This document shows positions 1 through 29,096 of a stretch of DNA of 29,096 nucleotides, piece after piece (positions within the stretch are counted from its first letter, which is position 1; each line of letters opens with the position of its first letter). The position numbers and the translations under genes were made by a program. The stretch comes from a virus: positions 1 to 29,096 of IMG/VR virus record IMGVR_UViG_3300027712_000107; one strand, written 5' to 3'. The notes beneath the pieces are model-generated. The model had not been told where the DNA came from. It made no database searches and saw nothing but the letters and a program-made list of their open reading frames with translations.

Positions 1-3000
1 GGCCAGACAATACGGTTGTTAGGATTCTTATAGTTGTAGTCCAAGTATGGTTGCAACTGAGCAATGAGGGTATTGCGGTATTCCCATGCTGCTGTCTGCT
101 GTGCCTGAGTAGGCATATTCTTATGCTGGCGTGGAGCGATAAGAGTCTCTCCACCTTCCAACTTAGACTTAACCTCTTCACCGATATTGGCTAGGCTCTT
201 GATGCTTGCCCAAACTTCGCCTTCTCCGACCTTACCTTCGCGAGTCATAAAGAGATCGCTGAATTCCTTGACGGCAGGGATGTATTTGTTGAGTGTTGAC
301 ATCACAGAATTGTTATGTGAGGTAGTTCCATAATCGATCATCTTTGGAGCAAGAAGGTCGAATAGAGCCTGAATGTATGGGGCATTGATACCACCAAGTC
401 CGCCGAGTCCTACACCATGCTCAAGGGGGTTCAACTTATGAATCTCCTTGATAATTGGCATATTCTCATCAAGCCATTTATTCATCTTGGTTCCGCCATG
501 TTTATCGTAAAGATCCAGAATTGCATGAGTCAACATGACCTGTCCTGGGTGAGTCAAAAGGTAAGCACCAAACTGACGCATCACAGTCTTGTTAAATGAG
601 AATGGGAAGAAGATAGCGTTTACTGTGCGCTCGGCTCCAGTGCGCTCGCCATATCCCATGACATTTTCAATCTTCTGTGCAATCTCAGCATCGTTGAATC
701 CTTGCTTTGCCAGCCAGTAAGAAGCCCACTGTTCTGCTGCGCGTGTGTTGTAAAGGTTATAGAAGTCTGTCTCGCGGATGACGCGTTCTGCTTCATCAAG
801 GAAAGCGTTCTTTGTTGCATCCTCTGGGAAAATGCGTTCATGGATCTTCTTTGCTTGCGCATAGATACCCATTTCTTCCATCTTTGATTCAGGGTACATA
901 GTTGGTGGGATATTCTCAGTGATTCCCTTAACCGCTGTCTTGAACATACGACGATAAGCGAAGAGTGGTGACAACTGATAGCGGACGCGTGAGCGAAGAT
1001 TGAATAGGCGAGAAGGAACGGAAGCCAACTTGATTCCGTTATTTCCGCTGAACTTATCGCCAATGCCCAAACCACCGTAAAGCCAATCTTCAACTTTAGC
1101 CAAGCCACCAATCATTTCTGTTGGCACATTGGTACGAGCCTTCCAGATTGCTTTAATAGTATTCTGAGCAGACTTCTCATCCATGAACTTGGTTCCATTT
1201 GGAAGTCCCATCATGTCTGCTACATCTTTGTCCAATGGCTTTGTGAGGATACGCATCAAGTCTGCATAAGGGATTTCGCGAAGTCCTAGTTCAGTGCGCT
1301 TGGCTTCAAGGATTGCGTTCCAAGCCTCTGTCTCTGTATAGCCTTCTGCTTCCATAATGCGCTTGATTGGGATGTCATATAAGCCAGCCTTGCGACTGCT
1401 TAGGAGAACTTGTTCCTGACCCCAAGTAAGTTTAACTTCCTTCTCTGCTGCGCTTCGGATATAAGTAAGAAGGCGGTCAGCATTGAAGCTAGGGAAAACC
1501 TTAATCTTGCCAGAATCAATTGCGTCCTGAATAGTACGATTTGTTTCTACGCGGGCGCGAGCAGATACGGCTTCTGAATCTGAAAGGCGTGGGCTTAAAC
1601 CAAACTTGCTTGCAATCTTAGAAGCAGTCTTAATCTCAGCAGTACCAAGATCAGTGAACTGAACCGCTGGATTGTAAACGTGTCCAATATCTGTACCGAT
1701 AACTGGCTTGTAACCAAGTTCCTTAAGACGGGCAATCATGTCTGTAAATTCTTTTGGAGCATCACGAACAACATATAGATCTGCTGCTAAGCCATTTGCT
1801 TTATCGCCTAACAAGTTAAGCATTTGTGGTGTGTCATATCCACCAAGTTTGTAAACATCGTAACCAAACTCTTCAAGGAGAGTATTGGCAATTTCAGTGC
1901 GGACTTTTGCCTTTGCTTCTGGTGTCTTAGCAAGGCGTAATTCTTCTGCAAGGTTGTTGTAAATCTTATTAGCGCCAGCCTTAGTAAGAGTCTCAAGACG
2001 GGCAATCCCAATAGCGCCAGCATTAGGCTTTACTTCTGCCTGTTTTGCCATCTCTACAGTAGGAGCGACAAACTCTGATGGAGCCTTTGGATTGACCTTG
2101 TTCAAAGCAGAGCGAGCCTCACGGACTGCCCTAGATGCTGCGTTCCATTCTTGGTACGCCTTCATCTGTGCTTCTGTAATAATCTTTTTCTTGATGTCGG
2201 CTTGTGTATAAACCTTATACACTCCTTCTACTTCAAGCCCAGCCTTCTTTGCGCTCGCTTTAGCAAGTTCTTCTGCTTTAGTAGCATCATTAAGAACCTT
2301 CTGCGCGCTTGAAATTTCTTCTGGTGATCCAGTGATAATCGGTTCTGCTTTGCGAGCAGCAAGAACTTCTTCTGCCTTTGGAATCTGCCCTGTTGTTAAC
2401 TTCTCAAGAAGTTGAGGCGTAATAAAGTTTTGACTCATATCGCTGTTAAGGACGCGATCCATGATTGAGTTAGCTTCAATCTGCTGATTAAAGCGAGATG
2501 TGCCTTTGCCCTTTTGAGTAATCTTGCGAACGTCTCCTGCTGCGTTTGCACCAATTTGACGGAAGCCAGTTTCAAGAGCGTTCTGATCTGCAACAAGTGT
2601 CTGTCGTGCCTGAGCTAAGAGACCATTAGGGTTTGCTGCATCATCCCAAATCTGGCGCTGTGCAGATAAAGCCCACTCTTCTTTCTGAGCGGCGTTCATC
2701 GCGGCATAAGTGCCATCTTGGATAAGAGGGTTTCGAAGTTCCATCATTGCTTGTTGTGCAGCAATTTGATTTACTTGCTGTCCGATAGTTTTTAATACAT
2801 CAAGTTCGGTTCCACCAGCAGCTTTGTGAGCTGCAAGGATCTCTGTATAATCTAAATCTGGGTTTGCTTTTTGCCACGCAACGAGTGCGCCCATGTCATC
2901 AAGAGCATTGCGGAAAACTGCTCCCGCTTTCGCTGTATCTCCAACAATTTGCTTTGCTGTTGCTGCGCGAAAAGCCGCTGTTCCTGGGTTCATTTGAATT

Positions 3001-4196
3001 GCAAAAATATCTAAAGCATTGGCAAGAGTTCCAGAGATAGGAGCAACGCCGTAAACTGTAGAAGTCAATGGACCTTCTTCATTGCCTAACTTACTTTCGG
3101 CAAGGGCGATCCCTTGTTCCTGTAATCCACGCCCTAATACTGTAAGCCCTAATTGATTCGCTGCTCGAACTGCTGGCAAACGAAGGCGCTGGGCTAATGT
3201 GTCTCTGATGGCAATCTGAGCGGGTGCTGTTTTAGCGATAATTGGAACTATTGATTTATCAATGCCCCAATAAATTTGCTTGAGAACTGGCTTATTAAGC
3301 AAAGCCTTAGCGGATACATTAGCAATGCTGGTAACTCCAGCAGTGTTAGCAGCAACAATCGAATTAAGCAATGTGTATTTAGGAGCAACTTCTGCTGCTG
3401 ACAAAACTGCACCAGTTTTTGCTGTAGTTGCTGCTACTTTTGCTCCTGTTACTACGCGAGCCAAAGGTATAAATGTAAGAAGGGTCATTGCATCGTTAAA
3501 TACTTGACCAAAAGTGAGTGCGCGTTCGTTGTATTCCTTGGCGCTAATTCTATTTTCTGGCTTTGCGCCTACCTGACCTACGGCAGATGCCACACTTGCT
3601 GGCACTGCACCTACCAATGAGTCACCAATAAGTTGCATTACAGATCGTGGAGTTGATTTAGCAACTTCGAGGATGACATTGAGGTTGCGTGAAAGGCTGA
3701 GTGCGCCTAAAACGTGTTGGACTGTGGACTTAGCAGGTGCGTTGCCCGCTCCTGGCTTTGTCAGTTGGCTATATGCAGCATCGTTTGCCGCTGCCGTCCA
3801 TTCTGGAGTCCAAATACCAGTGACCTTTGCTCCCTTTGGAGCTAGTCCCGCTTTAATCATGTCTTGCTGAATTGTTGAAACATGATCTTCTGCTAAAAGT
3901 GTATTACCAAAGTGACCCTTGATTGCTGTTGTTGCCTTTTGTACCATTGATGGCATACGCGCTTGCTGTGCATCTGCATAGAAATGATCCAGACTCGCTG
4001 CATTGTTTGCAGTAGCTTGTTTAATTTGGTCAGCAATAGCAAACTGAACTGTTGATGGGTTGCCACTAGAAGCAATTGCAACCTGTGTAGGAATATCTAG
4101 TGAGCCATATCCATTTGCATGAAGCGCATCAATGTTATCTGCTAGTTCTTGCGCTGGTGTTTTTTCTGGAGTAGGTAGGGGATTCACCATACTCAT
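1..4196 (-). CDS. Very large virion protein, partial (C-terminus beyond left edge)
   Basis: One frame stays open on the minus strand from the ATG at 4196 to the left edge, giving about 1,398 codons in the window with no stop. The ATG overlaps the TGA of the upstream gene (ATGA), which fixes the start. The protein is Ala-rich and mostly helical in character. It has a hydrophobic Ala/Val-rich stretch at about residues 230-310, a Lys/Glu-rich region at about 600-720 and an aromatic FFPFSFNKT motif near residue 1193. Its place two genes after the portal, and its size, suggest a structural protein, perhaps an internal or ejected virion protein. I do not recognise a named family. A tape measure is less likely because the tail genes lie elsewhere. 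Frame and start are sure; function is inference. Confidence 0.85.
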   Translation of the reverse strand, partial: MSMVNPLPTPEKTPAQELADNIDALHANGYGSLDIPTQVAIASSGNPSTVQFAIADQIKQATANNAASLDHFYADAQQARMPSMVQKATTAIKGHFGNTLLAEDHVSTIQQDMIKAGLAPKGAKVTGIWTPEWTAAANDAAYSQLTKPGAGNAPAKSTVQHVLGALSLSRNLNVILEVAKSTPRSVMQLIGDSLVGAVPASVASAVGQVGAKPENRISAKEYNERALTFGQVFNDAMTLLTFIPLARVVTGAKVAATTAKTGAVLSAAEVAPKYTLLNSIVAANTAGVTSIANVSAKALLNKPVLKQIYWGIDKSIVPIIAKTAPAQIAIRDTLAQRLRLPAVRAANQLGLTVLGRGLQEQGIALAESKLGNEEGPLTSTVYGVAPISGTLANALDIFAIQMNPGTAAFRAATAKQIVGDTAKAGAVFRNALDDMGALVAWQKANPDLDYTEILAAHKAAGGTELDVLKTIGQQVNQIAAQQAMMELRNPLIQDGTYAAMNAAQKEEWALSAQRQIWDDAANPNGLLAQARQTLVADQNALETGFRQIGANAAGDVRKITQKGKGTSRFNQQIEANSIMDRVLNSDMSQNFITPQLLEKLTTGQIPKAEEVLAARKAEPIITGSPEEISSAQKVLNDATKAEELAKASAKKAGLEVEGVYKVYTQADIKKKIITEAQMKAYQEWNAASRAVREARSALNKVNPKAPSEFVAPTVEMAKQAEVKPNAGAIGIARLETLTKAGANKIYNNLAEELRLAKTPEAKAKVRTEIANTLLEEFGYDVYKLGGYDTPQMLNLLGDKANGLAADLYVVRDAPKEFTDMIARLKELGYKPVIGTDIGHVYNPAVQFTDLGTAEIKTASKIASKFGLSPRLSDSEAVSARARVETNRTIQDAIDSGKIKVFPSFNADRLLTYIRSAAEKEVKLTWGQEQVLLSSRKAGLYDIPIKRIMEAEGYTETEAWNAILEAKRTELGLREIPYADLMRILTKPLDKDVADMMGLPNGTKFMDEKSAQNTIKAIWKARTNVPTEMIGGLAKVEDWLYGGLGIGDKFSGNNGIKLASVPSRLFNLRSRVRYQLSPLFAYRRMFKTAVKGITENIPPTMYPESKMEEMGIYAQAKKIHERIFPEDATKNAFLDEAERVIRETDFYNLYNTRAAEQWASYWLAKQGFNDAEIAQKIENVMGYGERTGAERTVNAIFFPFSFNKTVMRQFGAYLLTHPGQVMLTHAILDLYDKHGGTKMNKWLDENMPIIKEIHKLNPLEHGVGLGGLGGINAPYIQALFDLLAPKMIDYGTTSHNNSVMSTLNKYIPAVKEFSDLFMTREGKVGEGEVWASIKSLANIGEEVKSKLEGGETLIAPRQHKNMPTQAQQTAAWEYRNTLIAQLQPYLDYNYKNPNNRIVW

Positions 4197-4678
4197 CGTG
4201 GCGCACCATTTGATGCTCTAGCAGTTAGGTAATCTCTAGCCAAAGCAACCTGTGGTGATACATCAGAACCTAATTGATTGAGCAACCCAAGAGCCTTTAC
4301 TGTGATGTCTGCTTGGAATGGGGTAATAAGCGCTTCTCTGCCAGCGCCATCGCCAATGTCCATACCATGTGTAATGGGAAGTCCATGATCTGTTGGTGCA
4401 TCAAGTGGAGTAAGTGTCTGTTGACCGCGAGGTGTTGGTTGTCCTTGTGGTGTAGTCACTGCTGGCATACCAGTATTCTGAATTGGCAATGCTTTCATCG
4501 CGTTCTCTTGCGCAGTTGCCATTCCGTATGGTTGACCAGTTGCCGCTTGCGCAGCAAGTTTTACGCCAGGTTGGTTTGATGGCTGTGCTGAAACTACATT
4601 CTGACCTTGAAGATCAGTGCGATTTGAATAGTTCTTTCCAACTACACCATCGCGCTTTCCGCCTCTACCGCGTGGCAT
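4193..4678 (-). CDS. Hypothetical protein following portal, Gln/Pro-rich (161 aa)
   Basis: This 161-residue protein sits directly downstream of the portal gene (1-base gap) and overlaps the next gene by four bases, so it belongs to the head-gene operon. The N-terminus is basic and glycine-rich (MPRGRGGKRDG). Residues about 25-105 are low-complexity, rich in Gln, Pro, Thr and Ala, and probably disordered. The last 40 residues look helical (ALGLLNQLG, ARDYLTAR). Position and composition would suit a scaffold-like or head-assembly protein, but no family is recognised and that role is inference. The start has a purine-rich leader and no in-frame ATG nearby upstream. Confidence 0.75.
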   Translation of the reverse strand: MPRGRGGKRDGVVGKNYSNRTDLQGQNVVSAQPSNQPGVKLAAQAATGQPYGMATAQENAMKALPIQNTGMPAVTTPQGQPTPRGQQTLTPLDAPTDHGLPITHGMDIGDGAGREALITPFQADITVKALGLLNQLGSDVSPQVALARDYLTARASNGAPR

Positions 4679-4679
4679 A

Positions 4680-6440
4680 TTAGCGACCTCCGATTTGTGC
4701 GAGTAATGCTCCTAAATCTGGTGGACCTGCTGGCGCTTCTTGTGGTTGTTCCGCGCCCATTCCTGGTTGTGCAAGTCCTGGCATTGTCTCTGGCGCACCA
4801 GTAGGTGCTGGTGTTGCCTGACGCTTCTGCGCTTCTTCGTGAACCTTAGTTACTGCTTCTGCCAAGTCCATCTTGTCAGTTGCGACCAAAGTTGCAATAG
4901 CAGCCACATCAGAAGGAGGAATAGCGCCTTGCGATGCTTGGGTTTGAATTGACTGTAGGAGCGCTTGTTCGAGTCCTTCACTTACTACACGGTCTTTCTC
5001 TAGTTCTGGATCAGCAATGAATGGATCAATTTCCTGTGCTGTTTGCTTGGACATGATTCCAATACCAATGCGCTGACCCAATCCAACCACAAGAGAGTTT
5101 GCATCTGCACCTGAGTGTGAGTAGGTAACAACATTGTTGTCATCTTCAAAGTCCTTATTTGGAACATAGTCAACATGACCTTTTGCTCCACGACTTGAAA
5201 CATAGAATGACTTGCGTTCATTACCGAAATAAGTCTTAGCAATTGCAATAGCGCGACGGTTCTCTTCTTGAAGTGAAGCTGCGAGAACTTCCTGTGCTTC
5301 TTGAATAGGGAAATCAACTACTGCTGAAAGGATTGCATCTCCGCGCTTTCCTGTACGCACGTTAGTTGTTGATTCTCCACCGAATTCTGCTGGAGTTCCA
5401 GAAGCAATACGCTGTGCGCGTTCAATGCGATCCATCATTCCATTAGTTGCGAATCCTGGGTTAGCAGCCATCTCTCGGATGTCTCCACCCTGAACGACGT
5501 TTACCTGACCTGTACGACCATCATAAGGACCAGCAACAAATCGTGCTGTTTCTCCTGGGCGCGATACAAGGTAAGTATCTGGAAAGATACCGCGCTCTAC
5601 TGCAATGACTTCAAGAGCCATCAACTTAGATTGTAATTGATACATTCCAACGAGTGAATCGAACTGACCCATTGGGCGATCCAAAGTAATGCGGTTTGGA
5701 ACTACAGCAAGGCACATTCCTGTGCGGTTATGTACGCGTTCAAGTTCCACGTTTGGGAATCCTTGCATATCTGAATCCCATGGGTTTGGCTTGATTGTTG
5801 CTGATGCCATAAGAACAGTAACTTCGTTATCTGTATATTCAGCAATGCGAATAAGATCATCTGGCTTGGTTACTTTAAGTTTTTGAAGTTTAGAAAGTGC
5901 TTCTGGGTATCGTGCTTGCATCCATGCGCGTGAACGAGTGTATGTAAAAATACAGTTATCTGGTGTGATGCTATCTGGATCTTCGCCAGTTGAAGGAAAA
6001 GTATTAAGAGGATCGCGTACATCCCAACGAGCTGCACCCCACTTGGTATCTGGGCGTAGAACTACAGGTGAAGATGCGTATCCGATAAGCCAGCGGGCGC
6101 GACGGCGCATTTTAAGTGGCATCTTGTTAGCTTCCCACCAACCCATAGTTGCGCGCTTACGAATACGGGCGCGTTTCTCTGATGCTGAATCGCCTTCTTT
6201 AAGTGCAGGATAAAAAACGCTAGGCATTGTTGAAGCAATGCGCATAGCAGTCTGGTCTAGTCCAGTAGTTATGAGGTTTGCAACGGCAGACTTCTCACGC
6301 TTATCCATTTCTGGTAGCGGAATAACAAGATCACCATTGTATGTATCGCGCAACTGGCGCATATTTTCAATGATTGGACCTTGCAACTGTTGACGCTCTT
6401 GGAGCATCGCAGCAATTTCATCAACTGATGGACCCAGCAT
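4680..6440 (-). CDS. Portal protein
   Basis: At 586 residues this has the usual size of a phage portal, the dodecameric ring at the capsid vertex through which DNA is packaged and ejected. The N-terminal half contains long helical and basic segments (residues about 75-125, with RARIRKRAT and MRRRARW). A central region around residues 300-370 carries GPYDGRTGQVNVVQGGDI, followed by EFGGESTTNVRTGKRGDA. This resembles the wing and stem region of head-to-tail connectors. The C-terminal 80 residues are Pro/Gln/Ala-rich. The gene lies in the classical place after the terminase and small-protein genes, and its ATG overlaps the preceding stop (TAATG). The assignment rests on context, length and overall resemblance. 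Confidence 0.85.
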   Translation of the reverse strand: MLGPSVDEIAAMLQERQQLQGPIIENMRQLRDTYNGDLVIPLPEMDKREKSAVANLITTGLDQTAMRIASTMPSVFYPALKEGDSASEKRARIRKRATMGWWEANKMPLKMRRRARWLIGYASSPVVLRPDTKWGAARWDVRDPLNTFPSTGEDPDSITPDNCIFTYTRSRAWMQARYPEALSKLQKLKVTKPDDLIRIAEYTDNEVTVLMASATIKPNPWDSDMQGFPNVELERVHNRTGMCLAVVPNRITLDRPMGQFDSLVGMYQLQSKLMALEVIAVERGIFPDTYLVSRPGETARFVAGPYDGRTGQVNVVQGGDIREMAANPGFATNGMMDRIERAQRIASGTPAEFGGESTTNVRTGKRGDAILSAVVDFPIQEAQEVLAASLQEENRRAIAIAKTYFGNERKSFYVSSRGAKGHVDYVPNKDFEDDNNVVTYSHSGADANSLVVGLGQRIGIGIMSKQTAQEIDPFIADPELEKDRVVSEGLEQALLQSIQTQASQGAIPPSDVAAIATLVATDKMDLAEAVTKVHEEAQKRQATPAPTGAPETMPGLAQPGMGAEQPQEAPAGPPDLGALLAQIGGR

Positions 6441-6607
6441 TACTTACCTGATTTCTTCTTGGACTTTCCTGCTTCTGAAAGTGCAATTGCGACTGCTTGT
6501 TTTTGTGACTTTACAACTGGACCTTTTTTGGATCCTGAATGAAGTTTCCCAGCACCGTATTCTTTCATAACTTTTGCAACTTTCTTTGTTGCCTTGGTCT
6601 GCTTCAT
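6440..6607 (-). CDS. Small basic protein, DUF6496-like (55 aa)
   Basis: A 55-residue Lys-rich protein read from ATG at 6607, joined to both neighbours by TAATG overlaps. The centre reads KVMKEYGAGKLHSGS, then VKSQKQAVAIALSEAGK. This matches the pattern I know for DUF6496, small phage and bacterial proteins with a KLxSGS...KQAxAIALSEA signature. Function is not known for the family. The charge and its place between terminase and portal suggest a DNA-binding or head-packaging accessory role, which is inference. Confidence 0.72.
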   Translation of the reverse strand: MKQTKATKKVAKVMKEYGAGKLHSGSKKGPVVKSQKQAVAIALSEAGKSKKKSGK

Positions 6608-6906
6608 TATTTACCCTTGTTTCTCTTTGAGATTGCTGCTGTTTTTTTCTTAGCATCTGCCTTGCTAGAGGCTCCCCATGCTTGAAGTGATAACAACAAG
6701 CGAGTCGGATCTCCATTTGGCTTATGCTCTGGCCCAGGTGCGTTACCCATACGAGCAAGGAAACTTGCTCTGCGTGGATTATCCCCAGACTTTACTGGTG
6801 GCTTTAGGTTGTGACCTTCTGCCTTAGCACTGGCACGACCTTTTGCATTAAGACCACCCTTGGGGTTCTGTCCTTCTTTGCGTTGCCATGCTGGAGTCTT
6901 AGCCAT
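6607..6906 (-). CDS. Small basic protein, DUF6321-like (99 aa)
   Basis: A 99-residue basic protein with the start TPAWQRKEGQNPKGGLN and a second conserved block SFLARMGNAPGP, then PTRLLLSLQAWGASSKADA. The same order of motifs is seen in small proteins of aquatic phages, including cyanophages, for which I recall the name DUF6321. No enzymatic motif is visible. It starts on an ATG that shares its A with the stop of the gene before it (TAATG) and ends in the same way against the next. The alternative frame over this span (6444-6758) is a shadow. Confidence 0.78.
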   Translation of the reverse strand: MAKTPAWQRKEGQNPKGGLNAKGRASAKAEGHNLKPPVKSGDNPRRASFLARMGNAPGPEHKPNGDPTRLLLSLQAWGASSKADAKKKTAAISKRNKGK

Positions 6907-7061
6907 TACTTTTTCTTTCTTGATGCCGCTGCATTATCAACTAGATTTGGATAAGGCCGCCCTGCTGCTTTTGCACTAGCTTTCGCTTTTGCCTTCTGCG
7001 TAGGAGTCAATTTTGTAGAAGTCTTTTTAGGATTCTTTTTATCCCAAAATTCTTTTGGCAT
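6906..7061 (-). CDS. Small basic hypothetical protein (51 aa)
   Basis: A 51-residue protein starting at 7061 with MPKEFWDKKNPKK, followed by Lys/Ala-rich repeats (KAKAKASAKAAGRP) and ending in KKK. About a third of the residues are Lys or Arg. It is the third in a chain of five small basic proteins joined by TAATG overlaps. No family is recognised. Lys/Ala-rich sequence of this sort is typical of DNA-condensing tails, but I have no direct evidence of that here. Confidence 0.65.
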   Translation of the reverse strand: MPKEFWDKKNPKKTSTKLTPTQKAKAKASAKAAGRPYPNLVDNAAASRKKK

Positions 7062-7234
7062 TAGTAACCTTTCTTAACGCCTGAAACTTTCTTCAAACGT
7101 GGGTTAGCTTTTACTGCTTTAGGTGATGCCTTGCGAGCGCCTGATGCAACAATTGCTGATGCGCGATCCATTGAGATTCCTTGCTTCTTAGCAATAGACT
7201 TAGCAACTGCTTTGAATCCTGGATGTGCCTTCAT
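7061..7234 (-). CDS. Small basic hypothetical protein (57 aa)
   Basis: A 57-residue protein from ATG at 7234 with the order HPGFKAVAKSIAKKQGIS, MDRASAIVASGARKAS, then a basic tail ending VKKGY. The first half is a short amphipathic helix pattern often seen in small phage proteins (GFKxVxxxIAxKxGIS), which suggests a compact helical fold. It overlaps both neighbours by TAATG. The function is unknown. Its membership in the basic cluster between the terminase and portal suggests a role in head assembly or genome packing. Confidence 0.68.
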   Translation of the reverse strand: MKAHPGFKAVAKSIAKKQGISMDRASAIVASGARKASPKAVKANPRLKKVSGVKKGY

Positions 7235-7407
7235 TAGATTGACTTCACAATCTTGCGAGAAGCAGTCTTTCCCTTAACTGATGTCTTGACCTTATCGGTC
7301 ATGCCCATCTTTGCTTCTTTCTTTTCCATCTTCTTGCCTTCGCCTTTTTCATGCTTCTTCATTGCGGCTTTGGACTTGTAAACTTCTGCTTTCTTCTTCG
7401 CTGCCAT
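7234..7407 (-). CDS. Small basic hypothetical protein, first of a five-gene chain (57 aa)
   Basis: A 57-residue Lys-rich protein from ATG at 7407 (start MAAKKKAEVYKSKAAMKKHE), preceded on the minus strand by a weak purine-rich site (ACGAGAA). Lys accounts for roughly a third of the residues. It heads a run of five basic genes leading into the portal gene, and a possible extended -10 promoter lies 40-48 bases upstream. No domain is recognised. Confidence 0.65.
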   Translation of the reverse strand: MAAKKKAEVYKSKAAMKKHEKGEGKKMEKKEAKMGMTDKVKTSVKGKTASRKIVKSI

Positions 7408-7446
7408 GTGATTCTCGTTTCTGTGGGCGCGGGTAACTTTGCGTAA

Positions 7447-7455
7447 AATATACCA
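7447..7455 (-). promoter_or_regulatory. Candidate extended -10 promoter for the basic-protein/portal genes
   Basis: On the minus strand the gap between the terminase stop and the first small basic gene contains TGGTATATT, an extended -10 (TGn followed by TATATT, 5 of 6 to consensus). I find no good -35 hexamer 16-18 bases upstream. The gap is otherwise without genes. Confidence 0.35.
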
Positions 7456-7473
7456 CCTTACCCATAACTTTTC

Positions 7474-9369
7474 TTAGCCTCGCCAGCGAGATCCAGACAT
7501 CCATGAAGGTCGAGCAAATGTTGGTGGTGTATCCATGTGGGCATGGAAAAGATTTGGCGCGTTCCAAATTAAAAACCAGTGAGCCATCACAGTATCGTCA
7601 GTTGAACCCTCTGGCCAGTGAATCAATTCTTTCACCATCGGGCGCATTGTTACTTTAGATCCCATGAAATCGCCAGCAGGGAATCGCACTCGACCAGCTT
7701 TGTAGTGAGGTGCGAGAGTCTGCACTCCGTATTCCTCATCTGACTTATTGCGGTTAGTCTGATGGGGAATGATGATGACGTTGCGAATAGCAGTCCATCG
7801 CTTGAAGTGGTCGTATTGCAACATGAAGCGCTGGGCAGCATTAGCTTCCACAATGAGGTGGGTGAACGGATGCCCTTGATCGTTGGAGCGTTGCCACCAT
7901 TCCTCAAGGAGTCCTGTGAACTTGCGGCTATCTTGGTTGTAATCTAGGAAATCTGGCGCATCCATAGGCGAACGAACCAAGTCCACTAGATGTTGCATCT
8001 GAGTCTCGGCATCATAAGCCCACCATTGAACTGCCCAGTATTTTGTCGGAGATGGGTCAGCGGTAACTACAGAATATGCGTGGATGTTCTCTGGCCACTT
8101 ACCAATGTTTCGGTTCTCATCCCAGCACCCTTGATAAGAAGCGCCAGTGGAATCCATTCCCCCGTCAATCCATGCTGGTTGAATAAGGCTTGAGGCTTGG
8201 TCAACATCTTCCTGCTGATACAAAATGCGGTAACGATCCAGACGGTTCTTTTGAACACGGGCAAGTTCGCGCCATGGCAAACGAATTTCATCAAGCAAAC
8301 ACCCATCTGGGTAATTGCCCTTATGCCCACCATTGGTTTTATCGGCGGTACACAACTCATCGTAGTGAGCCTTGTAAATAATGTGGTGATATTTCTTTGA
8401 AGCCTTTTCTGGCTGATCTTCAAATTCCTCAGACCAGTCAACAAGGTTTAGGGCGTAGCGGTACAAATCGTCAGAAGCCATTCTTTGTCCATTGAGGATC
8501 AAAAGCCCACCAGGATCGAGACGAGTTTCAGCTTCGGTTTCCCACCAGTTGATGAGGTTCTCTTTTGATTCGGCTGTGCGGATGTTTGTCTTGTCCACAA
8601 GGTCATCCCAGATAACTGTGTCATAACGACCACCGAGAAAACCTGAGTCCATACCAAAAGCTGCAAAGTTTGCTTCCTTGTCATCGACGGCAACTCCGCC
8701 ATCCTGAGCCAAGATAAATTCTTCTAAGCGCCACAAGTCTGAGTTGGCTGGCTTGAATCGTCCGAAGTCTGTGATAAGCGTGGAGACTGCATCAACGGCT
8801 AAACCCTTTTCTAGCAACACTGGGTCAGCCTTCATCGGGGTCATGCGTTCAAAGGTTCTACGAATACGACCTGTGTATTTGATTGCTTGATTAGCAGTAC
8901 GGGAACCAATCATGGTTCGTCTGGATCTATCGCGCACTGCAAGCCATACTGGAAAGTCGTGAGTCCATAGCGTTGACTTACCAACACCAGGAGGCTGGTT
9001 AACTACAACATATTCCTTATGAGGGCTGGCTGCCAACTCCATCATTTTGTAAACGGCTTCTTCTGCCCATGGCGAAGTAGATCGCGCAAAGTATCTGGAT
9101 CGGAAATAACCAAAGTCCTCTAGCGCTCTAGCCGAGTCGCCTTTGACTTTATCAATGCCAAAGACTCCAGCCTTCTCATGTCCGAACTCACCAAGGATTC
9201 TGTTAAGGCGTGAAGTGGGTACGCGCATTTGACGCATGACAGATGAGTAGCTGATGCCAGCCATCTGAGCCGAAGTTCTCTGAGAGTGTCCTTCGTTGAT
9301 GAGACGTGCGTACTTACGCCAGCGCCCATCATCAATGCGTTTGTTAGTGCCGCCACCTAATGCAGTCAA
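7474..9369 (-). CDS. terL: Terminase large subunit
   Basis: This is the DNA-packaging motor, a 631-residue protein with an N-terminal ATPase and a C-terminal nuclease. The Walker A-like motif is PPGVGKST near residue 130, and the Walker B is TVIWDDLVD near residue 255. The nuclease half starts at a first acidic strand, VVTADPSPTKYWAVQ, near residue 443, with further acidic positions downstream (LIVEANAA; STDDTVMAHW). The first 60 residues contain a helix-turn-helix-like segment (HSQRTSAQMAGISYSSVMRQM) that could bind DNA and replace a separate small subunit. The start is a TTG at 9369, four bases after the upstream gene. The next in-frame ATG would remove that helix-turn-helix, so TTG is preferred. 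Confidence 0.93.
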   Translation of the reverse strand: MTALGGGTNKRIDDGRWRKYARLINEGHSQRTSAQMAGISYSSVMRQMRVPTSRLNRILGEFGHEKAGVFGIDKVKGDSARALEDFGYFRSRYFARSTSPWAEEAVYKMMELAASPHKEYVVVNQPPGVGKSTLWTHDFPVWLAVRDRSRRTMIGSRTANQAIKYTGRIRRTFERMTPMKADPVLLEKGLAVDAVSTLITDFGRFKPANSDLWRLEEFILAQDGGVAVDDKEANFAAFGMDSGFLGGRYDTVIWDDLVDKTNIRTAESKENLINWWETEAETRLDPGGLLILNGQRMASDDLYRYALNLVDWSEEFEDQPEKASKKYHHIIYKAHYDELCTADKTNGGHKGNYPDGCLLDEIRLPWRELARVQKNRLDRYRILYQQEDVDQASSLIQPAWIDGGMDSTGASYQGCWDENRNIGKWPENIHAYSVVTADPSPTKYWAVQWWAYDAETQMQHLVDLVRSPMDAPDFLDYNQDSRKFTGLLEEWWQRSNDQGHPFTHLIVEANAAQRFMLQYDHFKRWTAIRNVIIIPHQTNRNKSDEEYGVQTLAPHYKAGRVRFPAGDFMGSKVTMRPMVKELIHWPEGSTDDTVMAHWFLIWNAPNLFHAHMDTPPTFARPSWMSGSRWRG

Positions 9370-9372
9370 TTA

Positions 9373-9528
9373 CTAAATCAACTCCAAGCAATCGCAGTCT
9401 TTGTCCCAGTTACAATTGTTATCAATCAATGCAAGACTGCCATCAATTGCGTTAGCGCCTACCTGGAGATAAAGCCAAGCCCACTGAAAACCGTAGTTGC
9501 GCCAGTAGTAAATAAAATTTCTAATCAT
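9373..9528 (-). CDS. Hypothetical small protein (51 aa)
   Basis: A 51-residue protein read from ATG at 9528, overlapping the upstream stop by ATGA. The N-terminal half is aromatic (NFIYYWRNYGFQWAWLYLQ) and may lie on or in a membrane. The C-terminal part is Cys- and Asp-rich (NCNWDKDCDCLEL). Coupling to both neighbours supports a real gene just upstream of the terminase. No function can be assigned. Confidence 0.6.
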   Translation of the reverse strand: MIRNFIYYWRNYGFQWAWLYLQVGANAIDGSLALIDNNCNWDKDCDCLELI

Positions 9529-9842
9529 AATTCATCCTCTATTCCACAGTAATCGCAGTTGCATACAGCTTTGTGAAATGCAATTTCAATTTGGCGCTTC
9601 TCTTGCTTCTGCGTTTGTTCCTTAATCATATCGTCTTTAATTACGGAGCATCGTTCACACGGTTTGATTTCGGTTGGGCGCAAATGCAAATTGCCATCCT
9701 TGCCCATCTCATAAATCTCTTGCTCTACCAATGGGCAGTATGGGTGATAGACCATCGCAACTACTGTGAGGTTGTATCCTTCTTCTGGATCTATATCGCG
9801 TTGGACTCCATCTTTGGACCCGCCATAAAATGTAACCTTCAT
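9525..9842 (-). CDS. Hypothetical protein with C-terminal Cys motif (105 aa)
   Basis: A 105-residue protein with ribosome site GAAAGGTGATCCT before the ATG. It begins MKVTFYGGSKDGVQRDI, has a central CERC (near residue 63) and ends with CNCDYCGIEDEL, so up to five cysteines could form a zinc site. The middle 70-90 is highly charged and helical. It is the first gene of the leftward head/packaging block and faces a 1.2 kb region without clear genes. The position would suit a small terminase subunit, but the sequence does not look like one. Confidence 0.72.
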   Translation of the reverse strand: MKVTFYGGSKDGVQRDIDPEEGYNLTVVAMVYHPYCPLVEQEIYEMGKDGNLHLRPTEIKPCERCSVIKDDMIKEQTQKQEKRQIEIAFHKAVCNCDYCGIEDEL

Positions 9843-9876
9843 AGGATCACCTTTCGTAATGGTTACAGCCTATCAC

Positions 9877-9904
9877 TTGCAATGGTTTGAGAAAGTGCTA
9901 TCGT
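9877..9904 (+). promoter_or_regulatory. Weak candidate promoter in front of the structured RNA
   Basis: TTGCAA (9877-9882) and TATCGT (9899-9904) are each 4 of 6 to the -35 and -10 consensus and are 16 bases apart. The first strong RNA hairpin begins three bases downstream. Such weak pairs occur by chance, so this is only a suggestion. Confidence 0.25.
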
Positions 9905-9906
9905 TC

Positions 9907-10246
9907 GTGGGTCGCGGAGAAAACGACCACAATTTAATAATGGATGCCTAGCAAACCATGTAAAAAACTAGGCACACTACTCACCCTAGTGTGGACCCGT
10001 TAGATGGGGAAAATTCGTGATGCCCAGATAGTGTCTGGCAAACCTTGGTACAGCTACCGAATCTACTAAGCACCAGATTAAACAGCGAGATGATTTCTTT
10101 CTTTCAACACGAACTGCCTGAAAGAGAATTACAAGAAGAGATCATCAGTTAGCGCAGTTGGGAGTAATCCCCTATCTATAACGATAGTCCGTAACTGGCT
10201 ATCTATGCCCACCGCTGGAAATCACTGAGTACGGTAAGTGTCGTGG
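9907..10246 (+). ncRNA. Candidate large structured non-coding RNA (about 340 nt)
   Basis: No credible reading frame crosses this stretch, but helices follow one another almost without gaps. H1: 9907-9914/9924-9930, seven pairs, one bulge. H2: 9945-9951/9968-9974, seven perfect pairs. H3: 9975-9979/9987-9991. H4: 9999-10005/10061-10066, enclosing H5 (10024-10028/10034-10038) and H6 (10045-10050/10055-10060). A rod joins 10089-10094/10141-10146, 10095-10099/10133-10137 and 10101-10106/10119-10124. H9: 10147-10151/10092-10196 region, pairing AGTTA with TAACT at 10192-10196, encloses GGGA-GTAA-TCCC, a GNRA-loop hairpin (10160-10171), and 10072 is not involved; the adjacent hairpin is 10172-10176/10183-10187. 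Last, 10209-10212/10243-10246 encloses 10223-10226/10237-10240. Two multibranch junctions and a GNRA loop are typical of ornate RNAs of phages. I cannot match it to a known class; tmRNA signatures are missing. The opposite strand would fold similarly, so the strand is inferred from the plus-strand GNRA loop. Confidence 0.55.
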
Positions 10247-10327
10247 TTTTAGAACATCTATCAATTCATCTAGGCAATCTTTTTAAGCCACCTACAAACG
10301 GTTAACTTCGGATCATAGATTACATTT

Positions 10328-10356
10328 ATGACATATTTATGGAGAGGTGATATAAA
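10328..10356 (+). promoter_or_regulatory. Candidate promoter for the plus-strand operon
   Basis: ATGACA (10328-10333, 5 of 6 to the -35 consensus) and TATAAA (10351-10356, 5 of 6 to the -10 consensus) are exactly 17 bases apart in an AT-rich stretch. Transcription would start near 10363 and leave a leader of about 700 nt before the first gene at 11065. It is the best promoter match on this strand upstream of the island. Confidence 0.5.
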
Positions 10357-10575
10357 GAATACGCGCCAACCCCATCGTATCCACACCGCCCGTCAAAGAA
10401 TTCAAAAGGAAGGGCTACCGCCCCACCCTCTAGAGACTTAGACAAACGGAGCCGAGATGTCTAGGACATTGGCGAATCCTCAGAGCCAAACAGGGAACGC
10501 AAACTACCCCCACCCCCTACGAGGAAGGGATTGCCGAAGATGTAGGCAGACGCTACGGGTAAGGGACTGCTGAGG

Positions 10576-10595
10576 TGTGGATAAGTTGGGGACAA
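10576..10595 (-). promoter_or_regulatory. Two adjacent DnaA-box-like sites
   Basis: On the minus strand TTATCCACA (10576-10584) is a perfect classical DnaA box. TTGTCCCCA (10587-10595) differs at one base from the TTGTCCACA form common in actinobacteria. They are two bases apart and in the same orientation. An AT-rich stretch lies about 220-280 bases away (10305-10360). This could be part of a host-DnaA-dependent origin, which is inference. Confidence 0.4.
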
Positions 10596-10740
10596 GTAGA
10601 AAGCGAATCGGTGGCAGTTGTCCTCAGTAATCTAGGGAAATTGGGGAAAAGATGGGGAGAAGTTGGAAGATGCAAAGGTTTCGGAGTTTGATTAACCAAC
10701 CCCCAAACTGAACCCCCTGAATCTGAGCGTGAATCGGACT

Positions 10741-10755
10741 CCCACGGATCCAGAA
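10741..10755 (+). repeat. GGATCCAGA island repeat, copy 1
   Basis: A 15-base sequence, CCCACGGATCCAGAA, in the non-coding leader. The identical 15 bases recur at 10949-10963, and 13 of them at 12446-12458. The palindromic core GGATCC with a fixed 3' AGA side suggests a directional protein-binding or RNA signal. Confidence 0.6.
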
Positions 10756-10948
10756 CATCTCGAGCCCTGTGGTGCGCCTTTGGGAGCGGGTATCGGTACA
10801 AGTTGGCACAACTACGGCAAAAGCTGAAACGCCTCTAAAGCCCTGCAAACCCCCTATTTTGGTGCTTCCTGAGCCATTTCCTCATTTTTGATCTCGGGGA
10901 TTTTCTTTCGTTCTCGGTGCTTCGGGCTTTCTTTTGGGGCGAAATATG

Positions 10949-10963
10949 CCCACGGATCCAGAA
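10949..10963 (+). repeat. GGATCCAGA island repeat, copy 2
   Basis: Identical over 15 bases to copy 1, 208 bases further on and about 100 bases before the first gene of the plus-strand operon. Orientation is the same. Confidence 0.6.
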
Positions 10964-11064
10964 AAGCACCTCCCGCGCCTAGTTCCCTTTCACCCTGTTT
11001 TCCCGTAATCTTGGGCGTAAGGCGAGGGCGAAAGAGTCCTCCAAAAGCTGAAAAGGTGAACCAA

Positions 11065-11544
11065 ATGACCGAAGAAGTCACACAAGAAACAAAACCAACC
11101 TTCGCGGAAATAATCGCGGAACTAACAAAGCGACAAGAGCAAGCCGAGAAAGATTGGCGCGACGCTCTCGCAAAGTATGACGACCCAACCTATGACGAAG
11201 AGTTCGAGGACACCCTCCAAAGGAAAATAGATGAGGGCGCGTCGGATGCACTGAAAAACGCTCTTGAACTTCTGAAGTCTTTCGACCTTGAAGCGGTAAT
11301 CGCTGAGGCAAAACAAGAAACAGGCGAGAGCGTTCTCAGTTATCTGAAAGACATTTACGAAGGAATCGACGAAACAGACATTTGGGGAGATTACTTCGAG
11401 CAGGTTTCCTGTGGTGCTTGTGGTGAGTTCTACACCGAAGGCGAAGAAGAAGCGCATTTTGAGAACTGCGACGAAAACCCCGCCAATATGGACGACAGCG
11501 CACGACCTGAGAACCATTTCCACAACCCAAAGGCGGTGAACTAA
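11065..11544 (+). CDS. Acidic hypothetical protein with CxxC...HxxxC motif (159 aa)
   Basis: First gene of the plus-strand island. The ATG at 11065 follows AAAAGGTGAACCAA, the same kind of ribosome site used by later genes of the operon. The longer frame from 10888 has no such site and reads unlikely sequence, so it is not used. The 159-residue protein is strongly acidic and helical in its first 110 residues (for example FAEIIAELTKRQEQAEKDW), with coiled-coil character. Near the C-terminus CGACGEFYTEGEEEAHFENC can form a C2HC zinc finger. The stop overlaps the next start by one base (TAATG). No family is recognised; a small phage regulator or host-interaction protein is a guess. Confidence 0.75.
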   Translation: MTEEVTQETKPTFAEIIAELTKRQEQAEKDWRDALAKYDDPTYDEEFEDTLQRKIDEGASDALKNALELLKSFDLEAVIAEAKQETGESVLSYLKDIYEGIDETDIWGDYFEQVSCGACGEFYTEGEEEAHFENCDENPANMDDSARPENHFHNPKAVN

Positions 11545-11963
11545 TGAGCGAGACAACTTGGGCGAATCTTCCTAAAACCTGCCCCGAATTCGTAGAACAC
11601 CCCCACATTGTCGAGAACAAAATTTACGACATGAACGGCAACTACAAAGAGACAAGGCGCGGGGGTTGTTACACCTGCCAAGTTGCTTTGGCTTCAGAAG
11701 AACAAGGAACCACCGAAATTGCTTCCGCCCTTATGGATGCAGGGATTCACAATGTAGAAGTGGAGCAAACGGGCGGTTTCTGCATGGCTGTTTATGTGTA
11801 CGGAGAAACTCAAACCGTGAACATTTGCGCCAACAAAGAAGGCGCTTGGATTGAATTCAACGAAAACGGCGAATTTAAGGAGTGCGAATTATTCACAGGT
11901 GAAGGAGCAACAACGGCGGAAATTGTCGAAGCAATTAAGAAGAACATCCATCTAATCAAATAA
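11544..11963 (+). CDS. Hypothetical protein (139 aa) ending in a hammerhead ribozyme
   Basis: A 139-residue protein translationally coupled to the previous gene (TAATG). The N-terminal part holds scattered cysteines and histidines (TCPEFVEHPH, then GGCYTCQ). The centre is alpha/beta in pattern (EIASALMDAGIHNVEVEQTG, CMAVYVYGETQTVNICA), and the C-terminal TTAEIVEAIKKNIHLIK is helical. No family is recognised. The last base of its TAA stop is also the first base of the hammerhead ribozyme, so translation of this gene ends on top of the ribozyme. Confidence 0.75.
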   Translation: MSETTWANLPKTCPEFVEHPHIVENKIYDMNGNYKETRRGGCYTCQVALASEEQGTTEIASALMDAGIHNVEVEQTGGFCMAVYVYGETQTVNICANKEGAWIEFNENGEFKECELFTGEGATTAEIVEAIKKNIHLIK

Positions 11964-12012
11964 GGCGAAACCCCTTCGGGGGTCTTGGCGTAATGCGCCA
12001 ACTGATGAGCCT
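11963..12012 (+). ncRNA. Type II hammerhead self-cleaving ribozyme, copy 1
   Basis: All parts of a hammerhead are present in circularly permuted order with helix II open. Helix II: AGGC (11963-11966) with GCCT (12009-12012). GAAA core: 11967-11970. Helix III: CCCC-TTCG-GGGG (11971-11982), closed by the A11970-U11983 pair. Cleavage-site nucleotide: C11984, with cutting expected between 11984 and 11985. Helix I: TTGGCG (11985-11990) with CGCCAA (11996-12001). CUGAUGA core: 12002-12008. Every invariant core base of the family is present. It lies between two genes of the plus operon and starts on the last base of the stop codon, 40 bases before the next start. Confidence 0.9.
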
Positions 12013-12051
12013 AAAAAGGTGAATTCGATCAAAATGGAAAAGGTGAAACAA

Positions 12052-12462
12052 ATGCAAACAACAGAACAAAAGACAGAAATTCCGACCTTCCTCTGTACCT
12101 GCAATGGATGCAGACAAGTCCCAAAGCGCTTTGATTCTTCTTATGTAGAAGTAATCGCACAGGAAACAGAAGGTTTCTATTTCTCCCCAAACACTCGCAA
12201 ATTCTTCGGTGTTCGTTTGACGGGTTTCTACACTCTCTCAAGCGGTGGAGTGCTTATTACAGCAACACAAAAAGCGGGCTTCTCTGATTCAGAGGGGCGC
12301 GAAATAAATCATGCGTATTTCTGCAAGTTTGGAAATCTTGTGAAGGATTTCCACTACCGCACAAAGCTCCAAGCACGAAAGAATCTTTTTGAAGGTGCAA
12401 ACGATGTCGATTCTTGCTCTTGCCATGGTTGCCAAATTGAACGCGCACGGATCCAGAAATGA
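12052..12462 (+). CDS. Hypothetical protein with paired Cys motifs (136 aa)
   Basis: The ATG at 12052 follows GAAAAGGTGAAACAA. An in-frame ATG at 12034 also has an upstream AAAAAGGTG but at 12-13 bases, so 12052 is preferred. The 136-residue protein carries CTCNGC near the N-terminus (residues about 15-20) and the similar CSCHGC near the C-terminus (about 123-128), which could join in one zinc site. Between them lies a beta-rich centre (FFGVRLTGFYTLSSGGVLITATQ). No family is recognised. It is the first gene after ribozyme 1, so its mRNA would begin with the 3' cleavage product (5'-hydroxyl end). It overlaps the next gene by ATGA and contains one GGATCCAGA repeat at its end. Confidence 0.75.
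   Translation: MQTTEQKTEIPTFLCTCNGCRQVPKRFDSSYVEVIAQETEGFYFSPNTRKFFGVRLTGFYTLSSGGVLITATQKAGFSDSEGREINHAYFCKFGNLVKDFHYRTKLQARKNLFEGANDVDSCSCHGCQIERARIQK
12446..12458 (+). repeat. GGATCCAGA island repeat, copy 3 (inside a gene end)
   Basis: CACGGATCCAGAA, identical over 13 bases to copies 1 and 2, overlaps the last codons of the gene at 12052-12462 and ends just before the ATG at 12459. Being kept inside coding sequence argues for a function at DNA or RNA level, or for recent spread. Confidence 0.6.
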
Positions 12463-12626
12463 AAATTTCGTGCGAATTCAAAACAAATAGAGGGATGACC
12501 CCACTCGAAATTTCAAACCTTCTTTCTTCCTTGTATTTACAAATTCAAGAACCTTGTGACTTAAACGGAGACGATGAAAGTTTCATTTGTCACGACATAA
12601 TTGTGAAATTGGAGTCCATGAAATGA
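12459..12626 (+). CDS. Small hypothetical protein (55 aa)
   Basis: Read from the ATG at 12459, which overlaps the preceding TGA (ATGA). An internal in-frame ATG at 12495 behind AGAGGG is a second possible start that would give 43 residues. The product is a small acidic helical protein (TPLEISNLLSSLYLQIQEP, DDESFICHDIIVKLES). Its stop again overlaps the next start by ATGA. Double coupling supports a real gene; the function is unknown. Confidence 0.6.
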   Translation: MKISCEFKTNRGMTPLEISNLLSSLYLQIQEPCDLNGDDESFICHDIIVKLESMK

Positions 12627-12766
12627 TTCAAACATCAAGCGCCCTTCTCTATTTCGGGTCATTGGCTGTTGGCTTGGGAATCCTCGCCGTGTCTGCCGTC
12701 GCTTTGGTTCTCATAATTGAGGGGGGATGGTGGCTAATCGCGAAGGCAACAGGGCGCGAATACTAA
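12623..12766 (+). CDS. Small single-span membrane protein (47 aa)
   Basis: A 47-residue protein with one long hydrophobic segment, about residues 8-32 (LLYFGSLAVGLGILAVSAV, then ALVLII), followed by GGWWLIAKATGREY. The N-terminus is short and polar and the C-terminus basic. It is coupled to the upstream gene by ATGA, and its stop codon provides the first base of ribozyme 2. Possible roles include a small lysis, superinfection or membrane-signalling peptide; none can be chosen from sequence. Confidence 0.65.
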   Translation: MIQTSSALLYFGSLAVGLGILAVSAVALVLIIEGGWWLIAKATGREY

Positions 12767-12815
12767 GGCGAAACCCCTTCGGGGGTCGTGGGATTTCGTC
12801 CCACCTGATGAGCCT
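12766..12815 (+). ncRNA. Type II hammerhead self-cleaving ribozyme, copy 2
   Basis: Same architecture as copy 1. Helix II: AGGC (12766-12769) with GCCT (12812-12815). GAAA core: 12770-12773. Helix III: CCCC-TTCG-GGGG (12774-12785), with U12786. Cleavage nucleotide: C12787. Helix I: GTGGGA (12788-12793) with TCCCAC (12799-12804). CUGAUGA core: 12805-12811. The segment from stop codon to cleavage site is identical to copy 1, but helix I has a different sequence on both sides and still pairs over all six positions. That covariation supports selection for the fold. The next gene starts 41 bases downstream. Confidence 0.9.
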
Positions 12816-12855
12816 CGGCACATTTGAAATTTGATCGATTGGAAAAGGTGGAAAA

Positions 12856-13209
12856 ATGACAAAAGACAGAAGCCAAGACTCGATTTCTTGGGGTGAATTG
12901 GCAGAACTTACCCACGCAACACAGGTAGAAAGGTTCGGGTTTTGCGGTTGTGAGGATAACGAAGGCAACGAAAACCCCTTCAGCGATTGCCCAAAGAAAG
13001 CGACCTACCACGGAATAACTCAAGCGACCTGCCTAAATTGCGGGCTCGTCACTCTTGAAATCCCCGCCCTTGAAATAATGAACGACCTCGGGGCGGATTG
13101 CGTCGGGTGCGGAATTCATCTCGTCGCGTGGTTCTCAAACGGGGATTTAATCATCACGGGGGACACCCCAAACGGAGACGGGTTTCGTCACGAGGTAAAG
13201 AAAGGTTAA
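12856..13209 (+). CDS. Cys-rich hypothetical protein (117 aa), last gene of the island
   Basis: The ATG at 12856 follows GGAAAAGGTGGAAAA. The 117-residue protein has CGCED (about residue 30), a Cys at about 44, CLNCG (about 58) and CVGCGIH (about 82), spaced like two zinc knuckles. The second half is beta-rich (HLVAWFSNGDLIITGD). No family is recognised. It follows ribozyme 2, so it would be released as its own mRNA after cleavage. The gene ends 211 bases before the convergent minus-strand genes. Confidence 0.72.
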   Translation: MTKDRSQDSISWGELAELTHATQVERFGFCGCEDNEGNENPFSDCPKKATYHGITQATCLNCGLVTLEIPALEIMNDLGADCVGCGIHLVAWFSNGDLIITGDTPNGDGFRHEVKKG

Positions 13210-13420
13210 ACAAAAGCTGAAAACGGATCCAGAAAGGAGGAAAGAGGTTCGATCAAATCGGGGTTTTTAGGATCCAGAAAGGGGGAAACCTGAGAACTTT
13301 CTGAGGGTTTGCCGAGGGTTTTCCTGGTAGGTAGGATCCAGATTAGATAACTCGACGCTACGCCTTACCCAGCCGTTTGTAGGAGAAGTAGGACAAAATT
13401 TTTTTTGTGGCCGTTACGCT
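13210..13420 (+). other. Repeat-rich convergent intergenic region
   Basis: This gap separates the convergent plus and minus genes. It has three GGATCCAGA copies (13225, 13270, 13334), a hairpin AAACC...GGGTTT around 13285-13310 that could terminate the plus operon but lacks a clear T-run, and a run of eight T at 13399-13406. It also contains imperfect copies of TACGCYTTAYYCAGCCGTT (near 13370 and 13415, the second reaching into the end of the minus-strand gene). Confidence 0.45.
13225..13288 (+). repeat. Tandem GGATCCAGA repeats, copies 4 and 5 (copy 6 at 13334-13342)
   Basis: GGATCCAGAAAGGAGGAAA (13225-13243) and GGATCCAGAAAGGGGGAAA (13270-13288) match at 18 of 19 bases and start 45 bases apart. 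A shorter copy, GGATCCAGA, follows at 13334-13342. All are in the same orientation as copies 1-3. Confidence 0.6.
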
Positions 13421-13612
13421 TTATTCAGCCGTTACGGGGCGGCCCATCCTTGAAAGTCTTTCATCTAGCAAGTCATCAGCACTCGACAACAGCGTTTGAC
13501 GCTTTTTCCAATTCAAGCGATTTCCAGCTACATCAGTGTTTAGTTCAAGGGAAATGTAACCAAGCGCATCGTCGATCTCTGCGATGGTTACATCTGCCTC
13601 AATAATAAACAT
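13421..13612 (-). CDS. Hypothetical protein (63 aa)
   Basis: A small protein with the sequence FIIEADVTIAEIDDALGYISLEL at the start and LLDERLSRMGRP near the end, mixed alpha/beta. The ATG at 13612 or an in-frame TTG at 13618 (two extra residues) could be the start; neither has a strong ribosome site. It is the last gene of the long leftward replication block, downstream of the excisionase-like gene. No family is recognised. Confidence 0.5.
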   Translation of the reverse strand: MFIIEADVTIAEIDDALGYISLELNTDVAGNRLNWKKRQTLLSSADDLLDERLSRMGRPVTAE

Positions 13613-13621
13613 AGCCAAATG

Positions 13622-13807
13622 CTACGCCTGATTACGCTCATCTCGCTTAATTTTGTAGGCTTTAACTTGGTCAGCAGAATAGAAAACTTCCTTGCCGACC
13701 TTCTTAACCCACTTGATAGTGCCACGGTGCTGGATCTGCCGTAGATTATTAAGTTTGATTCCGAGGTATTCGATCACCTGAGAACAAGTCCAAAGTTCTT
13801 CGTCCAT
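13622..13807 (-). CDS. Excisionase/MerR-like helix-turn-helix protein (61 aa)
   Basis: A 61-residue protein with the shape of an excisionase-family winged helix. The helix-turn-helix is WTCSQVIEYLGIKLNNLRQI (residues about 6-25), followed by the wing HRGTIKWVKKVGKEVFYSADQ, then a basic C-terminal helix VKAYKIKRDE. Such proteins bind DNA as phage control or recombination directionality factors. There is no integrase in the window, so regulation is more likely than excision. The ATG overlaps the ssb stop (TAATG). Confidence 0.72.
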   Translation of the reverse strand: MDEELWTCSQVIEYLGIKLNNLRQIQHRGTIKWVKKVGKEVFYSADQVKAYKIKRDERNQA

Positions 13808-14172
13808 TAGAAGGGCGCTGCCTCACTAGATGACACGGCGGACTCAGCCTTTTCCTGGCGCTCGACCTTGTGAATATCGTTGCCGTAGATGTCCAATGAG
13901 GTGTGTTCTACGCCGTCCTTCTCCCACCATGACTGAGCCAAGCGACCAGAGATAGTGACGGTGTTTCCCTTGTTGAACTTATCTACAATCTTTTCAGCTT
14001 GAACGCCGAAGAATTTAACCTGAAACCACATAGGCTTGCCATCAACCCATTCGCCATCCTTCTTAACGCGCTGGCCAACTGCCAGGGATAGGTTACAAAT
14101 TCCTTTTCCATCAGCGCTTACTTTGAATTCTGGATCCTTGCCTAGATTTCCTGTGAGAATAACTGTATTCAT
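13807..14172 (-). CDS. ssb: Single-stranded DNA-binding protein
   Basis: A 121-residue OB-fold protein starting NTVILTGNLGKDPEFKV. It has the family-typical WFQVKFFGVQAEKI, the KGNTVTISGRLAQSWWEKDG strand, and SLDIYGNDIHKVE. It coats single-stranded DNA during phage replication and recombination. The C-terminal tail is short and ends SSSEAAPF. It keeps the final Pro-Phe but lacks the acidic run of bacterial SSB tails, so docking of host partners may differ. The ribosome site is GAAAGGTAAAT. The gene lies between the HNH and excisionase-like genes. Confidence 0.93.
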   Translation of the reverse strand: MNTVILTGNLGKDPEFKVSADGKGICNLSLAVGQRVKKDGEWVDGKPMWFQVKFFGVQAEKIVDKFNKGNTVTISGRLAQSWWEKDGVEHTSLDIYGNDIHKVERQEKAESAVSSSEAAPF

Positions 14173-14174
14173 AT

Positions 14175-14501
14175 TTACCTTTCGATTTGGGTTTCAGTTC
14201 CATCATTATTTAATAACACGAAAGCACCATCTGGTTTTTTGAACGGAGCCACTTCTGGTTCCTGCCACGATCCAACCATCCAACCTTTGCTCTCAGCATC
14301 CATTGGGTTCATGTGAATAGATTTAGTTCCGAGGTTATGGCACTTATGGCAAATGCGGATGAGGTTTGAAACCGTATCCTGACCGCCGCGAGACTTTAAC
14401 TTGCGATGATGTAATGCCATTGACGCTTGCTCTGGCTTACCACAAACTTCGCAGTAACCATTAGCTCGCGCCTTTACCAACTCAACTACTTCTTTATTCA
14501 C
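14175..14501 (-). CDS. HNH endonuclease
   Basis: A 108-residue protein with a complete zinc-bound HNH core: CEVC (Cys17/Cys20), catalytic pair LHHRK (His31/His32), NLIRI (Asn46) and CHKCHN (Cys51/Cys54, His55). It starts with GTG at 14501 behind GAAAGGTACAA. Free-standing HNH genes in phages act as homing-type or packaging-associated nucleases. Here it sits between the lytic transglycosylase and ssb, away from the terminase, so a mobile or DNA-processing role is more likely than packaging. The last 40 residues have no recognised domain. Confidence 0.87.
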   Translation of the reverse strand: MNKEVVELVKARANGYCEVCGKPEQASMALHHRKLKSRGGQDTVSNLIRICHKCHNLGTKSIHMNPMDAESKGWMVGSWQEPEVAPFKKPDGAFVLLNNDGTETQIER

Positions 14502-14531
14502 TTGTACCTTTCAGATTATGCGTAACCCATC

Positions 14532-14924
14532 CTAATACCAGCCATGGCGTTTATGCCAATTGAGAGCGTTGCATGGACTGGAGTAACGGGAAGAGACGTA
14601 TCTCAATCCTTTCGTGACTTGAACAAAAGGATCCCTAGACTTTTCACCCAGCAATTGAGCAATGCCGTAGGCATGAAGAGCAACGCGCTTGCCATTACGG
14701 ATTTGATATACAGGTACTTTATTGCGAGCCTTGTAATTCCAGTGACTCTCAGAATTCCAGAGATCGCGTAAGCACTCAAACTGAGAAGGTTTAACCAGCT
14801 TTTGCGCATAGGCCATAGGACTCATGGTGACTTGTTTATATCCTGGCGCTACTGCATGAGCTGAGGGAAAATTACAAAGTCCAACCAGTAAGGCTACGAC
14901 AAGGACTTTGCCACGGAAAAGAAT
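14532..14924 (-). CDS. Secreted lytic transglycosylase with probable AUU start
   Basis: The catalytic domain (FECLRDLWNSESHW, AYGIAQLLG, GLRYVSSRYSSPCNALNW) matches lysozyme-like lytic transglycosylases common in actinobacteria. The expected Glu is in NSESHW. The ATG at 14825 would begin inside the protein. The frame continues upstream for 33 codons to the TAG of the previous gene and reads FRGKVLVVALLVGLCNFPS followed by AHA, a clear signal peptide with a cleavage motif. No ATG, GTG or TTG exists in this upstream part. The first codon after the TAG is ATT (14924-14922), and GGAAGG lies 7-8 bases upstream, so an AUU start coupled to the previous stop is the best reading. It gives 130 residues that cleave peptidoglycan outside the membrane. 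Confidence 0.75.
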   Translation of the reverse strand: MLFRGKVLVVALLVGLCNFPSAHAVAPGYKQVTMSPMAYAQKLVKPSQFECLRDLWNSESHWNYKARNKVPVYQIRNGKRVALHAYGIAQLLGEKSRDPFVQVTKGLRYVSSRYSSPCNALNWHKRHGWY

Positions 14925-15020
14925 CTATACGCCTTCCGCCAGTTTCTTGCAGACTTCGCAGTTAGAATCGATCCACTTCTGGCGGCCACACTTACAATCA
15001 ACTATCTTTGACTCGTCCAT
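14925..15020 (-). CDS. Tiny Cys-rich protein (31 aa)
   Basis: A 31-residue protein with CKCG and CEVC (MDESKIVDCKC, RQKWIDSNCEVCKK), a minimal four-cysteine zinc ribbon, starting at ATG 15020. Its last bases contain the ribosome site for the lytic transglycosylase and its TAG abuts that gene's proposed ATT start. The function is unknown. Confidence 0.55.
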   Translation of the reverse strand: MDESKIVDCKCGRQKWIDSNCEVCKKLAEGV

Positions 15021-15063
15021 GATTTCCCCCTTACAGGTGTTGGTTACGGACTGGATTATTTTA

Positions 15064-15303
15064 CTAAGAATTCGGTTGAATATGCACTTCTACAAGGGCT
15101 TTAGCCGTAACTAATCCACGCTTAAAACCTTCTACATCAGCAGGTTTTACCTTTGATGACTCTAATTCTGCAAGAATTTCGTTGATTTTCTTTGCGATAG
15201 TGGCAGCAACATAATTCATTCCGCCTTGTACGAGTGAATCAATCTGGCTCTTAACTTTCTTTTGATCCTGCGCGTCGAACTGGGCTTTTCTTTTGTTGCT
15301 CAT
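15064..15303 (-). CDS. Hypothetical helical protein (79 aa)
   Basis: A 79-residue Lys-rich, all-helical protein (KAQFDAQDQKKVKSQIDSL, KKINEILAELESSKVK, GFKRGLVTAKALVEVHI). Its ATG overlaps the stop of the FmdB-like gene (ATGA). It could be a small coiled-coil or DNA-associated accessory. No family is recognised. Confidence 0.65.
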   Translation of the reverse strand: MSNKRKAQFDAQDQKKVKSQIDSLVQGGMNYVAATIAKKINEILAELESSKVKPADVEGFKRGLVTAKALVEVHIQPNS

Positions 15304-15482
15304 TTCATTCCTTTATCTGTTTTGTAAAATCCCGATCCAGTAAAGATCGCTGGAGTCGCGCCATAGATACGGTGCATTGTTGCACCGCACTGGCATATTG
15401 GGTGAGGAACTTCCTCATGGATTGACTTGGTAATCTCGAACTCGATCCCGCAATCGGGACACTTAAATGGGTACTCTGGCAC
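15300..15482 (-). CDS. FmdB-family zinc ribbon protein (60 aa)
   Basis: A 60-residue protein with the layout of the FmdB family of putative regulators: MPEYPFKCPDCGIEFE, then HPICQCG, and a C-terminal GSGFYKTDKG. The two CxxC/CxC pairs would bind one zinc. This family is common in actinobacteria and their phages; its true role is unsettled, with regulation usually proposed. Translation starts with GTG at 15482, overlapping the TAG before it. Confidence 0.82.
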   Translation of the reverse strand: MPEYPFKCPDCGIEFEITKSIHEEVPHPICQCGATMHRIYGATPAIFTGSGFYKTDKGMK

Positions 15483-15598
15483 TAAAGGTCATCCCAACAT
15501 ATCTCGCATACTTTCCAATCACCGATGGAAACCAAAGTTTCTTCTCCAACCTTGGACTCGCATCGGGAACATGGCACTAGATCCTCTTCATCAGCCAT
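15482..15598 (-). CDS. Tiny zinc ribbon protein (38 aa)
   Basis: A 38-residue protein with CSRC and CEIC knuckles 20 residues apart (EEDLVPCSRCESKVG, GDWKVCEICWDDL). The ATG at 15598 overlaps the end of the preceding gene by eight bases. A longer frame from 15751 exists, but its added part duplicates the span of the better-supported gene 15591-15707. The function is unknown; one of a run of such proteins. Confidence 0.6.
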   Translation of the reverse strand: MADEEDLVPCSRCESKVGEETLVSIGDWKVCEICWDDL

Positions 15599-15707
15599 TG
15601 CTGGCCGCCTCGTACCCTGCGTCAAATGCCATGCGCAAGTTGTAGTTATCTTTATGGGCTTCGATCTTATTCCACCAAGCCCAAAACGCTTTTTCTTGTT
15701 CGTCCAT
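15591..15707 (-). CDS. Small Trp-rich hypothetical protein (38 aa)
   Basis: A 38-residue protein (MDEQEKAFWAWWNKIEAH, NYNLRMAFDAGYEAA) starting at ATG 15707 directly after the previous stop. The pattern FWxWW...AFxAGYEAA is frequent in small phage proteins, where the second half is a conserved helix. No function is known. Tight coupling on both sides supports it. Confidence 0.6.
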   Translation of the reverse strand: MDEQEKAFWAWWNKIEAHKDNYNLRMAFDAGYEAASNG

Positions 15708-15968
15708 TTACTCATCTCCATATACAAAAAATGCTGCGGCAGCTTCGGCATGACAGCATGGCGTTACCATGAAGTCATTCTTAATATCGAATAAAAGCTC
15801 TTTGATTCCCCACTCGTTGTTGCCATTACGACACCAACCGCAGAAGCCAAGTCCATCTTCTCGATAATCGTAACGATCTGTGAATTCTTTCAATTCAACA
15901 TCGTTTGGCTTGCGGATTTCACCGCAGTGTTCTGAACAGGTACGAAGTTCTGGAATGTCCGACATCAT
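15708..15968 (-). CDS. Cys-rich hypothetical protein (86 aa)
   Basis: An 86-residue protein with CSEHC (about residue 11-15), CGWC (about 43-46) and CCH (about 71-73), enough for one or two zinc sites. Between them are acidic helices. The start is ATGATG at 15968, behind AAAGGTGGC and overlapping the preceding TGA. No family is recognised. Confidence 0.7.
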   Translation of the reverse strand: MMSDIPELRTCSEHCGEIRKPNDVELKEFTDRYDYREDGLGFCGWCRNGNNEWGIKELLFDIKNDFMVTPCCHAEAAAAFFVYGDE

Positions 15969-16114
15969 GCCACCTTTACAATCACGCGTTCAATAACTGA
16001 ATCGCAGTTTGAGCAATATGGATTTTGAATTTCATGCTTATCGTAATACTTAAAGTCAGCTACAAATTCGCGAGCGCAGTTGGGATTAGAACATCCAAGA
16101 AATACATGAGTCAT
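15965..16114 (-). CDS. Small zinc ribbon protein (49 aa)
   Basis: A 49-residue protein from ATG 16114 with GCSNPNCAREF at the N-terminus and YCSNCDSVIERVIVKV near the end, a canonical four-cysteine ribbon. The start overlaps the preceding TGA and its stop overlaps the next ATG. It could bind nucleic acid or another protein; unassigned. Confidence 0.65.
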   Translation of the reverse strand: MTHVFLGCSNPNCAREFVADFKYYDKHEIQNPYCSNCDSVIERVIVKVA

Positions 16115-16257
16115 GCTGACACCGAATCCTTAATGCAACCAGGACAAAAGTATTCAGCTCCGAACGATCCAAATATCTTCTTCCATCCTTCGGGCAACAT
16201 ACCGCCCTTGATTTTTACTGTGTTGGTGCAAGACCAACAAGTTAATATAAGAGTCAT
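16111..16257 (-). CDS. Small zinc ribbon protein (48 aa)
   Basis: A 48-residue protein from ATG 16257, ribosome site GAAAGGTGAAGC. It has CWSC (residues 7-10) and CPGC (38-41), with a basic loop KIKGGMLPEGWKKIFG between. First of the uninterrupted run of tiny Cys-rich genes reading down to 15300. The upstream gap shares ATAGATTACG with the recT promoter. Confidence 0.65.
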   Translation of the reverse strand: MTLILTCWSCTNTVKIKGGMLPEGWKKIFGSFGAEYFCPGCIKDSVSA

Positions 16258-16299
16258 GCTTCACCTTTCGTCGTGGGAATTTTCCCTTGTGACCGTAAT

Positions 16300-16683
16300 C
16301 TATTCCTGATTCATTTCCGTGTCAACAACCTTTGCACTTCCATATCCCGCGTCGCGTAGAAGATCCAGTATTGCGCTCATTGGCATGACTGCCCACCATT
16401 GATCTACTGAATTAAGCCCAACGCCATTAGGCTTAACAACTAAGATTCCATAGTCAGCTTTCGCATTGACACGCTCAACTTCGGTTTCCTTTAGCCATTC
16501 TGGAAATTTATATGACTTGTGATTTTTAATTTCAAATACAAGTCCAGGCGCACCAGATACATCGCCCATGTCATTGACTCCGCTTAATGCGCGGCGTTCA
16601 ACAAAAGGGAATAATTCTAATACGCGTTCGTTCTTAACGAAAGCTGATTCTGCGCTAGTACCCTTTTGTTTAGACTTACTCAT
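16300..16683 (-). CDS. PD-(D/E)XK nuclease, Holliday-resolvase-like
   Basis: A 127-residue protein from ATG 16683 (MSKSKQKGTSAESAFV), which overlaps the stop of the preceding gene; an in-frame start at 16698 would overlap further. The nuclease pattern is visible: Glu in SAESAF, Asp in DMGDVSG, then FEIKNHK with the catalytic E-x-K, and a later basic helix. This order is that of small endonuclease-fold resolvases that cut branched DNA during recombination or before packaging. It lies in the same operon as RecT, a Cas4-like nuclease and SSB. Confidence 0.75.
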   Translation of the reverse strand: MSKSKQKGTSAESAFVKNERVLELFPFVERRALSGVNDMGDVSGAPGLVFEIKNHKSYKFPEWLKETEVERVNAKADYGILVVKPNGVGLNSVDQWWAVMPMSAILDLLRDAGYGSAKVVDTEMNQE

Positions 16684-16867
16684 TGACAACAACTGCAACA
16701 GGTTCAGTCACTACTTTGTGGCAGTCACCACAATCTCCAGTGAGATACAAGTCATAGGTGTTGTTATGGTCTGGGCCGTCAATTGCGCGAACTACTAGGC
16801 GCTCATGGTTAATAATGATGGGATCTCCCACCATTAAAGCCGATGGAGCCACTTGGGTTATGGTCAT
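16676..16867 (-). CDS. Hypothetical beta-rich protein (63 aa)
   Basis: A 63-residue protein behind AAGGAGTATGA with the pattern of a small beta barrel (MVGDPIIINHERLVVRAI, NTYDLYLTGDCGDCHKVV). A CGDC pair is present without a partner pair. Similar short beta proteins are frequent in actinophages. No function is known. Confidence 0.68.
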   Translation of the reverse strand: MTITQVAPSALMVGDPIIINHERLVVRAIDGPDHNNTYDLYLTGDCGDCHKVVTEPVAVVVNE

Positions 16868-16883
16868 TCATACTCCTTATGCG

Positions 16884-16896
16884 TAACCGTTACGGT
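16884..16896. promoter_or_regulatory. Odd palindrome AACCGTTACGGTT
   Basis: A 13-base inverted repeat (AACCG-TTA-CGGTT) lies between the end of the replication protein gene and the next start. CCGTTACG also occurs twice near 13412 and 13433. It may be an operator half-site family or chance. Confidence 0.25.
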
Positions 16897-17306
16897 TTAG
16901 GGTACGCTGATTGCGCCCACTTAGCAAGCAATTCAGCCTTCAATTCTGGCGGCAATGGCACTGCATTTTGACGGGCGATTTCAGCCTCCTGTGCCAGTTG
17001 TAGCGACCTTTTGCGCTCTTCTTCATCCCTTTCCCTAGCCAATGCCTTCTCCTTCTCCTGAGCCTCCTGGGGGCTTAATCGGCGGGGTGGCAATTGCCCA
17101 TCGTGCCAGCGCTCTTGTTCAAGCCAACGAGCTGGTGCGGGCGTGAAGGTTAGATCCAGATTGGGGTCGGCGGCTAGGCGTTGAGCAGCTTGAACTATCT
17201 TCTCTGCGGGGTGCTTAGTTATGGCTATTGCCCACGCCTCGCGAGCGCTTCTAACGCTGGCTTTGCGAGGGTAGGCGTTCCAGAACTGACCAAACAAATC
17301 AATCAT
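16890..17306 (-). CDS. Replication/helicase-loader-like protein (138 aa)
   Basis: Starts behind GGAGTAACC. The N-terminal 75 residues follow a pattern found at the end of phage replication initiators: LFGQFWNAYPRKASVRSAREAW, AEKIVQAAQRLAADP, then TPAPARWLEQERWHDG. In larger proteins this domain is linked to helicase loading. The second half is a charged coiled coil (EAQEKEKALARERDEEERK). At 138 residues it lacks the N-terminal DNA-binding domain of full-length initiators. Placement next to WhiB, RecT and nucleases supports a replication role. Confidence 0.7.
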   Translation of the reverse strand: MIDLFGQFWNAYPRKASVRSAREAWAIAITKHPAEKIVQAAQRLAADPNLDLTFTPAPARWLEQERWHDGQLPPRRLSPQEAQEKEKALARERDEEERKRSLQLAQEAEIARQNAVPLPPELKAELLAKWAQSAYPKP

Positions 17307-17676
17307 GGTTACTCCATCTGTTATACGGCGAGACTGACTTAGGGCGAATGTGTCGCTTTATCTCAGCTTCACTCACGCCAAATTGTCCCATCTCGTCTAA
17401 TGTCTTACTGCGCCATTCCATCTTAGCAACGCCAGCGACAGCATCTCTTTCGGCGCTTGTCATTCCACCCCAAACTCCGTAACTCTCATTCTCAAAGCCC
17501 CACTGTAGGCACTTCTCAAATATCGGACATGAGGTACACAACTGGCGAATACGATCCATCTTCAACTTGCGTTCGGGTGAGGCTTGGCGAATTTCTTCTA
17601 CATCATAAAAGATATTCGTATCTAACCCTTGGCAACTGCCTTTAGACCAATCTACGAACGACGCATAGACGCGCAT
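17299..17676 (-). CDS. WhiB-family Fe-S transcriptional regulator
   Basis: The start at 17676 is preferred because AGGTTGG lies before it; the longer frame from 17721 adds 15 residues over the upstream gene. The 125-residue product has the four cluster cysteines at 15, 47, 50 and 56 (GSCQG; CTSCPIFEKC), then the GVWGGMT turn at about 67-73 and a basic C-terminus. WhiB-like proteins hold a 4Fe-4S cluster and bind the primary sigma factor. They occur only in actinobacteria and their phages, so this gene is the best host marker in the window. It is likely to redirect host or phage transcription. Confidence 0.92.
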   Translation of the reverse strand: MRVYASFVDWSKGSCQGLDTNIFYDVEEIRQASPERKLKMDRIRQLCTSCPIFEKCLQWGFENESYGVWGGMTSAERDAVAGVAKMEWRSKTLDEMGQFGVSEAEIKRHIRPKSVSPYNRWSNHD

Positions 17677-18335
17677 CCAACCTCCCCAGTTGCGTCGTAC
17701 CACTGGCATGAAGCAAAACAAAAATGCTTAGGTTTCTCTGGTTCTGGAATCTCTCGCTTCTCGGCGCTCTCTTTAACTTCTTCAAGCCATTTCAACCCAG
17801 ACTCAGCAAGTTCTCGGTTATATGGTTCAGAGTGAGTCTTAATATGTTCCATCTTTCCATCGCGAGCGATAGATACTAATGAGACTTCTTTCGGTGTCTC
17901 GCCATTCTTCTCCAAGATATAGGCATACAGATTTACCTGCATGATCTGTTGCTCGGATGGGAAGTAACGCTGACCAGCTTTGGTAGTGGTTTTCCAGTCA
18001 ACGACTAGACCTTTATTGCGGATGTATAAGTCCGTATGCGCTGGCAATCCATCATCATCTAGTTCTTGTTCGATGAGGAAGTTATCGCCAAATGGATCTT
18101 CTGACTTAATAGCCTGAGCAATCATTTCGTGAATTGCCGTACCCATAATCGAAGCCAACTTGTCTGGCGTATGAAGTTTGGGTGCGTCAATCAGTTGATA
18201 GTAAACCTGCCGTCTGCATCCACCAATTTGCGATGGGCCAATCTCGACTTGCTTTGAACGCGCTCTCCTGGAATCCCAGTTGTTCAATGCGCGAACAAGC
18301 ATGGTTCCTAGATAGGCGTTTGTCTCTTCGCTCAT
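17652..18335 (-). CDS. Cas4/RecB-like PD-(D/E)XK exonuclease
   Basis: A 227-residue nuclease with the motifs of the RecB/Cas4 group: GGCRRQVYY (Cys40), GTAIHE (His69), TDLYI (Asp102), VVDWKTT (Asp113/Lys115) and QVNLYAY (the QxxxY helix). Three C-terminal cysteines (206, 210, 221; CFASCQWYDATGEVGC) with Cys40 complete a 4Fe-4S site. Such phage exonucleases resect DNA ends for a RecT annealase, which lies four genes upstream in the same operon. No cas1 or repeat array is present, so a role in recombination is favoured over CRISPR adaptation. Confidence 0.88.
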   Translation of the reverse strand: MSEETNAYLGTMLVRALNNWDSRRARSKQVEIGPSQIGGCRRQVYYQLIDAPKLHTPDKLASIMGTAIHEMIAQAIKSEDPFGDNFLIEQELDDDGLPAHTDLYIRNKGLVVDWKTTTKAGQRYFPSEQQIMQVNLYAYILEKNGETPKEVSLVSIARDGKMEHIKTHSEPYNRELAESGLKWLEEVKESAEKREIPEPEKPKHFCFASCQWYDATGEVGCASMRRS

Positions 18336-18499
18336 CGTTGTGCCTTTCGAGTTAATTCAAAGAAGTATTGTTGTCTCTGATCTTGGATGCGTGAGTAGGC
18401 AACTAGGTTGCGGATAATTTCGTGAGCAATCTTCTTGGCTTGAAAGCCAGTGAAGCCTCTCTCAACTAATGTCTGAGTTACTACTTCTTCCCGTGTCAT
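18332..18499 (-). CDS. Hypothetical helical protein (55 aa)
   Basis: A 55-residue basic helical protein (VTQTLVERGFTGFQAKKIAHE, NLVAYSRIQDQRQQYFF) with ATGA overlaps on both sides. The pattern of the first half is like a small helix-turn-helix. The function is unknown; it lies between RecT-associated genes and the exonuclease. Confidence 0.6.
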   Translation of the reverse strand: MTREEVVTQTLVERGFTGFQAKKIAHEIIRNLVAYSRIQDQRQQYFFELTRKAQR

Positions 18500-18660
18500 T
18501 TCTTTCCTTTCGCAGCAGCAATCGCAAGAGCCTTAGCCTTGAGGAAACCCTGCTCAAAGTCTGAGTTGGATACGGTTGTAGCGAGCGCTTCAATTTCTTT
18601 TACGATAACTGCGCGCCAATAAGATTCAGCTATTGGGTTATTAAGTATCTCTTCGCTCAT
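18496..18660 (-). CDS. Hypothetical helical protein (54 aa)
   Basis: A 54-residue protein (MSEEILNNPIAESYWRAVIV, EQGFLKAKALAIAAAKGKK) with ATGA overlaps to both neighbours. Its C-terminus is Ala/Lys-rich. No family is recognised; retained because of coupling and coding-like composition. Confidence 0.6.
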   Translation of the reverse strand: MSEEILNNPIAESYWRAVIVKEIEALATTVSNSDFEQGFLKAKALAIAAAKGKK

Positions 18661-19028
18661 TGGAGATCCAGACTTGCACGAACCGATGATCCGATACTGC
18701 GGGCTAAATCAACCTGAGTCTTTAGGCGAGATGCGTTAGCGCGTGAAGCACGAACAACAGCTTCGGCAGATGCCAATAGCAGGTGCAAGTCCTCATTCTC
18801 GACTAATGCAAAGTCATCTTTCTCGGTTGCAGTTAATGGCTTGCCATTGGCGTTCTTCTCAGATGCCATGCAGATACGAGCCTTGGCAAGTCCAAGTTCA
18901 TACTTTGCTTTGACATCGTTGTAGTTGGTTTCGGCTGACTCTAACTGGGCTTGGGCAACATCAATCTCCTTGGAGAGTTGAATCATCTTCTGTTCAACCT
19001 GTGCTGGGGTTACGATGATGTCTGTCAT
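18657..19028 (-). CDS. Coiled-coil hypothetical protein (123 aa)
   Basis: The ATG at 19028 overlaps the previous TGA, so it is chosen over the in-frame start at 19040. The protein is almost entirely helical with heptad character (VEQKMIQLSKEIDVAQAQLE, then ETNYNDVKAKYELGLAKAR, and ASRLKTQVDLARSIG). Such small coiled-coil proteins often accompany RecT/exonuclease pairs in phages. A recombination accessory is an inference from position. Confidence 0.7.
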   Translation of the reverse strand: MTDIIVTPAQVEQKMIQLSKEIDVAQAQLESAETNYNDVKAKYELGLAKARICMASEKNANGKPLTATEKDDFALVENEDLHLLLASAEAVVRASRANASRLKTQVDLARSIGSSVRASLDLQ

Positions 19029-19330
19029 TTCTTCTCCCACAATACGATGATGCGTGAATGAGATTGAGAGCGAGTTGTCTTTGCGTATCCTCGCTTAGTC
19101 ACTAAACCAGCGTGTGACCAAGTACGAATCTTTGATCCGATGGCGTTATTAGAATTCGGTGTGCGTTGATCGGGGAATCCAATAGCGGTAATCATGTCTT
19201 CGGAAGTAAAGGTGTCACCAGGAATCAAGGTTGCAAACCAATCCTCAGCTTTGCGTGACCACTCTCTTTGAAAAATGATGGCTAGTTGTGAGCCTTCATT
19301 CGCTAGGCGCTCTCCAACCTCGACGCTCAT
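19025..19330 (-). CDS. Hypothetical protein, possible winged helix (101 aa)
   Basis: A 101-residue protein, ATGA-coupled to recT. The centre, FTSEDMITAIGFPD followed by NAIGSKIRTWSHAGLVTKRGYAKTTR, has the helix-turn-helix-wing order of small winged-helix DNA-binding proteins. Similar short proteins sit beside recombination genes in actinophages. Assignment of DNA binding is tentative. Confidence 0.68.
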   Translation of the reverse strand: MSVEVGERLANEGSQLAIIFQREWSRKAEDWFATLIPGDTFTSEDMITAIGFPDQRTPNSNNAIGSKIRTWSHAGLVTKRGYAKTTRSQSHSRIIVLWEKK

Positions 19331-20127
19331 TCTGCATCAACCACTTCTGTGTTATTCAACTTATCTGTCAGTTCCTTAACGCGAACATTGATTGCTTCTT
19401 TAAGTGTTGTACCGCCAGCAGGAATATCAAGATAAGTAGATTCCATTGTCCAAATCTTGCGGAGTTCGTCAATAGTATCTACTTCTGAAATTGATTTAAT
19501 AATAAGTTCAGCATCAGCAACCATTTCTGGTGCATATTGAACTGCCTGTGGAATTGAACTGACTTGCTTTGCTTCTGCTGGCTTCTTATCTACATCTGCC
19601 TGAGCCATCTCTTCGCTGGTGTAAATACCAGAGAGATCATTAGGAAATGCTTTGCGAAGAGCGAGCGCTTCTGCACACTTAGCGAGCATAAGGTCTGGCA
19701 TCTTCTTCCAAATTGGGTTCTGTGGAACTGCGTATGAATCCCACTTAGCAACTGCCCATGTTGGGTTCTGAACATCCTTGTAGTAAACGCCGACGCGAGC
19801 TGCAACTGGTGGAGTTGTTGCCAACCACACATCAGTCCACACGCCATCTTGACCGCACCACTGAGTTGGAGTCTGGCCGCCGTAGTTGCCAGATCGTTGC
19901 GCGACAATACGAAGTCCATCGATGGATGCCTGGATGCCCCACTTGCCACCACGGTTAATCATGTAAATCTGGCGAGCAAATGGATCCAGTCCTGTGCGCT
20001 GGCAATAGTTAAAGAAAATATCCAAGTCACCTTGAGAGGCGTTCTGTACGCCGATTTGCTTGAGGACTGCTAACTGCTTATCTGTCCATCCACTTTGGTC
20101 GGATTGGACTACTAATGTACCGCTCAT
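19327..20127 (-). CDS. recT: RecT/Bet-family single-strand annealing protein
   Basis: A 266-residue annealase. The sequence follows the Bet pattern: GDLDIFFNYCQRTGLDPFARQIYMI, GKWGIQASIDGLRIVAQRSG, WAVAKWDSYA, then MLAKCAEALALRKAFP, which is the conserved C-terminal helix of the core. It pairs complementary single strands produced by an exonuclease, here probably the Cas4-like nuclease. It is the first gene of the leftward recombination/replication operon, with ribosome site GAAAGGTAAAAG, 39 bases from the expected start of transcription. Confidence 0.92.
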   Translation of the reverse strand: MSGTLVVQSDQSGWTDKQLAVLKQIGVQNASQGDLDIFFNYCQRTGLDPFARQIYMINRGGKWGIQASIDGLRIVAQRSGNYGGQTPTQWCGQDGVWTDVWLATTPPVAARVGVYYKDVQNPTWAVAKWDSYAVPQNPIWKKMPDLMLAKCAEALALRKAFPNDLSGIYTSEEMAQADVDKKPAEAKQVSSIPQAVQYAPEMVADAELIIKSISEVDTIDELRKIWTMESTYLDIPAGGTTLKEAINVRVKELTDKLNNTEVVDAE

Positions 20128-20167
20128 CTTTTACCTTTCGTCTGGGGTTTTATTTAACCCGTGTGTG

Positions 20168-20191
20168 CGTAATCTATAGCCAAAGATTACG
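20168..20191. promoter_or_regulatory. Operator: 8-base perfect inverted repeat
   Basis: CGTAATCT (20168-20175) and AGATTACG (20184-20191) form a perfect inverted repeat with an 8-base centre. It covers the spacer and part of the -10 of the recT promoter and lies between divergent genes, the classical position for a repressor site. The half-site ATAGATTACG recurs near 16300. Confidence 0.6.
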
Positions 20192-20200
20192 GGGTGTCAA
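20173..20200 (-). promoter_or_regulatory. Promoter of the recT operon
   Basis: On the minus strand TTGACA (20195-20200) is a perfect -35 hexamer. Sixteen bases on is TATAGA (20173-20178); TAGATT two bases later is an alternative -10. Transcription would start near 20166 and run into recT. Confidence 0.65.
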
Positions 20201-20236
20201 CAACCCATTTCTTCGTGTCGTGAGAGGATTCTCCCC

Positions 20237-20770
20237 ATGACCACAATCATTGGAGTTGAGTACGAGGATCACTGCACCCTCATGGCGGATAGCCGTACTA
20301 CCGATTCTGAGGGTCGAATCTATAGCCACCCAACTATTACAAAGCTGAATAAGCGTGGCGATTTTATTATTGGAGGTTCTGGTGAAGCATCACCCTGCGA
20401 CATCGCCCAGCATCTTTGGATCCCACCTAAGTTGACGGCAAGAGATAAGAAAGACTTGGTTCATTTTATGATTACCAAGGCGATGCCGTCTCTTCGCAAA
20501 TGCCTAATCCGACATGGCTATAACTTTAACGAACCATCATCTGAGATGCGCTTTCAGTTTCTTATCGCCGTGGGTGGATATATCTTTGATGTCGATCAAG
20601 AACTGGTTGCGTCGAGAAACGATCCTGGAATCTACGCCGTCGGTTCTGGATCTTCCTACGCCCTCGGCGCTCTCCATGCTGGGGCTGACATCCTAGAAGC
20701 AATGAACATAGCGGCTAGACTAACTGCTTTCACAGCTCCACCTTATATTCAAATCAGTCAACCGCGCTAA
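20237..20770 (+). CDS. Proteasome/HslV-like Ntn hydrolase
   Basis: A 177-residue protein that matches the proteasome-beta/HslV fold along its length. After removal of Met1 the new N-terminus is Thr (TTIIGVEYEDH). Asp sits at position 17 counted from that Thr (MADSR), a Lys at 35 (TITKLNK) takes the place of Lys33, and YAVGSGSSYALGAL corresponds to the GSG loop of HslV. The final helix is ILEAMNIAARL. No ATPase partner such as HslU lies nearby. It is alone on this strand, divergent from recT, and its end overlaps the methyltransferase gene tail-to-tail by 17 bases. The ribosome site is GAGAGGATTCTCCCC. Possible roles are a protease or another Ntn amidase. Confidence 0.8.
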   Translation: MTTIIGVEYEDHCTLMADSRTTDSEGRIYSHPTITKLNKRGDFIIGGSGEASPCDIAQHLWIPPKLTARDKKDLVHFMITKAMPSLRKCLIRHGYNFNEPSSEMRFQFLIAVGGYIFDVDQELVASRNDPGIYAVGSGSSYALGALHAGADILEAMNIAARLTAFTAPPYIQISQPR

Positions 20771-21386
20771 CTAAGCGGTTAATAATCCATTCGACTACTG
20801 GTACTGCAACAGCGTTACCCATTTGCTTATAGCGATGTGAGTCTGCTTGTCCATCAGTCCAACCATCTGGGAATCCTTGAAGGCGCTCGCACTCTGTTGG
20901 TGTTAGTCGGCGGACAACTGGTGGTTGATCGATAAACAACTGGGCATGATGAGATTGCACAGATGGTTGATGGGCTTGCAGCGCAAGAGATACTTCTGTT
21001 TCAGTCGCGCTAAAGTTATTAGCTTTTGCATCTTCGCGGATTGAATAAGCAACTGCTTGTCCGCCTGTGCGATCTAAAGTATAGGAAGGAGCATCTTCTG
21101 CTCCGACTCCCAATCCATTCTGATTCTTTTCCATGTCTCTTCCATCCTGAATTGGAAATACCATTGGCACGTTTCCTCCACCAGTTCCATATCGTGAAAT
21201 AACTGTCGGTGCTATCTGATCTTCGTAAACTCTTACATCGCCAACGCGAGTCCCATCGATGATGAGAACGGTTGCGTATGACTCTCCATTGTTATCCATG
21301 CGGTTCAATGTAGGAACTACCCCCCCCTGAATCCAAGTTTCGTAATCGTCGTAAGAAGAGGCGCGTTTGCCTTTACTGAACCACAT
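20754..21386 (-). CDS. C5-cytosine DNA methyltransferase, C-terminal part (target recognition, motifs IX-X)
   Basis: A 210-residue protein from ATG 21386, overlapping the end of the catalytic part in another frame. It holds the target-recognition region (TWIQGGVVPTLNRMD, VISRYGTGGGNVPMVF). It then has motif IX, LTPTECERLQGFPDGW, and motif X, RYKQMGNAVAVPVVEWI. It cannot act alone because motifs I-VIII are in the other gene. Two-subunit C5 enzymes such as M.AquI have this division. A run of eight G on the coding strand (21320-21327) lies within codons for QGGV. A real frameshift between the two parts is the alternative. Confidence 0.85.
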   Translation of the reverse strand: MWFSKGKRASSYDDYETWIQGGVVPTLNRMDNNGESYATVLIIDGTRVGDVRVYEDQIAPTVISRYGTGGGNVPMVFPIQDGRDMEKNQNGLGVGAEDAPSYTLDRTGGQAVAYSIREDAKANNFSATETEVSLALQAHQPSVQSHHAQLFIDQPPVVRRLTPTECERLQGFPDGWTDGQADSHRYKQMGNAVAVPVVEWIINRLVSAVD

Positions 21387-22101
21387 CGACAACCTGCAAT
21401 AGATTGTTTTGAATTGCTTCGTTGCTCATTTGACCTTTGATTAAATCAGATACAGTTAAAGTTCCTACCGTATGCTTTCGAGCGCGTTCTGTAACTGCGT
21501 TGGAAGGGACTTGCCCCGATTGCTTGCTCGCCTCAAAATACCTGCTGCGGCTTTCGCGGAGATTGAGTATTTCTTGAGGTGATCGCCCGCTGTCTCCAAG
21601 ACTTCCGACAATAAAGACTCTTCTGCGCCGTTGGGGTACTCCAAAGTATTGAGCATCAAGCACCCGCCATCCCACGCGATACCCGCGCTGGACCAACGCT
21701 TCAATGACAACGACCATGTCTCTTCCGTTATTGCTGGAAAGTAAACCAGGGACATTTTCGAGGATAAAGTTTTGCGTTCTTGTTTCGTCAAGGAGTCGGC
21801 AGATTTCCCAGAAAAGTCCAGACCGTTTTCCCGCCAGTCCTGCTCGCTTACCAGCGACGGACAAATCTTGGCAGGGAAATCCTCCTGTAATGATTCCATC
21901 GACGGGATCGAATCCTGCTGAAATGAGTTGCTCACCTGTTACCTCCGTAACATCGCCAAAGATTGTTGAATTCGGGAAGCGTCGGCGTAGCACTTCCTGA
22001 GCCTTGTTATCAATCTCTACTGACGCTACAACTTCTACGCCACTTCGTTCTAGTGCGAGGTCAAATCCTCCTACACCAGCAAACAAACTAACTGCTTTCA
22101 T
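21373..22101 (-). CDS. C5-cytosine DNA methyltransferase, N-terminal catalytic part (motifs I-VIII)
   Basis: The ATG at 22101 follows GAAAAAGGTGAAA and is preferred over a TTG at 22131. The 242-residue product has motif I (SLFAGVGGFDLALE), the catalytic GFPCQDLS loop (motif IV), ILENVPG (motif VI) and PQRRRRVFIVG (motif VIII). It stops at TAA 21373 just where the target-recognition domain begins; that domain continues in the +1 frame. The enzyme transfers methyl from S-adenosylmethionine to cytosine and probably protects phage DNA from host restriction. No partner restriction enzyme is nearby. Confidence 0.9.
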   Translation of the reverse strand: MKAVSLFAGVGGFDLALERSGVEVVASVEIDNKAQEVLRRRFPNSTIFGDVTEVTGEQLISAGFDPVDGIITGGFPCQDLSVAGKRAGLAGKRSGLFWEICRLLDETRTQNFILENVPGLLSSNNGRDMVVVIEALVQRGYRVGWRVLDAQYFGVPQRRRRVFIVGSLGDSGRSPQEILNLRESRSRYFEASKQSGQVPSNAVTERARKHTVGTLTVSDLIKGQMSNEAIQNNLLQVVDVVQ

Positions 22102-22219
22102 TTTCACCTTTTTCTTTTCCTTTGAACTCAAGCATTGAGAAACAAATAGGACAATCTAAATCATCGTTAATCGAAGTGATGATTACATTTCCGCAACCAG
22201 GACACTCGAACCTAAACAT
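22088..22219 (-). CDS. Tiny zinc ribbon protein (43 aa)
   Basis: A 43-residue protein from ATG 22219 with CPGC (residues 6-9) and CPIC (23-26) and a charged tail. Its start overlaps the phosphoesterase stop (TGATG), and its end overlaps the methyltransferase start by 14 bases and contains that gene's ribosome site. Confidence 0.62.
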   Translation of the reverse strand: MFRFECPGCGNVIITSINDDLDCPICFSMLEFKGKEKGENESS

Positions 22220-23250
22220 CAGTCTAGCCATATTTGGTATTGAGAAGTAACGCGGCCCTTCACTGGATCAATGAAGTGAAGTCGCTGGGATGGAACGCCC
22301 GATACTGCCATTGAGTCTCTTGCATATCGGTTATCGGACTCAGTAGAACCAGTCCAATAGATAGAACCTGTCTGATCCGACATTGGTTCCTGTGCAAATC
22401 GGTGGTAGTGACCAAGGTAAATATCTTGGAAGAACCATTTGAATGAGCCAGCCTTCCATCGGTTTCCTGCTGCTTGCCAAGCTGCTGGAGATGCAAAGCC
22501 AGCACGACCAACTTCATCGCCGTGCATCAAGAGTGCGCGATAGTTTCCAATCTCAACCTTCTGAATATCTTCTGGGCAATCTTCCCAACTGAGGCGCTTC
22601 TCTCCTGCGAGTAACTGGCGCGCTAGTTCGTAGCACATACGGTCAAAGTTATCTGCCTTTGGTACATGGTCACGCTTTGATCCAATACGCCCGTGGTTTC
22701 CCCATTCAGCAACAACCTTAACGGTTTCAAATTGCGTCAAAAGGTAACGCACGAAGTCCACCATCAAACGAGAGACTGTTGTGTATTGCTCGAAGAGAGT
22801 GCTATCAACTTCCCAGAGTTGTCCAGGGTAGTTAAACAAACCTTCAATCATGTCCCCACCAAACATCACTACACAGTCCTTAACTGGGTGATGCTTGCGG
22901 GCAATCTCGGTAATCTCTACAGACTTGTAAGCAAAGTCCATGACTCGCTTCTTCATTACCTCAGAGTTGTACGAGGTAGTTATCTTAGCTCCTTGCCAGT
23001 CCGTAGCGTGGAGTAATGCAACCTCTGACTTGGCTTTACGAACATCCTTCTTCGGCGCTTCTACGGGCTTTATATGACCCATGGCAAGCATCGCATCATA
23101 GGCAGCACGAAAGACTGCTTCGCCCATAAGTTGATCTCGTTGCTTCTGCTTCTGTAGTTGCTTCTGAGTATTGATAAGAGCCTTGCGGAGTTCCACAATT
23201 TCTGGATCTTTATCTTTCTCAATCTGTTCTAAATCATCTTTTAGCGACAC
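22219..23250 (-). CDS. Calcineurin-like metallophosphoesterase
   Basis: A phosphoesterase with the metal-binding motifs in order: LLHATDWQG, FGGDMIEG (GD), EWGNHGR (GNH), LLMHGDE and YLGHYHR (GHxH). A GTG at 23250 preceded by GGGGAG at good distance is preferred; the longest frame begins with a GTG at 23265. The first 80 residues are a coiled coil (LRKALINTQKQLQKQKQRD). Phage members are thought to act on DNA ends, nucleotides or RNA 5' ends, so this one could process the 2',3'-cyclic phosphates left by the hammerhead ribozymes. That link is speculation. Total length is 343 residues. Confidence 0.87.
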   Translation of the reverse strand: MSLKDDLEQIEKDKDPEIVELRKALINTQKQLQKQKQRDQLMGEAVFRAAYDAMLAMGHIKPVEAPKKDVRKAKSEVALLHATDWQGAKITTSYNSEVMKKRVMDFAYKSVEITEIARKHHPVKDCVVMFGGDMIEGLFNYPGQLWEVDSTLFEQYTTVSRLMVDFVRYLLTQFETVKVVAEWGNHGRIGSKRDHVPKADNFDRMCYELARQLLAGEKRLSWEDCPEDIQKVEIGNYRALLMHGDEVGRAGFASPAAWQAAGNRWKAGSFKWFFQDIYLGHYHRFAQEPMSDQTGSIYWTGSTESDNRYARDSMAVSGVPSQRLHFIDPVKGRVTSQYQIWLD

Positions 23251-23482
23251 GTTGGCACTCCCCACGTCGATGTCTGCCGAGAGTTCCAGTTGCTAAGTCA
23301 AAACCGTTAGCCTTGAGAACTTTGCTGATAGAAGAATGGGAAATAGATTTATCGTCCATCTTTGCGGTGAGTAACTTGCGTTCTTCTGGCGGTAGGTTTT
23401 CTAACAATGTGCAAGTAGAACACCAAGAGCGTGGCTTATCAACGAAGTTATCATCGTTCTTTAGATCATCTAGTAATCCCAT
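23234..23482 (-). CDS. Helix-turn-helix protein with CxxC (82 aa)
   Basis: An 82-residue basic protein with CSTC near residue 21, a helical linker and a helix-turn-helix-like HSSISKVLKANGFDLATGTLGRHRRG. It precedes the phosphoesterase and overlaps it. DNA binding is likely by composition. No named family is recognised. Confidence 0.68.
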   Translation of the reverse strand: MGLLDDLKNDDNFVDKPRSWCSTCTLLENLPPEERKLLTAKMDDKSISHSSISKVLKANGFDLATGTLGRHRRGECQRVAKR

Positions 23483-23721
23483 TAGATACCCACAAACTCT
23501 CTGATAAGGCGTATGTAGCCTTCTTTATCATCGTATGAATCTTTATGAACTGGGTTCTGAAATATGCGCACTGTCTTTAACGCATCCATCATCAAAGCTA
23601 CTTCGTGTGGCTTGATGTCATCGATGCGAAGCAAGGCTCCCCAGATGCGACCAATGGCTAAGAAGTTATCCTCAGCATCGCCATATTGTTCTTGTCTTTC
23701 CTCAAGAATCTTGTCGATCAT
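23482..23721 (-). CDS. DUF6378-like protein (79 aa)
   Basis: The sequence EERQEQYGDAEDNFLAIGRIWGALL...PHEVALMMDALKTVRIFQNPVHKDSYDD fits DUF6378, a small all-helical family common in phages. Its order of motifs recalls nucleotide pyrophosphohydrolase helices, but the activity is not known. ATG 23721 sits behind AGAAAGGGTGAAT; an in-frame GTG at 23727 is less likely. It is the first gene after the late-operon terminator, so it should have its own promoter in 23722-23783. A CATAAT near 23757 is the only weak candidate. Confidence 0.78.
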   Translation of the reverse strand: MIDKILEERQEQYGDAEDNFLAIGRIWGALLRIDDIKPHEVALMMDALKTVRIFQNPVHKDSYDDKEGYIRLIREFVGI

Positions 23722-23783
23722 ATTCACCCTTTCTAGTGGTGGGCAGAGCCTAACAGATTATGGTTGAGATTTGAAGTGCGACA

Positions 23784-23820
23784 CAAAAGAAAAACCCCCG
23801 CGAAGGTGAAACGCGAGGGT
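23784..23820 (-). terminator. Intrinsic terminator of the tail-gene operon
   Basis: On the minus strand ACCCTCGCG (23812-23820) pairs over nine positions (one U-G) with CGCGGGGGT (23794-23802) across a 9-base loop. It is followed by TTTTCTTTTG. It lies 29 bases after the last tail gene. Confidence 0.85.
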
Positions 23821-23848
23821 CTTTCAGCCGATTAGGAAGGGCTGAGGA

Positions 23849-24118
23849 TTACGATACAGCAAATGCTCCACAATTGATAACAGGAATCTCTGGCGAGTCT
23901 GTGATTCTTGCCCACACTAAATATGTTCCTACTGCAAGGTTCTGGATCATCACGCCGATTTCTCCGTTAAGAGAAGTCGAAGCAATCCAAGTAGATGGAC
24001 GGGCGTTCTGAGCAGTGATAGCAACTTCAATATCAGCAGCAGTTGTGAACGGAGTCCCGTCAAGGGTGATGAGGATAGGTTGGAATTCAACGCTCTCACG
24101 GGGGTAGTTGTTAATCAT
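23849..24118 (-). CDS. Small virion/tail protein (89 aa)
   Basis: The ATG at 24118 overlaps the stop of the preceding gene (ATGA) and gives MINNYPRESVEFQPILI, so it is preferred over the ATG at 24136. The protein is all-beta in pattern (DIEVAITAQNARPSTWIAS, VGTYLVWARITDSPEIPV), like a small Ig-like or tail-tip domain. It is last in the tail operon, just before the terminator. The role is inferred from position. Confidence 0.72.
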   Translation of the reverse strand: MINNYPRESVEFQPILITLDGTPFTTAADIEVAITAQNARPSTWIASTSLNGEIGVMIQNLAVGTYLVWARITDSPEIPVINCGAFAVS

Positions 24119-24996
24119 AAAAGCATCCCTTCCCAACGGCGCTGGGCTAGTGTGGCAAACTTATTGCGCTCGCCAAGGATACCATCAGCTTGTTTAGTTC
24201 CAAGGTTTGCTGACTCATCTCGTTCAGTTTGGATCACTCCAGCCCACTGGCGCTGAAGCAGTTCTCCCGCCCATGGACGAGGCATAATCTGACCATAGAA
24301 AACAGTGTCATGGTCGGTTATTGGGTTGGACCTTTTTACCTTTGAGGATAATCCTGCTGTTATGCCTAAAGATGAACGAATTAAAGAATTTAATGTAGCT
24401 GTTGCTGGTAAAGAAGCAATAACACTGGTATTTGTGCTAATTAAACTATTGACGGAAGCATCAGCAGTAAGCCCCGCAGAAATTAAAGTTGATGAATTGG
24501 AATTTACTGTTCGTATGGCGCTTGAGGAAACCGTTGTTGTTGCCGCCAATGATGAATCAGCAGATCTTAAATAAACAAGTGTGGCTGGAAGGGATGTGCT
24601 TACCGCTGTAGATGAACTTATGTTTTGATTTTTTGTGGCATCGGCTGATTGAGTAAATACTGCGGAAAAGGATGAACTTATGTTTTTGTTTTGTGAAACA
24701 CTGGCGGTTTGAGTAACCGTTAAATCAGTTAATGCTTGAGCATATTTAGTTATACTGGAATCGGCAGTTTGGGTAGACGTTAAATTGGTTGATGTCTGAG
24801 CATATCGAGTTATATTGGCATCAGCAGTAAGATTTGCTGCAAAAGAAGAAGAACTACCTGTAAAAGTAAGAAGAGCAATTAAAGCTGTAGTTGTTGCGGA
24901 AATGACAATAGAAGAGCCAGCATTAACTGTGTTGATCCCAGAGTTATACTGAACCCCTGCCGCGTTATAGGCAATGTTCTCGTTATAGATTGCCAT
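24115..24996 (-). CDS. Tail-fibre-like protein with 20-residue repeats (293 aa)
   Basis: The N-terminus NENIAYNAAGVQYN is a short motif found in some phage fibre proteins. Residues about 55-150 are tandem repeats of about 20 residues (TADANITRYAQTSTNLTSTQ; TADSSITKYAQALTDLTVTQ), degenerating into Ser/Thr/Ala-rich sequence up to 225. The C-terminal 60 residues differ and are Trp/Arg-rich (RPWAGELLQRQWAG, LAQRRWEGMLL), perhaps an attachment domain. Low-complexity Ser/Thr repeats suit a fibrous stalk. Start MAIYNEN at 24996. Confidence 0.72.
   Translation of the reverse strand: MAIYNENIAYNAAGVQYNSGINTVNAGSSIVISATTTALIALLTFTGSSSSFAANLTADANITRYAQTSTNLTSTQTADSSITKYAQALTDLTVTQTASVSQNKNISSSFSAVFTQSADATKNQNISSSTAVSTSLPATLVYLRSADSSLAATTTVSSSAIRTVNSNSSTLISAGLTADASVNSLISTNTSVIASLPATATLNSLIRSSLGITAGLSSKVKRSNPITDHDTVFYGQIMPRPWAGELLQRQWAGVIQTERDESANLGTKQADGILGERNKFATLAQRRWEGMLL
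24560..24850 (-). repeat. Degenerate 60-bp tandem repeats in a fibre gene
   Basis: The DNA behind the 20-residue repeats has a 60-bp period. For example, GATGAACTTATGTTTT on the plus strand recurs about 60 bases apart near 24612 and 24673, and CAGTTTGGGTAGACGTTAAA-like phrases recur at the same step further right. Copies have diverged but keep reading frame. Confidence 0.6.
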
Positions 24997-25002
24997 CGCT
25001 GT

Positions 25003-25173
25003 TTACTCCGAAACTGTTGTGATTGTCTCTTCTAAAGCTACTTCCTGGATCAGCACATACTCACCCTGTCCGCAGACATTGCACTTTGTCACAACTTGAG
25101 CATCCTCTGGATTGCGCACTTCAACATAGAAGTGACCGCAGCAAGGTGAGTTGTATTCGTATTTGATAGCCAT
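25003..25173 (-). CDS. Small zinc ribbon protein among tail genes (56 aa)
   Basis: A 56-residue protein from ATG 25173 with SPCCGHFYVEV and KCNVCGQGEYV, a four-cysteine zinc ribbon, followed by an acidic tail. It is placed between the glycine-rich adhesin and the repeat-fibre gene. Its role in the tail region is unknown; a chaperone-like or assembly function is possible but unsupported. Confidence 0.65.
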   Translation of the reverse strand: MAIKYEYNSPCCGHFYVEVRNPEDAQVVTKCNVCGQGEYVLIQEVALEETITTVSE

Positions 25174-25182
25174 TAGAACTCC

Positions 25183-26028
25183 TTAGAAGTAAAGATAAAC
25201 AATGCCATTACCGCCTGAGCCAGCAGTACCTAGTGTGGAAGCAGCGCCTCCACCACCTCCACCTGAACCACCTTGTCCTCCGTTATTGAGAACACCAGTA
25301 GCAGTACCAGCAGGAGAACCAGCAGGAAAACCATTTGATGTATAACCTGCACCACCACCACCGCCGCCAAAAGTAATTCCTGTTCCTGATGAACCAGCAC
25401 CGCCAGCATAGAAATCGCCAGTACCACCAGCACCGCCTGTGCCTGTTCCTGCTGTTCCTGCTGCTCCGCCACCACCGCAGATAACACCACGACCACCAGC
25501 AGAAGCAGTTACAGTTCCTGTGACTGTTGTATTACCTGAACCACCACCAGATGAAACGCCAGCGGCATCTCTTCCTGCGGCGTAACCAGTTACACCAAAA
25601 CTTGCAGCAGGAGCGCCTGTATAAGCCGCGGCTGATGAACTTCCAGTAATAGTTACTGCGCCTCCGCCAGCGCCTCCTTGAATTCCGTTTGCTCCACCTG
25701 AACCACCACCAGCCATCACCATTCCATAAATGCTTGGATTGCCATTAGGGGCAACAGCCGCAGTTGAATTTCCAACAGCACCAGTTCCGACTGTTACTGA
25801 GTTTGAAATATAAGTCCAGCCAGCAGAATAACCTCCTGCCCCACCACCACCACCACCGCCAGTTGTTTGTGATGAACCAGCACCACCACCGCCAATGACA
25901 ATTGCATAAACTCTTTGAATGCCAGCAGGGATGTCAGTTACAGAAGCAGATGTTGTGTATGTGCGTTGCAGCTTGAGTCCGTAAGGAGAATCAGTAAATG
26001 ATGAATTGCTATAGATCGATGCGCTCAT
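25183..26028 (-). CDS. Glycine-rich tail adhesin, paralogue 2 (281 aa)
   Basis: About 40 N-terminal residues (SPYGLKLQRTYT, then VTDIPAGIQRVYAIVIGGGGAG) lead into a glycine-rich domain with many GGGGGG runs and variable loops, ending GNGIVYLYF. This is the layout of phage glycine-rich domain proteins. The long polyglycine runs recall gp38-type adhesins, in which loops between polyglycine helices contact the receptor. The gene is a clear paralogue of its upstream neighbour. It probably sets host range. Proline-rich frames on the other strand are shadows. Confidence 0.8.
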   Translation of the reverse strand: MSASIYSNSSFTDSPYGLKLQRTYTTSASVTDIPAGIQRVYAIVIGGGGAGSSQTTGGGGGGGAGGYSAGWTYISNSVTVGTGAVGNSTAAVAPNGNPSIYGMVMAGGGSGGANGIQGGAGGGAVTITGSSSAAAYTGAPAASFGVTGYAAGRDAAGVSSGGGSGNTTVTGTVTASAGGRGVICGGGGAAGTAGTGTGGAGGTGDFYAGGAGSSGTGITFGGGGGGAGYTSNGFPAGSPAGTATGVLNNGGQGGSGGGGGGAASTLGTAGSGGNGIVYLYF

Positions 26029-26037
26029 AATTGTCTC

Positions 26038-26931
26038 CTAGTAGAAAAGGTAAAGTATTCCTGCGCCGCCTGTTGCTGAATTTCCGCCGCCGCCACCGCC
26101 AAGTCCACCAACACCGCCAGTAGTTCCCGAAGCAGCAGTTCCATTTCCTGCAATGCCAGCACCACCACCAGCAGCGCCATTTGTATTTGTGCCAGTTGAA
26201 CCAGCGCCGCCAGTTGTTTGTGCGCCAGTCAAAATGTTTATTCCGTTTCCGCCTGAACCACCTGTGCGTGTTCCAGTTGTGGTTGACCCAACACCTCCTC
26301 CACCTCCCACAAGTCCTGAACCGCCGTTACCACCAGTATTTGTTTGTGAACCTGCCGCATTACAAGGTGCTCCGCCGCCGCCTGAAATTCCATTTCCACC
26401 ATTACCGCCATTGACTCCAGCAGTAGTTGAAAGAAAACCACCACCTCCACCTGCGCCTGATTTTCCATCTGTTGATGTTGATGTTCCAGCCGCGCCTCCA
26501 GGAATTCCCCAATAATTAGTTCCACCAGCACCAGCGTTACCACCGCCACCTGAACCTAAAATTCCTGTTGAGTTGCTGAGTTGTCCGCCTCCAGCTATTA
26601 CATTTCCATATCGAGTGTAACCGCCCGCAGTTGTAGAAGCACCGCCAGCGCCAACTACACAAGTTGAGTTTGCTAAAGTCCAGCCCCAAGCAACACCACC
26701 AGCACCCGCACCGCCACCACTACTTCCACCTGCGCCACCACCAACTGCGATGGCATAGACAAATGTAATACCAGCAGGGATTGTGACTGATGTATCGCCA
26801 GCGTTCTTTGTCTGTTGTAAGCGCAAGCCGTAAGGAAGAACAAAATGTGTGTTTGCAAATGGGGTTACTGAAGCACCCTGCATTGAGGTTCTTACTTCAC
26901 CAATTTGTCCGCGTCTTGTTGGGTTAGACAT
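26038..26931 (-). CDS. Glycine-rich tail adhesin, paralogue 1 (297 aa)
   Basis: Same plan as the neighbour: an N-terminal section ending LPYGLRLQQT, then SVTIPAGITFVYAIAVGGG, a long glycine-rich domain and the end GAGILYLFY. It has an additional 25-residue N-terminus (SNPTRRGQIGEVRTSMQGAS) that the paralogue lacks, perhaps for attachment to the tail. The glycine-rich loops differ from the paralogue while the framing strands match. That pattern is expected if the loops are under selection for receptor binding. Confidence 0.8.
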   Translation of the reverse strand: MSNPTRRGQIGEVRTSMQGASVTPFANTHFVLPYGLRLQQTKNAGDTSVTIPAGITFVYAIAVGGGAGGSSGGGAGAGGVAWGWTLANSTCVVGAGGASTTAGGYTRYGNVIAGGGQLSNSTGILGSGGGGNAGAGGTNYWGIPGGAAGTSTSTDGKSGAGGGGGFLSTTAGVNGGNGGNGISGGGGAPCNAAGSQTNTGGNGGSGLVGGGGGVGSTTTGTRTGGSGGNGINILTGAQTTGGAGSTGTNTNGAAGGGAGIAGNGTAASGTTGGVGGLGGGGGGNSATGGAGILYLFY

Positions 26932-27293
26932 TAGCTGATCCTATTTACATAACCTGAAATCGTGATGACTGATGCAGTTGCGGCAAAGGCATAAATTGTG
27001 TTTGCAGCAGAGCCTGTTCCTGTCAATGGCAAGCCAGCCACGATGAGAACATCGCCTGACTGTGGGGCAAGGGTAATTGGCTTTGCGTGTTGCACTGAGC
27101 CTGTTCCACCGAACTGCACTGTGAGCAATACTGGTGAAGTCGAAGTGTTGTTGGCATAGAGCCAAACCTCGTCAATAGTTGTTGATGAAGTTCCTGTTGC
27201 GTGGATAGTTGTACCAGTTGAGGCAGTTTGGACAACTGTGATTGGCTGACCCTGTGTAGAGCCTGAAAGAAGTGTCTTTGTAAAAGTTGCCAT
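26931..27293 (-). CDS. Small beta-rich virion protein (120 aa)
   Basis: A 120-residue Thr/Ser/Ala-rich protein (QPITVVQTASTGTTIHATG, EVWLYANNTSTSPVLLTVQFGG, ISGYVNRIS) with the pattern of a jelly-roll-like structural protein. It overlaps the adhesin gene by one base. A role as a tail or decoration subunit is inferred from neighbours and fold pattern. Confidence 0.72.
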   Translation of the reverse strand: MATFTKTLLSGSTQGQPITVVQTASTGTTIHATGTSSTTIDEVWLYANNTSTSPVLLTVQFGGTGSVQHAKPITLAPQSGDVLIVAGLPLTGTGSAANTIYAFAATASVITISGYVNRIS

Positions 27294-27302
27294 TGTTATC
27301 CC

Positions 27303-27542
27303 CTAACCGAAGACTTGTGTGGATAGAACTGTTTGATCTGAATCAGGGTCTCCTGCTGCAAGGCGAGCCTTGACTGTGGCAAATGAACCCTTTGGATTTG
27401 TGCCAAGTTCGCCTTCGATGGCTTCAACTGCATCATTGATGTCTGTGTGCTGAGAAGCGTGAGGAACTGTGACCGAATCAAGGGTGTCAGTTGCCGTTGG
27501 ATTCGTAAGGCTATCAAGAGCGTTAGGATAATTAGTTGCCAT
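27303..27542 (-). CDS. Tail-fibre accessory protein (79 aa)
   Basis: The sequence NYPNALDSLTNPTATDTLD, then HASQHTDINDAVEAIEGELG, is a stretch often present in phage tail-fibre stalks. Here it forms an independent 79-residue protein ending STQVFG. It probably assembles with neighbouring fibre proteins. The alternative frame 27296-27517 is a shadow. Confidence 0.75.
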   Translation of the reverse strand: MATNYPNALDSLTNPTATDTLDSVTVPHASQHTDINDAVEAIEGELGTNPKGSFATVKARLAAGDPDSDQTVLSTQVFG

Positions 27543-27545
27543 AAA

Positions 27546-27929
27546 TTATGCCGCTAATGGTGAAAGTGAAACTCCAAGAGTCGTGAAAGTCAATACATCT
27601 GTGTTAACAACTGACTTGGAAGTTGTCAGCGCAGCAGTCCAAAGAAGATTGCCAGCAGTTGAAGCATCCCATACTGAGATGTGCGTGATGGTCTCTGTAG
27701 TTGTCATGGTAAATGCAGGTGAATTGGAAAGAGCAATTGCTCCACCAGAAGCAGCAGAAAATGTTGCTGATTGGCGAGTTGTTACTGCTGATGCGTTTGC
27801 TGTTCCAGCAGCACCAGGATCTCCTGTATGGAGTTTAATGTATGTTGCAGCAGGAGCAGTAAATGCAACCGCACGAAGCATATTAAGCCAGTTGTTTGCG
27901 AGTGTTGTTGTGGCTAATCCTACGGTCAT
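27546..27929 (-). CDS. Tail protein with LHTGDPG motif (127 aa)
   Basis: A 127-residue protein with ATYIKLHTGDPGAAGTAN near residue 30 and WDASTAGNLLWTAALT near 90. The LHTGDPG pattern recurs in small tail proteins of actinophages. Its ATG overlaps the stop of a 29-residue gene. A structural role in the tail tip or fibre is likely. Confidence 0.76.
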   Translation of the reverse strand: MTVGLATTTLANNWLNMLRAVAFTAPAATYIKLHTGDPGAAGTANASAVTTRQSATFSAASGGAIALSNSPAFTMTTTETITHISVWDASTAGNLLWTAALTTSKSVVNTDVLTFTTLGVSLSPLAA

Positions 27930-28015
27930 TCTGACTCCTTAGTATCTTTTGTTCCATCAGCGTGAGTCACTTCCGCCTCAGCGGTGATGACCAATTCCAT
28001 GGTTACTTTAGACAT
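27926..28015 (-). CDS. Very small acidic protein (29 aa)
   Basis: A 29-residue reading frame (MSKVTMELVITAEAEVTHAD...KESE) coupled by ATGA to the next gene. It may be a real peptide or mainly a leader that couples translation. There is no ribosome site stronger than GTACAATAA before it. Confidence 0.45.
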   Translation of the reverse strand: MSKVTMELVITAEAEVTHADGTKDTKESE

Positions 28016-28025
28016 TTATTGTACC

Positions 28026-28217
28026 TTACTTGCCTTTACCGTACTGCTTGGTCAACTTGCTGTAATAAAGGGTGGCGCTTGTGACTATTGATCCAGCCAC
28101 GGCTGCAAGAACTGGATTAAGATTAAGGCTTGGGATTGATTCAGCGATAACGCCAAGGATTGCTCCCATAGAAGCGATGATGATGTGGCGAAATTCTGGC
28201 GAAAGTTTGTCTAGCAT
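28026..28217 (-). CDS. Holin candidate (63 aa)
   Basis: A 63-residue protein with two hydrophobic segments (residues about 11-28 IIIASMGAILGVIAES and 34-52 PVLAAVAGSIVTSATLYY), a short turn with Pro/Asn between, and a basic tail KLTKQYGKGK. That is the class II holin layout. It follows the endolysin gene by nine bases. Holins time lysis by piercing the membrane. Confidence 0.72.
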   Translation of the reverse strand: MLDKLSPEFRHIIIASMGAILGVIAESIPSLNLNPVLAAVAGSIVTSATLYYSKLTKQYGKGK

Positions 28218-28226
28218 TGTTTCTCC

Positions 28227-28679
28227 TTAGAGTTTGGCTATTAGCAATTTTGCTTCGTCTGGGGTTACATTGATTTCAATGTGCATCCAGTCTGGCTTTG
28301 CGCTTTTGTATGTTCCGCCTGAACGAAGTCCATATTTAGAGCAAATGTCAAGAATTGCTGATTGTTGTTCTGGCGTAAGATTACCATTGGCAGAGCCTTG
28401 AGGGTGGCGGGATGGCCATATATCTACGGCAGTTCCAGAAGCATGATTGGAAAGAGTTCCAGCCCCACCCCGTACATCGCGATAGGCGTATCCCTGAACT
28501 TCTCCAGGTTCTAATTTCTCTACCCGCTTGTGCCATTCTTTACAAGCCGCAATAAGCAATGGAGCCACAGCTTTAGCGCAACGAAGTCTGATTGGGCGAA
28601 TTCCGCCTATAACAGTAAATACTCCAATATCAATCTTTGCTTGATCGGCTGAGGCTTCCCATCCGTTAGATGATTTCAA
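28227..28679 (-). CDS. M15-family peptidase endolysin
   Basis: A 150-residue zinc peptidase. The motif SNHASGTAVD (Ser77, His79, Asp86) and the later DWMHIEI (His133) give the His-Asp-His zinc set of the M15 D-Ala-D-Ala or L-Ala-D-Glu peptidases. The substrate loop around GYAYRDVRGGAG is also typical. It would cut peptide cross-links in the host wall at the end of infection. No separate wall-binding domain or signal peptide is seen, so release through a holin fits. A second wall enzyme is the transglycosylase at 14.5 kb. Confidence 0.88.
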   Translation of the reverse strand: MKSSNGWEASADQAKIDIGVFTVIGGIRPIRLRCAKAVAPLLIAACKEWHKRVEKLEPGEVQGYAYRDVRGGAGTLSNHASGTAVDIWPSRHPQGSANGNLTPEQQSAILDICSKYGLRSGGTYKSAKPDWMHIEINVTPDEAKLLIAKL

Positions 28680-28912
28680 TTTTCAATCCTTGCCTTTACT
28701 ACTTCAATGTCCGTTTTGATAAGGGCTTGATTCTTGTAAAGGTCGTTGATTTTCTGAACCGCTCCGTTGCCATCGTTGAAGAGGGCGTATTCGATACGAT
28801 CCAGTTTCTTGACGATATGCACATATATCTTGATCCCACCCAAGAACATGACAAAAAGGTTCATTATCCCCACAAATATGCCAATAGTTAGACTTGCTTG
28901 GGTGAGAATCAT
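28676..28912 (-). CDS. Membrane protein with coiled coil, lysis-associated candidate (78 aa)
   Basis: The N-terminus is a single membrane span (residues about 8-30, LTIGIFVGIMNLFVMFLGGI) followed by a helical charged region (KKLDRIEYALF, QKINDLYKNQALIKTDIEV). Small phage proteins of this form often sit next to endolysins as holins or spanin-like accessories. It overlaps the endolysin start by ATGA. Confidence 0.68.
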   Translation of the reverse strand: MILTQASLTIGIFVGIMNLFVMFLGGIKIYVHIVKKLDRIEYALFNDGNGAVQKINDLYKNQALIKTDIEVVKARIEN

Positions 28913-28936
28913 TATTAGCGCCTTTACGGTTGTAAA

Positions 28937-29096
28937 TTAGTTTTCAAATACTGATATTGCTGCTGTACCTGATGCCGTAATAACCCAAAGTTCAGAGCCA
29001 CCATTAACATCAAGAGTAATCTTATCGTTGGCATCCAACTTGTAACCTGTTGATGATGTCACATTACGGTCTCCAAGATAGGTTGCCACTGTTTCG
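28937..29096 (-). CDS. Small virion protein, partial (N-terminus beyond right edge)
   Basis: Frame open from the right edge to TAA at 28937, giving 52 residues (ETVATYLGDRNVTSS, LDANDKITLDVNGGSELWVI, AAISVFEN). The beta-rich, Gly/Thr/Ala composition resembles the small structural protein at 26931-27293. A capsid or tail decoration protein is likely, but only the C-terminal part is visible. Confidence 0.65.
   Translation of the reverse strand, partial: ETVATYLGDRNVTSSTGYKLDANDKITLDVNGGSELWVITASGTAAISVFEN

Follow-up and report, generated by a model that had tools for sequence, protein, structure and literature searches.

Hammerheads flanking phage genes, together with the hypothesis that they process transcripts, have been known since 2011, when Perreault et al. 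(PMC3088659) described hammerheads flanking prophage genes, proposed the same processing role as is considered here, and reported that a triple cluster was cleaved in vitro and in E. coli. The type II hammerheads of Rfam family RF02276 share with the two elements described below the catalytic core, the open helix II, the circular permutation, and the occurrence in phages and prophages. Most members of that family carry a pseudoknot between loop I and the tail, which is absent from the two copies in our window (the whole 29,096-base virus record that was analysed), and their usual stem II has 3 bp with an AGCC-like tail, whereas the window copies have a stem I of 6 bp with a UNNNR loop and a stem II of 4 bp. 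The prophage clusters of Agrobacterium tumefaciens (the ardA triple), Azorhizobium caulinodans, and Clostridium scindens (PMC3088659, Figure 3) resemble the locus in having several ribozymes per phage operon and a proposed function in transcript processing. Cleavage was demonstrated for those clusters, whereas it is predicted from sequence in the window; on the other hand, placement here is pinned to the stop codon and the RBS, and Streptomyces phages reach 8-13 copies per genome with conserved syntenic positions.

The arrays of the Arquatrovirinae (R4, Daudau, Paedore, Hank144, Celia) are also of type II and lie beside the stops of small genes on one strand; unlike the window copies, they belong mostly to the pseudoknot variety and pass the Rfam cut-off. 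The HDV-like theta ribozymes of gut phages (Nat Commun 2024, PMC10879173) are likewise phage self-cleaving ribozymes acting on their own RNA, but they have a different fold and, going by the title of that report, are tied to tRNA-based recoding rather than to mRNA punctuation. Retrozymes and viroid-like repeats also contain two hammerheads in direct orientation, about 600-1000 nt apart (PMC7761336), but theirs are of type III or I and are linked to circular RNA and retrotransposition, and no such element is present in the window. What bacterial and phage hammerheads do is described as unsettled by reviewers of the field (PMC6155905), and our search of the open-access literature found no report of dense Streptomyces arrays, of a stop-ribozyme-RBS rule, or of a short-loop class.

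Anatomy of the two ribozymes

Two type II hammerhead ribozymes of the short-loop variety were identified by motif and fold on the forward strand, at positions 11963-12012 and 12766-12815, with predicted cuts at 11984/11985 and 12787/12788, respectively. Both copies follow the architecture AGGC-GAA-[ACCCC-UUCG-GGGGU]-C^-[stem-loop I]-CUGAUGA-GCCU. In ribozyme 1, helix II is formed by AGGC (11963-11966) and GCCU (12009-12012), and the core is composed of GAA (11967-11969), C17 at 11984, and CUGAUGA (12002-12008). Its hairpin III (11970-11983; ACCCC-UUCG-GGGGU) folds alone at -8.6 kcal/mol, and its hairpin I (11985-12001; UUGGCG-UAAUG-CGCCAA) has 6 bp and the loop UAAUG. In ribozyme 2, helix II is formed by AGGC (12766-12769) and GCCU (12812-12815), and the core by GAA (12770-12772), C17 at 12787, and CUGAUGA (12805-12811); hairpin III (12773-12786), recognised by sequence and fold, is again ACCCC-UUCG-GGGGU, and hairpin I (12788-12804; GUGGGA-UUUCG-UCCCAC) has 6 bp and the loop UUUCG.

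The letters that define a hammerhead core (CUGANGA, GAA(A), and UH at the cut site) appear in both copies as CUGAUGA, GAAA, and UC. Loops close helices I and III while helix II is open, as in type II, and both copies have the three helices with covariation that are expected of hammerheads. When each copy is folded alone, the minimum-energy structure matches the three-way junction of a hammerhead exactly. Hairpin I of ribozyme 1 is predicted to be still folded in the cleaved product, and that of ribozyme 2 likewise; in the tail of ribozyme 1, an alternative hairpin is possible with the 3' strand of helix II. The sequence-only reading had placed two type II hammerheads at these positions, and every base is as it gave them, with fold, scan, and covariance model in agreement; its statement that the copies differ in helix I while retaining all six pairs also holds. 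The overlap with the stop codon and the short stem-loop I common to many phages are points that it did not contain.

The two copies share a stretch of 24 identical bases (TAAGGCGAAACCCCTTCGGGGGTC), at 11961-11984 and 12764-12787, and the first 22 nt of both ribozymes are the same. This identity, as opposed to the hairpins III that differ between the copies of the related contig L157, looks like the product of recent gene conversion or inter-copy recombination.

Independent tests of the identification

Scanning for the complete definition (the core together with its three helices) returned two matches in the window and none in 300 simulated windows, which were Markov sequences of the same length and dinucleotide make-up. 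Applied to 146 sequences (1.3 Mb), the same scan found 308 matches in the forward sequences versus 0 in their reversed, uncomplemented versions. A covariance model (R1) was trained on 14 hammerheads taken from other phages, with the window copies left out, and on the 29-kb window it matched only these two sites, scoring 50.1 bits (E 3.3e-12) for ribozyme 1 and 48.9 bits (E 7.5e-12) for ribozyme 2.

Covariation was assessed in an alignment of 32 members of the short-loop variety, in which all 480 pair cells (480/480) were standard and 13 of 15 pairs had changed on both sides. The covariation score was 0.81 compared with 0.18 after shuffling, and the pairing was destroyed when the partners were slid by one base. 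Since this alignment required pairing for selection, the fairer test comes from 191 distinct sequences that were chosen solely by their core letters (GGCGAAA, GTC, and CTGATGAGCC); helices I and III were both formed in 169 of these 191 matches, as against 42 of 9550 (0.4%) when the inner letters were shuffled.

Rfam scores and the two structural varieties

At curated thresholds, Rfam gave no match in the window. RF02276 (Hammerhead_II) was the best family at both sites, with 28.9 bits for ribozyme 1 and 22.5 bits for ribozyme 2, below its gathering score of 37 bits; the absence of a hit above threshold, which the sequence-only reading had named as the first half of its refutation, was thus literally observed. 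The window copies fall short of this cut-off because they represent the short-loop variety, without the pseudoknot tail, and not because their core is defective. None of 18 further short-loop contigs reaches the Rfam cut-off either, and since this variety scores below it, phage hammerheads are undercounted in surveys that rely on Rfam.

Stem-loop I lengths fall into discrete classes. The long class (stem-loop I of 21-23 nt) mostly has a helix II of 3 bp and AGCC-like tails. For loops of at least 5 nt, complementarity of at least 4 bp between loop I and the tail was found in 64% of cases versus 26% in shuffled ones. The short class, to which both window copies belong, has a stem-loop I of 17-18 nt and shows no pseudoknot enrichment, with complementarity of at least 4 bp in 12% versus 10% shuffled. 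Its geometry is strict: in 43 examples of 17 nt that were unselected for the loop, stem I had 6 bp in every case (43/43), the loop was UNNNG or UNNNA in 38, and helix II had 4 bp in 38. Such fixed stem lengths suggest that loop I may contact helix II in another way.

The loop I-tail pseudoknot, a consensus but not universal feature of RF02276, is unsupported in the window copies, where complementarity within the first 12 nt of the tail amounts to 2-3 nt; ribozyme 2 has a possible 5-bp match farther along the tail. According to Perreault et al. (PMC3088659), many hammerheads have no recognisable pseudoknot, and short-loop members may therefore already sit in their alignments. The same authors (PMC3088659) found that, in a pseudoknot-bearing type II ribozyme, the loop I-tail pseudoknot is needed for fast cleavage. 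At the Mg2+ levels of the cell, the window copies, which have no pseudoknot, may therefore cleave slowly, provided that their UNNNR loop establishes no other contact.

The forward operon and other features of the window

Both ribozymes lie in an operon on the forward strand (11065-13209) that forms an island between leftward genes. The first segment contains an ORF of 159 aa (11065-11544), with no family above the cut-off and a relative in L157 at 43% identity, and an ORF of 139 aa (11544-11963) whose start overlaps the previous stop, whose TAA (11961-11963) overlaps ribozyme 1, and which has relatives in four contigs (L150, L152, L157, and L162). The middle segment begins with an ORF of 136 aa (12052-12462; 142 aa if the start is at 12034), preceded by the SD GGAAAAGGTG at 12036-12045 and with weak relatives in L156 and L165. 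It is followed by an ORF of 55 aa (12459-12626) and an ORF of 47 aa (12623-12766), each joined to the previous gene by an ATGA overlap; the latter encodes a probable membrane peptide, and its TAA (12764-12766) overlaps ribozyme 2. The last segment consists of an ORF of 117 aa (12856-13209) with the SD GGAAAAGGTGG at 12841-12851 and relatives of its N-terminus in L147, L151, L159, and L161. For none of the six operon proteins did Pfam or PHROGs searches indicate a function, and no relatives of the middle gene were found in a search of viral contigs.

The first base of both ribozymes is also the final A of a TAA stop, and about 40 nt separate the ribozyme end from the next start (ATG at 12052 and 12856), each of which is preceded by an SD. 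The two gapped junctions both carry a ribozyme, as opposed to none of the three junctions with overlapping genes (11544, 12459, and 12623), and the arrangement is that of clustered phage hammerheads, namely two ribozymes of the same strand that border genes of a single operon. Judging from the overlaps and the direction of its genes, the operon may be cotranscribed through the ribozymes. Promoter and terminator scans gave results at chance level, and no promoter was evident; a terminator-like site on the reverse strand (11985-11968) was rejected, being merely hairpin III read backwards.

Elsewhere in the window, a WhiB-like transcription factor (PF02467) is encoded at 17299-17721 (-), which suggests a putative actinobacterial host. 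An ORF at 20237-20770 (+) gave a weak match to a proteasome subunit (Ntn hydrolase; E 2e-4), just under the Pfam cut-off. A C-5 cytosine DNA methylase at 20754-22131 (-) apparently comprises two adjacent ORFs (20754-21392 and 21373-22131), with the match obtained in a search of the second ORF, and is perhaps a split or frameshifted gene. No tRNA genes were found in the window.

Relatives and conservation of placement

Judged by its terminase, the phage has only distant cultured relatives (25-27% identity). Among 23 contigs with a related terminase, one (L157) has both ribozymes, and some of the others are too short to tell. In L157, whose terminase is 84% identical, the two junctions that carry ribozymes are those of the window, and each ribozyme again sits on a TAA stop. 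Homology to the window genes covers those ahead of ribozyme 1 but is not recognisable for those between and after the ribozymes. In L146, with a terminase 96% identical, the operon is absent and no hammerhead match was obtained. The absence of the operon from L146 and the exchanged genes of L157 indicate that the region is accessory and exchangeable, and, given so close a relative without it, the operon is dispensable.

The same motif was found in many more IMG/VR stretches, 33 in one search and at least 119 in another. For 67% of 227 hammerheads, an upstream stop (ORF of at least 40 aa) was located within 12 nt, compared with 8% at random, and the commonest placement was an overlap with the last base of the stop, as in the window. 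A start with an SD was present within 90 nt downstream in 79% of the same 227, compared with 31% at random, and nearly all of these starts lay at 15-35 nt. The distances peaked from overlap to 5 nt for the upstream stop and at 20-30 nt for the next start, and the stop-ribozyme-RBS layout recurs in hundreds of phage copies. An exact match to the 21-base 5' half with CTGATGAG after it was absent from GTDB genomes. The short-loop pattern was observed in four bacterial contigs, L220, L221, L222, and L223 (labelled Fretibacterium, Synergistaceae, Syntrophorhabdus, and Microvirga lupini), which are possibly prophages.

Arrays in cultured Streptomyces phages

Hammerheads were also found in cultured Arquatrovirinae phages of Streptomyces. 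According to the Rfam model (E <= 0.001, with nearly all matches above the cut-off), 8-12 hammerheads are present in each of nine distinct genomes of approximately 50 kb, including R4, Daudau, Paedore, Hank144, and Celia. In all nine, the hammerheads share one strand and are confined to about the last quarter of the genome. Spacing within arrays is irregular (61-4139 nt). By the Rfam model together with our own scan, Paedore (L008, NC_054671.1) has the largest array among those found, with 13 type II hammerheads packed into 9 kb (42021-50945) of a single strand.

In the array regions of Hank144, Paedore, and Daudau, a hammerhead is present in 24 of 27 intergenic gaps longer than 70 nt, but in 2 of the 27 junctions where genes overlap or lie at most 40 nt apart. 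When R4 and Paedore are compared, hammerheads are kept at corresponding junctions, and most genes unique to either phage are set off by an additional hammerhead. Three small genes annotated in R4 (L035), gp75.1, gp67.1, and gp60.1, occupy the positions of type II hammerheads at 3912-3976, 6864-6928, and 9232-9296, and are probably mis-annotated RNA elements.

Proposed function and alternative explanations

Hammerheads with this core cleave after H17 and leave a 2',3'-cyclic phosphate and a 5'-hydroxyl. The anatomy of the ribozymes, their covariation, their placement, and their conservation at the same junctions are read directly from the sequence, and what best explains them, in our judgement, is that two cis-acting type II hammerheads serve as cistron punctuation. 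We consider it probable that they divide the operon into three mRNAs, and that a hairpin on both new ends favours the type II permutation. The sequence-only reading had likewise proposed that two hammerheads within one phage operon split its mRNA into three pieces. There is strong support for the first part, a pair of type II hammerheads within a single forward operon, while the splitting is something we infer from the anatomy, which it fits very well: the ribozymes are on stop codons, upstream of an RBS, and in the same places in a relative. Points that count against this explanation are the missing pseudoknot, the alternative hairpin possible in the tail of ribozyme 1, the dispensability of the operon as seen in L146, and the lack of an evident promoter.

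According to this proposal, the operon would be transcribed as a single RNA, and each ribozyme would fold while emerging and cut after C11984 and C12787, respectively. The products would be an mRNA for the genes at 11065-11963, one for the three overlapping genes at 12052-12766, and one for the gene at 12856-13209. Each upstream mRNA would end just past the UAA with hairpin III and C17 bearing the 2',3'-cyclic phosphate, whereas each downstream mRNA would begin with a 5'-hydroxyl flush with hairpin I, about 67 nt ahead of a start codon with its RBS. Because helix II is the open one, hairpin III would stay upstream and hairpin I downstream, so that both new ends would be structured, and exonucleases and 5'-end-dependent RNases should therefore be slowed. 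The type II permutation would be favoured since it leaves a terminal hairpin on both ends. Were cotranscription, cleavage in the cell, and end stabilisation to take place as predicted, the benefit to the phage might be that each block of accessory genes decays and is translated as an independent unit, with no need for its own promoter or terminator.

A different outcome of the same cleavage, which we regard as unlikely, is that the selected effect is mainly the shut-down or limitation of expression through cut-dependent decay, and not the formation of stable separate mRNAs. Ends with a 5'-hydroxyl and a cyclic phosphate are unusual, host RNases could attack such fragments, and the occupation of almost all genuine gaps in the arrays by ribozymes would also suit this explanation. 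However, hairpins are predicted at both product ends, each ribozyme is followed by an SD and start within a narrow range of distances, and the extra genes of Paedore bring extra ribozymes, which fits expression better than silencing.

It is rather improbable that the window copies are degenerate hammerheads with the right outline, too slow in the cell and kept by recent descent. Scores under the Rfam cut-off and the lack of pseudoknot enrichment in the short-loop variety are what such elements could show, but decay would erode the strict geometry of the 43 loop-unselected examples as well as the core and the pairing, which are intact.

We give very little credence to the idea that the elements are mainly short repeated DNA for recombining cassettes of accessory genes, with self-cleavage incidental. 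The 24 bases shared by the two window copies and the different genes found between conserved ribozymes in the window and in L157 are in its favour; nevertheless, repeats serving recombination would have identical stems, whereas helices I and III vary freely with compensation around a fixed catalytic core, and these compensated changes therefore point to selection on RNA structure rather than on DNA identity. Release of the 803-nt middle segment by the paired hammerheads, with its ends rejoined into a circular or spliced RNA, is equally improbable: as the two copies share the same helix II and the same 5' half, a hybrid ribozyme (3' half of copy 1 with 5' half of copy 2) could form by base-pairing and ligate, but Perreault et al. 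sought such RNAs from similar clusters and detected none (PMC3088659), no RNA ligase was found among the window proteins checked in Pfam (part of the ORFs), and the irregular array spacing is unlike that of retrozymes.

Cistron punctuation by cis-acting hammerheads could also be placed in a broader scheme, which we put forward more tentatively, as slightly less likely than not. Accessory genes may behave as mobile ribozyme-RBS-gene modules, in which a new cistron would bring its own hammerhead, plug into an existing transcript, and be freed as a hairpin-capped mRNA without a promoter or terminator, with up to 13 such ribozymes per genome. In phages like that of the window, this may be accomplished by another type II architecture, one that has no pseudoknot (stem I of 6 bp, UNNNR loop, and stem II of 4 bp, often over the stop codon) and is missed at the Rfam cut-off. 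The strict stop-ribozyme-RBS layout and the availability of cultured phages with 8-13 copies make the question of what these hammerheads do experimentally easy.
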